From the NCBI GenBank assembly GCA_022870745.1, contig CP085323.1, forward strand, positions 3,286,001 through 3,350,000: a stretch of DNA of 64,000 nucleotides, in the 5' to 3' direction. This stretch comes from Silvibacterium acidisoli. GTDB lineage: Bacteria; Acidobacteriota; Terriglobia; Terriglobales; Acidobacteriaceae. Below are positions 1 to 64,000 of the stretch, piece by piece. A program made the position numbers and the translations under genes. Each line of letters begins with the position of its first letter. Within the stretch, counting starts at the first letter, position 1. The notes under the pieces are model-generated. The model saw only the letters and a list, made by a program, of their open reading frames with translations. It was not told the origin of the DNA and ran no database searches.

Positions 1-2
1 GA

Positions 3-242
3 TTTCTGACCGCCTGCTCGCTGGTAAAGCCGACAAAGTCCATCTTTGATGTAGACGTAGCAGGAGTAAAAAAGAAATTAAAGGACAAGGCATTTGCTCG
101 CGGAGTCAATCGCGACGACGTGATCCAGGGAGCGCAGGAGCTCGGTGTCAGCCTCGACGACCACATCGTTTTCTGCATCCAGGCTATGCGGCGGCGGTGC
201 GATCTGCTGGACCTGCGCGGAGCCTCCAATGCAGAAGCTTAA
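3..242 (+). CDS. HD-superfamily predicted hydrolase (COG2316-like), C-terminal part only
   Basis: An open frame enters from the left edge and stops with TAA at 240-242. The visible 79 residues begin with a LVKPTKSIFDV segment followed by KKLKDKAFARGV, which resembles the conserved C-terminal part of the small HDIG-type predicted hydrolases (a helix with 'alvrPsKsi.dl', then 'kKwKdkaFaaGV.R..i..GAe.LG'). The HD metal-binding motif itself would lie upstream of the window, so catalytic residues cannot be checked. Members are about 190-200 residues, so roughly 60% of the gene is missing. The next gene starts 46 bases downstream on the same strand. The family's substrate is not established. The match is from memory of the family pattern. 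Confidence 0.72.
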   Translation, partial: FLTACSLVKPTKSIFDVDVAGVKKKLKDKAFARGVNRDDVIQGAQELGVSLDDHIVFCIQAMRRRCDLLDLRGASNAEA

Positions 243-288
243 CTCTGCTGTTACAGAAGGGCATTTAGGGTAAGGCAGGAGAATCATT

Positions 289-2286
289 TTGCGAAACGGG
301 CCACGCCTCGGACTTCAGATCCTGGCGATTCTGGCAGGTACTGGGTTTGCGGCATTGGCTGCGGTAAGCGCATGGCTGTGGTTCGTGCCTGCACCATCGC
401 TGCCGCAGTCGGGGCTGCTGCAGGCGGTAAGCTCTGTCCGGGCCACGGCCGGCAAAGCGGTGATCACTGTCGACTGGGATTCGATCCCCAACGCCGTCTG
501 CTACCAGGTGCTGAGAAGCGACAATCCCAATGGCCCATTTCTTCTCGACAGCTTTGTCTACGGCGTTGTGTCGCCGATCGTGCAGCACACGGCGGAGCGG
601 CTCTTTCCGGGCGAGCCTTTTGGGCGTATCCCACACGGTCCCTGGGTCGATACTGACATCCATCCCGGACGAACCTACTACTACCGGGTACGCGGCAATG
701 ACGGCGGCGCGTGGAGTCCTGCCGGCAACACGATTGCCGTAACGGCGGCGCCGGAATCCGGCGAGACACCGCAGATCCAGGCCGACATCGATGCATCGCA
801 GGTGGTGGGCACGCTGGAACACAAGTGGGAGACCGCCATCGGCTCCGAGCACCTCAGCTACATGCTGAAGGGCGACATCGATGCGCACGTGAAGGCGGCC
901 GGCTTGGGGTTGCGCAATGGCAATCGCATGGCGCACGACACACTCGGGATCCAGTACATCCGCGCGCACGGCATTTTCATGGACGACCCCGCGGTGTACA
1001 CCGAAGACGCACAGGGGCATCCGCACTACGACTGGTCGAAGGTCGATCGCGTCTACGATATGCTTCGCCAGGATGGGTTGAAGCCGTTTGTGGAGCTCAG
1101 CTTCATGCCTGCGGCGCTTGCCGCCAATCCCGGCGCGAAGAAGATCTTTTCCTATAAGGCGAGCAGCTCTCCGCCAAAGGACTACGCCAAGTGGCGCGAC
1201 CTGGTGGCCGCGCTCGCGCAACACCTGATCGATCGTTACGGCAGGCAAGAGGTGGAAACCTGGCCCTTCGAGGTGTGGAACGAGCCGGATCTGAAACATG
1301 GCGTGGCGGTCTTCTGGACAGGGAACCAGGAAGATTATTTCCGCCTCTACGATTACGCGGCGGAAGGGGTGAAGTCGGTCGATCCCAATCTGAAAGTGGG
1401 AGGCCCGGTCGCCGCATTCACGACCTTTCAGGAGCCGTTCCTGAAGCACGTGACCACGCAGAACTTTGCGACCGGCGGAAATCGTACGCCGCTCGACTTC
1501 CTCGATCTTCATAACTATTTCCTTCCGGCCGCGGACTACCGTCCTCTGCTCGCTCGCTACGGGCTGCCCAATGTTCCCGTCTATTTCACCGAGTGGGGGC
1601 TGTCGCTGCAGTACGGAGACGAGGTCAACGACCTTCCCTACGGCGCCGCGGCGGTGGTCGCGGGCATAGAAGACAGTCTCGACCAGGTGGCGCTCCTCAG
1701 TTACTGGACGGCGAGCGACTACTTTGAGGAAAGCGGCAATCCGCGCGCCATCTTTCATGGCGGCTTCGGCCTGATCGGCCTCGATGGGCTGCGGAAATCC
1801 CGCTATTGGGCTTTCGCACTCCTGCATCGCATGGGCACCGGGAAGCTCGCTGTGAAGACTGAGGGGGATGGAGCAGGAGGCCTCGTGAAGTGTCTCGCCA
1901 CGCGCAGGGATTCCAGCGTTCAGGTTCTCCTCAGCAACGTGACCCTGGAGTTTGCAAAGGACAAAGGCGACGCAGCGCTCGGGCGGGATGTCTCTGTCCA
2001 CATCAGCGGCCTGATTCCCGGCGCGCTATACCGCTTGGAAGACGATCGCATTGATCTGGAACATTCCAATGTGTACGGCGCCTGGCAGAAGATGGGTCGT
2101 CCTCGCTGGCCGGATAGCCGGGAAATGACGGTTCTCCACAAGCAGGACGGACTACAGCAGTTGTCTCCCCCAAGATTGCTTGCGGCGAATGATCATGGAG
2201 AAATCCAGCTCGAGATACACCTGCCTATGCCGGCGGTTGCGTACTTGCAGCTGGATCGCTCCGATACAGAATTATTACCTAAGTAA
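289..2286 (+). CDS. Glycoside hydrolase family 39 (beta-xylosidase-like), membrane-anchored or exported
   Basis: A 665-residue protein starting at TTG 289, with AAGGCAGGAG just upstream. Residues 8-28 form a hydrophobic signal/anchor segment. Residues about 45-155 look like a fibronectin-III-type domain (YQVLRSDNPNGPF, YYYRVRGND). The rest is a clan-A (beta/alpha)8 barrel: WNEPD with the presumed acid/base Glu332, and FTEWG with the presumed nucleophile Glu435. This pair is characteristic of GH39 beta-xylosidases/iduronidases. The substrate is probably a beta-linked xylo-oligosaccharide, acting in the periplasm or at the surface; other GH39 specificities cannot be excluded. The xylose dehydrogenase, xylonate dehydratase and alpha-xylosidase genes 12-17 kb downstream support a xylose-related role. 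The long frame on the opposite strand is a high-GC shadow. Confidence 0.85.
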   Translation: MRNGPRLGLQILAILAGTGFAALAAVSAWLWFVPAPSLPQSGLLQAVSSVRATAGKAVITVDWDSIPNAVCYQVLRSDNPNGPFLLDSFVYGVVSPIVQHTAERLFPGEPFGRIPHGPWVDTDIHPGRTYYYRVRGNDGGAWSPAGNTIAVTAAPESGETPQIQADIDASQVVGTLEHKWETAIGSEHLSYMLKGDIDAHVKAAGLGLRNGNRMAHDTLGIQYIRAHGIFMDDPAVYTEDAQGHPHYDWSKVDRVYDMLRQDGLKPFVELSFMPAALAANPGAKKIFSYKASSSPPKDYAKWRDLVAALAQHLIDRYGRQEVETWPFEVWNEPDLKHGVAVFWTGNQEDYFRLYDYAAEGVKSVDPNLKVGGPVAAFTTFQEPFLKHVTTQNFATGGNRTPLDFLDLHNYFLPAADYRPLLARYGLPNVPVYFTEWGLSLQYGDEVNDLPYGAAAVVAGIEDSLDQVALLSYWTASDYFEESGNPRAIFHGGFGLIGLDGLRKSRYWAFALLHRMGTGKLAVKTEGDGAGGLVKCLATRRDSSVQVLLSNVTLEFAKDKGDAALGRDVSVHISGLIPGALYRLEDDRIDLEHSNVYGAWQKMGRPRWPDSREMTVLHKQDGLQQLSPPRLLAANDHGEIQLEIHLPMPAVAYLQLDRSDTELLPK

Positions 2287-2359
2287 TGAGCGCAAGTCGC
2301 CGGTCGAGCACTATATTGGTTTTTTTCAGATAGAGGGCTCTAGACTCGTCTTACCCGAC

Positions 2360-2941
2360 TTGAATCGCAACCTGTTTATCACCCGTGTATTTCTTCCCGT
2401 GGCAGTGCTGGCGACGGCGCTCTGCTGGTGGAGCATCTTCCGGTTCGGAGCCACGCCCGGCGGCCAACTGAACGCTCCGGGGCATCTGCCGGCAGCTGCG
2501 CCCTTCCATGCGACGGGAGCACCGGTTCTGCTTGTCTTCGTTCATCCGGGGTGCACCTGCACGCATGCGACGCTCGAGGAGCTGGACGATACGCTGAACG
2601 GATACACCAAGACCCTCCAGGTCGTTCTGGTGGTGTATCACTCCGCAGCGACGGAGAGAGCGGGACTGACCCTGGAATTTACGCCGCGAAGCTGGCTGCA
2701 TCGTGATTTCCGCGTCGTCAGCGATGACAAGGGCATGCTATCGAAGCAGTTTGGGGTACAAACGTCGGGCGAGATTGTGTTGTATGGCCGGAACGGCCAG
2801 ATGTTATTCCAGGGTGGAGTGACGCCCGAGCGCGCGCACGTGGGCGCAAGCAAAGGTAGAGACGCACTGGAACGGGCCCTTTTCAGGGAAGATCGGCAGG
2901 GCGGCATGACGCAGGTATTCGGCTGCCCGATTTTCCAGTAG
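2360..2941 (+). CDS. Membrane-anchored thioredoxin-fold protein, RedB-like
   Basis: The frame is open from 2180, but its first part overlaps the GH39 gene and encodes unlikely residues. TTG 2360 gives a 193-residue protein with an immediate signal anchor (about residues 6-25), so I chose it; the ribosome-binding site is weak and the start is uncertain. After a short linker comes LLVFVHPGCTCTHATLEEL, a thioredoxin-like beta strand followed by a Cys-Thr-Cys-Thr motif where thioredoxins have CxxC. I associate this arrangement with proteins annotated 'RedB'. The protein would be tethered to the inner membrane with the fold outside. A redox or copper-handling role is possible but not shown. It follows GH39 by 73 bases and may be co-transcribed. 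Confidence 0.6.
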   Translation: MNRNLFITRVFLPVAVLATALCWWSIFRFGATPGGQLNAPGHLPAAAPFHATGAPVLLVFVHPGCTCTHATLEELDDTLNGYTKTLQVVLVVYHSAATERAGLTLEFTPRSWLHRDFRVVSDDKGMLSKQFGVQTSGEIVLYGRNGQMLFQGGVTPERAHVGASKGRDALERALFREDRQGGMTQVFGCPIFQ

Positions 2942-3032
2942 ACCTGAAGTTTTTTGAGGCGGGAACTCTTGTTGACCCGGCTCAGGTGGCAAGGAATTCG
3001 ACTGACTAGAACAAGAAATAGATCAGAGGGAC

Positions 3033-5081
3033 ATGGGTGGCGCAATGCGTGACGGGACGGCAATAGAAGTCGTAGAGGACAGCTTCGATACCGCGACGGT
3101 AGAAAGCGTTCAGAAGGAGGCGGACAAGCAGTACCGCTCCCTTTGTGCCCGCACGGACCGTTATTTCGGATGGCTGATGCCGTTCCAGTGGATCAGCGCA
3201 ATCATTCTCTCCATCTGGGTCAGCCCTATCAGCTGGGCTGGCGATACAAGCTATCTCCACCCGCACGTTTCAATGGCGCTGTTGTACGGTGGCCTGATTA
3301 CGCTCACGCCGCTGGTATTGATCCGCTTGATGCCGGGGGAAAAGATCACCCGTCTGACGGTCGCGGCAAACCAGATGCTGATGTCTTCGCTGCTGATTCA
3401 TCTTACCGGCGGCCGGATCGAGACGCACTTCCACATCTTCGGCTCTCTGGCGCTGCTGGCTTGTTATCTGGACTGGCAGGTGTTGCTTGTGGCTTCGGTC
3501 GTAATCGCTGCCGACCATATTCTGCGCGGCATTTTTCTGCCGTTCTCCATCTTCGGCTCCTACGCGGTGCAGCCGTGGCGGTGGCTCGAGCACATCGGCT
3601 GGGTCATCTTCTGCGACTTTTTCCTGATCTTCACCTGCTTTGACAGGCTTCGCAGCCTGCGCATGCTTGCCGTGCGCCACATCGAGCGCGGAGAACTGCT
3701 GCATCGCGCATATCACGATGCCCTCACCGGCCTGCCGAACCGTATCTACCTCAGCCACAAGATTGAGCGATCCATCGATGAGTGCCGGCGGAATGGAAAC
3801 AGCTTCAGCTGCCTTTACGTGGATCTTGACCGCTTCAAGGAAGTCAATGACAAGATGGGGCACACCTGCGGCGATATTCTGCTGAGGTCGGTCGCGTCGA
3901 GGATGCGGGAGCGGCTTGGGGAAGACGCGTTGCTGGCTCGCATTGGTGGCGATGAGTTTGTCGCAGTCCTGCCGCATCGGGACAACGTACTTGAGAGTGC
4001 CGAGGAGACCGCCCGTTCGCTGCTGCGTGTCCTTCTGCAGCCATTCGATCTCGACGATACCCGCGTCGCCATTGGCGCCAGCATCGGCATCAGCAAATAT
4101 CCCCGCGATGGCGAGGATGAAGTGGAGCTGCTGCATAACAGCGACAAGGCGATGTATCGCGTGAAACGCAGCGGACGCAATGGATACCTGGCCTATTCGG
4201 CTGAGATCTTCCGCGACGCGCGCAAGCTCACGCAGGCCGAGGAACGTCTGCGGGCTGCACTGCTGCAGAATGAATTCGATGTCCATTACCAGCCGCTGTA
4301 TTACTCCAATGGAAAAATGTCCGGCCTGGAGGCGCTCCTGCGCTGGACGGATCCACAGCGCGGGAATGTTCCGCCATCGGAGTTCATTCCGCTTGCCGAA
4401 GAGACCGGGCTGATTATCCAACTGGGCGAATACGTGCTCGATCGCGTTTGCAGGCAGGCGAGCGCCTGGCATAGTGCCGGTCTGCTCGTCGGGCCGGTTG
4501 CGGTCAACATTTCCAGCCTGCAGCTCGGCCGTGAGGATTTTGCCCGCAATGTACTGGCAACGCTGGAACGGCATAACACTTCACCGGCGTGGATCGAGCT
4601 GGAGGTGACCGAATCGGCGGTGATGGGGAATTTTGCCCTCGCCGAGCGCCAGCTGCGGGATCTGCGTACGCACGGGGTGCTCATTTCGATCGACGACTTC
4701 GGCACTGGCCACTCCACGCTCAGCAGGCTGCGCCAGCTCACCTTCGATACGTTGAAGATCGATCGGCTCTTCGTGGAGAGCACGGCAAACTCTCACACCG
4801 ACCGGCTCATGGTCGAGCACATCATCCACATGGCGCACTCCCTGGGTATGAAAGTCGTGGCCGAAGGCGTCGAAACCGAGGAGCAGCTGGCAGCGCTGCG
4901 TTCGCTCGAATGTGACCAGGTGCAGGGCTATCTTTTCTCAAGGCCGCTGAACGCCGCCTCTGTCGAGGACTTGCTCGTGCAACAGAATCAGCCGGCACTC
5001 CTGACGGAGGGAAGTGCTTCGTCTGCGGAACGTTCCACGGACTGGAGTATTCTCGACAGCGCGGCTCTTGGGCTGGTTTAA
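3033..5081 (+). CDS. Membrane-bound diguanylate cyclase/phosphodiesterase (GGDEF-EAL)
   Basis: A 682-residue protein, ATG start preceded by CAGAGGGA. Residues about 45-205 contain several hydrophobic segments with a conserved-looking ETHFHIFGSLALL stretch and a further His (AADH), a membrane input domain sometimes found in front of signalling domains. A GGDEF domain follows with an intact GGDEF motif at residues 305-309; the usual inhibitory RxxD site just upstream is not evident. The EAL domain has E433-A-L, NISSLQLG, VTESAV, IDDFGTG, LKIDRLF and AEGVETEEQ, so the metal and catalytic residues for c-di-GMP hydrolysis appear present. Both activities are therefore possible. The product or substrate, c-di-GMP, is the ligand expected for the PilZ domain of the cellulose synthase encoded further along the window. 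Confidence 0.93.
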   Translation: MGGAMRDGTAIEVVEDSFDTATVESVQKEADKQYRSLCARTDRYFGWLMPFQWISAIILSIWVSPISWAGDTSYLHPHVSMALLYGGLITLTPLVLIRLMPGEKITRLTVAANQMLMSSLLIHLTGGRIETHFHIFGSLALLACYLDWQVLLVASVVIAADHILRGIFLPFSIFGSYAVQPWRWLEHIGWVIFCDFFLIFTCFDRLRSLRMLAVRHIERGELLHRAYHDALTGLPNRIYLSHKIERSIDECRRNGNSFSCLYVDLDRFKEVNDKMGHTCGDILLRSVASRMRERLGEDALLARIGGDEFVAVLPHRDNVLESAEETARSLLRVLLQPFDLDDTRVAIGASIGISKYPRDGEDEVELLHNSDKAMYRVKRSGRNGYLAYSAEIFRDARKLTQAEERLRAALLQNEFDVHYQPLYYSNGKMSGLEALLRWTDPQRGNVPPSEFIPLAEETGLIIQLGEYVLDRVCRQASAWHSAGLLVGPVAVNISSLQLGREDFARNVLATLERHNTSPAWIELEVTESAVMGNFALAERQLRDLRTHGVLISIDDFGTGHSTLSRLRQLTFDTLKIDRLFVESTANSHTDRLMVEHIIHMAHSLGMKVVAEGVETEEQLAALRSLECDQVQGYLFSRPLNAASVEDLLVQQNQPALLTEGSASSAERSTDWSILDSAALGLV

Positions 5082-5151
5082 GTTCAGATTCCCGCGGAGT
5101 GCGCAATCCTGAGACGTACTGCTTTTACACCGTCTGCTGTCCGGTATTCTG

Positions 5152-5556
5152 GTGCTTATGGCAGGTTCTACGCAGGCTTCGCGGGGCAAAAAGCGCGGCG
5201 GTAAGTCACGCCGCAAGGATAGCTCCGCTCTGATGAGCTGGTGGCCGTTTTTGCTGGGTCTGGTCGCCACTCCGGTTGCAGTTCACTTCGCGAGCGTGAT
5301 GGCACTGGCGGGGCCCGACGCGCTGATGACTTTCTACCCTTATGTGCTGCTGTTGCAGAGCCATCTGCCGGGGCTGACAGGGAATACCGCAATCCTTTCG
5401 CAATGGATGATGTATCTTCAGTTCCCGCTTTACGGGCTGATCATGACGATCGTTCTGAAGCAGAAGGGGTTTCTCGCGGCCCTGGGTACGGTCATCGTCG
5501 TACACCTGGTGGGTGTTGTGGGCGTCATCGCATTGCATCATGGAGCTTCACTCTGA
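5152..5556 (+). CDS. Small inner-membrane protein of unknown function
   Basis: A 134-residue frame with GTG 5152 or ATG 5158 as start; the ATG is equally plausible. The first 20 residues are basic (SRGKKRGGKSRRK), a typical cytoplasmic positive patch, followed by three or four hydrophobic segments at about residues 28-50, 58-68, 85-101 and 106-126. I do not recognise a family. The stop codon is separated by one base from the ATG of the HMG-CoA-lyase-like gene, so translation of the two is probably coupled, which suggests a linked function. Confidence 0.65.
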   Translation: MLMAGSTQASRGKKRGGKSRRKDSSALMSWWPFLLGLVATPVAVHFASVMALAGPDALMTFYPYVLLLQSHLPGLTGNTAILSQWMMYLQFPLYGLIMTIVLKQKGFLAALGTVIVVHLVGVVGVIALHHGASL

Positions 5557-5557
5557 C

Positions 5558-6433
5558 ATGGATAACTCCGTCAAGCTGATCGAATCGCCGCGTGACGCCT
5601 GGCAGGCGCTGACGCGGACTATTCCCGCCGAAGTGAAGGCTGACTACCTGAAGCTGCTTGTGGGTGCAGGATTCCGGCATATTGATGCCGTCTCGTTTGT
5701 CTCATCCGCCGAAGTGCCGCAGATGGCGGATTCCGAGCGGGTGCTCGAAATGCTCGAAGCGCCCACCGATGTTGAGATCATTGGCCTGGCTCTGAACAGG
5801 GAAGGGGCTGATCGTGCGATTGCCACTGGCGCGGTGACCACGCTGGCGTTTCCCTACTCAATGTCGCCAGCGTTCCTGCAGCGCAATCAGCGGCAGACCC
5901 CCGAAGAGTCTCTTGAAGCGCTCGACTCCATCGGTGAAGTGGCCTATCGAAACGGTGTCGGTGTTGTTGCCTATCTCTCGATGGCGTTTGGGAATCCCTT
6001 CGGCGATCCGTGGGATGTCGATGAGCTGGTCGCTGCCTGCGATCTGCTTGCCGACAATGGCGTAGACCAGTTCTCCCTCGTCGATTCGATGGGAACCGCT
6101 TCGCCGGAATTGATTGCAGAGGTTCTGGAAGCTGTTGGGTCAGTGCTGCCTCAGAGTGCGGAAGTCGGCGTCCACCTGTATGCGCGTCCCGAAGAGGCCG
6201 CTGAGAAGCTTGCCAGCGCCTATCGCGCCGGCTGCCGGCGTTTCGACACCTCCTTGAGCGGGTTGGGCACGTCTTCGTTCGTAGACGATGTGCTCGCCGG
6301 AAATATTCCGACAGAGGTTGCCGTGGCCGAGCTGACCCGGCTCGGGGCCGATCTGCCTGCCCTGGAGCCTCTCGACAGCCTGATTTCGGCCGGACAGGCG
6401 ATTGCGCAGAAGTTTGGTACTCCGCTTCAGTAG
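5558..6433 (+). CDS. HMG-CoA lyase-like aldolase-family (DRE-TIM) protein with altered active site
   Basis: A 291-residue protein (ATG 5558; in-frame ATG 5540 inside the previous gene is an alternative). It resembles bacterial hydroxymethylglutaryl-CoA lyases: IESPRDAWQ near the N-terminus corresponds to the 'PRD' motif, SMAFGNPFGDPW and DSMGTASP follow, and CRRFDTSLSGLG aligns with 'CRRFDGAIQGFGGCP'. Known lyases bind a divalent metal through Asp, two His of an HxH motif and Asn, and use a Cys in GGCP. Here Asp13, His206 and Asn249 are kept, but the second His is Tyr208 and the Cys position is Ser239. Those substitutions are directly visible in the codons. It may have lost the classical cleavage or may act on another substrate. 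The neighbouring crotonase fits leucine degradation context. Confidence 0.75.
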   Translation: MDNSVKLIESPRDAWQALTRTIPAEVKADYLKLLVGAGFRHIDAVSFVSSAEVPQMADSERVLEMLEAPTDVEIIGLALNREGADRAIATGAVTTLAFPYSMSPAFLQRNQRQTPEESLEALDSIGEVAYRNGVGVVAYLSMAFGNPFGDPWDVDELVAACDLLADNGVDQFSLVDSMGTASPELIAEVLEAVGSVLPQSAEVGVHLYARPEEAAEKLASAYRAGCRRFDTSLSGLGTSSFVDDVLAGNIPTEVAVAELTRLGADLPALEPLDSLISAGQAIAQKFGTPLQ

Positions 6434-6495
6434 TGCCAGTGGCATAAAGTTTTCTTTTGCGATAAGTTACTTAGTTTCGCAACGGAGGTCAGCAC

Positions 6496-7308
6496 ATGAA
6501 ACGCTACACGACTCTGCACGTTCATCGCGACAATGGGACGCACAGCATTACGCTCAACCGGCCTGAAAAACGAAATGCGTTGAGCCCCGAGATGATGGAG
6601 GAGTTGACGGACGCACTCCGGACAGCGGCTGACGATCCGGGATGTTTCGTGGTCGTGCTGTGCGCGGCCGGTTCGGCTTTCTGTGCGGGCCTCGACCTGG
6701 ACCACCTTGAGACCCTGCATGCGAATACGGCGGCCGAGCATCGCGCCGACACAGAGCGGATTGCGAAGCTCCTGCGCACTCTCTACGACCTGCCCAAACC
6801 GACGATCGCGGCGGTGAACGGAGCGGCCATCGCCGGCGGCATGGGGCTGGCAACCATCTGCGATTTCACACTGGCCGTCGCCGAAGCAAAATTCGGATAC
6901 ACCGAAGTGCGCATCGGCTTCGTTCCTGCAATCGTTTCGTCTTACCTGCGCGGGCAGATCGGAGACAAGCGGGCCCGCGATCTGCTGCTCACAGGCAGGC
7001 TGATCAGCGCAGTGGAAGCATTTGAACTTGGGCTGGTCACACGCGTTGTAGACGAGCAGGATCTGATGGATGAGGTACGCAGGCTGACGCGTACGCTGAT
7101 CCGCAACAGTCCGGCTGCGATTCAGGCCACCAAGCGGCTGCTCACCGCTCACGTAAACCATCACCTCGACGAGGAGATGGAGATGGCCATTGCAGCGAAT
7201 GCGGAAGCGAGAACGACGGATGACTTCAAGGAAGGAATCCGGGCCTTTCTGGAGAAGAGGAACCCGGAATGGCCTTCAGCCCAGCCGGCGAAGGTTGCAG
7301 CTGGCTGA
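6496..7308 (+). CDS. Enoyl-CoA hydratase/isomerase family, methylglutaconyl-CoA hydratase-like
   Basis: A 270-residue crotonase-fold protein with GGAGGTC nine bases before the ATG. Typical features are LNRPEKRNALS near the N-terminus, FCAGLDLDHL forming part of the oxyanion hole, VNGAAIAGGMGLATICD, and FGYTEVRIGFVPAIVS. The last block resembles methylglutaconyl-CoA hydratases (LiuC/AUH), which hydrate 3-methylglutaconyl-CoA to HMG-CoA in leucine breakdown. The preceding gene resembles the next enzyme in that route, HMG-CoA lyase, and lies 62 bases upstream on the same strand. Specificity among crotonases cannot be fixed from sequence alone. The last 83 bases overlap the convergent yvcK gene. 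Confidence 0.82.
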   Translation: MKRYTTLHVHRDNGTHSITLNRPEKRNALSPEMMEELTDALRTAADDPGCFVVVLCAAGSAFCAGLDLDHLETLHANTAAEHRADTERIAKLLRTLYDLPKPTIAAVNGAAIAGGMGLATICDFTLAVAEAKFGYTEVRIGFVPAIVSSYLRGQIGDKRARDLLLTGRLISAVEAFELGLVTRVVDEQDLMDEVRRLTRTLIRNSPAAIQATKRLLTAHVNHHLDEEMEMAIAANAEARTTDDFKEGIRAFLEKRNPEWPSAQPAKVAAG

Positions 7309-8377
7309 CGGTTTCAGCCGCGCGGTTTGCCAGCAGCGTTTCGAGCACGGCAGCGGCTACCCGCTCTGAATTATGACGAAGCACGTCGCCTTCGGCCGTG
7401 AAGTCGCCGGTGATGCAGCGGATGCCCATGGCCTCGACGCGGGCTATATCGGCCTCGATCACCTCGGCACCCTCGGCTGCATAGCGCTCCCTGATGGCAC
7501 GGGAGACCGGAGCGGTGTTGATCAGGGCGTAGTCGAAGATCGGTTGGCGCGTGTGCGCATAGATGCGTTCGATGTGCTGCGATGCGGTCAGGTGCAGGCT
7601 CTCGTTTGCCTGGGTCATCAGGTTGGCCACGTAGACACGCGTCCCACGTGCGCGCGACATGGCTTCGGGAATGCCCTTGACCAGCAGGTTCGAGATCAGG
7701 CTCGTGTAGAGCGAGCCTGGGCCGAGCGTAATCAGGTCCGCCGCGGCGATGGCATCAAGCGTCTCGGGCAGCGGTTCGACCACCGGGGGATCCATCGTCA
7801 GCTCGACGATGGAGTGGCGGCTGGCGGTGATGTTCGTTTCGCCGCGCACGACTGAGCCGTTATCCATACTGGCTACCAGCGATACATCGGCAAACGTTGA
7901 AGGGTATATGTGCCCGCGCGTTGCCAGCACCTCCGCGGCAAGCTTCAATGCCTGCCCGAAGTCTCCCGTCATTTCGGTGAGCGCAGCCACGAAGAGGTTG
8001 CCGAAGCTGTGGCCTTCGAGTTCCTTGCCGGAGCGGAAGCGGTGGCCGAAGAGCTGCGCGAGAAGATGCTCGTCCTCTGAAAGCGCGACCATGCAGTTGC
8101 GCAGGTCGCCCGGCGGCAGCATGTTGAAGTCTTTGCGGAGGCGTCCGCTGGAGCCGCCATCGTCGGTAACGGTAACGATCGCGGCAAGATCGCTGATCAG
8201 GCAGGCGGCATTCGCGCACGAACCCTCGGCGGCCCCGGTGTTCGAAGGAACATATGCCTTGAGTCCGCGAAGCAGCGTTGAAAGGCCCGTACCCCCGCCA
8301 ATGGCAACCACGCGGAAGCGCGGCTGCGTCGTGTCACCGGCGAGGGTAGAAACAGCACTCATGAATTCAAGTCCCAC
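7226..8377 (-). CDS. yvcK: YvcK/CofD-like gluconeogenesis factor (uridylate-linked sugar nucleotide-binding)
   Basis: A 383-residue protein read from GTG 8377; ATG 8362 (MSAVSTLAGD) is an alternative start. VVAIGGGTGLSTLLRGLK begins the Rossmann-like core, followed by TVTDDGGSSGRLRKDF and PPGDLRNCMVALSE, and later LGPGSLYTSLISNLL. These are hallmarks of the YvcK family, which in Bacillus and Mycobacterium is needed for growth on gluconeogenic carbon sources and for correct cell-wall enzyme localisation, and binds UDP-sugars. It is the last gene of a probable DUF4254-TPR-yvcK operon, 21 bases after the TPR gene. Its final residues are Pro/Ser-rich and overlap the convergent crotonase gene by 83 bases. 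Confidence 0.93.
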   Translation of the reverse strand: MGLEFMSAVSTLAGDTTQPRFRVVAIGGGTGLSTLLRGLKAYVPSNTGAAEGSCANAACLISDLAAIVTVTDDGGSSGRLRKDFNMLPPGDLRNCMVALSEDEHLLAQLFGHRFRSGKELEGHSFGNLFVAALTEMTGDFGQALKLAAEVLATRGHIYPSTFADVSLVASMDNGSVVRGETNITASRHSIVELTMDPPVVEPLPETLDAIAAADLITLGPGSLYTSLISNLLVKGIPEAMSRARGTRVYVANLMTQANESLHLTASQHIERIYAHTRQPIFDYALINTAPVSRAIRERYAAEGAEVIEADIARVEAMGIRCITGDFTAEGDVLRHNSERVAAAVLETLLANRAAETVSQLQPSPAGLKAIPGSSSPERPGFLP

Positions 8378-8398
8378 CCACCAGTGTACCGTTGCCGG

Positions 8399-8959
8399 TC
8401 AGATGGATTCCGGGTAGAGCAGCTCCGTGAAGCGTGGGTCGTCAACCATGTCGTTGAAGTCGGCATCGCTGCGCGCCTGGATCCGGTTGTGCGGGTTCAG
8501 CTCGATCGCTCGAGAAAGGTGATCCAGGCACTCCTCTGCCTGCCCCGTGATGCTGTTCAGCACGGCGAGGCCGTAGTGAGCGTAATCCGCCGAAGCATTC
8601 TTCGCGAGCAGGGCATCGAACTGGTCGCGCGCGTCTTCGTAGTGTCCCGTATTCAGAAGCGAGACCGCGTAGTCGAAGCGCTCTTCCTCGCTTGCGAATT
8701 TCAGCTCGCTCTTGGCGGCGTTTTTCACGCATACCGAAAGGTATACGCGGGAACGCTCGAGCAGCTCGGGCGCGCCTTCCTGCGTGAGCTTTTCAAAAAT
8801 GCCCCGGGCTTTGTCGAACGCGCCTTCCTGCATAAGCTGGACGGCGTTCTGAAACTGTGAGTATGCCTGCTGGTTGGCCGGGTCGGCAGCTGGGCGTGTC
8901 TTCCCCGCAATGGTACGTGGCTGTTTTCCCTTGGAGCTTGTCTGACGTGCTTCTGGCAT
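8399..8959 (-). CDS. Tetratricopeptide-repeat protein
   Basis: The frame is open from 9094, but the ATG at 8959 (MPEARQTSSK) gives a more natural 186-residue protein. Residues 1-25 are basic and polar. Helical repeats follow: AYSQFQNAVQLMQEGAFDKARGIFEKL, then FDYAVSLLNTGHYEDARDQFDALL, then YAHYGLAVLNSITGQAEECLDHLSRAIELNP (each given by key pattern, not a continuous match). The end reads ARSDADFNDMVDDPRFTELL, the pattern seen at the end of many TPR proteins where the last loop reports a 'DpdF..l' segment. No signal peptide is seen, so it is probably a cytoplasmic scaffold. It lies between the DUF4254 gene and yvcK on the same strand. Confidence 0.75.
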   Translation of the reverse strand: MPEARQTSSKGKQPRTIAGKTRPAADPANQQAYSQFQNAVQLMQEGAFDKARGIFEKLTQEGAPELLERSRVYLSVCVKNAAKSELKFASEEERFDYAVSLLNTGHYEDARDQFDALLAKNASADYAHYGLAVLNSITGQAEECLDHLSRAIELNPHNRIQARSDADFNDMVDDPRFTELLYPESI

Positions 8960-9105
8960 CCGCCATTCCTCAAAGACCCGCCGCGGGCGGATCGGGTGTC
9001 TTGCGTTCTGCAGCCGAAATTCGATTTCGGATACCTTTAACGTCGAAGTTATACGCACAACTCCGTCCTGCGTCAACAGGTCTGCCCGAACCACGGGTTC
9101 GTATC

Positions 9106-9732
9106 CTATTCCGATGCACGCTCGCCGTACATTGCTGGATTGAGTGTGGGATCGTTATACATCTTGAGCTGCCGATAGATTTTGAAGCGTCTTTTGCCAT
9201 GAAGAACCGCTTTCCAGAGCCGATCGAATGCCGCCGCAAGATCACTTCGTTGCTCTTCAAGCAGCTTCATGCGCTCCAGGTTGCGGGCGGCATGGCCATC
9301 GGGAGCGTCCCGGCGGCCCACCTCTTCCTTTGTATGAAAAATCTTCAGAGAGAGGATCGACAGGCGATCGAGCATCAGGCCCGGCGACTCGGAGTGCAGC
9401 TCGGCAGCGGGCGACGGCAGATTGCTGGAAGCGAGCACCGAGAGCAGTTCCGCGTCGCAACGCTCCATCAGGTCGTTGCGGCGCTGGTTGGTGCGGTCGA
9501 TCTGCCGTTTTGCTTCGGCGATCTCATGGTCATCGGCACGCGGAGCACGGGCGCGGTCTTCGATATGCCATAGCTCGAAGTTGGCAAGATGCTGCTCGGC
9601 AAAGATGCCGTAGGGTTGCATGGGCTCGACGCCCGGCGTTTCATGATGCCAGCGCTCCGTCAGCCTGTCCTGAAGTGTGGTGATTTCTGCTGCCTGAATC
9701 TGCTCAGGCAGTAAGCGGGTCTGATTCGTCAT
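9106..9732 (-). CDS. DUF4254 domain protein
   Basis: A 208-residue protein starting at ATG 9732. The pattern [33 protein letters not shown] and the later [10 protein letters not shown] match what I know of DUF4254, a helical family of unknown function often found near lipopolysaccharide glycosyltransferase genes. The protein is polar, has no signal peptide and is likely cytoplasmic. It heads the minus-strand set DUF4254-TPR-yvcK, although 146 bases separate it from the TPR start. Its start codon is 94 bases from the start of the divergent ATP-grasp gene, so the two may share a promoter region. The sequence gives no biochemical role. Confidence 0.8.
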
Positions 9733-9826
9733 CTTTTCAAAAAGAGCAGTTGCTCTGAAGCTCTATGTTAGAACTATCCTCGGCCGGCGTCTTCTCTGCC
9801 GGATCATGGGCACAAGGATCATCCTG

Positions 9827-11032
9827 ATGAGTGAAGCTCGCGGTGAATGGATTCTCTGCATGTCGACCTACGAGAAGGGACAGGCATTCATGCGGCAGTG
9901 CGCCGCCATGGGATGCCGGGTTCTGCTTCTCACCCTGGAAAAGCATCGCCACGCGGACTGGCCGCATGAAGCGCTCGAAGAGATCGTCTACATGCCCGGC
10001 GGCCTCAGCCAGGAGCAGGTGACCAACACGGTGACCTGGCTGGCGCGCACCCGCCATTTCGAGCGGCTGATCGCTCTCGATGAGTTCGACATGGAGACGA
10101 TTGCCCATCTGCGCGAGCACATGCACATCCCCGGAATGGGCAGGACAACCACCTCGCACTTCCGTGACAAGCTCACCATGCGTTTTGAGGCGCAGCGTGC
10201 AGGCGTGCTCGTGCCCGAGTTCACGCCGGTGCATAATCACGACGATCTGCGCGCTTACATGGAGAATGTGCCCGGCCCCTGGGTGTTGAAACCGCGCGCG
10301 GAGGCGTCGGCTATCGGAATCCGCAAGGTTCATTCACCCGACCAGCTATGGCCGATCCTCGACCAGCTGGGCGACCTGCAGAGCTTCTACCTGCTGGAGC
10401 GCTTTGTTCCGGGCCAGATCTTCCACGTGGATTCCATCACCAGCGAGCGCCAGGTCGTCTTCACTTCCGTCAGCCAGTATGGGAAGCCGCCGATGCAGGT
10501 GATGCACGAGGGCGGTGTCTTTACCACCAGAATCCTGAACCGCGACTCACACGATGCGGTAGAGCTTGTGCGTATCAATCAGCACCTGATTCCGGCCATG
10601 GGCATGGTGCGCGGCGTAACGCATGCTGAATACATCAGGGCAGAAGACGGGCGTTATTACTTCCTCGAAGTGGCGGCACGCGTAGGCGGAGCGTTTATCG
10701 CCGATGTCCTGGAGCAGGCCACCGGCGTGAACCTTTGGACCGAATGGGCAAGGATCGAAGTCGACGCAATGCGCGGTGTGCCGTACGAGCTGCCGGTGCC
10801 GCGCGAAGAGTATGCCGGCAGCGTGCTCTGCCTGGCGCGCACCGCCGAACCGGACACTTCCATGTTTCAGGCGCCGGAAATCGTCTATCGTATGAAGAAG
10901 CATCACCATGCGGGTCTGATTCTCCGCTCGGGAGATCCGGAACGTATCCGTGAACTGCTCGACGACTACAGCCAGCTCTTTGCAAGGGAATATCTTGCGG
11001 TGGCTCCGCCGCCCCTGAAGCCCACAGCCTGA
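9827..11032 (+). CDS. ATP-grasp family carboxylate-amine/thiol ligase of unknown substrate
   Basis: The frame opens at ATG 9806, but ATG 9827 (MSEARGEW) has AAGGATC at a good distance and is preferred; this gives 401 residues. The N-terminal part (about 1-110) resembles a pre-ATP-grasp Rossmann domain. The middle has KLTMRFEAQRAGVLVPEF, then WVLKPRAEASAIGIRKV for nucleotide binding, FYLLERFVPGQIFHVDS, and a final FLEVAARVGGAFIADVLEQATG containing the metal-binding Glu and Arg region. These enzymes activate a carboxylate by ATP and join it to an amine or thiol. The substrate cannot be named. galT follows after 10 bases and is probably co-transcribed. Confidence 0.85.
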   Translation: MSEARGEWILCMSTYEKGQAFMRQCAAMGCRVLLLTLEKHRHADWPHEALEEIVYMPGGLSQEQVTNTVTWLARTRHFERLIALDEFDMETIAHLREHMHIPGMGRTTTSHFRDKLTMRFEAQRAGVLVPEFTPVHNHDDLRAYMENVPGPWVLKPRAEASAIGIRKVHSPDQLWPILDQLGDLQSFYLLERFVPGQIFHVDSITSERQVVFTSVSQYGKPPMQVMHEGGVFTTRILNRDSHDAVELVRINQHLIPAMGMVRGVTHAEYIRAEDGRYYFLEVAARVGGAFIADVLEQATGVNLWTEWARIEVDAMRGVPYELPVPREEYAGSVLCLARTAEPDTSMFQAPEIVYRMKKHHHAGLILRSGDPERIRELLDDYSQLFAREYLAVAPPPLKPTA

Positions 11033-11042
11033 AAGGAATTGA

Positions 11043-12107
11043 GTGCCGCAAGAATCTGCAACTCCGCTCGCACAGTCTCCGCATCGACGCTATAACCCGC
11101 TCCTCCGCAAGTGGGTGCTCATTTCGCCGCAGCGTACGCAGCGGCCCTGGCTGGGAGAGGTCAACGCTCCCTCAGGCTTTTCCGATCTTCGCCACGATCC
11201 GCAGTGTTACCTGTGCCCGGGAAACCCTCGCGCCGGCGGCCACCAGACGCCCAAGTATGACGGCGTATACGTCTTCGATAATGATTATCCGGCCCTGCTG
11301 CCGCAGACGACAGCAGTTGCCGAAGCGGCTTCGCCCCTGCTCCAGGCCGAGCCTGAACTGGGCCGCTGCAAGGTCATCTGCTTCCATCCCGATCACAACC
11401 TGACCCTGCCGCTGATGCAGCTCGAAGACATCCGCAAGGTCGTGGATACCTGGACCGAGGAGTTCGCCACTTTAAGCGCTGACCCGAACCTGGGCTACAT
11501 CCAGATCTTCGAGAACCGTGGCGCGATGATGGGCGCAAGCAATCCGCATCCTCATTGCCAGATCTGGGCGACTCAGCATGTTCCGGACGAACCCGCGCTC
11601 GAGACCGAGACCCAGCGCGACTACCTGGCCGAGAAAAAGACCTGCATGCTGTGCGATTATCTCGCCGTCGAATCGAAAGCCAAAGATCGCATCGTGACCG
11701 AGAATGAGCACTTCGTCGCGCTCGTCCCGTGGTGGGCCGTATGGCCTTTTGAAACGCTCCTGCTGCCCAAGCGCCACCTGGGCACCATGCCCGGGCTGAC
11801 CGAGGCGGAAAAGGCGTCGCTTGCGGATATTCTCAAGCAGATCACGACGCGCTACGACAATCTTTTCCAGACCAGTTTCCCTTACACGATGGGCTTCCAC
11901 CAGAGCCCGGTCGATGGCAGCGATCACCCGGAATGGCACTTCCACGCGCACTTCTATCCGCCGTTACTGCGCTCGGCCACCGTGCGCAAATTCATGGTGG
12001 GATTCGAATTGCTGGGAATGCCGCAGCGGGACATCACACCGGAATCCGCAGCCGAACGTTTGCGTGCCGTACCGGCCCCCCACTTTACCCTTACCGGAAG
12101 CCGGTAA
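11043..12107 (+). CDS. galT: Galactose-1-phosphate uridylyltransferase
   Basis: A 354-residue protein starting at GTG 11043 with AAAGGAATTGA upstream. RYNPLLRKWVLISPQR at the N-terminus, CYLCPGNPRAGG (Zn-binding Cys pair) and SNPHPHCQIWA with the catalytic His171 of the HPH triad identify it. It transfers UMP between UDP-glucose and galactose-1-phosphate in the Leloir pathway in the cytoplasm. Further matches are VPWWAVWPFETLLLPKR and a HPEWHFHAHFYPPLLR segment. No galK or galE is in the window. The final codons and stop lie inside a perfect 21-base inverted repeat, so the last six or so residues may have been added by that repeat. Confidence 0.95.
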   Translation: MPQESATPLAQSPHRRYNPLLRKWVLISPQRTQRPWLGEVNAPSGFSDLRHDPQCYLCPGNPRAGGHQTPKYDGVYVFDNDYPALLPQTTAVAEAASPLLQAEPELGRCKVICFHPDHNLTLPLMQLEDIRKVVDTWTEEFATLSADPNLGYIQIFENRGAMMGASNPHPHCQIWATQHVPDEPALETETQRDYLAEKKTCMLCDYLAVESKAKDRIVTENEHFVALVPWWAVWPFETLLLPKRHLGTMPGLTEAEKASLADILKQITTRYDNLFQTSFPYTMGFHQSPVDGSDHPEWHFHAHFYPPLLRSATVRKFMVGFELLGMPQRDITPESAAERLRAVPAPHFTLTGSR

Positions 12108-12121
12108 GGGTAAAGTGGGGG
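12077..12121. repeat. Perfect 21-bp inverted repeat spanning the galT stop codon
   Basis: The arms at 12077-12097 and 12101-12121 are exact reverse complements around a 3-base AAG loop, and the pairing continues outward by GGCC with one bulged base. The TAA stop of galT (12105-12107) sits in the right arm. Such a stem is very stable as RNA and could stop transcription or protect the 3' end, but there is no U tract. Its length and perfection suggest an inserted palindromic repeat instead of a chance structure. Confidence 0.85.
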
Positions 12122-12204
12122 CCTCGGCCCTCCGTTGCGCAACTTTCGACCCTTGCAGGACGTCAACAGGGGTGGATCAGGCTGTGCGAAAGCTGGAGGG
12201 TCCG

Positions 12205-13842
12205 ATGCTTCGTTTTGCAGTTAGCACGATGGCTGCGCTTCTGTTGCTTTGCAGCGCGAGTGGAAGGGCTCAGAACCAGAACAATAGCGGAGCTACTCCG
12301 CCTTCGCCGCAACCTGGCGCCTCGAGTCAGAACCCAAACCAAAATCCAGATTCGCGCAAGCCGAGGCCGGACTACCAACCCGCGCCATTTACATTGCATG
12401 CCGAAGCACGCGTCGTGCTCAGTGACGTGATGGTGACGGACAGCAAAGGTAACCCGATCCACGGGCTGCCGCGGACTGACTTCCACGTCTATGACAACGG
12501 ACAGCTGCAGAACGTCGATTCCTTCCAGGAACACACCGTTCAGCAGAGCGAGAAATATACGCCTGCTTCGGAGAGCGGATCTGCCGGTACGTTTTCCAAT
12601 GCCTACCTGAAGACTCTGCCGCCGGTACTGAACGTCGTGGTCATCGACATCGCCAACCTCGGCGTTGTCTACCAGATGTATCTCTATTCGCAGCTGACGA
12701 AGTTCTTCCAGCAGGCCCCGCTCGATCAGCCGATTGCTGTCTACCTGCGCGCGGGCTCCGGGTGCTTCCTGGTGCAGGATTTCACCGCCGACCGTAATCT
12801 GCTGCTGACTGCGCTCCGTCGCGCCATCCCGCGCATTCCTCCGACAGGCAGGGAATGGCTGAACGATCTCGATACCATGCACCGCCTGGCGCTGCTTCTT
12901 GGACCGGTGCAGGGGCGCAAGAACGTTCTGTGGTTCTCAGGCGGCTCAACACTCTTTATGCGCGAAGATCCCCAGATCATCGAGGATTACGCGAACTGGC
13001 GCGTGCTTTACGACGAGCTTGAGCAGGAGCGCATCGCGCTTTATCCGATCGATGCGCGAGGGCTCACTGTCGAAGGTGGCGGCAGAATGATCCGCCAGCA
13101 GATGCTCATGAACGATATGGCACAAGCCACCGGCGGCCACGCAATCTACAACAGCAACGGCCTTAAAGAGGCTGCGGCACACCTCATGGATGTCGACCGC
13201 AGCTACTACACTCTGACCTACTCACCGCAGAACTTCAAGCGAGACAATAAGTATCACAAGATCAAGATCGAGCTGGCCGATGGCAGTCACTACAAGTTGA
13301 GCTATCGGCAGGGGTATTTCGCTGACGGCAGCGTAGGCGGGTCCGCAGACCTGATTGCCGCACCGCGCCCACGCACCAGGGTGCTCAGCGATGGGCAGAA
13401 GATAACGTTGCCGGGCTTCACGACGGAGCCCATTACCTTCCAGGCGCGCCTGCTCGAGGCTTCGCTTCCAGAACTGACGCAGAGCAAGCCGACAGCAACG
13501 CTTCAGGCCGCGGAGCCCCGAAAGAAGTCGAAGCCTTATGTCGTTCGCTACACGGTTCCGGCTGCGGATCTTACGATTGTCCCGGATGGCGATAAGCAGA
13601 AGATTGCCATGGGCGTGGCCTCCATCGAGCTGAGCGATGTGGGAACGCTTGCCGACAAGCGCATGGAAGAGATCCGCTTCAACATCCCAAATGACAAGCT
13701 CGCACAGGTACAAGGAAAGTCCATCGTGATCGACCAGCCGGTCAACCTGCGTCGAGACGATAAATACCTCTACCTTGCCGTATGGGACCCGACCAGCGGA
13801 AGAGCGGGAACAGTACAGGTACCGATCGAGATTCCGAAATAA
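12205..13842 (+). CDS. Secreted VWFA-related protein (acidobacterial type)
   Basis: The frame is open from 11821 but overlaps galT; ATG 12205 has GGAGGG six bases upstream and begins with a clear signal peptide (MLRFAVSTMAALLLL, cleavage near SGRAQ), giving 545 residues. A Gln/Asn/Pro-rich linker follows. Then comes AEARVVLSDVMVTDSKG with DFHVYDNG, the N-terminal pattern of the VWFA-related acidobacterial family, and a vWA-like region (LNVVVIDIAN, KNVLWFSGGSTLF, LYPIDARGL). The C-terminal third is beta-rich and basic. These proteins are exported and of unknown function, abundant in Acidobacteria. It ends one base before the convergent xylose dehydrogenase gene. Confidence 0.88.
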   Translation: MLRFAVSTMAALLLLCSASGRAQNQNNSGATPPSPQPGASSQNPNQNPDSRKPRPDYQPAPFTLHAEARVVLSDVMVTDSKGNPIHGLPRTDFHVYDNGQLQNVDSFQEHTVQQSEKYTPASESGSAGTFSNAYLKTLPPVLNVVVIDIANLGVVYQMYLYSQLTKFFQQAPLDQPIAVYLRAGSGCFLVQDFTADRNLLLTALRRAIPRIPPTGREWLNDLDTMHRLALLLGPVQGRKNVLWFSGGSTLFMREDPQIIEDYANWRVLYDELEQERIALYPIDARGLTVEGGGRMIRQQMLMNDMAQATGGHAIYNSNGLKEAAAHLMDVDRSYYTLTYSPQNFKRDNKYHKIKIELADGSHYKLSYRQGYFADGSVGGSADLIAAPRPRTRVLSDGQKITLPGFTTEPITFQARLLEASLPELTQSKPTATLQAAEPRKKSKPYVVRYTVPAADLTIVPDGDKQKIAMGVASIELSDVGTLADKRMEEIRFNIPNDKLAQVQGKSIVIDQPVNLRRDDKYLYLAVWDPTSGRAGTVQVPIEIPK

Positions 13843-13843
13843 C

Positions 13844-14626
13844 TTATACCCAGCCGCCATCCACGATGAAGCTCTGATTGGTGATCGCCGAGCTGTCATC
13901 GGAGGCGAGGAAGAGGACGGTTCGCGCCACGTCCTCAGGCGTGAGATTGCGCTTCAACGCCTGCCTGCCCATAATCTCTGCCTCATATTGCGGAGTCCAC
14001 CAAAGTCGCCTTTGGCGCTCCGTGAGAATGGCGCCGGGAAGCACGCTGTTCACCCGGATATTCCCCGGCCCAAGCTCATGAGCCATGGCGCGCGTCATGC
14101 CGACAATCGCTGCCTTCGCCGTTACGTATGCCGGAAGGCCGGTCGAGGGAATGATCCACGAGATGGAGCTCATGTTGATGATCGAGCCACCGCCCGCCGC
14201 AGCCATGCCAGCGCTAACGGCTTGCATGGTGAAGAAGTGATGGCGCAGGTTTACGTTCATCCGGTTGTCCCAGTATTCCGGTGTCACCTCTTTGAAGTCG
14301 TGCCTGTCATCGTTCGCGGCGTTATTGACAAGCACCTGAATCGCGCCAAGGCGGTTTTCGACATCAACGATGGCCCTTCGTAGAGCGTCGATGTCAGTCA
14401 TGTCGCATTGCAGGAAGAGAGGCGCATGAGACGCGTGCCCGCTCAGACCTCTAACCAGTTCTTCCGCTGGTTCGGCTGCCAGGTCGAGAAAAGCTACCCT
14501 GGAGCCCTGCCGAGCGAACTCTTCCACCATGGACGCGCCGATGCCCGAGGCTCCGCCTGTCACGAGAACCGTCCGGTCGCACAAGCTTGGATAGCGCGCA
14601 TACTGATTGCTCAAAGTCACTCCCAT
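13844..14626 (-). CDS. xylB: D-xylose 1-dehydrogenase-like short-chain dehydrogenase
   Basis: A 260-residue SDR from ATG 14626. TGGASGIG at residues 23-30 binds NAD(P), NNAANDDRHD follows beta-4, and Tyr167-x3-Lys171 (YVTAK) with the Ser153/154 region form the active site. The blocks NNAANDDRHDF, MNVNLRHHFF, SSISW and LASDDSSAITNQ resemble Caulobacter crescentus XylB, the NAD-dependent D-xylose dehydrogenase that makes xylonolactone; L-arabinose or other sugars remain possible. It is divergent from a D-xylonate dehydratase gene, the enzyme two steps later, which strongly supports the assignment. No lactonase gene is adjacent. Confidence 0.82.
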   Translation of the reverse strand: MGVTLSNQYARYPSLCDRTVLVTGGASGIGASMVEEFARQGSRVAFLDLAAEPAEELVRGLSGHASHAPLFLQCDMTDIDALRRAIVDVENRLGAIQVLVNNAANDDRHDFKEVTPEYWDNRMNVNLRHHFFTMQAVSAGMAAAGGGSIINMSSISWIIPSTGLPAYVTAKAAIVGMTRAMAHELGPGNIRVNSVLPGAILTERQRRLWWTPQYEAEIMGRQALKRNLTPEDVARTVLFLASDDSSAITNQSFIVDGGWV

Positions 14627-14681
14627 TTGCCACGAATGTTTTACAGAAACAGCTTACTCATCGGAAGCCAGCGGTGAAACA

Positions 14682-14715
14682 TGCAATCGACAATGGCACA
14701 ATCTTGTCGAATGCA
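14682..14715. promoter_or_regulatory. Inverted-repeat operator candidate between xylB and the xylonate dehydratase gene
   Basis: Arms TGCAATCGACAA (14682-14693) and TTGTCGAATGCA (14704-14715) pair at 11 of 12 positions around a 10-base spacer. The arm centres are 22 bases apart, two helical turns, as expected for a dimeric regulator. It lies in the 132-base divergent intergenic region and would control both genes. No regulator gene is next to it, so the binding protein is unknown. Confidence 0.55.
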
Positions 14716-14758
14716 CGTAAAGTGATCCGTATACCGGAATCCGTGAAGCAAGGGCCCG

Positions 14759-16741
14759 ATGAATTCTTCAAACCCATCTGACGAGCGCACCAATATCTCA
14801 TTCGAGTCTGTAGTCGAGACTTCACAGGCTTCCTGGGCCGAGGTGCGAACGCATGCCGCCGGGCCGGCAGGTGAACTACCGCTGACCTCGGAAATGCTTA
14901 TTGCGGAGCCATCGGGAAACCTTTTCGGGCTGACTCAAAATGCGGGCATGGGCTGGGATCCTGCGCGGCTTCTCGATCCTGAATTTCTGATCCTGAGTAC
15001 GCATGGTGGACTGCGCGCAGAAGATGGGCGTCCCATTGCCCTTGGCTTCCACAGCGGACACTGGGAGGTCGGCCTGCTCGTCGCGGAAGCAGCGAGGGAG
15101 TTGAAGGCTCTCCACTCTGTGCCGTTTGCCGGCGCGTGTACCGACCCATGCGACGGCCGCACACAGGGCACGACCGGAATGATGGATTCGCTGCCTTTCA
15201 GAAACGACGCCGCCATGGTGCTTCGCCGCCTCATCCGCTCCCTGCCCACACGCAAAGGCGTGATGGGGGTCGCGACCTGCGATAAAGGATTACCAGCGAT
15301 GATGATGGCGCTCGCATCCTCAGGGCCGTTGCCGGCCATTCTCGTTCCCGGCGGAGTGACGCTCCTGCCGGAATCAGGTGAAGACGCAGGCAGGGTGCAG
15401 ACGATCGGAGCGCGTTTCGCGCAGCAGCAGATCACGCTGCAATACGCCGCCGAGATGGGATGCCGCGCATGCGCCAGCCCCGGCGGCGGATGCCAGTTCC
15501 TGGGCACGGCTGCAACATCGCAGGTGATTGGCGAGGCGCTGGGATTGTCTCTGCCGCACACGGCGCTCGCGCCCTCAGGACAACCCGTCTGGCTTGACGC
15601 GGCCACGCGTTCGGCGCGAGCCCTGCGACGCATGCAGCAGTCAGGGCTTGGCGTCCGCGATGTGCTCACGCCCGGCGCGCTTCACAATGCGATGGTGCTT
15701 CATGCCGCATTCGGCGGATCCACGAACCTGCTGATTCATCTCCCGGCGATTGCATTCTCTGCGGGTTTGGAGCGGCCATCGATCGACGACTGGGCTCGAA
15801 TCAACCGCCAGGTTCCAAGGCTCGTCGATGCACTGCCGAACGGTCCGCGCGGTTTCGCTACGGTGCAGGTCTTTCTCGCAGGAGGTGTCCCCGAAGTCAT
15901 GCTCCATCTGCGTGAAGCAGGATTGCTGGACACGAGTGCCCGTACGGTCTCCGGCGAAACGCTGGACACATGCCTGGACTGGTGGCAGCAGAGCGAGCGA
16001 AGGAGCACTCTGCGAAAGCGTTTGCGCGATCTGGATGGCATTGAGCCCGATGAAGTGATCATGAGCCCAGATCAGGCCCGGGCAAAAGGACTGACATCCA
16101 CTGTCTGCTTCCCGATGGGCAACCTTGCTCCTGAAGGTTCCGTGATCAAGAGCACGGCTATCGATGCTTCATTGGTCGACGAGAATGAGGTATACACGCA
16201 TCGCGGCCCTGCGCGTGTCTTCATCACCGAAGCGGATGCGATCCATGCGATCAAAAGCGGTGGGATCGGTCATGGCGATGTCGTCGTGCTCATCTGCGGC
16301 GGACCAAAGGGCGCAGGCATGCAGGAGATTTACCAGGTCACTTCAGCTCTCAAGGCGCTGCCGCATTGCAAGCACGTCGCCGTGCTTACGGATGCCCGCT
16401 TCAGTGGCGTCTCGACGGGCGCCTGTGTCGGCCACATCTCTCCTGAGGCCCTGGCCGGCGGCCCGATCGGCAAGGTACAGGAAGGCGATCAGATAGAAAT
16501 CACAGTCGACCGCCTGAACCTGGTCGGCACAATCGATCTTGCCGGCAGCGGTGAAACAACCTTCAGTAGGGAAGAAGCCACTGCGGTACTGCGGGAGCGT
16601 TCTCCACGACCCGATCTCAAGCCTCATCCCGCCCTGCCCGCAGACACAAAGCTATGGGCCGCGCTGGTACAGGCGAGTGGAGGCGTATGGGGCGGATGCG
16701 TTTACGACGCGGATGCAATCGTCGCGAAGCTTGAGCAGTGA
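14759..16741 (+). CDS. yjhG: D-xylonate dehydratase, YjhG/YagF type (IlvD/Edd superfamily)
   Basis: A 660-residue protein starting at ATG 14759. The length and blocks [38 protein letters not shown] and [20 protein letters not shown] are those I recall for the E. coli YagF/YjhG xylonate dehydratases and differ from IlvD and Edd. Cysteines in DPCDG, ATCDKG and GGGCQF are at positions expected for the iron-sulfur cluster. The enzyme converts D-xylonate to 2-dehydro-3-deoxy-D-xylonate. Its divergent partner is a xylose dehydrogenase, so the two give the first and third steps of the non-phosphorylative xylose route. The aldolase or second dehydratase completing it must be elsewhere. Confidence 0.9.
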
Positions 16742-16778
16742 GCAGGAGGCTTCGTTCGATGAATCTCTAGCGATGCAG

Positions 16779-16955
16779 TCAGGAGTGTGGCGGAGTCCAT
16801 TCCTCCGCCGCGCTCCTGACCGGCTCTGCCAGGTTCAGTTCTTTTCCGCTACGCACAGTGCCGGCATCAAAAGGGTCTTCTCTCAGTAGAGATTTGATCT
16901 GCTCCAGTCGAAGAATCTCTTCCTCGACCTGCCGAATGATCTGCGCAAAGTCCAT
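16779..16955 (-). CDS. 58-residue hypothetical protein
   Basis: A short frame from ATG 16955 to TGA 16779, preceded on its strand by AGAGGTG at a good distance. The product begins MDFAQIIRQVEEEILRLEQI, a strongly amphipathic helix with alternating Leu/Ile, then an acidic, polar tail ending TPPHS. Similar short proteins starting with a single 'D..I..ID.EI.RL..A..LL' helix are common in Acidobacteria, though I cannot name a family. It lies 35 bases downstream of the GH31 gene on the same strand and could be its last operon member. No membrane segment is seen. Confidence 0.6.
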   Translation of the reverse strand: MDFAQIIRQVEEEILRLEQIKSLLREDPFDAGTVRSGKELNLAEPVRSAAEEWTPPHS

Positions 16956-16990
16956 CGTCAGGCACCTCTGTTGAAGTTTGTGAAGAACGC

Positions 16991-19333
16991 TTATTGCAAG
17001 CTCACCTTGAGAGCTTTCCCGTCATAGTGAATTTCCTTGTCCCACTTCGCGGCGACTTCCTGTCCGGAACCGTTTTTCCCGTTCACGAGGATCACGCGAA
17101 AAGTGCGTGCCGCCGGCATACCCGGATACTCACCCTGCCTGTCCCCGATCTGCAGCGTGCCATCCGATTCGCTCCAGTGAATGGGGATAATGGAGTGAGC
17201 ACCTTTTTCGTATCGGTAGCTGTCGCCCTCATCCTCATAGAGGTTGAAATCGGCATCCGCGCCGCGGTAGATGCGAAGCTCCAGCGGAGCATCGGGCGAC
17301 TGACCGGTGTACTCCACCTGCGGGCCGAGAGGCAGGATCGAGCCGCCCTTCACATACACGGGGATGCGGTCGAGCGGCGCCTCCGCCTGGATGCGCTGAT
17401 CGCCTTTCAGCTCCGCGCCGGTCCAGAAGTCGTACCAGCGTGCAGCGGGCGGCAGGTATACAGAGCGGCTGACAGCACCCTGGTCGATCACGGGATTTAC
17501 AAGCAGCGATGGCCCGAACAAGAACTCGTCGCCGATGTCGTGCACCTTTTCGTTGGTGCGCCAGTCCATGACCAGCGGGCGCATCGGGGTATAGTCTTCC
17601 GAAGTTACGCGCCATGCCAGCGAGTAGATGTAAGGCAGCAGACGGTAGCGCAGATTGTCGTAGCGAATCAGCGTTGGAGTCTGTGAGTCGTAAGAGAAGA
17701 TCTCGTTGGTGTTGTTGGAGCGATGTCCATGCGTGCGGAAGACTGGGCTGAAGACTCCGAACTCATACCAGCGCGTGTATAGCTCCTGATAGGAAGGATC
17801 GTGCGTGTCGCGCTCGTACGGCCATCCATACCCGGCAATATCGGTCGTCCAGTAGGGCATGCCGGAGAGCTCGAAGTTCAATCCGGCAGGAATCTGCCTG
17901 CGGAAGGAAGAAAATGTGCCGAGCACATCGCCCGACCATACCATCGCAGCATTGCGCTGCTGGCCGGCAAACGCAGACCGGGTCAGGATGAAGACGCGCT
18001 TCTGGTCTGTCGTCTTCCGCCAGTGTTCATAGATGTTTCCACTATGAAGCAGCGGAAAGATGTTCGCATAGCGTGCGCCGTTGCCGATGAACAGCTGGCG
18101 GTCGCTGAGGGTTGCATCGCTGTAGCCGTTGCAGCATTCCGGTTCCGAACTGTCGAGCCAGAAAGCATCCCAGCCCTGCGCGAAAATTTTCCCGGCGAGA
18201 TGCTTCCAGTACAGCTCGCGCGCTTCAGGGTTGGTCGCGTCATAATCCGTGGTGCCGGGAATCAGCAGGTTCCGTTCCTTCAGCTCCTTGTACAGGTCCG
18301 ACTTCGGATCGGTAAGAGGCCAGATCGAAATCATGGCGTGAATGTGCTCGTCATGCAGCTTCTTCAGCGCACCTGGAACATCCGGGTAGGGCTTGAGGTA
18401 CTCTTCCAGGTACTCAGGATCGCCCTGCGACTTCCACCAGAACCAATCCTGAACGATTACATCCAGCGGTACATGTTCTGTGCGGTACCGCTGCACGACA
18501 TCGAGAAGATCTTTCGCCGAATGGTAGTAGTCCTTCGACTGAAAAAAGCCGTATGCCCACTTCGCAAACATGGGCGCATGGCCGGTCAGCTCATCGTAGT
18601 GATGAATCACCTGCGGCATCTCTGGCCCATAGAGGAAGTAGTAGTCGATTGCATCCGCCGCTTCGGTGCTCATCTTCAACTCGTTTGGATAGCGGTTGTC
18701 GAACCAGGATCTCGATGCGGTGTTCCAAAGCAACCCATATCCGTTGCTCGACATGAGCAGTGGCACGGCGATATCAGTGTTGGCCTGAGCCATCTCCACT
18801 ACGCTGCCGCGATAGTTGAAGACGCCGCTCTGATGCTGCCCGAGGCCATAAAAGCCTTCGTATGGGCCAGGCTGGAAGCGGTCGCTGACGTGATACACCT
18901 TCTCGCCATTGATCACGTCCGGCACATAGAGCCTCGTCCGGCGATCGGATTCGAAGAGCAGTGTCTGGCCGGCAGAGTCTTTAAAGAACAGCTGGCCGCT
19001 GCTCAGCTTGATTGAGACAGCGACGTGCGCAGTCCGCAGAGTCGCTTCTTCCGCAGTCTGGTTGAATTGAAATTCCCCGGTTTCGCATGGATGCAGAATC
19101 CACGGGTTCACGGGAGAAGCCGCCTTGGGATCTCCCGGCCCGGCAACAATGTGCAGTACGTCCGGGCCGCAGACGGAAAGATGCAGCGTCTCGTCGCCGT
19201 TATGCATAACCAGGCCATCGCTGGTGCGGGAAACTGTAACCGTCGCCTGCACGTTCGCATAAGCAGGCACAGCGAGGAATGGAGCAAGTAATAAAGAGAA
19301 GCAGAAAAAGGCAGGGCGCTCGAAGAGTCGCAT
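16991..19333 (-). CDS. Glycoside hydrolase family 31, alpha-xylosidase-like, exported
   Basis: A 780-residue protein from ATG 19333 with a signal peptide (residues 1-26, ending AVPAYA). An N-terminal beta-sandwich (about 27-240) includes FYGLGQHQ. The catalytic barrel contains WFWWKSQGD and DAFWLDSSEPE with the nucleophile Asp394, then RSAFAGQQRNAAMVWSGD with the probable acid/base Asp region. These are GH31 motifs, and the combination with FYGLGQHQSG and WLDSSEPE suggests the alpha-xylosidase subgroup, which removes alpha-xylose from xyloglucan oligosaccharides; alpha-glucosidase activity cannot be ruled out. The C-terminus is a beta domain. It lies downstream of the TonB receptor gene, separated by a tandem hairpin. 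Confidence 0.88.
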   Translation of the reverse strand: MRLFERPAFFCFSLLLAPFLAVPAYANVQATVTVSRTSDGLVMHNGDETLHLSVCGPDVLHIVAGPGDPKAASPVNPWILHPCETGEFQFNQTAEEATLRTAHVAVSIKLSSGQLFFKDSAGQTLLFESDRRTRLYVPDVINGEKVYHVSDRFQPGPYEGFYGLGQHQSGVFNYRGSVVEMAQANTDIAVPLLMSSNGYGLLWNTASRSWFDNRYPNELKMSTEAADAIDYYFLYGPEMPQVIHHYDELTGHAPMFAKWAYGFFQSKDYYHSAKDLLDVVQRYRTEHVPLDVIVQDWFWWKSQGDPEYLEEYLKPYPDVPGALKKLHDEHIHAMISIWPLTDPKSDLYKELKERNLLIPGTTDYDATNPEARELYWKHLAGKIFAQGWDAFWLDSSEPECCNGYSDATLSDRQLFIGNGARYANIFPLLHSGNIYEHWRKTTDQKRVFILTRSAFAGQQRNAAMVWSGDVLGTFSSFRRQIPAGLNFELSGMPYWTTDIAGYGWPYERDTHDPSYQELYTRWYEFGVFSPVFRTHGHRSNNTNEIFSYDSQTPTLIRYDNLRYRLLPYIYSLAWRVTSEDYTPMRPLVMDWRTNEKVHDIGDEFLFGPSLLVNPVIDQGAVSRSVYLPPAARWYDFWTGAELKGDQRIQAEAPLDRIPVYVKGGSILPLGPQVEYTGQSPDAPLELRIYRGADADFNLYEDEGDSYRYEKGAHSIIPIHWSESDGTLQIGDRQGEYPGMPAARTFRVILVNGKNGSGQEVAAKWDKEIHYDGKALKVSLQ

Positions 19334-19433
19334 TCAATAAATTCCTTCAGGGTTCACCGGTAAGTCTCGTTTGCAGAAGCAAGCCTCGCGCAGCGCGGAA
19401 CGAATTCGAGAGCTTGTAAGGAGAGGTAAAATA

Positions 19434-19487
19434 CTTTCCTGCCGGGACTGAAGAGATCCCGGCAGGAAAGCTCGCCAGACTGGCGAG
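19434..19487 (-). terminator. Tandem hairpins after the TonB-receptor gene
   Basis: Immediately after the receptor stop codon, read on the minus strand, are a 7-bp stem (19471-19487, 3-base loop) and a perfect 14-bp stem (19434-19447 with 19457-19470, 9-base loop). The sequence after the second stem is TATTTTACC, a modest U-rich tail. This should end most receptor transcription and may leave limited read-through into the GH31 gene 100 bases later. Confidence 0.7.
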
Positions 19488-19494
19488 AAAGCAT

Positions 19495-22400
19495 CTACCA
19501 GTAAAACTTGCCAGCGAACTGCACGGTACGTGCGTCGAAGGCGCTGGTGATTTTTCCAAAGCCCGACGAGCAGCTCGACTCGGCATTGGGATCGCATCCC
19601 GTATAGCTCGTGCTTGGCGTGTAGAACTGCGGGTGGTTGAATGTGTTGTACAACTCAGCGCGGAACTGTACGCGCATGTTCTCCTTGACCTTCCAGTTCT
19701 TCATCAGCGACGTGTCCCAGTTCTGATAACCTGGTCCACGCAGTGTCGAGAAATAACGCGGTGTGTTTCCAAATGTTCCGAAAGGAGCATAGGAGAACGC
19801 AGCGGTGTTAAACCATTCGTTGATCGTCGGATGCGAGACGTGCGTATCGCCGCTGACATCGGGCCTCGGCGCGCCTCCATAAGAAGCGATATCGTTGCCG
19901 GTCATCCCCAACGGAATACCCTGGCGGAAGGTTGCGATCTGTGAGACCTCCCAGCCGCCAAGCACCAGGTCTTCAGTGCGGTTCATCCCGGAGGCAAAGC
20001 GGCGCCCTCGTCCGAAGGGAAGGTCATAGATGTAGTTGGCGACAAGGCTATGCGGAACATCGTTGCCATCCACGCTCTTCTCGCCGGCAAAGTTCCAGTA
20101 GTTTGCAGGTCCTGCAAAGTTCCACTGGTTGTTTCCTTCCACGTTGTCGAGGAACTTCGAGTAGGTATACGACACCTGCGCGGTCAGGCCAAAGCTCGTA
20201 CGGTGATTGAAGGCCGCCTGCAGCGCGTTGTAGTTTGAGAAGCCTATTGGAGCGTTTACCTCGCTCACGCCGCAGTACTGCGGATATGACGTGAGCAGCT
20301 GGTACTTCTCCACCGTTGGCTCATTCAGCGCGCAACTGCTCTGCGTGATGTGCCCATAGTAAGGGTTCGGCACCTGCGAAGTCAGGTCAGCCTGGCCAAG
20401 CGCAAGGTAGACAGGATTCAGCTGGTTCCTCGCCACCGACGACTGCACCATGTGCACGCCGTGATTGCCGACGTAATTCACATCAAGCGAATCGTTCGGA
20501 GTAATCGCCCACTGCACGCCCATCAGGTACTGCTCTACGTAAGGCGACTTGCGCGAACGGAAGTTGCTCCCAACGCTCTCGCCAACATTCTGCAGCTCGC
20601 CGTTCGTGTTGCCGCTGAGTGGAATGTATCCATAAGGCCATGGATTTGTCGTGGTGACGGCAGGGTTCGCGCTGATGCCGTCGATGGTGGACTCAACATC
20701 CGTTTCGCTCGAATAGCCAGCGCCAGTTGCCGAGAAGCAGCAGTTGATCGACTGCGGATAGAAGATGCCAAACCCACCGCGCATAACCACATTCGGACGA
20801 GCCTGGTAGGTGAAGCCGAATCTCGGTGCGAAGTTCTTATAGTTCGTGTTGAAGCTCCCGCGGTTGTCCGATGAAAGATACTGCAGCGCGCCATTTACCG
20901 TTTCGCCGATCTGCGAACTGATTGGGTTCACGACAGCGGGATTGAAGACCGCCGCCTGATCGTGCCGATAAGTCACCGGAGTCTGAATCTCGTAACGGAA
21001 GCCAAGGTTCAACGTCAGCTTCTGCGTAGGTTTCCAGTCGTCCTGGATGTACCATCCGTAGTTCTGGCTGGCCACCGCGGGATTATTGGCAATGCCCGCA
21101 GCTCCTCCATCGAGCACGCCAAGCATGAACTGCGCCAGGCCGTTTCCTGTCGTAAAGGATTCAGGGTTGTTTGGATCGGGGCCCAGCGTGAAGGTGCCGG
21201 TCGACTTCAGGCTCGCCTGGTAGATCTGGTGTTCATCGTCCTGCTGCTCGATAAACATGCCGCCGAAGTTGATTGTGTGTTTGCCCTTGTTCTTGATGAA
21301 GTCGACAGAAACGCTGCCGATCGGTCCGTGATTCACGATGCCCTGGTACTGCTCAGGGCCAAGCGGAGACTGGCTGCCGATGGTGACGACAGGAAACTCA
21401 GGTGAATTGGTGTCGAGATAAGAGGGCAGGCCAAGGCTGGAAGGCAGGAAGCCCGCGGACTGGTTCACCGAGGTCTCATGCCAGATCGACACACCAGCCT
21501 GCGCGATCATCGTGAAGGTCGGGCTGAAGATCTGCGTGTAGCCCGCCGAAAGGTTCCAGCGGTTGTTCGGCTTTTCGTCTCCGGGACCTGCGGGATTGCT
21601 TGAGCCCCAGTAGTCCGGGTTGCCGGTCTTGAACTCCGACTTGTAGGAGTAGCGGACATAGAATCGCGCCAGATCGTTGATGTTGTGATCGACGCGAATC
21701 AGGTATTCAGTGGAGTGGGCCGGATTGTTTGCCGAAGCCACATAGTTGTTGGTTGCGCCGCCGGCGGTCGCGGAGGGGTAGTAGCTCAGGATCTTGCTCG
21801 CCACCGAGTCGACGGCTCCGAGCGTATTGAGGTTGTTGTTTGCAATGGGGTCGCGAATGTAGCCGGTCTGTGAAGCCTTAAGTCCGGTGACCGGATCGAC
21901 CTGGCCGGCGGTGATCATGCGAGTGCTGCGCGGGTCGTAAATCTGCCCGACGTAGACCGGGCGTCCCAGCGCATCGGTGCCGCGCTGCGCGCCCAGCAGC
22001 CCGGAGAAGTCTCCGGTAAGGTACTGCTGTGTCGGAACGGTGAAGGTTCCGGTTGATGGCGACGAGAGCGACAGGCGCTCGATCAATCCAAAGATGAAGG
22101 TCTTATTCTTCTGACGGTAAAGACCCGGGATGTAAAGCGGACCGCCTGCGGAGCCACCGAACTGGTTGCGATCGAAGTCGGACCGGGCAATACCGTTGTG
22201 ATTGTTAAACCACAGGTTCGAGTCCAGCGCCGCGTTCCGGTAGAACTCATAAGCATCGCCGTGGAAGGCGCTGGTTCCGGACTTGCTGACCACGTTTACT
22301 ACGTTGCCGGTGCTCCATCCATACTGCGAGGTGAACGAGTTGTTCTGGATCTTGAATTCCTCGACGGCATCGACCGAGGGAACGTACAGAACAGCACCCC

Positions 22401-23139
22401 ACTCCGGATCGGTGTCCCATACACCATCCAGCAGGTAAGCCGAGGTGCCGAAAAAACCGCCGCCGAAATTCAGGAACGAGATGTCCTGGTCGGCGTTGTC
22501 GTTGCTGGCGCCGCTGCCGCCCAGCAGGGCTTGCTGCTCAAGCGTGTTGTTTACCGATGAGTTGAGGGTCGCCAGTCCATAGACGTTGCGAAGGTTCAGA
22601 GGCAGCTCAACCACCTGCTTGGAGTTGATGTCGGCGGAGATATTGGCATTGTCGGTGTTCAGCAGCGAGGCCTGCGCGGTGACCTGTACCTCCTGGGTGG
22701 TCGAACCGATCTCCAGCTTGACGTCCTGGGTGGCCGAGTTTCCCGCGCTGAGAACGATTCCGTTCTGCTTGTATTCCTTGAAGCCGGTCATCTTGACGTT
22801 GAGAACGTACTGCGCCGGAGGCAACTGGCTGAAGAGATAATGTCCGGCGGCATCGGTGACATAGGTCCGGACGATGCCGTTTTCCGTGCCGGTCAGCGTA
22901 AGGTTGGCTTGCGGGACTGCGGCGCCCGACGAGTCGAGAACCGTACCGCTCAGGGTCGCGGTCGTTGTGGCCAGCTGGCCGTGGAGCGAAGCTGCTCCAT
23001 GGATGAGGAGAAATATCGCTGTCATCTGGAAGATACAGCGCATGCGGAATCTGATTGTTCTGAACCGGCAGAGTAAATGGTTTCCTGCCTCACCGTTTGC
23101 GGCTGACTCGATGCAGCCTTTCTTATTCTTAACGTCCAC
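19495..23139 (-). CDS. TonB-dependent outer-membrane receptor with carboxypeptidase-regulatory domain
   Basis: A 1214-residue protein. GTG 23139 has AGGAGAG nine bases upstream, supporting this start, with a hydrophobic signal segment beginning near residue 33 (MRCIFQMTAIFLLIH). Residues about 57-140 (ATLSGTVLDSSGAAVPQAN ... GHYLFSQLPP) form the CarboxypepD-regulatory-like domain, followed by a plug domain (NLRNVYGLATLNSS) and a large beta-barrel ending in a Trp (AGKFYW), as usual for BamA substrates. This size and order are typical of the expanded acidobacterial receptors thought to import oligosaccharides. A divergent membrane-bound regulator and the GH31 enzyme suggest a carbohydrate-uptake locus. 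The substrate is inferred, not shown. Confidence 0.92.
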   Translation of the reverse strand: MDVKNKKGCIESAANGEAGNHLLCRFRTIRFRMRCIFQMTAIFLLIHGAASLHGQLATTTATLSGTVLDSSGAAVPQANLTLTGTENGIVRTYVTDAAGHYLFSQLPPAQYVLNVKMTGFKEYKQNGIVLSAGNSATQDVKLEIGSTTQEVQVTAQASLLNTDNANISADINSKQVVELPLNLRNVYGLATLNSSVNNTLEQQALLGGSGASNDNADQDISFLNFGGGFFGTSAYLLDGVWDTDPEWGAVLYVPSVDAVEEFKIQNNSFTSQYGWSTGNVVNVVSKSGTSAFHGDAYEFYRNAALDSNLWFNNHNGIARSDFDRNQFGGSAGGPLYIPGLYRQKNKTFIFGLIERLSLSSPSTGTFTVPTQQYLTGDFSGLLGAQRGTDALGRPVYVGQIYDPRSTRMITAGQVDPVTGLKASQTGYIRDPIANNNLNTLGAVDSVASKILSYYPSATAGGATNNYVASANNPAHSTEYLIRVDHNINDLARFYVRYSYKSEFKTGNPDYWGSSNPAGPGDEKPNNRWNLSAGYTQIFSPTFTMIAQAGVSIWHETSVNQSAGFLPSSLGLPSYLDTNSPEFPVVTIGSQSPLGPEQYQGIVNHGPIGSVSVDFIKNKGKHTINFGGMFIEQQDDEHQIYQASLKSTGTFTLGPDPNNPESFTTGNGLAQFMLGVLDGGAAGIANNPAVASQNYGWYIQDDWKPTQKLTLNLGFRYEIQTPVTYRHDQAAVFNPAVVNPISSQIGETVNGALQYLSSDNRGSFNTNYKNFAPRFGFTYQARPNVVMRGGFGIFYPQSINCCFSATGAGYSSETDVESTIDGISANPAVTTTNPWPYGYIPLSGNTNGELQNVGESVGSNFRSRKSPYVEQYLMGVQWAITPNDSLDVNYVGNHGVHMVQSSVARNQLNPVYLALGQADLTSQVPNPYYGHITQSSCALNEPTVEKYQLLTSYPQYCGVSEVNAPIGFSNYNALQAAFNHRTSFGLTAQVSYTYSKFLDNVEGNNQWNFAGPANYWNFAGEKSVDGNDVPHSLVANYIYDLPFGRGRRFASGMNRTEDLVLGGWEVSQIATFRQGIPLGMTGNDIASYGGAPRPDVSGDTHVSHPTINEWFNTAAFSYAPFGTFGNTPRYFSTLRGPGYQNWDTSLMKNWKVKENMRVQFRAELYNTFNHPQFYTPSTSYTGCDPNAESSCSSGFGKITSAFDARTVQFAGKFYW

Positions 23140-23492
23140 TTCGTTGGCTCTCCTGTCGATACAGTTCCGATAACCGGGCGGGCAGCACCCTTTACCGAAA
23201 GCACACCAACCCTAGCCGTCCCGGTTTCCGGCTGTCATGGAGAGAGTCGAATTCTTTCCCGATGTTTCAGCGATCCCTCCCGATGAAACTCCGATGGAAT
23301 ATCTGGCTTTATCTCAATTGCTTACGAGGTGTTACAGGTAGGTAGCAACCGCCAGGCAAGTTTATTTTGCCGACTGTTTGAGGCGAACGCTATAATTGCC
23401 ACGCTTCTCGCCGGCATTCATTTGCGGAAACAACAACGCAGCGGCCGCCGCGCTGGTATACGGGGAAGGTAGCGCTTTTCAAAGGCTGGTTC
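23140..23492. other. Divergent intergenic region between the TonB receptor and the winged-helix regulator
   Basis: A 353-base region with no gene. It must hold promoters in both directions. On the plus strand TTGCCG (23367-23372) and TATAAT (23391-23396), 18 bases apart, make a good sigma-70-type promoter candidate for the regulator, leaving about 90 bases of leader. I did not find an obvious inverted repeat or riboswitch. Confidence 0.6.
23367..23396 (+). promoter_or_regulatory. Sigma-70-like promoter candidate for the winged-helix regulator
   Basis: The -35 candidate TTGCCG matches 4 of 6 consensus bases and the -10 candidate TATAAT matches all 6, with an 18-base spacer. A start site near 23403 would precede the regulator ATG by about 90 bases. 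Confidence 0.5.
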
Positions 23493-24803
23493 ATGCAGGG
23501 CGATTTTCGTGTCAATGAATGGCTGGTTCAGCCACAGATCAACGCCATAGAAAAGGATGGAAAGCAGCGCCATCTCGAACCGAAGGTCATGCAGGTGCTC
23601 GTTCAGCTCTCGATGCATGCGAACGAGGTCGTGACCAAGGAACATCTGCTGAAGACCGTCTGGCGTGACCTGTTCGTCGGCGACGATGTCATCGTCCGTT
23701 GCATCTCCGAAATTCGCTATGCCCTCGGAGACAAGTCGAAATCCCCGCGCATCATTCAGACAATTCCAAAAGCAGGCTATCGGCTTATTGCGAATGTGGC
23801 GTTGTCGTCGCAGGAGAGCCAAAACGCACCTGTCGTACTGCCGCCGGTCCCCGAACCGCCCGTTCCAATTCCGATGGAACCGGATCGCAGCGCCGATTCT
23901 CAGATCCTGGAAGGTGAGCTGGATCTCACCCCGCCCTTGCTTCAGGACGGCTTCCCGGCCGTTACCTCATCGGACCTGGCTGCCGCCTATTCCGCGTCGC
24001 AATCGGAGATTCCGCTCCTTCGCCGCTTCCGTTCCATGCTGCTCGCCGTCAGCGCTTCGCTTCTGCTCGTCGTGGTCTACCTGCTGGTTCGTTCTCCGCG
24101 CCCGATTCATGCCTCTCCTATAAGCCTGTTCTGGGGTTCGTTCGTGAACGAAGACAATCCTGTGCTGATATGTATTGCTGACCAGCCCCAGAATCTTCCG
24201 GGCAGGCTGCGCGATGCCGTTGACCCGGAGCGATCGGCCGATATCCAGACGGGGCCGCTCTCGGTGACGATGGAAGACCTGAATGCCTCCATGATGGCGG
24301 TCAAGCTTCTCCAGTCTTATAAGCGGAACTACACCCTCAAGGCCGAAGGCGTCACCAATCTCAACGATCTGCGCCAGGGGCAGACCGTCTTCGTCGGAGC
24401 GTTCGACAATGCGTGGACGCTTCGTATCTCGAAGCAGCTGCGGTTCCACTTCTGGAACTCTCCCGACATGTCTCAGCTCGCGATCGTGGATGCGAGCGCC
24501 CCGGCAAACCTTCACTGGTCGATCGACCGCGACAAGATCGGCAAATCCGACAGCTATACGGATTACGCGCTCGTCGGGCGTTTCACGAGCCGAGACACAG
24601 GCCAGCCCGCCCTGATCGTCGGTGGGCTCACCACCGGAGGCACGCTAGCCGCCGGCGAGTTCATCAGCGAGGGCAACAATCTCCATAGGCTGCAGGAGAA
24701 CGCGCCGGCAGGCAGCGGGAAAAGTGTCGAAGCCGTTCTGAGCACGCACGTAATCGACGGTCAGCCGGGGCCGGTGCGCATCGAAGCCGTTTACTACTGG
24801 TAG
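23493..24803 (+). CDS. Membrane-spanning winged-helix transcriptional regulator (CadC/ToxR-like)
   Basis: A 436-residue protein with AAAGG eight bases before ATG 23493. Residues 1-105 are an OmpR-type winged helix: HLEPKVMQVLVQLSMHANEVVTKEHLLKTVW, then VRCISEIRYALGD and IIQTIPKAGYRLIA (pattern given in pieces). A Pro-rich linker follows, then one transmembrane helix at about residues 180-203, and a periplasmic part of about 230 residues with no domain I recognise. Such one-component regulators sense a periplasmic signal and bind DNA directly. Being divergent from the TonB receptor, it probably controls that gene in response to a sugar or to receptor state. Confidence 0.87.
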   Translation: MQGDFRVNEWLVQPQINAIEKDGKQRHLEPKVMQVLVQLSMHANEVVTKEHLLKTVWRDLFVGDDVIVRCISEIRYALGDKSKSPRIIQTIPKAGYRLIANVALSSQESQNAPVVLPPVPEPPVPIPMEPDRSADSQILEGELDLTPPLLQDGFPAVTSSDLAAAYSASQSEIPLLRRFRSMLLAVSASLLLVVVYLLVRSPRPIHASPISLFWGSFVNEDNPVLICIADQPQNLPGRLRDAVDPERSADIQTGPLSVTMEDLNASMMAVKLLQSYKRNYTLKAEGVTNLNDLRQGQTVFVGAFDNAWTLRISKQLRFHFWNSPDMSQLAIVDASAPANLHWSIDRDKIGKSDSYTDYALVGRFTSRDTGQPALIVGGLTTGGTLAAGEFISEGNNLHRLQENAPAGSGKSVEAVLSTHVIDGQPGPVRIEAVYYW

Positions 24804-24831
24804 AGAACGGCTTTGGACTTTGGCGTCCCGG

Positions 24832-25407
24832 TCACGATGCGGACGGCGCAAACTTGAGCGACAGCGAGTTCATGCAGTAGCGCAGTCCGGTCGGCCTTGG
24901 TCCATCGTCGAAGACATGGCCAAGATGGGCGTCGCACAGCTTGCAGGCAACCGCGGTGCGCTGCATTCCCAGCGTTACGTCGATCGACTCCCTGACATTT
25001 TCCTTGGCGATAGGCTGCCAGAAACTCGGCCATCCTGTGCCCGACTCAAACTTCGTATCGGAGCTGAAGAGGGCAGTCTCGCAGCAGATGCAGCGGTAGA
25101 TGCCCTTCCGGTGCATGTCCCAGTACTCGCCGGAGTAGGGCCGCTCGGTTGCGGCGCGGCGAGTCACGTCGAAGGCCGCCGGAGAGAGTTGCTGCTTCCA
25201 TTCCGAGTCGGACTTGCTCACCACAGGCAGCGTCACGGTTTCGCCCCGTTGTCCATCGGGCGAGAACTGGACGACCTTCACCTCTTTAGGAGAACCCGAC
25301 TTCGCTTCGACCGGTTGAAGGCCGTAGTGAGGGCGTAGCAGGACTGCGGCAGCCGTGGCTCCCGTAAGAATCAGGAACGTCCGGCGCGTCTGTTTTTCTG
25401 GATTCAT
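24832..25407 (-). CDS. msrB: Peptide-methionine (R)-S-oxide reductase with Tat signal
   Basis: A 191-residue protein. ATG 25407 has GGAGGTC upstream; the longer open frame overlaps the thioredoxin gene and is not used. TRRTFLILTGATAAAVLL at residues 7-24 is a twin-arginine signal sequence. The MsrB core has Zn-binding CxxC pairs at Cys106/109 and Cys155/158, SGTGWPSFW, HLGHVFDDG and the catalytic Cys178 in RYCMNSLSLKF. It repairs methionine-R-sulfoxide in exported proteins. Its gene follows the exported thioredoxin-family gene by 16 bases, so that protein is a likely electron donor. Confidence 0.93.
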   Translation of the reverse strand: MNPEKQTRRTFLILTGATAAAVLLRPHYGLQPVEAKSGSPKEVKVVQFSPDGQRGETVTLPVVSKSDSEWKQQLSPAAFDVTRRAATERPYSGEYWDMHRKGIYRCICCETALFSSDTKFESGTGWPSFWQPIAKENVRESIDVTLGMQRTAVACKLCDAHLGHVFDDGPRPTGLRYCMNSLSLKFAPSAS

Positions 25408-25423
25408 GATGACCTCCGTTGGC

Positions 25424-26500
25424 CTATCCAAAGGTGAACGAAAATGCCTGCACGCCTGGATCCAGGAATTCAATCGCGAACGTATGGTCCGCGACCGCAC
25501 CCCTCTGGCGCACTAATTGGTACAGGCGATCCTCGGTTACAGTTCCATTGCCCTGAGCGTCGGCGTCGACTCCATGATCCTGTCCAGGGGCATGACCATC
25601 GACGGTTACGCGGAAGCGGACCGGCCTGCCGTCCGCTGGCGGCGCAAGGACGAGGTGCAGATCGCGCGCGTGAAAGTGGAAGAGGATCTTTCCGCCCGCG
25701 GCTCCAAGCACCGCGACCTGGCGATGATCGTTCCATTTCCCGGCCAGCCCCCACTCGTTTAAGCCAGGCTGTCCGGGCGCGGTGTAGTTCTGCTCCGCGT
25801 CGGGCTTGATTCCGCCCGGAGACGCGAAGTGCGCGGCGCGTGCATACCCAATATAGGTCTCGGGCGAGCCGACATTAGTCATGTCGGCCGCAGCCTCGAC
25901 ACCCTGTCCACGAACCGCTGCCGCGCCGGCGGCCATCGACTTCGCGTTGGCCTCTTTCAGCAGCTGCTGGATCCATTTCTCTGACTGGTCGTATTCGCCC
26001 TCGCCGAAGTGCTCAAAGCGAACCTTGCCTTTCGCGTCGATGAAGTAGTGGGCAGGCCAGTATTCGTTATGGAAGGCATTCCAGATGGCCATATCGTTAT
26101 CCACAGCCACCGGATAGGTGATGCCGAACTTTGTAACCGCCCGTTTCACATTCGGGATCTGCTTCTCGATGTCAAACTCCGGCGCATGAACACCGATTAC
26201 AATCAGCCCGCTGTCCTTATACTTGTCTGCCCAGGCGCGAACGTAGGGGATTGCGCGGATGCAGTTGATGCACGAGTAATCCCAGAAATCGACGAGGACG
26301 ACTTTGCCCTTCAGCTCCTTCGCCGTCAACGGTTTGGAATTGATCCAGTCGGTCGCACCCGCCAGGCCGGGTAGAGGAGAAGTGCCGACGATGCTTGGCG
26401 GTTGCTGTGCGCCCGCAGAAAACGCACCCATGGCGGAAGCGAATACGATGGCGAGCGCGGCGGCTAACCCGGTCTTCTTTGAACTGCTGGCGAACAGCAT
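25424..26500 (-). CDS. Exported thioredoxin-family protein with DipZ-like C-terminal domain
   Basis: A 358-residue protein from ATG 26500. A signal peptide spans about residues 11-31 (ending GAFSAGA). The thioredoxin-like/AhpC-type domain has VVLVDFWDYSCINCIRAIPYV with redox Cys77 and Cys80, then PVAVDNDMAIWNAF and a cis-Pro region WPAHYFID. From about residue 215 a second, beta-rich domain begins with SPETYIGYAR, which I associate with the C-terminal part of DipZ-like proteins. It should act in the periplasm, passing electrons to oxidised proteins. The directly downstream msrB supports a role in methionine-sulfoxide repair. The final membrane electron donor (CcdA/DsbD type) is not in the window. 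Confidence 0.85.
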   Translation of the reverse strand: MLFASSSKKTGLAAALAIVFASAMGAFSAGAQQPPSIVGTSPLPGLAGATDWINSKPLTAKELKGKVVLVDFWDYSCINCIRAIPYVRAWADKYKDSGLIVIGVHAPEFDIEKQIPNVKRAVTKFGITYPVAVDNDMAIWNAFHNEYWPAHYFIDAKGKVRFEHFGEGEYDQSEKWIQQLLKEANAKSMAAGAAAVRGQGVEAAADMTNVGSPETYIGYARAAHFASPGGIKPDAEQNYTAPGQPGLNEWGLAGKWNDHRQVAVLGAAGGKILFHFHARDLHLVLAPPADGRPVRFRVTVDGHAPGQDHGVDADAQGNGTVTEDRLYQLVRQRGAVADHTFAIEFLDPGVQAFSFTFG

Positions 26501-26697
26501 TTTGTCTTGCCCTCTTTCAAGGTGAAATCGATGCGGAAAGAGAAGCTCCGCAAAAATCTCACCGGCTCAGTAGACACCTGGGAAGAGGGGAAGGTTACAG
26601 CCTGCATGCTGCGTGTGTGGGGCTGGAATGCCCATCTTTTACACGTAGCGCACGGAAGTGTTTCGGAATATCAAACTGATTAAAAGGACTGGAGACA

Positions 26698-26740
26698 CAA
26701 AAATGCCCCTGGAACGCGAGGGTGCTCCAGGGGCATTTTT
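26698..26740 (-). terminator. Intrinsic terminator downstream of tRNA-Lys
   Basis: Perfect stem AATGCCCCTGGA / TCCAGGGGCATT with a loop of about 14 bases, flanked by A/T runs on both sides so that either strand reads as stem plus U run. It lies 40 bases past the 3' end of tRNA-Lys on the minus strand. It could act in both directions, but nothing on the plus strand reads into it. Confidence 0.8.
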
Positions 26741-26780
26741 GAAGGATCTCAGGACCGAGGTTGGTAAGTCCTTTGAAATG

Positions 26781-26856
26781 TGGTGAGCTCGCTGGGGCTC
26801 GAACCCAGGACCCACGCCTTAAAAGGGCGATGCTCTACCAACTGAGCTACGAGCTC
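26781..26856 (-). tRNA. tRNA-Lys, anticodon TTT
   Basis: The minus strand folds as a 76-base cloverleaf: acceptor GAGCTCG/CGAGCTC, D stem GCTC/GAGC, anticodon loop CTTTTAA with anticodon TTT, T stem CTGGG/CCCAG and T loop TTCGAGC, followed by discriminator A and an encoded CCA. One U-U mismatch occurs at the top of the anticodon stem (27-43). No duplicated 3' end that would mark an integration site was seen nearby. Confidence 0.96.
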
Positions 26857-27186
26857 TCTTTCAAAATATCATAGGGACGGGCCCGATGTTTTCGAGAGCC
26901 TGAATTGACCGAGATTAAGATCTGTTTTTTCCTCATCTTTCGTAGTATGTTGCTTTAAAACAAGTAATTAGAAGATCTAAACCCTCGCGCTCTCTGCGCT
27001 TTCCCCCGTTCCACCCGTCGTTGCAAAAAGCAGCTGGTGTGCCGTCTGCTCCCCGATCGTTACCTCTGGAAGGTGACCGGTGGAGCGATGCCTCCGCGTG
27101 CAAAAACTGGATGCAAATTTCGGGGCCTGCCCAACCTTTCCTTCCTGCACATCCACGGGGGGTGACGGCAGCGGGAGAAGAATTCA
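26857..27186 (+). other. 330-base region upstream of the cellulose operon
   Basis: No gene is visible. Positions about 26900-26980 are clearly more AT-rich than the surroundings (TTGACC at 26905, a T run, then TTTAAAACAAG), which fits a promoter area, but no well-spaced -35/-10 pair was found. The stretch from there to GGGAGAAG before the bcsQ start would be a long leader. It was examined for a c-di-GMP riboswitch pattern without a match. Confidence 0.5.
26868..26873 (-). promoter_or_regulatory. Possible -10 element of tRNA-Lys
   Basis: TATGAT on the minus strand lies 11 bases before the tRNA 5' end, a common spacing for stable-RNA promoters. No convincing -35 element was seen. Confidence 0.35.
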
Positions 27187-28470
27187 ATGAACAGGGAATC
27201 GCAGGACCCACAGGGCCAAGCGCAGGACGACGTCGCAACGCTTTATTCATGGGCGAATCTGGCAGGGACCAGATATAGAGATTTCAGCGCCTCCCGCCGC
27301 GAGATCCGCTCTCAGGCTCGCCAGCGCGCAGCTGAGCAGAGTGCTCAAGTCGCCGAACTGGAAACGGTTGCTGATCCGCTAGACGACATCACGCCGGAAA
27401 TTCCCGCAGCGGATACATATGAGGAGTCCTTCGATCAGGCTCCCATGCGCAACTCCAGCGCAGCGCCTGTAGCCGAGCCTCGCCGCGATCACGAAGAGCC
27501 ATCGGTTGCCGGGCCACGCCTCGGCTTCCTGGAGACAGCGCTGCAGGAAGTCATGGAGCCCGCTGCACCGTCTCCCATGCACCATGTTCCCCGGGCACAT
27601 CATTCGGCTGCTTCTCCTGTCACGTCTCCGGTGCCTGAGCGCCCGGCACGGTGGTCTGCCCTGATGGGGGTCTTCGATCCTGTCCGCGAACATCGTTTTC
27701 CCGTCGCGCCCCAAGTGCCGAAGCTGGCGGTGCCGGTCGTTGCCTTCTTTTCGCTTGCCGGCGGAGTCGGTAAGAGCAGTCTGGTAGCGACGCTTGGCCG
27801 CATTCTCGCCGCGCGCGGGGAACGTGTACTGCTGGTCGATGCGACTCCCTATGGAACCTTGCCTTTCTACTACGGCGCGAGCGAGCTACGGCCCGGTGCG
27901 CTGCGCACCTTCCGCGGAGAGGGCATCGAAGTGCCGATCCAGTTGCTAAGCCTCGACGCCAATCCGTCCGATCCTTCCGCGCACACCGGCTGGATGACGG
28001 ATCTTCTGCAGCAGTACAGCGCAAATGTGGATCGCATTCTCATCGACATGGGCACTGCCTCGAAGCTGCTGGCGCAGGCGATTCTGGATCTGGCCCCCAC
28101 TGTCATAGTCCCGGTCGTGCCGGATATGAGTTCGATGGTCAGCCTCCAGGCGGTAAACAGCTTCTTTGAGCGCTCCGAGCCTACGTCCGCTCCCGTAGAG
28201 CCTTATTACCTGCTGAACCGATTCGATCCCACCGCGGCGATGCATGAGGATATTCGCGCTCTGCTCCACGAGCAGTTCGGTGACCGGCTCATGCCTCTCG
28301 AATTGCGGTCGAGCAGCGACGTCAGTGAAGCGCTCGCCGAAGGCGTGACTGTTGCCGATTACGCCCCCGAGTCCCCGGTGAACGAAGACTATGTTGCGAT
28401 TGCCGAGTGGATCCGGCAGCGGGCCACGGTTCGCCGTAAGTCGCGTGGAGTGCGCTGGAGCGAACAATGA
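27187..28470 (+). CDS. bcsQ: Cellulose-synthase-associated ParA/MinD-like ATPase with N-terminal extension
   Basis: A 427-residue protein with GGGAGAAG before ATG 27187. Residues 14-38 (DDVATLYSWANLAG, then RDFSASRRE) form a conserved-looking motif that is absent from the E. coli form. A Pro/Ala/Glu-rich disordered stretch runs to about 175. The MinD/ParA domain follows: FFSLAGGVGKSSLVA (deviant Walker A) near residues 188-201, LLVDATPYG, and ILIDMG. BcsQ helps place and assemble the cellulose machine at the cell pole in Enterobacteria. Its last four bases overlap the start of bcsAB (ATGA), showing translational coupling. The N-terminal motif may play a BcsR-like part; that is inference. Confidence 0.88.
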   Translation: MNRESQDPQGQAQDDVATLYSWANLAGTRYRDFSASRREIRSQARQRAAEQSAQVAELETVADPLDDITPEIPAADTYEESFDQAPMRNSSAAPVAEPRRDHEEPSVAGPRLGFLETALQEVMEPAAPSPMHHVPRAHHSAASPVTSPVPERPARWSALMGVFDPVREHRFPVAPQVPKLAVPVVAFFSLAGGVGKSSLVATLGRILAARGERVLLVDATPYGTLPFYYGASELRPGALRTFRGEGIEVPIQLLSLDANPSDPSAHTGWMTDLLQQYSANVDRILIDMGTASKLLAQAILDLAPTVIVPVVPDMSSMVSLQAVNSFFERSEPTSAPVEPYYLLNRFDPTAAMHEDIRALLHEQFGDRLMPLELRSSSDVSEALAEGVTVADYAPESPVNEDYVAIAEWIRQRATVRRKSRGVRWSEQ

Positions 28471-31400
28471 CAAGCCTCTCCGCGATTGGAGACGGATTGG
28501 CGGGAGGTGACGAGCGTGGTTTCAGGGTTGTTCGCGGCATTCTGATAGGCCTGGGGCTCTGCTGCCTGACTTTTTTCGCCATGCTTCAGCTGACATGGCC
28601 GCAGCAGACCGTCGTCGGCGTCGTCATGCTGTTTCTGGCGTTCTGGCTGACGCGCGTGTCGAACTCCTACCTGATTACGCTCACGCTGATGGTGATGTCG
28701 CTGTTTGCGACGGTCCGTTATGCCTGTTGGCGGATCGGTACCGTCGCGAATTTCTTCCTGGATCCGGGAAACAAGTGGGGACCGCTCGACGCGTTTTTCA
28801 TCCTGTTGCTGGTTGCGGCAGAGACCTATGCATTTATCGTTCTTTTTCTCGGATTCATGCAGACCATCTGGCCGCTGCGCCGCGCGCCCGTACCGCTGCC
28901 TGAGAATCCCGAAGAGTGGCCGCACGTCGATCTGCTGATCCCCACCTACAACGAGCCGATGAGCATCGTGCGCTACACCGCGCTCGCCTCGCTCAATATC
29001 GACTGGCCGGCCGATAAGCTGCATGTCTACATCCTCGATGACGGCAAGCGCGAGGAGTTCCGCAAGTTTGCCGAAGAGGCCGGGGTCGGCTATATGACGC
29101 GCTCCGACAACAAGCATGCGAAGGCGGGAAACATTAACCGCGCGCTGCAGCGGCTGACCTCGCCTTACGTTGCTATCTTCGATTGCGATCACGTGCCTAC
29201 GCGCAGCTTCATGCAGATGACCATCGGCTGGTTTCTGCGCGATCGCAACCTGGGCATGCTGCAGACGCCGCACCACTTTTACTCGCCGGACCCATTTGAG
29301 AGGAATCTAAACCAGTTCCGCATTATTCCGAACGAAGGCGAACTGTTCTACGGCATCGTTCAGGATGGGAATGACTTCTGGAACGCGACCTTTTTCTGCG
29401 GCTCGTGCGCGGTGCTGCGCCGCACGGCGCTCGACGAGATCGGCGGCATTGCCGTCGAGACCGTCACCGAAGATGCACACACATCCCTGCGCATGCAGAT
29501 GAACAAGTGGAACACTGCTTACATTAATATTCCGCAGGCCGCCGGGCTCGCGACTGAGCGGCTCTCGGGCCACGTAAAGCAGCGCATTCGCTGGGCGCGC
29601 GGAATGGTGCAGATTCTGCGCACGGACAATCCGCTCACTGCCCGCGGGCTTAAGCTGGCGCAGCGGCTCTGCTACTTCAATGCCATGACGCACTTCATGT
29701 ATGCATTGCCGAGATTGATCTTTCTCACCTCGCCGCTCATCTACCTGCTGCTATCGCAGACCAATGTGCCGGGCTACTGGGCGGCGATCTTCGCTTACGC
29801 ACTGCCGCACCTCATTCTCTCGAACCTCACGAACTCTCGTATCCAGGGACTGCATCGCCATTCTTTCTGGAACGAGATCTATGAGACCGTGCTGTCGCCT
29901 TACATCCTGATGCCGACTCTGCTCGCGCTGGTAAATCCGAAGCTCGGCAAGTTCGACGTAACCGCCAAGGGCGGCGTGGTAAACCGCACCTACTTCGACA
30001 AAGCGATTGCACAACCTTTTATCGTGATGCTGCTCTTTAATGTCCTCGGCCTGCTGATGGTGATTCCACGATCCATTCATATCCCCCTGCCGCTACTGAA
30101 CCGCGTCTGGGATGGCGACCATCCCGGCACGATTGCGATGAACGCAATCTGGACCGTCTTCAATATCGTCATTCTCGGTGTTTCAACCGCCGTGGCGCAG
30201 GAGATGATTCAGCAGCGCCAGCAGGTGCGCATTCACCTGGTTGCGCCAGTCAAGCTGAAGCTTGCGGATGGCCGCGTGCTGCATACACAAACCGCAGATA
30301 TCTCAACCGGAGGCGTGTCATTGTCTCTCGAAGAGTCAGAACAGATGGTTCTGGGAGATCTTCTGCAAGTGGTCTTTGCCCTGCATGTTGATGATGCAGA
30401 ATTGCCAGCTCGACTGGTCGCACGAGACGGCAAGACACTGCACCTGCAGTTCGAGCCGCTCACGCTGGTTGAGGAAGAGATGTTGACGATGGTTCTGTAC
30501 TCGCGGGCGGACCGCTGGCTGGCATGGGGCGACCATCGCGAGAGCGACCGGCCGATGGAAAGCCTCAAGCGTATCTTCGAGCTGTCGGTCGTCGGATTGA
30601 AGATAGCCTTCCGTTCGCTGATCCTGCGCAAGAAGCCCGATGGCGCGCGCCGGGGCGTGGCTGTAGGTAGCGTATCCTCAATCCTTCTCACAATGCTCCT
30701 CGCGCTGCCTTTTACCGCGCACGCGGCACAGGCGACCGCGAAAAAGGTAACAGCGACAGCGACAAAAGCTGAGACACCCGCTCCATCGTCGAATAGCTTT
30801 CAGACCACGCTGACCCTCAAGGATCTCGGGCTGAGCTCGCCGATCGAACTGCGCGGGTTCGACGGCATGGGCAACGTCTTTTTTTCGTTGCCAAATGAGC
30901 AGGTGGTGAAGCAGGCCTCACTGCACCTTGTCTATCACTTCTCGCCGGGCCTGCTCACGCAGCTTAGCCATATCAAGGTCGCACTCAACGGCACGCTGGT
31001 GGCGACCCTGCTGCCGCCTGCCACCACGACAGGGAACGAAGCGATTCTCGACCGCGACATCAGCCTGCCTGCCGATCTGCTGGTACGCAAGAATGAACTG
31101 AGCTTCGAGTTTATCGGCCACTACACAATGCAGTGCGAAGACCCGGCTAACAGCGTTCTGTGGAGCCGTATCGATCCGAGCACTTCAGTCAGCCTTTCCG
31201 GAGATTTGCTGCCGATCGCCGATGACCTGAAGTTTCTGCCTCTGCCGTTCTTCGATGAGGCTCTTACACGCAAGCCGGTGATTCCGATTTCCTTTAGCGG
31301 TCAGCCATCGCAGATTGCCTTGCAGGCTGCTGGAGCTGTGACCTCTTACTTTGGCATCCTTACCGACTACCGCGCCGCACGCTTTCCTGTCTCCGTCGGA

Positions 31401-32897
31401 ACCATTCCGCAAGGCAATGTGGTGCTGATTGCGGAAAACCCGGCGACTCTGCCGGCATCGCTCCAGCTTGGACCCATCAGCGCTCCAACGCTCGCGATTC
31501 GAACGAATCCAGATGACCCGCATGGCAAGGTGCTGGTCGTGACCGGAGCGGATGGCGAGCAGTTGCTGACAGCAGCGCAGGCGCTCGCGATGAACTGGAA
31601 TGGTATCCAGGGAGCGACCGCCACCGTGCAGGACTTCACTCTTCCTGCTCCCCGTGAGGCCGATACGGCTCCAAGATGGATGGAGACTAATAAGAGAATT
31701 CCGCTGTGGGACTATTCTGCGATTGAATCGCTGCAGACCGATGGATCGGTGCCCGTGCAGACCTTCTTCCGCTTGCCTCCCGATCTCTACTACGCGGACA
31801 AGCAGGATGTTCTGCTGCACCTGAACTATCGCTACAACCCGCTGCCCATCGGCCCGTCGTCAAGCATGCAGGTGCGCGTCAACGGCGGATACATCGGCTC
31901 TGTACCGCTCACGCCCTCCAAAGGCAGTTCCAGGGAAACCGCAGCAGATGTGGGTGTCCCGGTCGTCAACATCAGGCCGTTCTCGAACTCGCTCAACGTC
32001 GGTTTCGCCTTCCAGGTTCTGAAAAAAGGCCAGTGTCTCGATACCACGCCGATCAATCTGCAGGGTTCGGTTCTGCGATCGTCCTATCTTGATCTGCGGC
32101 AATTTCCTCACTGGGCTGCCATGCCTAATCTGGAGTTGTTCTCGAACGCAGGCTTTCCCTTTACGCGTTTTGCAGACCTGAGCCAGACAACGGTAGTCAT
32201 GCCCGAGGCTCCGACATCGCAGGAGGTGGAACTCTACCTCACAATGATGGCGCACTTCGGGGCCGAGACAGGATTCCCGGTTCTGCGTGTAACGGTCGCC
32301 GATGCCGGAGCGATGCACGCCGGCGAAGACCGCGACTTTCTCGTAATCGGCACGGCACAGGACAACTCGGGTATTAGCAAGGCCGCCGACAATATGCCGG
32401 TGCAGATACTAAGCGATGGCGGATTGAAGGCGCAGGACACCGAAGGCTTTTTTGCCCCGTTCCGTCGCGCATGGTGGAAGATTCGGACCCGCGACCAGCA
32501 GGTATCCGGCGACTTCTCCGTGAACGTTTCGCCCGACGCCATTCTCGAAGGCCTGGAATCGCCCTACTCTTCCAATCGGTCCCTGGTTATCGTTCGCCTC
32601 AAGGACGCGGGAAGTTATGAACCTTTTACTGTGGCATTTTTAAAGGCTGCGCAGTCGAGTGATATCTCCGGAACCGTGTCGGTGCTGCATGGCACGGAGT
32701 TTCAGTCATTTCGCCTCGGCAACAACGTTTATCACGTCGGGAGACTCCCCCTATGGATGGCAGTGAACTTATGGTTTACCCGCGCTCCCTGGATGATTGC
32801 AATCGGTGTGCTCGCCATCGCAGCCGTGTTCGCCGTGTGGATACGCGCATGGCTGCGCAAGCGGGCACGGCAGCGGCTCCGCGCGGTCGAGGAGTAA
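28467..32897 (+). CDS. bcsAB: Cellulose synthase, fused catalytic (BcsA) and periplasmic (BcsB) subunits
   Basis: A 1476-residue fusion. The BcsA half has multiple membrane helices around a GT2 domain with DDGK near residue 190, FDCDH at 239, TED at 334 and QRIRW at 372, the residues for UDP-glucose binding and polymerisation. A PilZ domain has R584-Q-Q-V-R588 and D611-x-S-x-x-G, so c-di-GMP activation is expected. After about residue 730 a signal-like helix (ILLTMLLALPFTAHAA) leads into the BcsB half (FQTTLTLKDLGLSSPIELRG, HYTMQCEDP), ending in a membrane helix and basic tail. The enzyme makes beta-1,4-glucan at the inner membrane. Similar fusions are known in Komagataeibacter. In the operon bcsQ-bcsAB-bcsZ-bcsC. 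Confidence 0.95.
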   Translation: MTSLSAIGDGLAGGDERGFRVVRGILIGLGLCCLTFFAMLQLTWPQQTVVGVVMLFLAFWLTRVSNSYLITLTLMVMSLFATVRYACWRIGTVANFFLDPGNKWGPLDAFFILLLVAAETYAFIVLFLGFMQTIWPLRRAPVPLPENPEEWPHVDLLIPTYNEPMSIVRYTALASLNIDWPADKLHVYILDDGKREEFRKFAEEAGVGYMTRSDNKHAKAGNINRALQRLTSPYVAIFDCDHVPTRSFMQMTIGWFLRDRNLGMLQTPHHFYSPDPFERNLNQFRIIPNEGELFYGIVQDGNDFWNATFFCGSCAVLRRTALDEIGGIAVETVTEDAHTSLRMQMNKWNTAYINIPQAAGLATERLSGHVKQRIRWARGMVQILRTDNPLTARGLKLAQRLCYFNAMTHFMYALPRLIFLTSPLIYLLLSQTNVPGYWAAIFAYALPHLILSNLTNSRIQGLHRHSFWNEIYETVLSPYILMPTLLALVNPKLGKFDVTAKGGVVNRTYFDKAIAQPFIVMLLFNVLGLLMVIPRSIHIPLPLLNRVWDGDHPGTIAMNAIWTVFNIVILGVSTAVAQEMIQQRQQVRIHLVAPVKLKLADGRVLHTQTADISTGGVSLSLEESEQMVLGDLLQVVFALHVDDAELPARLVARDGKTLHLQFEPLTLVEEEMLTMVLYSRADRWLAWGDHRESDRPMESLKRIFELSVVGLKIAFRSLILRKKPDGARRGVAVGSVSSILLTMLLALPFTAHAAQATAKKVTATATKAETPAPSSNSFQTTLTLKDLGLSSPIELRGFDGMGNVFFSLPNEQVVKQASLHLVYHFSPGLLTQLSHIKVALNGTLVATLLPPATTTGNEAILDRDISLPADLLVRKNELSFEFIGHYTMQCEDPANSVLWSRIDPSTSVSLSGDLLPIADDLKFLPLPFFDEALTRKPVIPISFSGQPSQIALQAAGAVTSYFGILTDYRAARFPVSVGTIPQGNVVLIAENPATLPASLQLGPISAPTLAIRTNPDDPHGKVLVVTGADGEQLLTAAQALAMNWNGIQGATATVQDFTLPAPREADTAPRWMETNKRIPLWDYSAIESLQTDGSVPVQTFFRLPPDLYYADKQDVLLHLNYRYNPLPIGPSSSMQVRVNGGYIGSVPLTPSKGSSRETAADVGVPVVNIRPFSNSLNVGFAFQVLKKGQCLDTTPINLQGSVLRSSYLDLRQFPHWAAMPNLELFSNAGFPFTRFADLSQTTVVMPEAPTSQEVELYLTMMAHFGAETGFPVLRVTVADAGAMHAGEDRDFLVIGTAQDNSGISKAADNMPVQILSDGGLKAQDTEGFFAPFRRAWWKIRTRDQQVSGDFSVNVSPDAILEGLESPYSSNRSLVIVRLKDAGSYEPFTVAFLKAAQSSDISGTVSVLHGTEFQSFRLGNNVYHVGRLPLWMAVNLWFTRAPWMIAIGVLAIAAVFAVWIRAWLRKRARQRLRAVEE

Positions 32898-32899
32898 AC

Positions 32900-34069
32900 A
32901 TGCTTCGACTTCTCAGGACCGTTACGAAGGTCTTCGCGGCTGCCGTGCTCGCGATGTCGCCCGTGCTCTGCCAGGCGCAGGCAGCCGTAGCCTCGTGGCC
33001 TTTGTGGAACGCCTATGCGGCTTCTTTCATCAGCGAACAGGGGCGCGTCATCGATCCTATGCGCGGCGATCTGACGACATCCGAGGGCCAGGCCTACGCG
33101 ATGTTTTTCGCGCTGGTGGCAAATGATCGCGCACGCTTCGAATTACTGCTCGACTGGACGCGCGACAACCTCGCGGGCGGCGATATGACGCAGCGGCTGC
33201 CGGGCTGGTCATGGGGCAAGTCGGCGGACGGCGAATGGAAGCTCGTCGATCAGAATTCAGCTTCCGATGCCGATCTGTGGATGGCCTATAGCCTGACCGA
33301 AGCCGGACGTCTCTGGCAGGAGCCGCGCTACTCAGCTCTTGGCAAGATCATGGCGAGCGAAATTGCCGCGCAGGAAGTGACAGACCTTCCCGGACTCGGC
33401 ACCGTGCTTGAGCCGGGATCGACAGGCTTTCATCCCGATGCCCAGACATGGATACTGAATCCGAGTTATACGCCGCTTCCGTTGACCACGCGCATGGCGC
33501 AGGCCAACCCTGCGGGACCGTGGGCTTCGTTGAGCCACACGCTACCGGTTCTGCTCTCGCGCAGCGCCCGTGAAGGCTATGCGATGGATTGGGTGAGCTT
33601 CAATCTGCATAACGGATTCGCCGCCGCTGCCGCTCCAGGGCAAACCATCGGCAGCACAAAGCTCGGCAGCTACGACGCCATCCGTGTGTACCTCTGGGCG
33701 GGTATGACGAACCCCCAGACTCCGGGTGCAGAAGAAGCAATGTTGGCCGTACCCGGCATGGCCACCTACCTGGCAGAGCATCAGTATCCGCCCGAGCAGG
33801 TAAGTGAGCAGGGCGAAGCCATCAGCGTGAGCGCACCGGTTGGCTTTTCTGCGGCCGTCATTCCATATCTCGACACGCTCGGCAAGGTAGCCGTGCGCGA
33901 CAAGCAGATTACGCGACTCGCCGCAGAGCTGGACCCCGGAACCAGGCTGTACGGGCATCCGGCAGCTTACTACGATCAAAACCTTGTGATGTTCGGCAAA
34001 GGCTGGCTGGATCGGCGCTTCCGCTTTGGCCGCGATGGAGAGTTGAAGGTTACATGGAAAAAACGATAA
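32900..34069 (+). CDS. bcsZ: Periplasmic endo-beta-1,4-glucanase, GH8
   Basis: The open frame begins earlier inside bcsAB, but ATG 32900 follows the bcsAB stop by two bases with GGAG just upstream, giving 389 residues. A signal peptide covers residues 1-27 (ending LCQAQA). GH8 motifs: LTTSEGQAYAMFFAL with the acid Glu, and NSASDADLWMAYSL with the Asp base region. It trims or edits nascent cellulose in the periplasm and is needed for normal export in several species. It overlaps bcsC by 16 bases. Confidence 0.93.
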   Translation: MLRLLRTVTKVFAAAVLAMSPVLCQAQAAVASWPLWNAYAASFISEQGRVIDPMRGDLTTSEGQAYAMFFALVANDRARFELLLDWTRDNLAGGDMTQRLPGWSWGKSADGEWKLVDQNSASDADLWMAYSLTEAGRLWQEPRYSALGKIMASEIAAQEVTDLPGLGTVLEPGSTGFHPDAQTWILNPSYTPLPLTTRMAQANPAGPWASLSHTLPVLLSRSAREGYAMDWVSFNLHNGFAAAAAPGQTIGSTKLGSYDAIRVYLWAGMTNPQTPGAEEAMLAVPGMATYLAEHQYPPEQVSEQGEAISVSAPVGFSAAVIPYLDTLGKVAVRDKQITRLAAELDPGTRLYGHPAAYYDQNLVMFGKGWLDRRFRFGRDGELKVTWKKR

Positions 34070-37000
34070 CGACGCGCCTGCGGAAGCTGGGACTGACAGC
34101 TGCACTCGCGGCCATGATGGCGACATTTGTTTCCCCGGGTCATGCACAATCTGCGGTATCCATCCTGCTCGAGCGTGCTCGCACTCAGGAGCAGGCAGGC
34201 CACATCGATCTGGCGGCACAGTCCTGGCAGCAGGTGCTGCTTTCTGATCCGAAAAATACCGAAGCGCTTGCCGGACTTGCCCGCGCCGCGAAGATGTCCG
34301 GCAATCAGGCCGAAGCAAACAAATATCTGGCGCGCCTGCGGCAGGTGAACCCGGCGGATCCGAATCTCTCGCTTGTCCAGAGCATGCAGTCGACCTCGGC
34401 ACAGAACGCGCAGCTGCAGCAGGCGGCACATCTCGCACAGCAGGGGCAGGCTGAGGAAGCCTTGAAGATTTATCGCCAGGTATGGGGATCGCATCCTCCC
34501 GACGGCAACTGGGCTCTCGCTTATTACGACACCGAGGCGGGTACCGACAGTGGACGAGCTGACGCAGTCAATGGGCTGCGAGGACTGGTAAAGAAATATC
34601 CCAACGACTCGCGCTATGCGATCACCCTGGGCCGCATCCTTACCTATCGCGCGCAGACCCGCGACGAAGGCGAAACGATCCTGCGCGAGCACACGCAGGA
34701 ACCGGCGGCGCAGGCCGCGCTGCGCCAGTCGCTCGTCTGGGATTCGCAGAATCCTCGCGCCGCCGAACAGATTCGCGACTACCTGCGCCAGCATAAGGAC
34801 GCGGAGTTACAGCAATCCTTCGAAGAAGCACAGACGCGCCAGGCGCACACTCCCGCGCCATCTGGCATGGGTGGCCCCGAGCAGGCTGCCTATAGCGCGC
34901 TCAGCGCCGGTCGTGTGGACGAAGCGCAGAGCCGTTTTCTCGCCATCGAAGAGAAGAACCCCGACAATCCTCGTGCCCTTGCCGGCATGGGTTTCGTGCG
35001 CATGAAGCAGGGGAACTTTGCAGATGCCATCGGCTACCTGGAACAGGCGCAGCAGCATGGAGCCAACGACAAAGCCGTTTCCGACGCCTTGAACACCTCT
35101 CACTTCTGGTTCTCCGTTCAACAGGGCACCACCGCTCTGAACGACAACCGGCTCGACGAGGCTGCGAATAAGTATCAGTCTGCGCTACAAATGCGGCCTG
35201 ACGCCCCTGAAGCTCTCGAAGGGCTCGCCGGAACGTACCTTAAAGCGAATCGCCCGAACGACGCAGCCAACGTCTATCTGCGCATCACCCAGGTGCAACC
35301 GAAGTTCGCCGGAGGTTGGCGCGGGCTATTCGCTTCACAGGTGCGCGCCGGTGACTCCGCCGCGGCCATCGCCACATCGCAGCGTTTTCCGGCAGTGGTG
35401 CGCGACGAAGTCGCGAACGACCCCGAATATCTTGGCGATCTCGCCTCGGCCTACACCGCGACCGGGCAGGATGCTGAAGCGCAGCAGGTGCTCGCGCGCG
35501 CCCTTACGCTGCCTTTTCCTGACAATGGCCGTAATATGAAAGCCGCAACTCGCCTACAGTATGCAGGGCTGCTCGCGCAGGACAAGCGTTACGCACAGGC
35601 CGCGGGGCTATATCGCGACATCATCGAAGATGACCCGGATAACGCGAGCGCATGGCAGGGGCTGGTCTCAGTGCAGCATGAAGCAGGACACGATGCCGAA
35701 GCCGTCGAAACCGTCGAGCGCATTCCCCCCGCAACCTACGAAATAACCTTGCAGGACGCAGGCTTCCTCGCCCTGCTGGCTTCGATCTATCAGCAGCAGA
35801 ACCATGATGACGTGGCCCTCGGCTTCCTGCAGCGTGCCGCCAAGGCACAGGCAGATGCAGGGCAGACCGTGGCAGTGCCGCTGCAACTGCAGCTTGCCGC
35901 CATCTATCTGCAGCAGAACAATCCGCAGCAGGCGTACACGATCTACCGCAACGTGCTCACGCAAAACCCCGGCCGCATCGATGCGTGGAAGGGTTTGTTC
36001 TCCGCACTGCATCAGACCGGCCACGATCAGGACGCGCTAGCGCAGTTGCAGCAGGTGCCCCCCGATGCACGCCGCTCGCTCGATGCCGATGTGCAGTTTC
36101 AGCAGACTATCGCAGCAGTCTACGCAGCCACCGGAAACCAGGCCGCCGCAACCCAGATGCTGCAACGCATCCAGGCCCACTACCGTTCTACCGGAGGAGT
36201 CATCCCCGGCGACATTGCCATTCAGAATGCATGGCTGCTCTTCAACACCAAGGACGATCGCGGGCTATACCGCGCACTGATGGCACTCGGGGGCCGGACC
36301 GATCTCACTGACGACCAGCGCCGCACCGTGCAATCCATCTGGACGTCATGGAGCGTGCAGCGTGCCGGGCAGGCCGTCGACGCGGGCCGCACCAGCCGCG
36401 CGCTCGAGATCCTCAACACAGCTTCACAGGCCTTTCCCGACAATCCCGGTGTGAGTAAGACGCTCGCTCCTGCTTACGTCAAGGCCGGAGACGCGAAGCG
36501 TGCCATGGCGATCTATAACTCGCTCGACATGACCAATGCCAGCGCGGCCGACTACCAGGGCATGATCGGCGCGGCTCTGGCCGTGCCCAATCTTCGCCAG
36601 GCCGAGGCCTGGCTGCGGCAGGCCCTCGATGCCTATCCGCACGACCCCTCCATCCTGTCACTTGCTGCCCGCTTCGAGCAGGCACGCGGAGACAACCCTC
36701 GTGCCGCTGCCTACTGGCAGGCTTCGATCAATGCGATGCCGAATGAAACCCCGGCTAACAAGCTGGCGCATACACTCGACAAGCCCGACCTGGAAACGCG
36801 CCCGGCACAGCAGCGAACGCTCGCCGGCCTGCTCAATCCCGATGCCAACGACGGCATGGGGACCGTAGCAGCGCGCCCCGCATTGCCCGGCTACGAGAGC
36901 GCATCGGCAGCGGGAGGAAGCGGACTCTACGGCCCCGATCCCTACAGCGTGGGACATGCCCCGGTGACCTTCAACGGAGAGGGCAGCGCGCAGTCCGGCA

Positions 37001-39186
37001 ATACCCAGACGACAACGACGACCACCACGACAACAACGTATGCACCGCCGGCGCAGAAGACCGCACGCCCGGCATCCGCTCCGGCTCTGAGACCGGTTAC
37101 TCCAAGACCGGTTGCTCCCAAGCCGGTTACCACTCCAGCGCCGGTAGTTCATCATCATCGTCCTGCTTCAACAGGCACTTCATCGCATACCTACACGACC
37201 ACGCATACAACCACCACCACGACGGGCACTTCCGGCAGCAGCTACGGAAACTCCAGCGAGCGCCTCGGCGACTACGTTCCACAGTCGAACGCCGTTCCCA
37301 CTTCTTCGCTCGAAGCACCCAAAGTGACCGCGTCTCCTTCGCAGCCTGAGAACGCATTCGCCGCGCCAGAACCTCCACCCGCCGACAGGAGCCTTCGCGG
37401 TGGCTCTGGCATCACTGCTTCAGGTTCCGAAGGCCCGAAGATGCTGGACGACGCCCAGCTGCACCTGACCATTTCTTCAGGTCAGATTGCGCCATCGGGC
37501 GATGTACTCGAAGAGCTTCGCAAACGGCAGAAGAACGCGCCATCCCCTGCGGCAGAATCTTCTCCAGTAGAGCTTACGCTCGAGCAGAGTCCGGCGATCG
37601 GCTATGTGCCCAGCGGTTCTGCTTCCGTGGAAGCTTACAATCGCGCATCGACAGCACTGGCTACTGCCGAGCAGCCGGTGAATGCCGCGTTCGTGACCCC
37701 GCAGACCGCACCGGCCGCGCAACAGGTTGAATCGCAGCCATACAGGCAGATGCACCTCACGCAGATGCCGCAGCAGCAACTGTACGCGCAGACCGAGCCG
37801 CTGCCCACGGTTCCACCCGCACAGTCGCAGATCGCTCCGCCTCCACCCGGTTGGCGCAAGGTCAAGCAGACGACCGTGACCACCACAACCACCACCGTCA
37901 ACAACAATGCGCAGCAGCAACAGCAGGGCGCGAGCGATCAGCAATTGCAGCAGGAGGATCTGCCCCCGCTGCGTGGACCCTATGGACCGAAGCGTCCGCC
38001 GCACATGCGCAATCCGCGTGAAGAAGCCGAGATGCAGCTGGCGACAATTGATGGCGGATATAGCCCCTGGATGGGCGGTACCGGATATGTAAACCATCGC
38101 AGCGGCACTGCCGGGTTCGATCAGTTGACCGCCCTTGAAGCGCCCTTCGAAGCCTCCGCGATTGTTGGCAACGCAGCGCGCCTTACGTTGGTGGTTTCGC
38201 CATCGTTTCTCGATTCCGGCGTAGCCGACGGCACCAGTACCAATCGCCTCGGGACCGCGGCAGTCGGTGCGACCCCGGCGCAGCAAAGCCTCGCAGGCGT
38301 TGGCGGAGAAGTACAGCTCACAACAGCAAACTTCGGGATTGCCGCCGGCTATACACCCTATGGCTTCCTTGTCTCGAACGCCACGGGCCGCTTCAACTGG
38401 CGTCCCGCTGCTGGTCCTCTTACATTCCGCTTCTCTCGTGAACCCATCAAGGATTCGCAACTGTCATACGGAGGCATGCGCGATCCCGGTTCTGTCGGCC
38501 CGGGCTACGACGGCAATATCTGGGGCGGCGTGATGACGAATGCCGGCAACGTGCAGTTCGGCAAAGGCGATTCCCAGTCCGGCTACTACTTCGGCATGGG
38601 AGGCCAGTACATCACCGGCCATCATGTTGAAAGCAACAGCCGTATCGATGGCGTGGCCGGAGCCTACTGGCGCGTGTTGACAGTGCCCGATACCGGAGAC
38701 CTCACCATCGGCACGAATTTCTTCGGCATGCACTACACGCACAACCTGCGTTACTTCACCTATGGACAGGGCGGATACTTCAGCCCGCAGGCCTATATGC
38801 TCGCCAATGTACCGGTGACATGGAACGGCCGCTACGGCGTCAACTTCCATTACACGGTTGCAGGCGCCTTCGGCCTGCAGGCTTTCCAGGAAGACACCAG
38901 CCCGTTCTTCCCGCTCGATCCCGCATTGCAGGTAGCGAACAGCAACCCCAGCTATGCAGGACAGACGGTCGTTGGCAGCAACTACGATCTGCATGCGGAG
39001 GGCGCCTATCATCTCACCGATCACTGGTATGCCGGGGCGTACGTGTCGTTCAACAACACGCGCGACTACGCCAATCAGACGGTGGGCTTCTTCGTACGAT
39101 TCCTCATCCGCCCGCAGTACCAGACCGAACAGGGACCGACTGGGCTATTTCCGATGCAGGGCAACCGCCCCATCATGGTTCCGTAA
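34054..39186 (+). CDS. bcsC: Cellulose export outer-membrane protein (TPR scaffold plus beta-barrel)
   Basis: A 1710-residue protein, ATG 34054 inside the end of bcsZ. Signal peptide 1-32 (ending PGHAQ). TPR repeats fill about residues 33-870. A Pro/Thr/Gln-rich linker follows with Thr runs near 984-990, 1050-1056 and 1275-1280, longer than in E. coli BcsC. The BCSC C-terminal barrel starts near 1325 (SPWMGGTGYVNHRSG) and runs to the end. The periplasmic TPR part contacts the synthase and the barrel exports glucan. At about 1700 residues it is some 500 longer than enterobacterial forms. The gene ends before a strong hairpin. Confidence 0.95.
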   Translation: MEKTITTRLRKLGLTAALAAMMATFVSPGHAQSAVSILLERARTQEQAGHIDLAAQSWQQVLLSDPKNTEALAGLARAAKMSGNQAEANKYLARLRQVNPADPNLSLVQSMQSTSAQNAQLQQAAHLAQQGQAEEALKIYRQVWGSHPPDGNWALAYYDTEAGTDSGRADAVNGLRGLVKKYPNDSRYAITLGRILTYRAQTRDEGETILREHTQEPAAQAALRQSLVWDSQNPRAAEQIRDYLRQHKDAELQQSFEEAQTRQAHTPAPSGMGGPEQAAYSALSAGRVDEAQSRFLAIEEKNPDNPRALAGMGFVRMKQGNFADAIGYLEQAQQHGANDKAVSDALNTSHFWFSVQQGTTALNDNRLDEAANKYQSALQMRPDAPEALEGLAGTYLKANRPNDAANVYLRITQVQPKFAGGWRGLFASQVRAGDSAAAIATSQRFPAVVRDEVANDPEYLGDLASAYTATGQDAEAQQVLARALTLPFPDNGRNMKAATRLQYAGLLAQDKRYAQAAGLYRDIIEDDPDNASAWQGLVSVQHEAGHDAEAVETVERIPPATYEITLQDAGFLALLASIYQQQNHDDVALGFLQRAAKAQADAGQTVAVPLQLQLAAIYLQQNNPQQAYTIYRNVLTQNPGRIDAWKGLFSALHQTGHDQDALAQLQQVPPDARRSLDADVQFQQTIAAVYAATGNQAAATQMLQRIQAHYRSTGGVIPGDIAIQNAWLLFNTKDDRGLYRALMALGGRTDLTDDQRRTVQSIWTSWSVQRAGQAVDAGRTSRALEILNTASQAFPDNPGVSKTLAPAYVKAGDAKRAMAIYNSLDMTNASAADYQGMIGAALAVPNLRQAEAWLRQALDAYPHDPSILSLAARFEQARGDNPRAAAYWQASINAMPNETPANKLAHTLDKPDLETRPAQQRTLAGLLNPDANDGMGTVAARPALPGYESASAAGGSGLYGPDPYSVGHAPVTFNGEGSAQSGNTQTTTTTTTTTTYAPPAQKTARPASAPALRPVTPRPVAPKPVTTPAPVVHHHRPASTGTSSHTYTTTHTTTTTTGTSGSSYGNSSERLGDYVPQSNAVPTSSLEAPKVTASPSQPENAFAAPEPPPADRSLRGGSGITASGSEGPKMLDDAQLHLTISSGQIAPSGDVLEELRKRQKNAPSPAAESSPVELTLEQSPAIGYVPSGSASVEAYNRASTALATAEQPVNAAFVTPQTAPAAQQVESQPYRQMHLTQMPQQQLYAQTEPLPTVPPAQSQIAPPPPGWRKVKQTTVTTTTTTVNNNAQQQQQGASDQQLQQEDLPPLRGPYGPKRPPHMRNPREEAEMQLATIDGGYSPWMGGTGYVNHRSGTAGFDQLTALEAPFEASAIVGNAARLTLVVSPSFLDSGVADGTSTNRLGTAAVGATPAQQSLAGVGGEVQLTTANFGIAAGYTPYGFLVSNATGRFNWRPAAGPLTFRFSREPIKDSQLSYGGMRDPGSVGPGYDGNIWGGVMTNAGNVQFGKGDSQSGYYFGMGGQYITGHHVESNSRIDGVAGAYWRVLTVPDTGDLTIGTNFFGMHYTHNLRYFTYGQGGYFSPQAYMLANVPVTWNGRYGVNFHYTVAGAFGLQAFQEDTSPFFPLDPALQVANSNPSYAGQTVVGSNYDLHAEGAYHLTDHWYAGAYVSFNNTRDYANQTVGFFVRFLIRPQYQTEQGPTGLFPMQGNRPIMVP

Positions 39187-39221
39187 AGCCGATCACCCCT
39201 CATATGTTGTGATCCCAAACA

Positions 39222-39257
39222 AGCAGAAAGCCCGGTCAGCAGACCGGGCTTTCTGCT
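39222..39257. terminator. Bidirectional terminator between bcsC and the KdpD-like gene
   Basis: A perfect 16-bp stem (39222-39237 with 39242-39257) with loop AGCA sits between two convergent transcription units. No long U run follows on either strand, but the GC-rich stem should be effective. Confidence 0.8.
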
Positions 39258-39268
39258 TCCTGCAGGAA

Positions 39269-40396
39269 CTACTTCTTCTCGCGCCTCATGGGAACTACCT
39301 GCACCGTCGTCTCACGCATCTCGGCCAGAAACCGATTGAGGACAGAGCCGCGCAACAGGATGTCGAAGCGCGAGCGTGCGGATTGCCCGAAGACGACGTG
39401 CGAAATATTCTCGCTCTGGGCAAAATCGATCAGCTTATCGGAGACGCTCTTGCCCTTCAGGATGACGACCTTGGCGCCGAGTTCGCGTGCCATGCGTTCG
39501 TATTCTTCAAGGCGCGCCGCGGCTTCAGGATCGCCGCCGTGCTTGCGGTCTTCGCCGCCCGTTTCCACGTAAACCGCGTACCAGTTGGTTGCCAGCCTGC
39601 CCGCAATGCGGGAGCCGGCACGTAGCAGCCGCTCTGTGCCAGGGCGGGACGAGAGGCAGACCATCACTTTTTCTGGAATGGGCGCCTGCTCGAGACCCTG
39701 GTTGCGCCGGTACTGCGCAGCAGCGCTGCCCACCTGCTCAGCCGTGGTGCGAAGGGCCAGCTCGCGCAGCATGTTCAGGTTGCCCTTGCGGAAGAAGTTC
39801 GAGAGCGACTGCTCGATCTTTTCCTGCGAATAGATCTTGCCCTCGCGGAGCCGGGTCCGCAGCTCATCGACTGTGATATCGACGTTGACGACTTCATCGG
39901 CGCGCTTCAGAAAGCTGTCCGGCACGGTTTCGCGGACCTGAGTGCTTGCCGAGCGCGAGACCGCATCGTTCAGCGTTTCGAGATGCTGAATATTTACCGC
40001 CGTCATCACGTTGATGCCGGCATCCAGCAGCTCCAGCACATCTTCATAGCGCTTGCGATTGCGCGAGCCCGGAACATTCGTGTGCGCCAGCTCGTCGACG
40101 ATGCACGTATTGGGATGCCGCGCGAGAATGGCATCGAGGTCCATCTCTTCGAGCGTTACAGAGCGATAAGGCACCAGCCGCAGCGGTGTCTTTTCAAGAT
40201 CCTGGATCAAAGCCGCCGTTTCGGCGCGGCCATGTGTCTCGACCAGCCCGATGACGACATCGACACCCTGCCTCTTGAGAGCATGTGCCTGCTCGAGCAT
40301 GCGATAGGTCTTGCCTACTCCCGGGGCGGCGCCGAGATACACCCGCAGCTTCGCGGGCTCAACCTGAGGCTGGATTTCGTCAGAAAGATCGGCCAT
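39269..40396 (-). CDS. Stand-alone KdpD-type sensor domain plus universal-stress domain
   Basis: A 375-residue protein from ATG 40396. Residues 17-220 match the N-terminal KdpD domain: LRVYLGAAPGVGKTYRML with a Walker A, VETHGRAET, CIVDELAHTNVPGSRN as Walker B region and VNIQHLETLND. Residues about 230-370 resemble the USP domain of KdpD, which in some bacteria binds c-di-AMP, though the published binding pattern is only partly present (CLSSRPG, WYAVY). The membrane and kinase parts of normal 900-residue KdpD are missing. Its start overlaps the stop of the kinase-like gene by one base (TGATG), so the two are translated together and probably act together. kdpFABC and kdpE are not in the window. 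Confidence 0.9.
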   Translation of the reverse strand: MADLSDEIQPQVEPAKLRVYLGAAPGVGKTYRMLEQAHALKRQGVDVVIGLVETHGRAETAALIQDLEKTPLRLVPYRSVTLEEMDLDAILARHPNTCIVDELAHTNVPGSRNRKRYEDVLELLDAGINVMTAVNIQHLETLNDAVSRSASTQVRETVPDSFLKRADEVVNVDITVDELRTRLREGKIYSQEKIEQSLSNFFRKGNLNMLRELALRTTAEQVGSAAAQYRRNQGLEQAPIPEKVMVCLSSRPGTERLLRAGSRIAGRLATNWYAVYVETGGEDRKHGGDPEAAARLEEYERMARELGAKVVILKGKSVSDKLIDFAQSENISHVVFGQSARSRFDILLRGSVLNRFLAEMRETTVQVVPMRREKK

Positions 40397-42195
40397 CAGC
40401 CCACCTCCACAGGATGCCGCGTCGCTGCGCTGGTTGCGATCGGCAGCGTGAAGCTGAAGGTGGTTCCGCTGCCGAGCCTGCTTTCTACCGATGCCTGGCC
40501 GCCCAGCGATTCCACGAGCCGCCGCACCAGCGCAAGTCCCAGGCCGGTGCCTTCGCCGGATCCGCCGGAAAAGCGTCCGAAGATGCCCGGCAGGCGCTCT
40601 GCTTCAATACCACGGCCGGAATCGCGAACGAAGAACTGCACCTTGTCTTTCATCTCCGTCGCTTCGAGCAGAATCTCGCCGCCCTCGGGCGTGTAGCGGA
40701 GCGCATTCGAAATGAGGTTATCGAGAATGCTGCGTGCTGCCCGGCGGTCAGCATTGACATAGCTCAGATCCTCGTAGGCCCGCAGATCGATATCGATTCT
40801 CTTTCTTTGCGCCTCGCCGCGATGTCGCGCGATACCATCGTTGAGAATATCGAAAGGACGCAGCTTCTCGATCTTCATCTCGCGGCGGCCTGTCTCAAGC
40901 TCACCCACCTCGATCAGGTCGGCCATCAGGTCATTCAACTGCTCGGCTTCCTGCTCCGCACCGCCGACCAGGTCGCACTGCAGCGGGCGAAGTTCGCCCG
41001 CGTGTCCTCTTGAGAGCGCATAGAGAGAAAGTCGAAGTCTCTGCAGCGGATCGCGCAGCTTCTGCGAGGCGACAGAAAGAAACCGCGTCTTGAAGCGGTC
41101 CACTTCCTGCAATTGCGTAATGTCTTCAAGAACCGTGACCGCTCCCAGCAGCTTGTTTTCGCTGTCGCGCATCGGCGTGGTGCGCAGGCGGTAATTGCGC
41201 TGCTCTTCACCGATGCGCATCGGCAACAGCGCAGCTTCACCTTCGCCGGTAGAGGCGCGCTGCATGGAGACGGCCATACGGATCGCTTCCAGGATTTTTT
41301 CTCCGCCGGGCGTATTGGTCAGCACCATCCTGTCCGACGAGCCTTTACCCAGCAGCTCGACCGAAGCCTGGTTCAGCTTGAGCACGCGTCCCTTCGCGTC
41401 CGTCACGATCACCGGCTCGAAGATCGACTGCACGACCGCGTCGCTCAGCTGATGTTCCATCTGCAGGCGTCCCGATTCGCTTTCGCGCAGGTCGCGCAGC
41501 CGTGCGATCATGCGATTCATCTCGGCCGTGATCACGCCGAAATCGTCCTTCTGACGCCACTCGATACGCTGCTGCAGGTCTCCCTGGCCGATGCGGCGAA
41601 CCGTCTTTGCCGTGCTGCGAATGGGACCCACCACGAAAAAGATCATCACGGCGGCGACCGCGGTGGCCGTGACTATGGCAGCTCCGCAGGCGCTGATCAA
41701 TCTCGCGCGCAGGCGCGATTGCTGGTGATCGAGGTCCGCCACGATCGCGCGATGCTGCGCGCGCAATGTACGAAAAGCACTCGTGGTCGTGGCGCTCAGT
41801 TGTTCCAGGCGGCCAGCCAGTTCGCTGTAGCTCTCATGGTTATTGGTAATGATGGCGCGATGCTGCGCTTCCAGCGCGGCGACCGGGATATCCGGAGCAA
41901 AGGCATCCACTGCCGAGTGAGCAGTGGCGAACAGCGACTGGGTCTCCTGCTGCCTCGCCGCGAGCTCCGCCGGAACGCCGCTTTCCCCGTGTGCCACGCG
42001 CGCGGCCAACATCTCTTCAGACGCCAGCGAGGCACGTGCGTCAGCCAGTGCAGCCAGCGCGGCATCGGCCGTATGTTGCGAAGAGTCCACCGCGCCCAGC
42101 GCGACAAACGATGTGCGGACGAGCATGCTCACGCCGGTCACGATAGCAACCAGCAGGAGTCCGCCCAGAACCAGCCTTTGATAAAGAGTCAGCAT
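40396..42195 (-). CDS. Histidine-kinase-like membrane protein (HAMP-PAS-HisKA-HATPase) lacking the phosphoacceptor His
   Basis: A 599-residue protein from ATG 42195. Two membrane helices (about 8-27 and 168-191) flank a periplasmic coiled region. A HAMP domain, then a PAS domain (FEPVIVTDAKGRVLKLNQASVELL in pieces) and a dimerisation helix follow. In that helix the sequence is FLSVASQKLRDPL; the family has S-H-E-L-R-x-P, so Gln378 (codon CAG, 41062-41064) replaces the phosphorylated His. The ATPase domain looks intact: DNLISNALRYTPEGG, DSGRGI and GTGLGLALVRRLVESLGG. It may be a pseudokinase that still binds ATP. It overlaps the KdpD-sensor gene and follows the ClC gene by 50 bases. Confidence 0.9.
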   Translation of the reverse strand: MLTLYQRLVLGGLLLVAIVTGVSMLVRTSFVALGAVDSSQHTADAALAALADARASLASEEMLAARVAHGESGVPAELAARQQETQSLFATAHSAVDAFAPDIPVAALEAQHRAIITNNHESYSELAGRLEQLSATTTSAFRTLRAQHRAIVADLDHQQSRLRARLISACGAAIVTATAVAAVMIFFVVGPIRSTAKTVRRIGQGDLQQRIEWRQKDDFGVITAEMNRMIARLRDLRESESGRLQMEHQLSDAVVQSIFEPVIVTDAKGRVLKLNQASVELLGKGSSDRMVLTNTPGGEKILEAIRMAVSMQRASTGEGEAALLPMRIGEEQRNYRLRTTPMRDSENKLLGAVTVLEDITQLQEVDRFKTRFLSVASQKLRDPLQRLRLSLYALSRGHAGELRPLQCDLVGGAEQEAEQLNDLMADLIEVGELETGRREMKIEKLRPFDILNDGIARHRGEAQRKRIDIDLRAYEDLSYVNADRRAARSILDNLISNALRYTPEGGEILLEATEMKDKVQFFVRDSGRGIEAERLPGIFGRFSGGSGEGTGLGLALVRRLVESLGGQASVESRLGSGTTFSFTLPIATSAATRHPVEVG

Positions 42196-42245
42196 TGATC
42201 GGCAATCTTAGGCTAGTGGGATGTGACCCGGCGTGCAAGCAGACT

Positions 42246-44018
42246 TCAGTGGGAGTACTCCTGGTACCGCTTGAGGATCTTCTCGAGCGTGACCACCCCT
42301 TCCACTTTTCCCTTGACCGCCCGGTTCATAATCGGCAGAACCGGCCAGCGGGGAAAGTAGTGCAGCGTGGTGTCGAGCGGAAGATCCGGGAACAGAACCG
42401 GCGTGCGATCCTGCTTGATGGCTTTTTCAAGCAGCGTGTCCGGAGTCTGCGCCGCAGACACACCCGTCAGCTCTTCGCGGGACATGCAGTACCACGACCC
42501 GTCCCAGACCTGAACAAGCAACGCCTGAGATCCCGACTCGCCCAGCGATGAAGCAGCTGCGGCAATCGTGTCGCTGCCGCGCAGCACCGGTAAATTGAGC
42601 GGCTCGATTGCATCTTCTATATGCAGGCTGCTTTCCTCGCGCTGCTCTTCCATCGAAGGCAATTCCAGGCCATCCTGGTGCGTAAAGACCTCGAAGATGG
42701 GAACCGGGGTGAGGCTGCGGGACATCAGGTAAGCGATGGTGTTCGCAAGAATCACCGGCAGAATGATCGAGTAGTTTCCGCTCACCTCCAGCACCATGAA
42801 AACCGAGGTCAGTGGAGCGCGCAGGAAGCCGGCAAACAGTACGCCCATGCCGACCAGCGCGTAGGAGCCGATCGTGCCGGTGAAGTGTGGAAAGAATGCC
42901 TGTTCGAACGAGCCTACGCCTGCACCGAGCATCGCTCCGATAAAGAGCGTCGGCGCAAACATGCCGCCCGGCGTGCCGCTTGAAAACGACAGTGTGGTAG
43001 CCAGCATTTTGAACAGAGCCAGGATAAACAGCATCTTCCAGGCGAACTGGCCATGCATGGCCTGGTCCATTACGCCGTATCCTGGGCCCATCACCTGCGG
43101 CAGCCCGAAGAATCCGATAGCGCCGACCATGAGCCCGGCAATCGCAGGCTGTGCCACCTGCGTCCAGCGCGGCAGGGCGCGCAGCCGGGGACGAAGATAG
43201 CCAAGCGCCTTCGAAAAGACCAGCGCAAAGATACCGCCGAAGACGCCCAGGACTGCATATGCCAGCAGCTCGCGCGGGTCGCGCAGGATAACCGCCGGAA
43301 TGCGGAACATCGGTTCCGATCCCCAAAAACGGCGCGCGACCACGACGCTCGAAATAGCGGAAAGCACAATTGAACCGAGTACCGCGGCGCTCCACTTGCC
43401 GATCACTTCTTCAATGACAAACAGGATCGCCGAAATAGGGGCGTTAAACGCGGCCGCGAGACCTGCCGCCGCACCGATGGGAGCAAATAGCCGCAGCTTC
43501 TCACGCGAAAGCTTGAGATGCCGGGCCACGATGGAGGCCACGCCCGCGCCAATCTGCAGCGACGGATCTTCCGGCCCGAGCGAGTGCCCGGCTCCGATCG
43601 CCAGCGCAGCGGTAATAAATTTGCCGATGACGGTCTTGAACGAGATGTAGCCGTTGTAGATGTACAGCGCGGCCTTGGTCTGGTTGACGCCGCTGCCGCG
43701 CGCCGCCGGGAAAACCCATTGCACCAGTGCCGCCACTGCCAGGCCTGTAAGCGCGGGAGCGACCAGCAGCCGGTACTGCCCCGGATGCGGAACCGAGCCC
43801 AGCATCAGCACGCGGATCCAGTCGATGGCAATGCGGAAGGAAACGACCAGCAGGCCCGACAGAACGCCAATAAAAATCGACAAAACAAGAAAGAGGCGTT
43901 CGTCGCGGGTGGGCGCGATGCGCCGCATGTCGGAGAACGGACGCCGCTTCGGCTCCGGTTTGCCCGCGATGGCTGCGGTAACGCTTTCTGCGGCCGATGC
44001 CGGGATCTCAACCTTCAC
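42246..44018 (-). CDS. ClC-family chloride/proton exchanger with CBS domains
   Basis: A 590-residue protein from ATG 44018. The membrane part (about residues 40-450) has GSGVNQ at 108-113 (anion site), GHSLGPEDPSLQIGAG with gating-equivalent Glu150, FVIEEV with the proton-pathway Glu at 203/204, and GTPGGMFAPTLFIGA. Those features suggest an exchanger and not a passive channel. After about 470 a pair of CBS-like modules (VLRGSDTIAAAASSL, VLPIMNRAVKGKVEGVVT) could bind nucleotides. The gene overlaps the upstream TPR gene by four bases and precedes the kinase-like gene by 50 bases, hinting at a common ion-homeostasis unit. Confidence 0.92.
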   Translation of the reverse strand: MKVEIPASAAESVTAAIAGKPEPKRRPFSDMRRIAPTRDERLFLVLSIFIGVLSGLLVVSFRIAIDWIRVLMLGSVPHPGQYRLLVAPALTGLAVAALVQWVFPAARGSGVNQTKAALYIYNGYISFKTVIGKFITAALAIGAGHSLGPEDPSLQIGAGVASIVARHLKLSREKLRLFAPIGAAAGLAAAFNAPISAILFVIEEVIGKWSAAVLGSIVLSAISSVVVARRFWGSEPMFRIPAVILRDPRELLAYAVLGVFGGIFALVFSKALGYLRPRLRALPRWTQVAQPAIAGLMVGAIGFFGLPQVMGPGYGVMDQAMHGQFAWKMLFILALFKMLATTLSFSSGTPGGMFAPTLFIGAMLGAGVGSFEQAFFPHFTGTIGSYALVGMGVLFAGFLRAPLTSVFMVLEVSGNYSIILPVILANTIAYLMSRSLTPVPIFEVFTHQDGLELPSMEEQREESSLHIEDAIEPLNLPVLRGSDTIAAAASSLGESGSQALLVQVWDGSWYCMSREELTGVSAAQTPDTLLEKAIKQDRTPVLFPDLPLDTTLHYFPRWPVLPIMNRAVKGKVEGVVTLEKILKRYQEYSH

Positions 44019-45205
44019 TGTTGCTCTCCTTCTGCCTGCGATTGGGCGAGTTTCAGTAAAAGAGCATCGTCGCCGGTAGGTGCGCCACAGATATTCGCGG
44101 TTTGCACCTCGGTGTCGTACACGAGCTGCATCAGGCTCTGCTCCTGATCCTGGTCGCGGGCCAGCTCCGAGGCTGTGAGCTTCGCTGGCACCTGCTGCCA
44201 GCGATTGTTCAAATCGGCCAGATTTGCCGGAGCCTGCGCGGCATTCTCAGAGCAGCCCTGGAGACGCGCACGGGCCAGCCCGACCGCGTTCACAACCCTG
44301 CGGGCACGCTCCATGGCGCGAAGCTCCGGCGCGGGATAGAGCGCCAGCAACCTCTGGGCGTTGGTAAACATCGCGCGGTAGGCCTCACGCTCGTCCTCGG
44401 ATTGCCCGGCAAACTCCGGCTGGGCGATAGCCCGGTCCAGGTAAGTCCGTGCGGCGGCATAACGGCCAAGCGCGAAAGCTGTGCGGCCAGCGCCTTCGAG
44501 TGCCTCCACTCGAGCAGGCTTTTGCTGCGCCAGCTGGTGGTAGACATGGTAAGCGCTCGCCGGATCCTGCGCTGCTTCCATCATCGATGCGATACGCAGC
44601 TTGATTCCCGGGTCGTCTGCGGCGTTGCCTTCCGCAATCAGCAACTGGCTGCGCGCGCTTGCGGGATCGCCGTGGCTCATCAGGTATTGCGAGAGCTCAA
44701 GGCGCACCGAAAGCCGCCGCTGGTAGCCGTCGCCATTCCATACGCCGTCCAGCGCTTCACGGTAGTGGTCGATGGCCAGCTGCTCATGGTTCTGCTTTGC
44801 GGCAAGCCGCGCCAGCTGCAGATGAATCAGCCCATTGCCCGGTTCCGCTTCGAGCAGGGAATTGAAATAGGCGATGGCTTCGGCGGAGCGGCCGCTGTCT
44901 GCAAGTGCGGTCGCCAGTTTGATCTCCGTCTGGCGATCCGGGATGAAGTCGAGAGCGGCCCGGAGCGCCTCGACAGCCTGCGCCGGCCGCCCGGCAGCCA
45001 GGGCGGCATCGCCGCGCGCCAGCCAGCGTTGTCCCAGGGTCTGCCTATGCTGCGTGTAGGAACTGAAAAGGACGTACGTCAGCACCGCCAGCGCCGATGT
45101 AATGGCCAGCAGGCTCGACAGCGCGACGACGTCATTGATAATGAGTTTTCGCTTATCGAGCCGTTCTTCTTCGGTAAGGGTAGGACGCAGCTCCAGAACC
45201 GGCAT
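44015..45205 (-). CDS. Membrane-anchored tetratricopeptide-repeat protein
   Basis: A 396-residue protein from ATG 45205. A single membrane helix at about residues 27-48 (VVALSSLLAITSALAVLTYV) follows a charged N-terminus, so the bulk is probably periplasmic or cytoplasmic depending on orientation; I cannot decide. From about 58 there are TPR-like repeats: RWLARGDAALAAGRPAQAVEALRAALDF, then KLATALADSGRSAEAIAYFNSLLEAEPGN and YHQLAQQKPARVEALEGAGRTAF. Function unknown. Its stop overlaps the ClC start by four bases, so the two are coupled. Confidence 0.8.
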   Translation of the reverse strand: MPVLELRPTLTEEERLDKRKLIINDVVALSSLLAITSALAVLTYVLFSSYTQHRQTLGQRWLARGDAALAAGRPAQAVEALRAALDFIPDRQTEIKLATALADSGRSAEAIAYFNSLLEAEPGNGLIHLQLARLAAKQNHEQLAIDHYREALDGVWNGDGYQRRLSVRLELSQYLMSHGDPASARSQLLIAEGNAADDPGIKLRIASMMEAAQDPASAYHVYHQLAQQKPARVEALEGAGRTAFALGRYAAARTYLDRAIAQPEFAGQSEDEREAYRAMFTNAQRLLALYPAPELRAMERARRVVNAVGLARARLQGCSENAAQAPANLADLNNRWQQVPAKLTASELARDQDQEQSLMQLVYDTEVQTANICGAPTGDDALLLKLAQSQAEGEQQ

Positions 45206-45314
45206 CTATCTATTTACCTTAACGTTCTTCGATGCGGTTAGCCAACGACGACCCCGGCAGATTCGCTCACGTAGCGCATTCGGAGTTACCATCGATGGGG
45301 TCAGGAGCTGGTGC

Positions 45315-46178
45315 ATGAGCGAAGTCGCAACCACGAATACAGGCGCGGATCCGGGTGCCGGCCAGGCGCGGCTGGACGAGTGCATCCGCCGTCTTGGCAG
45401 CGTCATCATTGCCTATTCGGGCGGCATCGACTCTGCCTACCTCGCGTGGTCGGCCAGCCGCGTGCTCGGGGAAAAAGCCGTTGCCATCATCGCAGACTCG
45501 GCCTCCCTGCCGCGCAGCCACTACCGTGACGCGATCGCCTTCGCCGAGGGGCAGGGAATTGCCGTCCGCACCGTGAAAACCGCAGAGCTGGAACGCGAAG
45601 CCTATGCCGTGAACGATGCAAACCGTTGTTTCCACTGCAAGGACGAACTCTTCGACACGCTTGAAAAAGAGCGCGAAGCCATTGGTTTCGACGCCGTCGC
45701 CTATGGCCTGAACCTCGACGACCGCAAGGACTTTCGCCCCGGCCAGCGTGCTGCCGTGGCTCATCGCATCGCCGCGCCATTGGCCGAAGCAGGGCTGACC
45801 AAGGCAGATGTGCGCGCGTTGGCCCGCGAAGCCGGTCTGGAGATCTGGGACAAGCCGGCATCGGCCTGTCTCTCATCGCGTATCGAGTATGGGCGCCGCG
45901 TCACGCCGGAGAACCTCAAAATGGTCGAAGATGCCGAAGAAGGGCTTCGCCTTCTCGGCCTGCGCAACTTCCGTGTGCGCCACCACGGCGCCGTTGCCCG
46001 CATCGAAATCGCTGAATCCGAGATGGCCAGCGTGCTCGATCCGGCAAAGATGCGGCAGATTTCGGTCGAGGTAAAAGCCGCTGGTTTTCAATATGTCGCC
46101 ATCGACTGCGACGGATACCGCTCCGGGTCGATGAACGAAATTCTACCCGTCGAAGTGCTGCTTCGAGCCGGAGCCTGA
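45315..46178 (+). CDS. larE: Pyridinium-3,5-bisthiocarboxylic acid mononucleotide synthase
   Basis: A 287-residue protein; the frame is open from 45102, but ATG 45315 with CAGGAG upstream gives the expected length. A PP-loop SGGIDS at residues 35-40 binds ATP. Cys185 in SACLSSR corresponds to the sulfur-donating Cys of Lactobacillus LarE. Cys105 and Cys108 (NRCFHCK) are two more, and this three-Cys pattern has been linked to iron-sulfur-cluster forms that do not sacrifice the Cys. The enzyme adds sulfur to the nickel-pincer precursor. It is the first gene of larE-larC-larB. Confidence 0.93.
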   Translation: MSEVATTNTGADPGAGQARLDECIRRLGSVIIAYSGGIDSAYLAWSASRVLGEKAVAIIADSASLPRSHYRDAIAFAEGQGIAVRTVKTAELEREAYAVNDANRCFHCKDELFDTLEKEREAIGFDAVAYGLNLDDRKDFRPGQRAAVAHRIAAPLAEAGLTKADVRALAREAGLEIWDKPASACLSSRIEYGRRVTPENLKMVEDAEEGLRLLGLRNFRVRHHGAVARIEIAESEMASVLDPAKMRQISVEVKAAGFQYVAIDCDGYRSGSMNEILPVEVLLRAGA

Positions 46179-46191
46179 CCCCAGGAAAAAT

Positions 46192-47517
46192 ATGCGTATC
46201 GGTTATCTCGAATGTTTCGCCGGCATCAGCGGCGATATGCTCCTCGGATCCCTGCTCGATGCAGGAGTTTCACTTGAGCTACTCCAGTCCACCGCGAAAT
46301 CGCTGGGCATCGGCGCGGAGCTTCACGTCCACGCAGTGGATCGCAGCGGAATCCGCTCCACCAAGGTCGATGTACTGGCCGATGGCAAGCCCGCCGAAGG
46401 GGCGCACGATCATCATCACCACGACCATGATCACGGCCACTCTCACGGCCACGATCATTCCCACAGCCACAAGCATGAGCACGGTCATGATCACAAACAC
46501 GATCACGACCACAAGCACGATCATCCCCACGTGCACGGACGAACCTGGAAGCAGATCCGCGAGCTGATCACGCAAGCTCATCTGCCCGCGAATGCAAAGT
46601 CGCTCGCTTTGCGTACCTTCGAGCTGCTCGCCCACGCCGAAGCAAAGATTCATGGCATGGCGGTGGAAGATGTGCACTTCCACGAGGTAGGAGCCGTCGA
46701 CACCATTACGGATATCGTCTGTGGAGCGGTCGGTCTTACATCCCTGGATGTAGCCCGCTGGTATGCTTCGCCCGTGAATGTTGGCAGCGGTTTCGTCGAG
46801 TGCGCCCATGGACGCTTTCCCGTCCCTGCTCCCGCGACAGCGGAATTGCTGAAGGGGATTCCGACCTATTCCGACGGTCCGAAGAAAGAACTGGTCACTC
46901 CCACCGGCGCGGCGCTCCTTCGCGCCCTCGAATGCAGCTTTGAAGCCCCTGTGATGACGGCGAATGTTATCGGCTACGGTGCAGGAACACGCAACCCGGA
47001 TCGCTTCCCGAATGTGCTGCGACTCTCTATCGGAGAGCTTGGAAATGCGCCGGCGCCAGAATACGAAACCGATTCCGTTACTGTTCTCGAATGCGCCATC
47101 GACGATGCCTCGCCGCAGGTGCTCGCCCACACGATGGAGCTGGCGCTCGAGCACGGCGCGCTCGATGTGATGTCGTCGGCCGTCACGATGAAAAAGGGCC
47201 GGCTCGGAACATTGCTTACCGTTCTTACGCGCCCTGCTGACGCTGGAGCCATCGAAGCACTGCTCTTCCGGGAGACGACAACGCTCGGCATTCGCAGGCG
47301 CCAGGACGAGCGCCTTATCCTCAATCGCAGCTTCGAAACGGTCGAGACGGCTTACGGCAGCATTCGCATCAAGCTCGCCGCCGACAAGCAGGAGCGCCGC
47401 AACGCTATGCCGGAATACGAGGATTGCCGCCGCGCAGCCCGCGAGCACAATATCGCCCTCAAGCGAGTGATCGAAGCCGCGTTGCACGCCTTCGCAGAAA
47501 GCTCCGTGAAAGCATGA
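46192..47517 (+). CDS. larC: Nickel-pincer cofactor nickel-insertion protein (CTP-dependent)
   Basis: A 441-residue protein with AGGA before ATG 46192. MRIGYLECFAGISGDMLLGSLLDAG is the LarC opening (shown as family pattern in pieces). Residues about 72-115 are almost entirely alternating His and Asp/Gly/Lys/Ser, a metal-binding stretch that probably stores nickel. Later PVPAPATAELLKG, ELVTPTGAALLRAL and DRLILNRSF-like blocks follow. In Lactobacillus plantarum a frameshift joins larC1 and larC2; here one frame covers both. The stop overlaps larB by four bases. Confidence 0.94.
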   Translation: MRIGYLECFAGISGDMLLGSLLDAGVSLELLQSTAKSLGIGAELHVHAVDRSGIRSTKVDVLADGKPAEGAHDHHHHDHDHGHSHGHDHSHSHKHEHGHDHKHDHDHKHDHPHVHGRTWKQIRELITQAHLPANAKSLALRTFELLAHAEAKIHGMAVEDVHFHEVGAVDTITDIVCGAVGLTSLDVARWYASPVNVGSGFVECAHGRFPVPAPATAELLKGIPTYSDGPKKELVTPTGAALLRALECSFEAPVMTANVIGYGAGTRNPDRFPNVLRLSIGELGNAPAPEYETDSVTVLECAIDDASPQVLAHTMELALEHGALDVMSSAVTMKKGRLGTLLTVLTRPADAGAIEALLFRETTTLGIRRRQDERLILNRSFETVETAYGSIRIKLAADKQERRNAMPEYEDCRRAAREHNIALKRVIEAALHAFAESSVKA

Positions 47518-48287
47518 CCCGCGAATCGATCCTGGAATTGCTGGAAAGTATTCGCAACGGGCAGACCGAACCGCGGGACGCCCTGGCGCAGCTGTCAAAG
47601 CTCCCGTACGAAGACGCTGGCGTGGCGAAGATCGACCACCATCGCAGCCTTCGTCTGGGTCTTCCCGAAGTCATCTACGCGAAAAGCAAAACCCCAGCGC
47701 AGGTAGCCGAGATATTCACACGCATGGCCGCTGCCGGAGGCGATGTCATCGCAACCAAGGCCACGCCGGAGATGTCTGTGGCTGTCCGTGAGCGCGTACC
47801 CGCAGCCGTCTTTCACGAGACAGCCGCAATCATCGGTCTGAAGCAGACCGAACCGAAGCTTCCGCTTGGACCCCTCGCGGTGGTCTGCGCAGGCACCAGC
47901 GACTTGCCCGTTGCCGAAGAAGCTGCCGTCACTGCCGAATATTTAGGCATCGAAGTCGAACGCATCGTTGACGTGGGAGTGGCCGGACTGCACCGCATCC
48001 TCTCGCAGGGCGAAGCGTTGAAGCGCGCAAGGGCCGTAATCGTCTGCGCGGGTATGGAAGGCGCGTTGCCGAGCGTAGTGGGGGGGCTTGTAGCCGGCCC
48101 GGTCATCGCCGTTCCCACCAGCGTCGGCTATGGAGCTTCCTTCGGAGGTATCGCCGCACTGCTCGGCATGCTCAACTCCTGCTCACCCAACGTGACCGTC
48201 GTAAACATCGACAACGGCTTCGGAGCAGCCTACGTAGGCGCGATGATCCTGCGGACGGCAATTAGATCTGTCGATATCTCGAAATAG
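47514..48287 (+). CDS. larB: Pyridinium-3,5-biscarboxylic acid mononucleotide synthase
   Basis: A 257-residue protein; ATG 47514 overlaps the larC stop (ATGA), and the longer open frame inside larC is discarded. The N-terminal part includes ILELLESIRNGQTEPRDAL and LPEVIYAKSKTP; the C-terminal half is PurE-like with VVCAGTSDLPVAEEAA, VVCAGMEGALPSVVGGL and VPTSVGYGASFGG. LarB carboxylates and hydrolyses nicotinic acid adenine dinucleotide to begin nickel-pincer cofactor synthesis. larA, the lactate racemase, is not in the window. Confidence 0.94.
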   Translation: MTRESILELLESIRNGQTEPRDALAQLSKLPYEDAGVAKIDHHRSLRLGLPEVIYAKSKTPAQVAEIFTRMAAAGGDVIATKATPEMSVAVRERVPAAVFHETAAIIGLKQTEPKLPLGPLAVVCAGTSDLPVAEEAAVTAEYLGIEVERIVDVGVAGLHRILSQGEALKRARAVIVCAGMEGALPSVVGGLVAGPVIAVPTSVGYGASFGGIAALLGMLNSCSPNVTVVNIDNGFGAAYVGAMILRTAIRSVDISK

Positions 48288-48291
48288 GCAG

Positions 48292-48349
48292 GCGCGGCCT
48301 TCAGGCCGCGCGCAAATGACGAGTAAAAGGGTTTCAGCCCCTGAGGAAG
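48292..48349. repeat. Double-hairpin intergenic repeat between larB and kdsC
   Basis: GCGCGGCC/GGCCGCGC with loop TTCA (48292-48311), followed by AGGGTTTCAGCCCCT. I recall closely similar 'GGCCTGAAGGCC' and 'CAGGGGCTGAAACCC' hairpins scattered between genes in Acidobacteriaceae. The element may also serve as a terminator for the two convergent genes. Confidence 0.55.
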
Positions 48350-48910
48350 CTACGCCAGGGCCTGCGGAATGGCCTCTTCCCAACGGCCCTGCGCCTTCAG
48401 GATAAGCTCGACGACTTCGCGCGCCGCGCCCTTTCCGCCGCGAGCCTCGGTGATGTGATGGCAGACAGCCTTCAGTTCCGGGGCTGCATCGGATACTGCC
48501 ACAGCCAGGCCGGAGCGCACAGCCAGGGGCATGTCCGGCAGGTCGTCGCCGAGGTAGGCAACTTCCTCTTCTGTAACTCCAGCCTTCTGCATGCATTCTT
48601 CATAAGCGGCAGTCTTCTTCGCCTGTCCGAGATAGACGTAGTCGACATGCAGTTCCTGCGCGCGCTGGCTGACGGCGGCAGATCTGCGGCCGGTGATGAA
48701 ACCGGTCTTGATGCCCATGGTGTGAGCAAGGGTGAGGCCCTGTCCGTCATGCGCGTCAAAGGCCTTCAGTTCGGCGATGCCGCCGTTGTTGGGCAGCGAA
48801 ATAAGGCAAACGCCGCCGTCGGTCATGGTTCCGTCGATATCCATGAGAAACAGACGAATCTTCCGTGCGCGGTCGAGAACCGCCTGGGGGACTTGTGCAA
48901 TGTCTGGCAT
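48350..48910 (-). CDS. kdsC: 3-deoxy-D-manno-octulosonate 8-phosphate phosphatase (KdsC-type HAD)
   Basis: A 186-residue HAD-family protein from ATG 48910. LFLMDIDGTMTDG carries the nucleophile Asp24 and acid Asp26; FDAHDGQGL, TGRRS and YLGDDLPDMPLA with the metal-binding Asp pair follow. This compact C0 HAD type matches KdsC, which dephosphorylates Kdo-8-phosphate for lipopolysaccharide. The gene starts 40 bases after the YceI gene on the same strand. No kdsA is nearby. Confidence 0.9.
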   Translation of the reverse strand: MPDIAQVPQAVLDRARKIRLFLMDIDGTMTDGGVCLISLPNNGGIAELKAFDAHDGQGLTLAHTMGIKTGFITGRRSAAVSQRAQELHVDYVYLGQAKKTAAYEECMQKAGVTEEEVAYLGDDLPDMPLAVRSGLAVAVSDAAPELKAVCHHITEARGGKGAAREVVELILKAQGRWEEAIPQALA

Positions 48911-48950
48911 GGAATCGATTTTACCTTTTCGAACGGCGGCGCTGCTTTGG

Positions 48951-49547
48951 TTACTGCTTAACTGCTTCGATATCCAGCTGAACCTTCACGTCATCGCCGA
49001 GCATGTTGTCACCGGACTTGAGGGTGCCATTCCAGACCAGTCCGAAATCCTGGCGATGAAGTACGGTCGAGGCCGAAAAGCCACGGTGCAGCTTGTTGTC
49101 AGGGCCGGTCTGTTCCTTGTCGGGAGCGTCGAGCTTCAAGGTCACCGGTTTGGTCACGCCATGCATGGTCAGGTCACCCTGGACAACATAATCGTCGCCG
49201 GACTTCGAAACGCTCTTGCTCACGAACGTCATGGTGGGGAACTTGGCGACGTCGAAGAAGTCGGGGCTCTTCAGATGGCCGTCACGCTGCGCCACACCGG
49301 TGTCGACGGTGGTGACATCGATGGTGGCCTTGACCGAAGACTTGGTCAGGTCTGACGGGTCGAGAACAACAGTTCCGGAGATGTTGCCGAAGCGGCCATT
49401 CACGTTCGAAATGCCCATGTGGCGGATGGTGAAGGCTGCCTGCGAATGGGCCGCGTCGATTGCCCACTGTGTTTGGGCGAATGCGGCGGAAGCAGTCAAG
49501 GCGAGAACAGAGAGAGCAGCGCTACGAAGGACAGTCGAGAGTTTCAT
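48951..49547 (-). CDS. YceI-family periplasmic lipid-binding protein
   Basis: A 198-residue protein with a signal peptide (residues 1-25, ending ASAAFAQ). WAIDAAHSQAAFTIRHMGIS and VNGRFGNISGTVVLDPSDL begin the YceI lipocalin-like barrel, followed by FPTMTFVSKSV and VTKPVTLKLDA. Family members bind isoprenoid lipids in the periplasm and are often stress-induced; the role here is unknown. It lies 36 bases downstream of the dioxygenase gene, a neighbour seen in other bacteria. Confidence 0.93.
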   Translation of the reverse strand: MKLSTVLRSAALSVLALTASAAFAQTQWAIDAAHSQAAFTIRHMGISNVNGRFGNISGTVVLDPSDLTKSSVKATIDVTTVDTGVAQRDGHLKSPDFFDVAKFPTMTFVSKSVSKSGDDYVVQGDLTMHGVTKPVTLKLDAPDKEQTGPDNKLHRGFSASTVLHRQDFGLVWNGTLKSGDNMLGDDVKVQLDIEAVKQ

Positions 49548-49583
49548 GGTCTTTCCTTTCAGTTTTGAAGATGTAAGTGGAGA

Positions 49584-50402
49584 TTAGTTTTCGAACACGT
49601 AAGCGGAGATGGTCATGCCCATGGGGCTGTCGTGAAAGACCTGCCGCCCCTGGTCGTCCCCCGCCGCGCCCGCGGCTACCATGAGCGGCAACAGGTGATC
49701 TTCGTGAGGGTGAGCCAGGCGAGCATGTGGAGCAGAAAGCCAGCTTTTGAGCCGAAGGTTGCGGGTGGTCGCGTCCGGATGGCAGGCGGCCTCGGTGAGC
49801 CACTTGTCGAACTGCTTCAACTGGGGCAGAAAACGCCCGTCCAGTCCGCGCAGGTTGTGCGTTCCCATGCCGCTCCCGATGATCAGCACCCCCTCCTCGC
49901 GTAGCGGAGCCAGGGCCTTGCCGATGGCCAGGTGCAGTTCAGGGTCGAGGCTGCGGTGCAGGGACAACTGCACGACAGGAATGCGAGCCTCCGGAAAGGC
50001 GACCTTCAGGGGAACGAAGGTTCCGTGGTCGAAGCCGCGTTCGGGGTCGATGCTGGAAGGTACGCCGAAATCGACAAGCAATCGCTGTACGCGTGCGGCT
50101 AGCTCCGGAGATCCGGGGGCCGGATAGGTCAGCTCGTATGTGTGAGGCGGAAATCCGTGATAGTCAAAGATCAATCCGGGGGCAGCGCTCCCGGTAACGG
50201 CGAATTCGCTCTCTTCCCAGTGTCCGGAGATGATCAGGATGGCCTTGATCGGTTCAGCGACCTGGGAATGCAGCTGTTTCAACCACTGTTCGAGAGGGCC
50301 GAAGGGGTTCTTACCGCCGGGCCAGTCCATGAAAAAGCAGGGACCTCCGCCATGCGGCAGGAAGATGGTGGGGAGTTTCGGGTTGTTCGGAAGTTTATGC
50401 AT
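49584..50402 (-). CDS. Class III extradiol ring-cleavage dioxygenase (LigB/DODA-like)
   Basis: The frame opens with GTG 50411, but ATG 50402 (MHKLPNNPKL) is equally good; 272 residues from there. TIFLPHGGGPCFF has the first metal His (residue 17), ISGHWEES the second, and GFDHGTFVPLK a third His; MVAAGAAGDDQG and MTISAYVFEN end it. This is the YgiD/DODA-type subgroup of LigB dioxygenases acting on catechols such as DOPA. Natural substrate unknown. It probably heads the operon dioxygenase-YceI-kdsC. Confidence 0.9.
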   Translation of the reverse strand: MHKLPNNPKLPTIFLPHGGGPCFFMDWPGGKNPFGPLEQWLKQLHSQVAEPIKAILIISGHWEESEFAVTGSAAPGLIFDYHGFPPHTYELTYPAPGSPELAARVQRLLVDFGVPSSIDPERGFDHGTFVPLKVAFPEARIPVVQLSLHRSLDPELHLAIGKALAPLREEGVLIIGSGMGTHNLRGLDGRFLPQLKQFDKWLTEAACHPDATTRNLRLKSWLSAPHARLAHPHEDHLLPLMVAAGAAGDDQGRQVFHDSPMGMTISAYVFEN

Positions 50403-50504
50403 ATAAATCACATCCGTGACTTAAACAACAGATGTAGTATACATGCGGTTCGGTTCAGAATTATTTCGACGCCGAAGGATTTCTACAGTTGGGGGCAAAA
50501 GCAA

Positions 50505-50530
50505 AGGGCATCCCTTGCGGGATGCCCTTC
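50505..50530 (-). terminator. Intrinsic terminator of the porin gene
   Basis: An 11-bp perfect stem (50505-50515 with 50520-50530) and loop TTGC; on the minus strand it is followed by TGCTTTTGC, a partial U tract. It lies 21 bases past the porin stop codon. Confidence 0.75.
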
Positions 50531-50551
50531 GGTGGATTGCTTCGTTCCAGA

Positions 50552-52411
50552 CTACGGGAGGTAGTAACGGAACGAGGTTTCGATGATGGCATCGGTGCCC
50601 TTGGGGGCTCCGCCTACACCCGACCAGGTGTTGCGATCGAAGTAGCTGTACTGGATGCCCTGGCGCAGACGGCCGGCAGGACCCTTGTAGAAGTCATACC
50701 AGTAGCCCAGCGTGTATTCCTGGACGTCCTTGTTGACCGCAGCGCAGCTGCTGGGGTTCGCGGGAGCGAAACCCGAAGTAGGCGCGGTGCCGGGGACAGG
50801 TTCCTTGCCGCAGCCCGTGTTCGAGAGCAGAGGCGAACCGTAGCCTTCGGTGCCGGTGCCGCTGGTGAAGACATAGCGGCCGACGTAGTCTCCGCCGTAG
50901 TTGGCGTAGATGTCGAGGCGCGGGGTGGCGTGATACTCGAGGGTGCTGAGGCCAGAGAAGCCGTGCAGCAGGGCCAGCTGAGCATCCGGACGCAGGGTCA
51001 GATCAGGCAGAGTGCTCGATCCGTAGCGGCCGATGCCATCGCCCCACAGTCCCTTGAGGCCCACATCGAGGTGCTTGTGGAAGGTCGGAACGCGGAGGCT
51101 GCCGCCGATGCCGCCACCGACAGTCTTGTCGTTGTAGGCGCCAGCAGACGAGGGGGTCGCACCGCTGTCGTTCGGGTAGATGCGATTGCGGAAGAAGCGG
51201 GCGATGCCGAATACTTCATAGTGTCCCCAGCCCGGCTCTGCTACGACCTTGGCGATCATATCGGGAGCGAGGTTGAAGGAGTAGCTGGCGAGGTTGCCCG
51301 AGGAGGTGGCACCGGGAGCGCCGCCGCCGTTGTACAGACCGCCATTGGTGCCGGCCGAGCCGATGAAGTAGTTCGTCGGGCAGCTGCCTCCGGTCGAGGC
51401 TGCGCACGAAGGAGCCAGGGTCTGGGCGTTTTCAGCCGATACGCCGAACCAGAACTTGTTAGCGAAGTTCTTGGTCACGCGGAAACCATACTGACGCGCC
51501 CAGACGAAGCCGGCCTCGTACTGAGGATCGATCGTCATCGGGAGGTTTTCAGTGCGGTTGGTCATGCCCTGCTTGGTTTCGGTTGCAAGCGACCACATCT
51601 GACCGCCGGTGAAGGTCCAGCCGCTCTGTGTTTCGGCCTGGGCCCAGAGCTGACGCTGACGCATCACGTAGCTGTTCGACTGGTTGTTGTTCGAGGTAAC
51701 GCCTACACCCAGCCAGTCAGCTTCGTAGTAACCGCGCATGGTGAAGGCAGAGGTCTTGCCTTCGGCCAGCAGGGCGATACGGGACTGACGGCCCGAACCG
51801 AAGAACTCGGTCATGCGGGCGGCGTCGGAGTTTTCGAGCGGAATGCCGGTGAACGAGGTGTTGATATCGCCGCCGGTCGCGCGGTTGCGCCACACGGTTT
51901 CAGCAGCCAGGAAGCTGCCGGTCGGCGAGATGGTGATGCCCTTGAAGTGAACGGCATCGGGATGCTCGATATCCTTCTTGACCTGGGCCTGCTGATCCTG
52001 GATGGTCGTAACCAGCGACTGGGTATTCGTCTTCAGATCACCCACTGCGCCCTGCAGGTTGCTGACGGCCTGCGAGTTGTCCGCAAGCGTCTGCTGCTGG
52101 CTCTGTGCAGCCTGCTGAGCCTGGTTGGCTGCCGACTGAGCTGCGGCAGCGGCCTGCTGCGCCTGCTGCAGTTGTGCATCGCGATCCGCGAGCTGCTGGC
52201 GAAGGGTGTCGATCTCGCCCTTCTGCGAGTTCAGACCGTTGCGCAGTTCTTCGATCTGAGATTGTACTGACGGTTTCGCCGGAACATGCTTGCGAGCAAC
52301 CGTCTTTTTCTTCGTAGACGGTTTTGTGCTCGTAGCCGTGGTCTGTGCATGACCGACCGACATGGCCGATAGCAGCACGAGACTCGCCAGCGCTTTGAGA
52401 TTGGTGTTCAT
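50552..52411 (-). CDS. Outer-membrane porin-like beta-barrel with N-terminal coiled coil
   Basis: The frame is open from 52528, but ATG 52411 has AGAGG upstream and begins with a signal peptide (MNTNLKALASLVLLSAM, ending GHAQ), giving 619 residues. A Lys-rich stretch precedes an Ala/Gln-rich coiled coil at about residues 38-125, which could trimerise or reach the peptidoglycan. The rest alternates aromatic and polar residues in repeated beta strands (GYYEADWLGVGVTSNN, VFGIARFFRNRIYP) and ends in FRYYLP with terminal aromatic residues, as in outer-membrane barrels. Substrate unknown. Confidence 0.8.
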   Translation of the reverse strand: MNTNLKALASLVLLSAMSVGHAQTTATSTKPSTKKKTVARKHVPAKPSVQSQIEELRNGLNSQKGEIDTLRQQLADRDAQLQQAQQAAAAAQSAANQAQQAAQSQQQTLADNSQAVSNLQGAVGDLKTNTQSLVTTIQDQQAQVKKDIEHPDAVHFKGITISPTGSFLAAETVWRNRATGGDINTSFTGIPLENSDAARMTEFFGSGRQSRIALLAEGKTSAFTMRGYYEADWLGVGVTSNNNQSNSYVMRQRQLWAQAETQSGWTFTGGQMWSLATETKQGMTNRTENLPMTIDPQYEAGFVWARQYGFRVTKNFANKFWFGVSAENAQTLAPSCAASTGGSCPTNYFIGSAGTNGGLYNGGGAPGATSSGNLASYSFNLAPDMIAKVVAEPGWGHYEVFGIARFFRNRIYPNDSGATPSSAGAYNDKTVGGGIGGSLRVPTFHKHLDVGLKGLWGDGIGRYGSSTLPDLTLRPDAQLALLHGFSGLSTLEYHATPRLDIYANYGGDYVGRYVFTSGTGTEGYGSPLLSNTGCGKEPVPGTAPTSGFAPANPSSCAAVNKDVQEYTLGYWYDFYKGPAGRLRQGIQYSYFDRNTWSGVGGAPKGTDAIIETSFRYYLP

Positions 52412-52766
52412 TTGGCCTCTCATATTTTTGTGACTGTTACTGAACCAAGGATGAAGAGAAGAAACTGCATGGGCTTCTTGCGACCCATTGCCGCGACTTT
52501 CAGACCATCCTTGTTTTCCGATAAACACACCAAAGGTGTGCCGTACGGGGCATCGGGACCGGACTTTGGGGATCGGGACGCTCGTAAACCTGTGGCTTAT
52601 GTTTACAGGCGAATGTGAAAAGGCTGCGAATTTTCAGTGAATAACCCGGGAAACTATTGGTGTCCGGTGCTGGACTTCCGATATATCCGTGCTGCATTCC
52701 ACGCAGATAAAAAGCCTCCCCAACGGGGAGGCCTGGTGCGACATTTCACGGTGAACTTCTGTGAAT
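52412..52766. other. Intergenic region between the porin and PIG-L genes
   Basis: A 355-base region with no supported gene. It should contain the porin promoter (minus strand, right of 52411) and holds the PIG-L terminator at 52709-52732. Its GC content is somewhat lower than that of the genes. No repeat other than that hairpin was seen. Confidence 0.6.
52709..52732 (-). terminator. Intrinsic terminator of the PIG-L deacetylase gene
   Basis: Perfect 8-bp stem GCCTCCCC/GGGGAGGC (52714-52721 with 52725-52732), loop AAC, followed on the minus strand by TTTTT. It is 35 bases past the stop codon. Confidence 0.88.
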
Positions 52767-55622
52767 TTAATGTGAATTTGTAGCAGTGGCAGTGACGTTA
52801 AGATTGGCGCCGATGCTCACCAGGTTTGCAAGAATCCGGAAAGCTCCGGGTATGCCTTCCGGCACCTGCCGGTAAAGGGCGTAGGCAACATATATATAGT
52901 TGCCTTTTCCCAGGCGGGTGTAAATGAGGCCGCCGCGCTGCGGATCCTGTCCAGGATCGTGTGTCTCGGTGAGAGGAGAGTAATGGCTGTCCCAGGAGTC
53001 GAGGAAGGAATGGCCGCGCTCCTCGACCCATCCGTTGAAATCTGCGGAGGAGATTTTGTTCGGCCACTGGAAGAGAGCATTGTCTGTGAGGGTAACCGGA
53101 TCCTTCTCTTCCACGACCTTTTCGGGATTGCCGCCGAGTGACAGCGCATAGGGAGCGTCCTGCGATCCGAAGCCGACGCTCTGATACTGCACAATGAGCG
53201 AGCCTCCCTGGCGAACATAGTCCATTAAGCGCTGGGTATTGGCTCGCAGTTCAGGGCGGTTGGAGTAGGCGCGGATACCGATGACGATGGCGTTGTATCG
53301 GCTCAGGTCGCTGCCGGAGATTTCTGCTGTAGTGAGCAGGTGTGGGTGCAGACCCAGCTCTTCCAGCGCCTGCGGCATGGCGTCGCCCGTCCCCATGATG
53401 TAGCCGATGTTCAGTTTTGGATCGACCTTCACATCCGCACCGCGCGCTTCGTACGAAGCGGAACGATAGAGGAAGTAGGGACGCACGCCGGGGTATCCGA
53501 CTTCCTGTACGCCTTCGTTGAAGAGATCGTTTCCACTCTGCGCGATTGCTTTAATCGGAACGCTGGAGGTGTCGACGGCTGTTGGGTGAATCGTGAAGGT
53601 AGTCGGAATGGCTTCGCCCGCGCGCAGATGAAGGCTGGCTGTAGGAGGATCGGATGTCCAGCCGGAGGGCAACTCGAGATGCAGGGTTGCGTCATCTTTC
53701 TCGGCCTGCTCGTTCTTTACCGTGACCGTAAGTGGGAACGCAGTCGCTCCGAGTGTGACGATGCCTGCGTTCGAGGAGAAGCCGACCGAGATTTTCGGCA
53801 GAACGACAAGCGGCTCGTAGAGGCTGCCGAATCCATGCTCGCGATGCACGGTCTGCACGACCTGCCCGATGCGAATGGGCAGGCCGTCATAAGTGAACTC
53901 CGCCCATCCGGCCAATGGATAAGGCGCGAGCGGACGGTTGGCAAGCTTCGGGTCAGAGAGATCGTAGTATGCCTGCTCGGTATCCGGCCGTGAGAAATAG
54001 GGCCGCGTGAGCCGGGCGTTATGAGGAACGGTTACACGGTAGATGATGTCTCCGGCGTTGCTCCAGACGCTGTCCATGCCGGGCGAACCAAGGCGCTGCA
54101 TGGTCCACGGCGTGGTGTCCGAGGGCTCGAGCCAGGTTTTGGTCAGCCGCAACGGACCGCCGGTAGACCACGGGCCCGCGCTGGTGACGTGCAGGCGCAC
54201 ATCGAACTCGGAGCTGGGAGTAACGGCAATCGGCGTGTCAGCCGCTGTATTCGAGAGCGCATCGGGCTTGTCTGCGGTGCGCGGGATAACGAAGGCGTTG
54301 ACCTGCAGGCCGAGAGCTTCGGCAATGGCGGTGTTGAACTGTGTGACCTTCACCCGGAGCTCGTGATCGATGTTCGCTTTGTCGGTCGCGGAGAGCGGGC
54401 TGTCTTTGACGGCGGCGATAAGGTCGAGAGTCTCGCGATAGCCGGCGGCCAGTTCGGGCGCGATCTTCGACGGATCGGACGGCAGGTAGCCGAAGGTGGC
54501 CGTCATTACATGCTGGTCGATCTTGCTGAGCGCTGTTTTCAGAAAGGTCGCGTCGCCGTGCGCGAGGATCGCCATACCGGGCAGCGAGGTGTCGATGCCG
54601 TCGAAGATGTTCGTCTCATGATCGCTGACGGGGACGTCGGAAGCATAGCGGTGATAGGCGACTGAAACCGGACCGGGTAGCGGGTAGTTGCCGCCTCCGT
54701 ACTGCGACTTCTGGTTGCTCCAGCCTTCACGCGCGATCTGGAAATAGGAGCGTCCGAGGATGGGATCGTAGGTACCCTCGGGAATCTGGACATCCGCGGA
54801 GGGTGCCTTGTCGCTCCACTCGCCGGTGATGTAGTTGTAGAAGCGCACCGGCGCCCACTTGTTGGTCGCGTAGTCAAACATCCCTCGCTGGGTGATGGAG
54901 AAGAAGGGAAGGCGCTCGTAGATCTTTAACGGCTTCCAGGGCAGGAGGCCTTCGGCGATCTGGTCGGGGAAGACATTGGGGTCGCCGGCAAGCTTGTAAA
55001 CCTCCTGCGCGGCTTCGCCCGCTACCTGGTGGTGGCCATGGCCATCGGTAATGCCCCCGACAAAGACCGAAGTGACGACAAGCGGCCGGTATATGCGCAC
55101 TGCGCGCACTGCGTCATAGAGGACGCGATCGCGGCCCCATTTTTCATGCGCTTCGTCGATGGTCTTTGAGAAGCCGTAATCGGCAACACGTGAAAAGAAC
55201 TGTTCCGTGCCGGAGTATTCGTCTGCCAGTAGAAGTTCGTTGGTGCGGATGAGGCCGAGTGCGTCGTCTGCTTCGCTGGACATGGCGTTCTGTCCGCCCT
55301 CGCCGCGGGTGAGGGTGAGCAGGGCTGTTCGCGCGCCGAGGCCGCGCGATTCAAGCGTGAGCAGGCCGCCGTCTTCATCGTCAGGATGAGCCACGATGGT
55401 CATGAGGCTCGCCCAGGTGTGCAGCTTGCGCAGGGTCTGTGCGAGGCCGTCCGCGCCTCGATCCTCGGGAAGCGTCTGGGCATCCGGCGAGGCGGCAATC
55501 TGCGTTTGCCATGGCGTGACCTGGGAGAGCAAAGAGCCGGCAGACAGAGTGCAGGCGAGCGCCAGGCAGATTGCAGGACGCGGCAGTCGTAGAGGTGAGC
55601 GGCGAGCAGCGTGCATGAACAT
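52767..55622 (-). CDS. Secreted PIG-L (LmbE-like) family deacetylase with large C-terminal region
   Basis: A 951-residue protein from ATG 55622 (ATG 55616 is an alternative). A signal peptide lies within residues 12-34. The PIG-L domain has AHPDDED with His79 and the Asp pair, TRGEGGQN, and TDGHGHHQVAG with metal-ligand His at 195-198. The family removes N-acetyl groups from sugars such as GlcNAc derivatives. About residue 590 onward is beta-rich (NEW3-like, e.g. FPLTVTVKNEQ), and residues about 770-860 (YNAIVIGIRAYSN, GGSLIVQYQS) resemble a glutamine-amidotransferase-like fold. The start is only 22 bases from the divergent permease start. Confidence 0.88.
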   Translation of the reverse strand: MFMHAARRSPLRLPRPAICLALACTLSAGSLLSQVTPWQTQIAASPDAQTLPEDRGADGLAQTLRKLHTWASLMTIVAHPDDEDGGLLTLESRGLGARTALLTLTRGEGGQNAMSSEADDALGLIRTNELLLADEYSGTEQFFSRVADYGFSKTIDEAHEKWGRDRVLYDAVRAVRIYRPLVVTSVFVGGITDGHGHHQVAGEAAQEVYKLAGDPNVFPDQIAEGLLPWKPLKIYERLPFFSITQRGMFDYATNKWAPVRFYNYITGEWSDKAPSADVQIPEGTYDPILGRSYFQIAREGWSNQKSQYGGGNYPLPGPVSVAYHRYASDVPVSDHETNIFDGIDTSLPGMAILAHGDATFLKTALSKIDQHVMTATFGYLPSDPSKIAPELAAGYRETLDLIAAVKDSPLSATDKANIDHELRVKVTQFNTAIAEALGLQVNAFVIPRTADKPDALSNTAADTPIAVTPSSEFDVRLHVTSAGPWSTGGPLRLTKTWLEPSDTTPWTMQRLGSPGMDSVWSNAGDIIYRVTVPHNARLTRPYFSRPDTEQAYYDLSDPKLANRPLAPYPLAGWAEFTYDGLPIRIGQVVQTVHREHGFGSLYEPLVVLPKISVGFSSNAGIVTLGATAFPLTVTVKNEQAEKDDATLHLELPSGWTSDPPTASLHLRAGEAIPTTFTIHPTAVDTSSVPIKAIAQSGNDLFNEGVQEVGYPGVRPYFLYRSASYEARGADVKVDPKLNIGYIMGTGDAMPQALEELGLHPHLLTTAEISGSDLSRYNAIVIGIRAYSNRPELRANTQRLMDYVRQGGSLIVQYQSVGFGSQDAPYALSLGGNPEKVVEEKDPVTLTDNALFQWPNKISSADFNGWVEERGHSFLDSWDSHYSPLTETHDPGQDPQRGGLIYTRLGKGNYIYVAYALYRQVPEGIPGAFRILANLVSIGANLNVTATATNSH

Positions 55623-55644
55623 TCAGTGTACAATCCGGCAAGCC

Positions 55645-57054
55645 ATGGCTGAAATGAGTTCCCCATCGAAGCTTCAGCGGCAAATCGGGCTGGGCAGCGC
55701 TGTCTCGATCAATATGTTGAGCATGATCGGCGTTGGCCCGTTCATCACGCTGCCGCTGGTGGTGATGGCCATGGGTGGTCCGCAGGCCATTCTCGGATGG
55801 GTGCTTGGCGCGGTCATTGCCATCTGCGACGGGCTGGTGTGGGCGGAACTGGGCGCGGCAATGCCTGAGGCCGGTGGCTCGTATGCCTTCCTGCGCGAGA
55901 TCTACGGACGCGATGGCGCGGGAAAGCTCGTCTCGTTTCTCTACATCTGGCAGCTTGGCTTTACTGCTCCGCTGTCGATCGCTTCAGGATGCATCGGGCT
56001 GGCGCAGTATGCGGCTTATTTGTGGCCGGGGTTGAATAAGCCGTGGCACGTGGCTGGGCATTCCGTTGCCTTAACGAGCATGATTGCGGCTGGTAGTTGT
56101 GTGTTCGCGGTCGTGTTGCTCTATCGCAACCTGAGCGCCGTTACGCGCATTGCCTGGGCGATTACCGGAGGCGTTCTGCTGGCGATCGGCATGACGATTT
56201 TTGCCGGGGCCTCGCATTTTCACCCCGGCTATCTGAAGTTGCCTGCAGGAGCGTTTGCCGCGACTCCGGCTTTCCTTAAAGGGCTGGGAGCGGCGACGCT
56301 GCTGGCTACCTACGACTACTGGGGCTATTACGCTGTCTGCTTCCTGGGCGGCGAGGTACGCAGGCCGGAGAAGACCATTCCGAGGGCAATCCTGCTTTCG
56401 ATCGGGGTCGTGGCGGCTCTTTACCTGTGCATGAATGTCAGCGTGCTTGGCGTGATTCCGCTGCAGGAACTGATGCATTCGGGATCAGTGAAATTTGCGG
56501 TGGTGGCGACGCTCATGGATCGCACCTTTGGCGCGACCGCAGCGAAAGTGCTCTCGCTGCTGGTGATGTGGACGGCGTTTGCATCGGTGTTCTCTTTGCT
56601 GCTGGCTTATTCGCGTGCGCCGTATGCAGCGGCGGTGGACGGAAACTATTTTGGGGCGTTTGCGCGGCTGCACCGGAAGCATGGTTTCCCGACGGTTTCG
56701 CTGCTGGCGCTGGGTGCGGTGGCGACCCTGTTCTGCTTTTTCGACTTATCGAGCGTAATCGCTGCGCTGGTAGCGATTCGCATCCTGCTGCAATACATGC
56801 TGCAGCAGGTTGGAGTGATCATGCTGCGAGCGCAGCGGCCGGAGATGCCGCGCCCATTCCGGATCTGGCTCTACCCATTGCCGCCTTTACTGGCGCTGAC
56901 GGGATTTGTCTTTATCGTCTTTTCGCGGCCGCATGCTTCGCGGGAGCTGCTCTTCGCTGTAGTGGTGGCCGTGGCAGGCACGCTGCTTTACCTCGTGCGG
57001 GCATTGCGGCGGCGAGAATGGCCGTTTCGGCCATCTCGTTCGGAGATGGCTTAG
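55645..57054 (+). CDS. APC-superfamily amino-acid permease
   Basis: A 469-residue protein from ATG 55645 (ATG 55654 is an alternative); the longer open frame overlaps the divergent deacetylase gene and is discarded. NMLSMIGVGPFITLPLVVM is the conserved helix 1 with the GxG-type break of APC transporters, and WAELGAAMPEAGGSYAFLREIYG is the helix 2-3 region. About twelve membrane helices can be seen. Substrate is probably an amino acid or amine in symport or exchange; which one is not clear. Confidence 0.88.
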   Translation: MAEMSSPSKLQRQIGLGSAVSINMLSMIGVGPFITLPLVVMAMGGPQAILGWVLGAVIAICDGLVWAELGAAMPEAGGSYAFLREIYGRDGAGKLVSFLYIWQLGFTAPLSIASGCIGLAQYAAYLWPGLNKPWHVAGHSVALTSMIAAGSCVFAVVLLYRNLSAVTRIAWAITGGVLLAIGMTIFAGASHFHPGYLKLPAGAFAATPAFLKGLGAATLLATYDYWGYYAVCFLGGEVRRPEKTIPRAILLSIGVVAALYLCMNVSVLGVIPLQELMHSGSVKFAVVATLMDRTFGATAAKVLSLLVMWTAFASVFSLLLAYSRAPYAAAVDGNYFGAFARLHRKHGFPTVSLLALGAVATLFCFFDLSSVIAALVAIRILLQYMLQQVGVIMLRAQRPEMPRPFRIWLYPLPPLLALTGFVFIVFSRPHASRELLFAVVVAVAGTLLYLVRALRRREWPFRPSRSEMA

Positions 57055-57266
57055 CCGTCGGAGCATGCTCTCCGCACACTGTTTTTTCACCGCGAAGACG
57101 CGAAGAACGCAAAGAAAAGCCGCGAAGGACTTGCTTGTGGGGTCCGTCCTTCCTGACGGTGAGAGGAACGGCAGGTTTCTCTCACCGTCAAGGAATGACA
57201 ACTTTAGAGGGTGCGTCTTTAAGTGCAGCAGAGCAGCAGCAAGGCGGAATTCGATGGCTGCTGCCG
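57055..57266. other. Intergenic region with repeat-like sequences, permease to IclR gene
   Basis: No gene is supported. It contains CACCGCGAAGACGCGAAGAA, a phrase of the kind often repeated between bacterial genes, and the inverted repeat at 57154-57190. Genes on both sides converge here, so a terminator function is possible. Confidence 0.5.
57154..57190. repeat. 12-bp perfect inverted repeat
   Basis: TGACGGTGAGAG (57154-57165) and CTCTCACCGTCA (57179-57190) pair perfectly around 13 bases, and pairing extends by about four bases with one bulge. The element looks like a mobile palindromic intergenic repeat of the kind common in Acidobacteriaceae. Confidence 0.65.
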
Positions 57267-58055
57267 TTATTTCTTTACGGCTACCGCCGGTTGTGGAACG
57301 CCGCCGATGGCCTCGCTGAGTTTCGCACTCGCCGTGCGCAACGCGGTGTGGACGGCCTTGGGGGTCGTGGTGTCTTCCATGCGAGCCAGGTAGGGTACGG
57401 TGAAGGCCGCGGCGGCATAGCCGTTCTCGTCGAGGACGGGGTAGGTGATGTTGATGACACCTCGGATCTCGTAGCTGGCGCGCTCTTCGAAGCCCTGCGC
57501 TTTGATCTTGGTCAGGTGCTGGTTCAGATCCTTGGGCACCTTGTGGCCGGTCTGCTCCTGCCATTGGGCGATGGCGCGGTCGCGCTGCTCCTCGGGAAGG
57601 TGAGCGAGGATGACGTGGCCTGTTGCGGCGTGCATAAGGTCGACGATCGATCCGGTTTTCACGTAGAAGCCGGGACTGATAGGCGAATCTGCCTGAGCGA
57701 TGATGACGATCTGTCCGCGCTCGAGTACGCCCATGTGGCAGGACTGGTTGATGGCGTGAACGACTTCCTGCATGATGGGCAGTGATTCGGTCACAAGACG
57801 CTTGACCGGCGGATACTCGGTTGCCATGCGGAAGATCTTCAAGGTCAGGTGGAAGCGTTCGTCCTGCTCGGAGCGGGCGATATAGCCGCGTTCTTCCAGG
57901 CAGAGCAGCATACGGAAGATCTCAGAGACGGTCCGGTTCAGCCGCCGCGCTACGTCGCTCTTGTTCAGCCCTGCAGGTTCCTGCGCGAAGAGTTCCAGGA
58001 TGTCGAGCCCTTTTTCGAGCGCAGGTGTAGGGTAGCGTCTTTTAACCTTTTTCAA
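57267..58055 (-). CDS. IclR-family transcriptional regulator
   Basis: A 262-residue protein from ATG 58055. The N-terminal winged helix reads ALEKGLDILELFAQEP, NKSDVARRLNRTVSEIFRMLLCLEERGYI; the effector domain has MGVLERGQIVIIAQADS and VDLMHAATGHVILAHLP. IclR proteins are mostly repressors or activators of catabolic operons, bound by a small carboxylate or sugar acid. It is divergent from the fucose operon and most likely regulates it. The ligand may be a fuconate-pathway intermediate, which is inference. Confidence 0.93.
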   Translation of the reverse strand: MKKVKRRYPTPALEKGLDILELFAQEPAGLNKSDVARRLNRTVSEIFRMLLCLEERGYIARSEQDERFHLTLKIFRMATEYPPVKRLVTESLPIMQEVVHAINQSCHMGVLERGQIVIIAQADSPISPGFYVKTGSIVDLMHAATGHVILAHLPEEQRDRAIAQWQEQTGHKVPKDLNQHLTKIKAQGFEERASYEIRGVINITYPVLDENGYAAAAFTVPYLARMEDTTTPKAVHTALRTASAKLSEAIGGVPQPAVAVKK

Positions 58056-58171
58056 TGTGTTCGTGTCCCAAAGCGTTATCTTGCTGAAAGAATGGGTGGG
58101 AAGTCACGAGAATTGTAACGCGGCAGGCAAAGAGATACGCAACTTCCTTCGCGTCGTCGCCTGTAAAAACG

Positions 58172-58190
58172 TATTTTGTTGTATAAAATA
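58172..58190 (+). promoter_or_regulatory. Palindromic operator/promoter candidate of the fucose operon
   Basis: TATTTT (58172-58177) and AAAATA (58185-58190) form an inverted repeat with a 7-base spacer, and the right part reads TATAAAAT, a good -10 element. It lies in the 220-base region between the IclR gene and the operon, so a regulator bound here would block or recruit RNA polymerase. No clear -35 was found. Confidence 0.45.
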
Positions 58191-58275
58191 GCATCGCTTT
58201 CTTTCCCGATCTTTTCACCGTCTAGCGACTTGATGGCCTGGGAGAAGGAAGCATCGTTGTCTTCGAAGCTTGAGC

Positions 58276-59367
58276 ATGATGAATCTGGATCTGGAAAATC
58301 GACTGCAGGCGGCTCTGCGCGAGGCCGTGCCTCCGCTCCCTGGAGAGCCTCGCCCCATCATCATTATTGGAGCCGGCGGTATCGTGCAGCATGCTCATCT
58401 GCCTGCTTATCGGAACGCGGGTTTTCCGGTTGCGGCGCTGGTGGATGTGAGCCAGGAGAAGGCAGCGGCACTGGCGCGTGAATATAGCATTCCGCTGGCG
58501 ACGGTTTCTGTTGAGACCGCCATCAGGACTGCTCCCAGGGATGCGATCTTCGATCTTGCGGTGCCCGCCGGTGCCATTCTGAAAGTGCTGCCCTTGTTGC
58601 CGGATGGAGCGGCGGTGCTGATCCAGAAGCCGATGGGGAACACCCTCGAGGAAGCGGAACAGATCCTCGAGATATGCCGGAGCAAGGGATTGACGGCGGC
58701 TGTGAACTTCCAGCTGCGGTATTCAAGCGTCATGCTGGCCGCCAAGAAGATCGCAGAGTCAGGCGCCCTCGGACAGATCCATGACATGGAGGTGGTGGTG
58801 AGCACCTACACTCCATGGGATCTCTGGGACTTCCTGGCTACTGCTCCGCGGCTTGAGATTCTGTATCACAGCATTCACTATGTTGACCTGGTGCGGGCCT
58901 GGTTCGGCAATCCGCAAAAGGTGCTGGCGCGCACGGTGAAGAATCCGCAGATGCCCAGTCTATCTGCGACCAAGAGCGTGATCGCGCTCGACTATGGCGA
59001 CTGGAAGCGCGTCTACATTGCGACCAATCATGGCCATCTCTACAAGGACTCGCAGCGCAGTTACGTGCAGTGGGAAGGAACCGAGGGTTCTCTTCACGCG
59101 GTTATGGGGCTGAACCTGGATTATCCGAAAGGCGTGCCTGACTCGCTGCGGTTTGCTCCTGCCGGCGGCGAGTGGCAGACCTTGCCGACGACGGGCAACT
59201 GGGTTCCGGACGCATTTGCGGGGTCGATGGGAGCACTCCAGGCATACGTGACCGGGGAGATCGACCATTTGCAGTCCAGTGTCGAGGATGCCATCGACAC
59301 GATGCGCACGGTTGAAGCAGCATATATCTCGAACGAAGAGGATGGCGTATCCATCCAGCGGAGATAA
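58276..59367 (+). CDS. Gfo/Idh/MocA-family NAD(P)-dependent oxidoreductase
   Basis: A 363-residue protein. Codons TTG 58270, ATG 58276 and ATG 58279 are possible starts; the ribosome-binding site is weak and I use ATG 58276. PIIIIGAGGIVQHAHLPAY is the Rossmann nucleotide site; IQKPMGNTLEEAEQIL contains the family KP motif, and YHSIHYVDLVRAWFG the His-rich catalytic region. Such enzymes oxidise sugars or cyclitols. In this operon it may be a fucose or fuconolactone-step dehydrogenase, replacing the usual L-fucose dehydrogenase, but that is inferred from position. The next gene starts two bases after its stop. Confidence 0.83.
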   Translation: MMNLDLENRLQAALREAVPPLPGEPRPIIIIGAGGIVQHAHLPAYRNAGFPVAALVDVSQEKAAALAREYSIPLATVSVETAIRTAPRDAIFDLAVPAGAILKVLPLLPDGAAVLIQKPMGNTLEEAEQILEICRSKGLTAAVNFQLRYSSVMLAAKKIAESGALGQIHDMEVVVSTYTPWDLWDFLATAPRLEILYHSIHYVDLVRAWFGNPQKVLARTVKNPQMPSLSATKSVIALDYGDWKRVYIATNHGHLYKDSQRSYVQWEGTEGSLHAVMGLNLDYPKGVPDSLRFAPAGGEWQTLPTTGNWVPDAFAGSMGALQAYVTGEIDHLQSSVEDAIDTMRTVEAAYISNEEDGVSIQRR

Positions 59368-59369
59368 GA

Positions 59370-60605
59370 ATGGCAGAGACGAAGCTGCGAGTTGCTGTAA
59401 GGGAGTTCAGTGATTTTGAGAACGCGTTTGCCGAGCAGATTGCACTCTATCGGCAGGCGCACCCGGACGTTGAATTTGAGGCAGTTCCTTTCGACGTGCA
59501 CAGTCTGCACGCCGAGCTGTTCAAAAAAGACGGTCTCAAGCGCGGCACATGGGATATTGGCTTTATCAGCACGGACTGGACGGCGGAAGCGGTGGAGACG
59601 GGTTCGGTCGTGAACCTGAGTCCATACATGAGCGCCAAGCCTGTTGCGGACTGGCCCGAGGGATGGGCTGCCTCGATCACAGAGCCGCTGATATTCGACG
59701 ACGGACTCTATTCCCTGCCATGGCACGATGGCCCGGAGTGCCTGATTTATCGGCGCGACCTTTTCGAAGATGCTTCAGAGCAGGAGGCTTTTCGTAATCA
59801 ATACGGTTACGAATTGAAGCCGCCCAGGACGTGGAAGCAATTCACCGACATCGCGAAGTTCTTTACGCGCCCTGAGAAGGGGCTGTACGGCACGCTGATT
59901 GCAGCCTTTCCGGATGGCCATAATACGCTGTACGACTTTGCGTTGCAGGTCTGGAGCCGGGGCGGAGAACTGACCGATGCGAATGGTGTTCCGCAGCTGA
60001 CTTCGAAGGCTGCGTTAGATTCGCTCGAGTTTTATCGCCGTACGATTGCGGATGCGTCCTTGTGTTATCCGGGGTCGGCCGAGCTGGACTCGACCCGCTC
60101 CGGTGACGTGGTGTTGAGCGGATCGATTGCAATGATGGTGAACTGGTTCGGATTTGCGGCGCGCTGCGATCGTCCTGGATCCCCGCTGCAAGGCAGGATT
60201 GCCATTGCTCCCATACCCAGTGAAGAAGGCGTGACTTCGGCCTCGCTCTCGGTCTTCTGGACTTTGGGGATTGGCTCAGGTTCGGAGCAAAAGCAGGCCG
60301 CGTACGATTTTCTGCACTTCCTCACTTCAGAGGAGCGCGATCTCGGAATCGTAAAGCACGGCACGGTTGGAGTGAGGCTGTCGACATGGCGCCATCCACA
60401 GCTGCGGCAGGAAGTGCCGGTTTACGGCAAGATCGAGGAGATTTCTCTCGGAGCGCGCAAGTTGCCGCGCAGCACGGCGCTTGCGAAGTATGCGGACGTT
60501 TTGAACGATATGGTTGTTGAGGCGCTGACAACCAGTGAGTCTTCCATAGATATTTTGACCCGCGCGCAGCAGCGCGTGGAGAAGCAGGGGATCTTACTGA
60601 AATGA
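59370..60605 (+). CDS. Extracellular solute-binding-protein-like protein without signal peptide
   Basis: A 411-residue protein with GGAGATAAG before ATG 59370. KLRVAVREFSDFENAFAEQIALYRQ and DIGFISTDW, then DGLYSLPWHDGPECLIYRRDLFEDA and FLHFLTSEERDLG, are patterns of family-1 sugar-binding proteins of ABC transporters. The mature-like fold begins at the first residues: there is no hydrophobic segment, and the codons upstream in frame give none either. No permease or ATPase gene is in the operon. The protein should stay in the cytoplasm, where it might bind a sugar acid or act as a sensor or buffering protein. It overlaps the next gene by four bases. Confidence 0.85.
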   Translation: MAETKLRVAVREFSDFENAFAEQIALYRQAHPDVEFEAVPFDVHSLHAELFKKDGLKRGTWDIGFISTDWTAEAVETGSVVNLSPYMSAKPVADWPEGWAASITEPLIFDDGLYSLPWHDGPECLIYRRDLFEDASEQEAFRNQYGYELKPPRTWKQFTDIAKFFTRPEKGLYGTLIAAFPDGHNTLYDFALQVWSRGGELTDANGVPQLTSKAALDSLEFYRRTIADASLCYPGSAELDSTRSGDVVLSGSIAMMVNWFGFAARCDRPGSPLQGRIAIAPIPSEEGVTSASLSVFWTLGIGSGSEQKQAAYDFLHFLTSEERDLGIVKHGTVGVRLSTWRHPQLRQEVPVYGKIEEISLGARKLPRSTALAKYADVLNDMVVEALTTSESSIDILTRAQQRVEKQGILLK

Positions 60606-61351
60606 CACAAGAGGCATTCCGTCTTGACGGAAAATACGCGCTGGTGACCGGCGGTGCAAGCGGCATCGGAGAGGCGACCTGTCGCGAACTGGCACGGGCA
60701 GGAGCAGTCGTCTACGTTGCCGATATCAATCTGGAAAAGGCAAAAGAGCTCGCGTCTCAGCTGCCGAATGCGAAAGCGTTGCACATGGACGTGACAGACA
60801 TATCGTCAGTGGAAGCCGCGGCGAAGATCGAGCAGCTGGACATTCTGGTGAATAACGCCGGAATCGCTCATGTTGGCGACATTGCGCACTGTGAGCCTGA
60901 CGACTTTGACCGGCTGATGACGGTGAATGTGAAGTCGGTATACCTGGTGACGCGTGGATTCCTGCCGTTGTTGCTGGCAAATCACGGATCGATTGTGAAC
61001 ATCGGTTCGGTGGCTGGCCAGGTGGGTATCAAACAGCGCTTTGCTTACTGCACGACGAAAGGCGCCGTGCTTGCAATGACACGCCAGCTTGCGGTGGAGT
61101 ATTCGAAAGAGCTGCGAGTGAACTGCATCTGCCCGGGCACGGTGCAGACGCCATTCGTAGAAGGCTATCTCGAGAAGTACCACGCTCATGAGAAAGACAA
61201 AGTACGCGCAGAGTTGAATGCACGGCAGCCGGTTGGCAGGCTGGGCAAGCCCGAAGAGATCGCATCTCTGGTTCGCTATATCTGCTCGAAAGAAGCAGAG
61301 TTCATGACAGGTTCCCTGGTCAACATCGATGGTGGATGGACCGCAGCGTAG
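60602..61351 (+). CDS. SDR-family dehydrogenase, probable 2-keto-3-deoxy-L-fuconate dehydrogenase
   Basis: A 249-residue SDR overlapping the previous gene by four bases. TGGASGIG at residues 17-24, NNAG at 85-88, Ser136, Tyr149 and Lys153 (YCTTK) form the cofactor and active sites. CICPGTVQTPF, ARQPVGRLGKPEEIASL and a final NIDGGW resemble the Xanthomonas-type enzyme that oxidises 2-keto-3-deoxy-L-fuconate to the 2,4-diketo acid. The next gene is an L-fuconate dehydratase and the one after it a fumarylacetoacetate-hydrolase-family enzyme, exactly the flanking steps. Other sugar SDR roles are possible. Confidence 0.82.
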   Translation: MTQEAFRLDGKYALVTGGASGIGEATCRELARAGAVVYVADINLEKAKELASQLPNAKALHMDVTDISSVEAAAKIEQLDILVNNAGIAHVGDIAHCEPDDFDRLMTVNVKSVYLVTRGFLPLLLANHGSIVNIGSVAGQVGIKQRFAYCTTKGAVLAMTRQLAVEYSKELRVNCICPGTVQTPFVEGYLEKYHAHEKDKVRAELNARQPVGRLGKPEEIASLVRYICSKEAEFMTGSLVNIDGGWTAA

Positions 61352-61376
61352 CGTTTTTTTAGGAGGATGATTTCGC

Positions 61377-62678
61377 TTGAGCGAATTGAAAATAACCAAT
61401 GTACGAGTGATCGATCTTCGCTTTCCGACTTCAAGGGAAGGCATCGGCTCTGATGCCGTCAATGCCGACCCTGATTACTCTGCCGCCTACTGCATTCTTG
61501 AAACAAACCTCGGCCTGACGGGATATGGCCTCACTTTTACTCTGGGCCGTGGCACGGAGCTTTGCGTGGAAGCCGTGCGCTATCTCTCGCGTTACGTCGT
61601 CGGCCGCACCCTGAGCTCGCTGACCGATGATCTTGGCGCCTTCTATCGTCAACTGACAACGGATACCCAGTTCCGCTGGCTAGGTCCGGAGAAGGGTGTC
61701 ATTCACCTCGCGACCGGTGCGCTGGTGAATGCTGTCTGGGACCTCTATGCACGCGCAGAGCAGAAGCCGCTCTGGAAGCTGCTTGCGGACATGGAGCCGG
61801 AAGAGATTGTCCGTGCTGTGGATTTCAAATACATCACGGATGCGCTGACTCCTGAAGAGGCGCTTGAGCTGCTGCGCGCACGGCGTCCCGGCATGGAAGA
61901 GAGGCTGGCCGAGCTACAGAAGACCGGCTATCCCGCTTACACGACCTCTGCGGGATGGTTTGGCTACAGCGATGAGAAGATCATCCGGCTGTGCGATGAG
62001 GCTCTCGCTGAAGGCTGGACCCACTTCAAGCTGAAGGTGGGCGGTGGCGCGGAAGACGATCTTCGCCGCGCGCGGCTTATGCGCAGCCGTATCGGCGCAG
62101 ATAACAGGCTGATGATGGATGCGAATCAGCGCTGGGATGTCGATGAGGCGATCGAACGGACGACACAACTGGCCGAGTTGAACCCCTGGTGGATGGAAGA
62201 GCCCACCAGTCCCGATGACATTCTCGGTCATGCCCGCATCCGTCGTGAAGTGCCAGGTGTTCGCGTGGCAACGGGAGAGCATTGCCAGAATCGCGTGATG
62301 TTCAAGCAGTTGATGCAGGCCGGCGCAATCGATGTATGCCAGATCGACAGCTGCAGGCTTGCGGGTGTGAACGAGAACATTGCTGTCATCCTGATGGCTG
62401 CCAAGTTCAACATCCCTGTGTGTCCACACGCCGGTGGGGTGGGGCTATGTGAATACGTGCAACATCTCTCCGCGTTCGACTATCTGCGGGTTTCCGCGTC
62501 GCTCGAGAATCGCGTCACCGAGTTCGTCGATCACCTCCACGAACACTTTGTTGACCCTGTACGCATTCGCAACGCACACTATCTGCTGCCGGAAAAGCCG
62601 GGTTACAGCGCTGAAATCTTCCCGGAGACGCTGCGCGATTACAGCTATCCGGATGGAAAAGTCTGGAGAAATGCATGA
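61377..62678 (+). CDS. fucD: L-fuconate dehydratase (enolase superfamily)
   Basis: A 433-residue protein starting at TTG 61377, with AGGAGGATG at ideal spacing. Metal ligands Asp248 (MMDANQRW), Glu274 (EEP) and Glu301 (GEHCQNR), Lys220 in FKLK and His351 in PHAGG are the catalytic set of this mandelate-racemase-group enzyme. DAVNADPDYSAAYCIL at the start and FRWLGPEKGVIHLATGALVN are typical of L-fuconate dehydratases (also human ENOSF1). It dehydrates L-fuconate to 2-keto-3-deoxy-L-fuconate. The gene after it starts within its last four bases. Confidence 0.93.
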   Translation: MSELKITNVRVIDLRFPTSREGIGSDAVNADPDYSAAYCILETNLGLTGYGLTFTLGRGTELCVEAVRYLSRYVVGRTLSSLTDDLGAFYRQLTTDTQFRWLGPEKGVIHLATGALVNAVWDLYARAEQKPLWKLLADMEPEEIVRAVDFKYITDALTPEEALELLRARRPGMEERLAELQKTGYPAYTTSAGWFGYSDEKIIRLCDEALAEGWTHFKLKVGGGAEDDLRRARLMRSRIGADNRLMMDANQRWDVDEAIERTTQLAELNPWWMEEPTSPDDILGHARIRREVPGVRVATGEHCQNRVMFKQLMQAGAIDVCQIDSCRLAGVNENIAVILMAAKFNIPVCPHAGGVGLCEYVQHLSAFDYLRVSASLENRVTEFVDHLHEHFVDPVRIRNAHYLLPEKPGYSAEIFPETLRDYSYPDGKVWRNA

Positions 62679-63520
62679 AGGTTGTTACATATTCACGTGG
62701 CGAAGAGTCGCCGCGCGCAGGTCTTCTGGTCGACAATCAGATTGTCGATCTGTCGGCGCAGTTTCCCTCCGTCCTGGCATTGATCCAGGGCGGTGAGGCC
62801 GCTCTGGAAGAAGCGAAGAAGCAGCTGAGCCCTGGAGAGAAGGTTCCGCTCGCAGATGTGAAGCTGCATGCCCCGCTGCTGGCTCCGCCACGTATTTTCT
62901 GCATCGGCCTGAACTATCGCGACCACGCGATCGAATCGAAGATGGAGATTCCGAAGACGCCGACAGTGTTCTTCAAACTGTCGTCCGCACTGATCGGCTA
63001 TGGCGCTGCGATTGAGCTTCCCACGCTTTCAAAGCAGCCGGACTACGAGGCGGAACTGGCATGTGTGATCGGCAAGGGCGGGTATCGCATCGCCGCCGCC
63101 GATTGGCAGGAGCATGTCTTCGGCTACACGATCCTCAATGACGTGAGCGCGCGCGATGTGCAGCTTTCGACCTCGCAGTGGACGATGGGCAAGAGCTTCA
63201 ATACCTTTGCTCCATTAGGCCCTGCCATTGTTACAAAAGACGAAGTGGCCGATCCGCACACGCTGGACGTGAAGCTCTCGATCGATGGAGAAGTGTTACA
63301 GCACTCGAACAGCCGTGAGCTGATCTTCAAGCTGCCCGATCTGATCGCTTATCTCTCGTCGATTGCGCCGCTGATGCCTGGCGACATCATCAGTACGGGA
63401 ACGCCCGCTGGCGTGGGGCTGGGACGCACTCCGCAGCGTTGGCTGCGCGCAGGCGAGACGGTGACAGTAGAGATTGACAAGCTTGGGAAGCTTGTCAATC
63501 CCGTAGTCGAAGGCAAGTAA
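62675..63520 (+). CDS. Fumarylacetoacetate-hydrolase-family enzyme, probable 2,4-diketo-3-deoxy-L-fuconate hydrolase
   Basis: A 281-residue protein overlapping fucD by four bases (ATGA). FCIGLNYRDHAIE, PDYEAELACVIGK, LNDVSARDVQ and STGTPAGVGLG are the FAH-family blocks holding the metal. In the non-phosphorylative fucose route this enzyme splits the 2,4-diketo acid to pyruvate and L-lactate, which fits the two genes before it. Near the 3' end a perfect 13-base palindrome (63472-63484 with 63488-63500) is encoded inside the conserved C-terminal sequence and may be accidental. Confidence 0.88.
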   Translation: MKVVTYSRGEESPRAGLLVDNQIVDLSAQFPSVLALIQGGEAALEEAKKQLSPGEKVPLADVKLHAPLLAPPRIFCIGLNYRDHAIESKMEIPKTPTVFFKLSSALIGYGAAIELPTLSKQPDYEAELACVIGKGGYRIAAADWQEHVFGYTILNDVSARDVQLSTSQWTMGKSFNTFAPLGPAIVTKDEVADPHTLDVKLSIDGEVLQHSNSRELIFKLPDLIAYLSSIAPLMPGDIISTGTPAGVGLGRTPQRWLRAGETVTVEIDKLGKLVNPVVEGK

Positions 63521-63550
63521 CGCGAGTGAAAGTAGCCCGGGCCGGGCAGA

Positions 63551-64000
63551 TCAGAGCTTCTGCAAGAGGATCTGTCCGTTTGCCGCGCCAACCACCGTAC
63601 CGGAGATTTCGACTTTTTCGTCTACCCCCGTAATGTCAATCAGCAGGCTGTCTGCCTGACCCTTCATCGGCTTTACGAACTTCGATTCCTCCACCCCATG
63701 CAGCTTGAGCACGACGTTCTGCACTGCCGTGACCTTACCTGTTGTCGGAATGAAGTGGAGGCGATACTGAGCGGCTGCCTTGATCTGCGAGGTCAGATCG
63801 AGGGAGAAGTGGTGTTCCTTCCAATCGCCTGCAAGGTTTGACGCCCACGCTTCTGCAGGGGCGTTCCAGTCCGATGGTGGCGGCGCATCGATGTTGTAGA
63901 CAGCCAGTGTGCGAACCGCTGGCAGAGCAGCAGCCTGCGTCGTTACTAGACGCACTGCTTCCACTGTCACGGGCTTCACGGGCTGAATGCGTTTATGGCC
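63551..64000 (-). CDS. Alpha-L-fucosidase (GH29), C-terminal part only
   Basis: The frame is open at the right edge and ends with TGA at 63551. The visible 149 residues begin GHKRIQPVKPVTVEAVRLV, followed by AVRTLAVYN. That resembles the C-terminal beta domain of GH29 alpha-L-fucosidases ('GhKRi...pVta..vRl...ea...p.i..f.vy'). Afterwards comes a beta-rich stretch (WKEHHFSLDLTSQIKAAAQY) that I do not recognise. The catalytic domain lies outside the window. The gene faces the fucose operon, which supports the call; it would release L-fucose outside the cytoplasm. Confidence 0.65.
   Translation of the reverse strand, partial: GHKRIQPVKPVTVEAVRLVTTQAAALPAVRTLAVYNIDAPPPSDWNAPAEAWASNLAGDWKEHHFSLDLTSQIKAAAQYRLHFIPTTGKVTAVQNVVLKLHGVEESKFVKPMKGQADSLLIDITGVDEKVEISGTVVGAANGQILLQKL

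Follow-up and report, generated by a model that had tools for sequence, protein, structure and literature searches.

Introduction

The KdpD domain has been described as an atypical serine kinase which, at high K+, phosphorylates the serine of the TGES motif of KdpB and thereby stops the KdpFABC pump, and a truncated KdpD with this domain alone suffices for the phosphorylation of KdpB (PMC11018627). Split KdpD chains are reported there to be commonest in the Acidobacteriota and Chloroflexota. The controller of the serine kinase in a split KdpD is left open there, Usp with c-di-AMP being assumed for many species, and in Deinococcus geothermalis it is c-di-AMP, not K+, that stimulates the short KdpD/Usp protein (PMC11018627). 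DivL of Caulobacter is reported to be without kinase or phosphatase activity and a weak binder of ATP (PMC4211667).

Here we describe a locus of Silvibacterium acidisoli at which a histidine-kinase homolog without its phospho-acceptor is encoded directly beside a short KdpD. The window, the whole stretch of DNA that was analysed, comprises 64,000 nucleotides, and the features of main concern within it are:

40396..42195, minus strand: psHK, pseudo-histidine kinase of 599 residues (ATG at 42195, stop at 40396)
41062..41064, minus strand: codon CAG of Gln378, the phospho-acceptor position of psHK (plus-strand bases CTG)
39269..40396, minus strand: KdpD-N, 375 residues, with a KdpD domain (15-222) and a Usp domain (242-358); its start shares one base with the psHK stop (TGATG)

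Results

A Histidine Kinase without Its Phospho-acceptor

psHK consists of an N-terminal membrane/helical sensor part followed by HAMP (residues 188-235), PAS (PAS_4, 260-363), a HisKA domain without its His (369-436; 31.0 bits against a Pfam cut-off of 26.9) and HATPase_c (483-587). Alignment of psHK with HisKA and with solved kinases including DivL assigned the phospho-acceptor position to Gln378, within the dimerisation helix FLSVASQKLRDPL as quoted in the initial annotation, whose claim of a Gln codon where His is expected holds, the coding strand being the minus strand. HisKA kinases carry Glu or Asp at H+1 and Thr or Asn at H+4, the residues of kinase and phosphatase chemistry. psHK has Lys rather than Glu or Gln at H+1 and Asp rather than Thr at H+4, both of which were absent from the initial annotation. 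The HisKA and HATPase_c folds are present together with the N, G1 and G2 boxes, and the canonical phospho-acceptor His is absent. An AlphaFold2 model of the monomer reached a mean pLDDT of 80.5 and a pTM of 0.40; because of the latter, its domain arrangement was left unused.

Forty-eight genomes of 200 surveyed in the same family carried a psHK match of at least 55% identity, while ten further genomes, matching at 29-32%, were excluded from the orthologs. Six more family genomes were added through KdpD-N, and the psHK site was fully readable in 52 rows; a fragment at a contig end (G195) gave a 53rd readable site, Gln, and a second fragment (G021) stops short of it. None of these 53 orthologs has His at the phospho-acceptor site, which does away with a one-off mutation. 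The full rows carry Gln (21), Arg (17), Glu (5), Ala, Asp, Ser and Lys (two each) and Leu (one), and within the 56-row clade of the tree described below the site underwent at least 12 changes, with His never seen. At H+1 the family has Lys (48 rows) or Arg (4), and at H+4 Asp (37), Glu (4), Thr (3), Gly, Asn and Gln (two each), Ala (1) and Ser (1), i.e., neither Thr nor Asn in 47/52 rows. Residues 365-440 of psHK contain no conserved alternative His: the commonest, H398, is His in just 18/52 rows and every other column in at most five, so that a displaced His in the helix was rejected. The initial reading of psHK as a pseudokinase, which His in orthologs or an alternative His nearby would have refuted, survives on both counts.

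As a same-genome control, a simple motif search was applied to seven other kinase loci. It read the H-box in five, all with His; the pattern was unmatched in L004 and L007, the latter being the kdp-locus kinase, whose H-box was read by eye as SVTHELRTPL with the His present. A single-protein scan of the genome contigs for relatives returned 40 pattern stretches, none of which was confirmed.

The ATP site is under constraint. N493, N497, D525, G527, G529, G551 and G553 are invariant in 52/52 rows, in agreement with the earlier statement that the N and G boxes are intact, and dN/dS (NG86) lies between 0.06 and 0.16 in 14 of 15 pairs, one pair being without dS and several dS values exceeding 1, hence rough. 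Invariance and purifying dN/dS also bear out that the gene is not decaying. Averaged over pairs within the family, identity amounts to 0.74 in PAS, 0.68 in DHp and 0.69 in CA, and to 0.35 in the periplasmic stretch. Roughly one family protein in three, with a length of about 470-500 residues, lacks this stretch altogether, so that it is not essential. The ATP lid has six residues in 38/52 family rows against 9-10 in the 6/15 His rows that could be parsed; since four and nine rows were unparsed, nothing is built on this difference.

KdpD-N and the Split KdpD

The stop codon of psHK and the start codon of KdpD-N have an A in common, and close pairing is the rule: of the 53 family loci, 51 have KdpD-N beside psHK in the same orientation and two are cut short by contig ends, and the spacing is -20 to +10 bp in 46 of the 51 (one value of -442 is an artefact of taking the first start codon). 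Exactly one KdpD-domain match above the cut-off was found in 42 of the 45 pair-bearing family genomes, so that the paired KdpD-N is as a rule the genome's only one. A genome of another group (G270, f9) has a KdpD-N of the psHK-partner clade on a contig of 5.2 kb that holds no psHK.

KdpD-N has an intact Walker A motif (G22-T30) and an intact D101/E102 pair, and the Walker A pattern (G-x5-GKT) and the Walker B Asp-Glu are invariant in 51/51 family rows and 65/65 rows overall. The adenine-contacting Trp of E. coli KdpD is Tyr or Phe in KdpD-N, with Tyr also found in the solved Pseudomonas protein 2r8r; Arg182 is invariant and was equated with the adenine-site Arg of E. coli by numbering offset only. 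Against NF038185 (KdpD-like non-kinase potassium sensor) the protein scored 415.2 bits, below the curated cut-off of 550. The description of the partner as KdpD-type in the initial annotation stands, with the refinement that it is the short form, which has KdpD and Usp domains but no histidine-kinase domain. As the short KdpD domain is a serine kinase in the literature (PMC11018627), the idea that psHK passes it a signal would take on another meaning.

KdpD-N contains the only KdpD domain found in its genome. The genes kdpA, B, C and kdpE lie together with that of a 488-residue His kinase (KdpD-C) at about 5.349-5.357 Mb, 2.0 Mb from the psHK pair. This locus holds only the membrane/HisKA half of KdpD, the KdpD N-domain being absent there; KdpD-C comprises DUF4118, HisKA and HATPase_c, with a weak GAF match (0.00053, below cut-off). 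Since KdpD-N matches positions 22-354 and KdpD-C positions 394-882 of one 895-position NCBIfam model for full-length KdpD, KdpD is split in this genome, with separate KdpD/Usp and TM-GAF-HisKA-HATPase chains (GAF weak) alongside KdpE and KdpFABC. The genome's KdpB retains TGES. A porin-like gene stands between kdpE and kdpA (L070:6171-14472).

KdpA is present in 40 of the 45 pair-bearing family genomes. Where it is missing, a close KdpB was found in two genomes (G142, G122) but not in the remaining three (G019, G159, G058; completeness 99, 90 and 83%). G019 (L032/L088) keeps the pair and gave no match to KdpA, a close KdpB, DUF4118 or a c-di-AMP synthase; lacking KdpA and a close KdpB, it must have another target for the serine kinase.

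The c-di-AMP synthase family PF02457 was detected neither in the genome studied here nor in any pair-bearing genome of the family (0/45); the same test was positive for 11 of 14 controls. It is present in three of seven family genomes without the pair (and absent from the other four), in 15 of 16 genomes with His and in all five His-less genomes outside the family, and loss of the c-di-AMP input is therefore not the cause of the loss of His. The known input of short KdpD thus seems to be missing in the pair-bearing part of the family, as judged by the known synthase family and with shared descent uncorrected. This makes psHK the obvious candidate for another input to KdpD-N.

Origin of the Loss within the Phylum

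When 396 genomes of the phylum were searched with the f10 protein, 25 of them yielded 26 matches in all. Seventeen loci in 16 genomes outside the psHK family have an intact His motif, and these more distant loci show that the kinase once worked and ceased to do so in one or two events. A tree of 72 rows unites the His-less rows of f1, f10 and f23, 56 in number, with support of 100/100; the f83 row is placed apart among the His rows, in which case parsimony gives two changes, while a single loss in one clade including f83 is not rejected (p-AU 0.253). At the site itself the His-less genomes outside the family carry Ser and Asn (two f23 genomes), Gln (f83) and Gly (two f10 genomes). A special chemistry of Gln was ruled out by this range together with the Arg, Glu, Ala, Asp, Ser, Lys and Leu seen within the family. 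In f83, L122:7787-9619 encodes a second His-less kinase that adjoins KdpD-N and is more degraded, its row differing at N493 and G553, changes through which ATP binding may also have been lost. One row outside the family has Ile and Glu at these two positions.

Gene order differs between these groups. In f34 (L118-L120) kdpA-B-C is followed by KdpD-N, a kinase with His and one or more receiver-domain genes. In f10 and one f23 genome the order is kdpA-B-C, His-less kinase, KdpD-N, KdpD-C with His and KdpE, and in the other f23 genome and f83 KdpD-C and KdpE lie on the far side of kdpABC. KdpD-C genes are already present in f34, where the His is still intact, and DUF4118, the KdpD membrane module, is found in 46/50 His-less genomes against 4/16 genomes with His, a contrast that follows descent. 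This distribution of DUF4118 and KdpD-C places the loss of His where a second Kdp histidine kinase was present or possible. The pattern is consistent with a relaxed need for the first Kdp histidine kinase, the contrast being confounded by descent.

Neighboring Genes

Two further genes precede psHK:

42246..44018, minus strand: Voltage_CLC-family channel/antiporter gene, 50 bp upstream of psHK
44015..45205, minus strand: TPR-repeat protein gene, overlapping the start of the CLC gene

The CLC gene is probably in one transcription unit with psHK, of which the TPR gene is a possible head. A scan for promoters and terminators gave one promoter-like site (mean of shuffles 1.4) and eight terminator-like sites (mean 5.5, sd 2.8), and was uninformative on the operon. 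Of 55 loci with psHK, 23 have a CLC gene upstream of it in the same orientation, at a distance of no more than 221 bp in 17 cases. In six of the 23 another gene (about 510-530 residues) stands between CLC and psHK; DUF6798 matched weakly in all three examples examined, in one case below cut-off. Receiver domains are absent from the five main genes scanned at the psHK locus.

Elsewhere in the window, a gene at positions 34054-39186 faces the pair and encodes a TPR protein of 1710 residues that includes a BCSC_C domain (cellulose synthase operon C), and positions 45102-47517 on the plus strand hold genes identified by NCBIfam as LarE and LarC, which belong to the nickel pincer cofactor of lactate racemase.

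Discussion

A Proposed Sensor Arm for a Serine Kinase

We suggest that psHK is an old, selectively maintained pseudo-histidine kinase that may act by contact as the membrane sensor or anchor of the co-encoded serine kinase KdpD-N, a reading to which we give a probability of roughly 45%. It draws on the sequence evidence for lost catalytic residues, a constrained ATP site, fixed pairing, intact serine-kinase motifs and a split KdpD. The sensor part and PAS domain of psHK, together with its ATP state, would register an envelope or cytoplasmic signal, which would move the DHp/CA body, with HAMP as part of the sensing path; contact of this body with KdpD-N could then either set the serine-kinase activity or hold KdpD-N near the pump, psHK taking over from c-di-AMP and from the TM/GAF sensor that full-length KdpD has. 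psHK probably binds ATP; this binding, the contact, the direction of the effect and its target are steps that we infer. A more far-reaching version, put forward tentatively, would have a dead two-component sensor turned into a two-protein receptor serine kinase, with psHK replacing both TM/GAF and c-di-AMP and telling KdpD when to shut the pump. Two counterpoints to a role in Kdp only are G019 and the CLC neighbor. The proposal itself is weakened by the KdpD-N of G270 on a contig lacking psHK, by the Tyr or Phe at the adenine site of KdpD-N, by the c-di-AMP synthase of the His-less genomes outside the family and its absence from four of seven family genomes lacking the pair, and by the dispensable periplasmic stretch.

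Alternative Explanations

It is possible, if rather unlikely, that psHK belongs to a histidine-kinase network instead, forming heterodimers with KdpD-C or another kinase in which it lends or withholds its ATP domain and so tunes KdpE and transcription. The ATP pocket has been kept, KdpD-C with its His and KdpE are encoded in the same genome, and heterodimers of the ChrS pseudokinase with HrrS offer a precedent (PMC9491836). However, psHK and KdpD-C share only about 30% identity over DHp/CA and are encoded 2.0 Mb from each other, psHK is tied to KdpD-N and to no kinase gene, and G019 has the pair without any DUF4118 match. The enrichment of DUF4118 proteins in His-less genomes (46/50 against 4/16) would also fit such a network, but is confounded by descent.

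We regard it as unlikely that the pair controls another transporter, most simply the upstream CLC protein, instead of or besides KdpFABC. The position of the CLC genes (23/55 loci, 17 of them close by) and the retention of the pair in G019 without KdpA or KdpB speak for such a target; against it, the pair lies within the kdp locus in f10 and in one of the two f23 genomes, and 32/55 loci are without CLC, many of these with only about 1.5-3 kb of upstream sequence.

Doubtful, too, is a DivL-like reader, in which the DHp of psHK would bind a phosphorylated response regulator and relay its state to KdpD-N. In its favor, the His-intact relatives have a receiver-domain gene directly after the kinase, and DivL (4q20) is the best sequence match of psHK among solved structures (1.4e-28), though a histidine kinase follows near-equal (5.7e-28); in Foldseek DivL (4q20_B) reached a TM of 0.79 by target length, ranking 11th, with a WalK model top by E-value. 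Against it, the five scanned genes contain no receiver domain, and the likeness to DivL is one of general fold.

Phosphorylation of psHK elsewhere, on a displaced His of the helix or through transfer by another chemistry, is very improbable, as residues 365-440 have no conserved His and nothing was found in its favor. That Gln378 reflects a decaying kinase gene or a sequencing error has next to no probability: the site does vary freely among eight residues, but 52 full rows without His, invariant ATP residues and purifying dN/dS contradict both, and they were rejected.

Significance and Comparison with Known Systems

If psHK does serve KdpD-N as its sensor, one class of signaling protein would have been turned into the sensor arm of another. 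In a large group of bacteria the serine kinase has been kept, a c-di-AMP synthase of the known family is undetected, and a kinase-dead membrane sensor is encoded directly with the serine kinase; the question of how the serine kinase is controlled thereby becomes testable with two proteins and one substrate. The loci also form a natural series from kinase to pseudokinase, with His intact, His lost and the pair still within the kdp locus, and His lost and the pair moved away.

Among the closest known systems are loci of other families of the phylum (L118-L120), where a homologous kinase stands beside a homologous KdpD-N (63-66% to that of the psHK pair). They differ from the psHK locus in that the kinase has His, Glu and Thr, the pair lies within the kdp locus, KdpD-N comes first and a receiver-domain gene follows the kinase. 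The split KdpD of the literature, a KdpD/Usp serine kinase plus a TM/GAF/DHpCA histidine kinase, is exactly the split of this genome, but a further protein of HAMP-PAS type, dead as a kinase and adjacent to the serine kinase, does not figure in the relevant sections, which assume control through Usp (PMC11018627). In the open-access literature, a kinase-dead histidine kinase combined with a KdpD serine kinase was not found in print.

With its kinase fold under selection and its acceptor His replaced, psHK joins the pseudo-histidine kinases. The ChrS pseudokinase of evolved Corynebacterium glutamicum is likewise an inactive histidine kinase acting through partners; it arose, however, by a laboratory frameshift in the CA domain, whereas psHK is old and has kept its CA domain (PMC9491836). 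DivL resembles psHK in its HisKA/HATPase body, its PAS domain, the replacement of the His (Tyr550 in DivL) and the retained N and G boxes, and it works without kinase activity (PMC4211667). In our alignment H+1 and H+4 are still Glu and Thr in DivL, whereas psHK has Lys at the former and its family mostly Asp at the latter; the Gln, Lys and Asp of psHK, against Tyr, Glu and Thr, set it outside the DivL family. DivL, moreover, reads DivK~P, while psHK is a HAMP protein encoded with a serine kinase (PMC4211667). psHK plausibly works like DivL but is not DivL. DivL and the split KdpD are precedents, and what is new here is that a serine kinase is the paired partner and that the loss of His reaches so deep.
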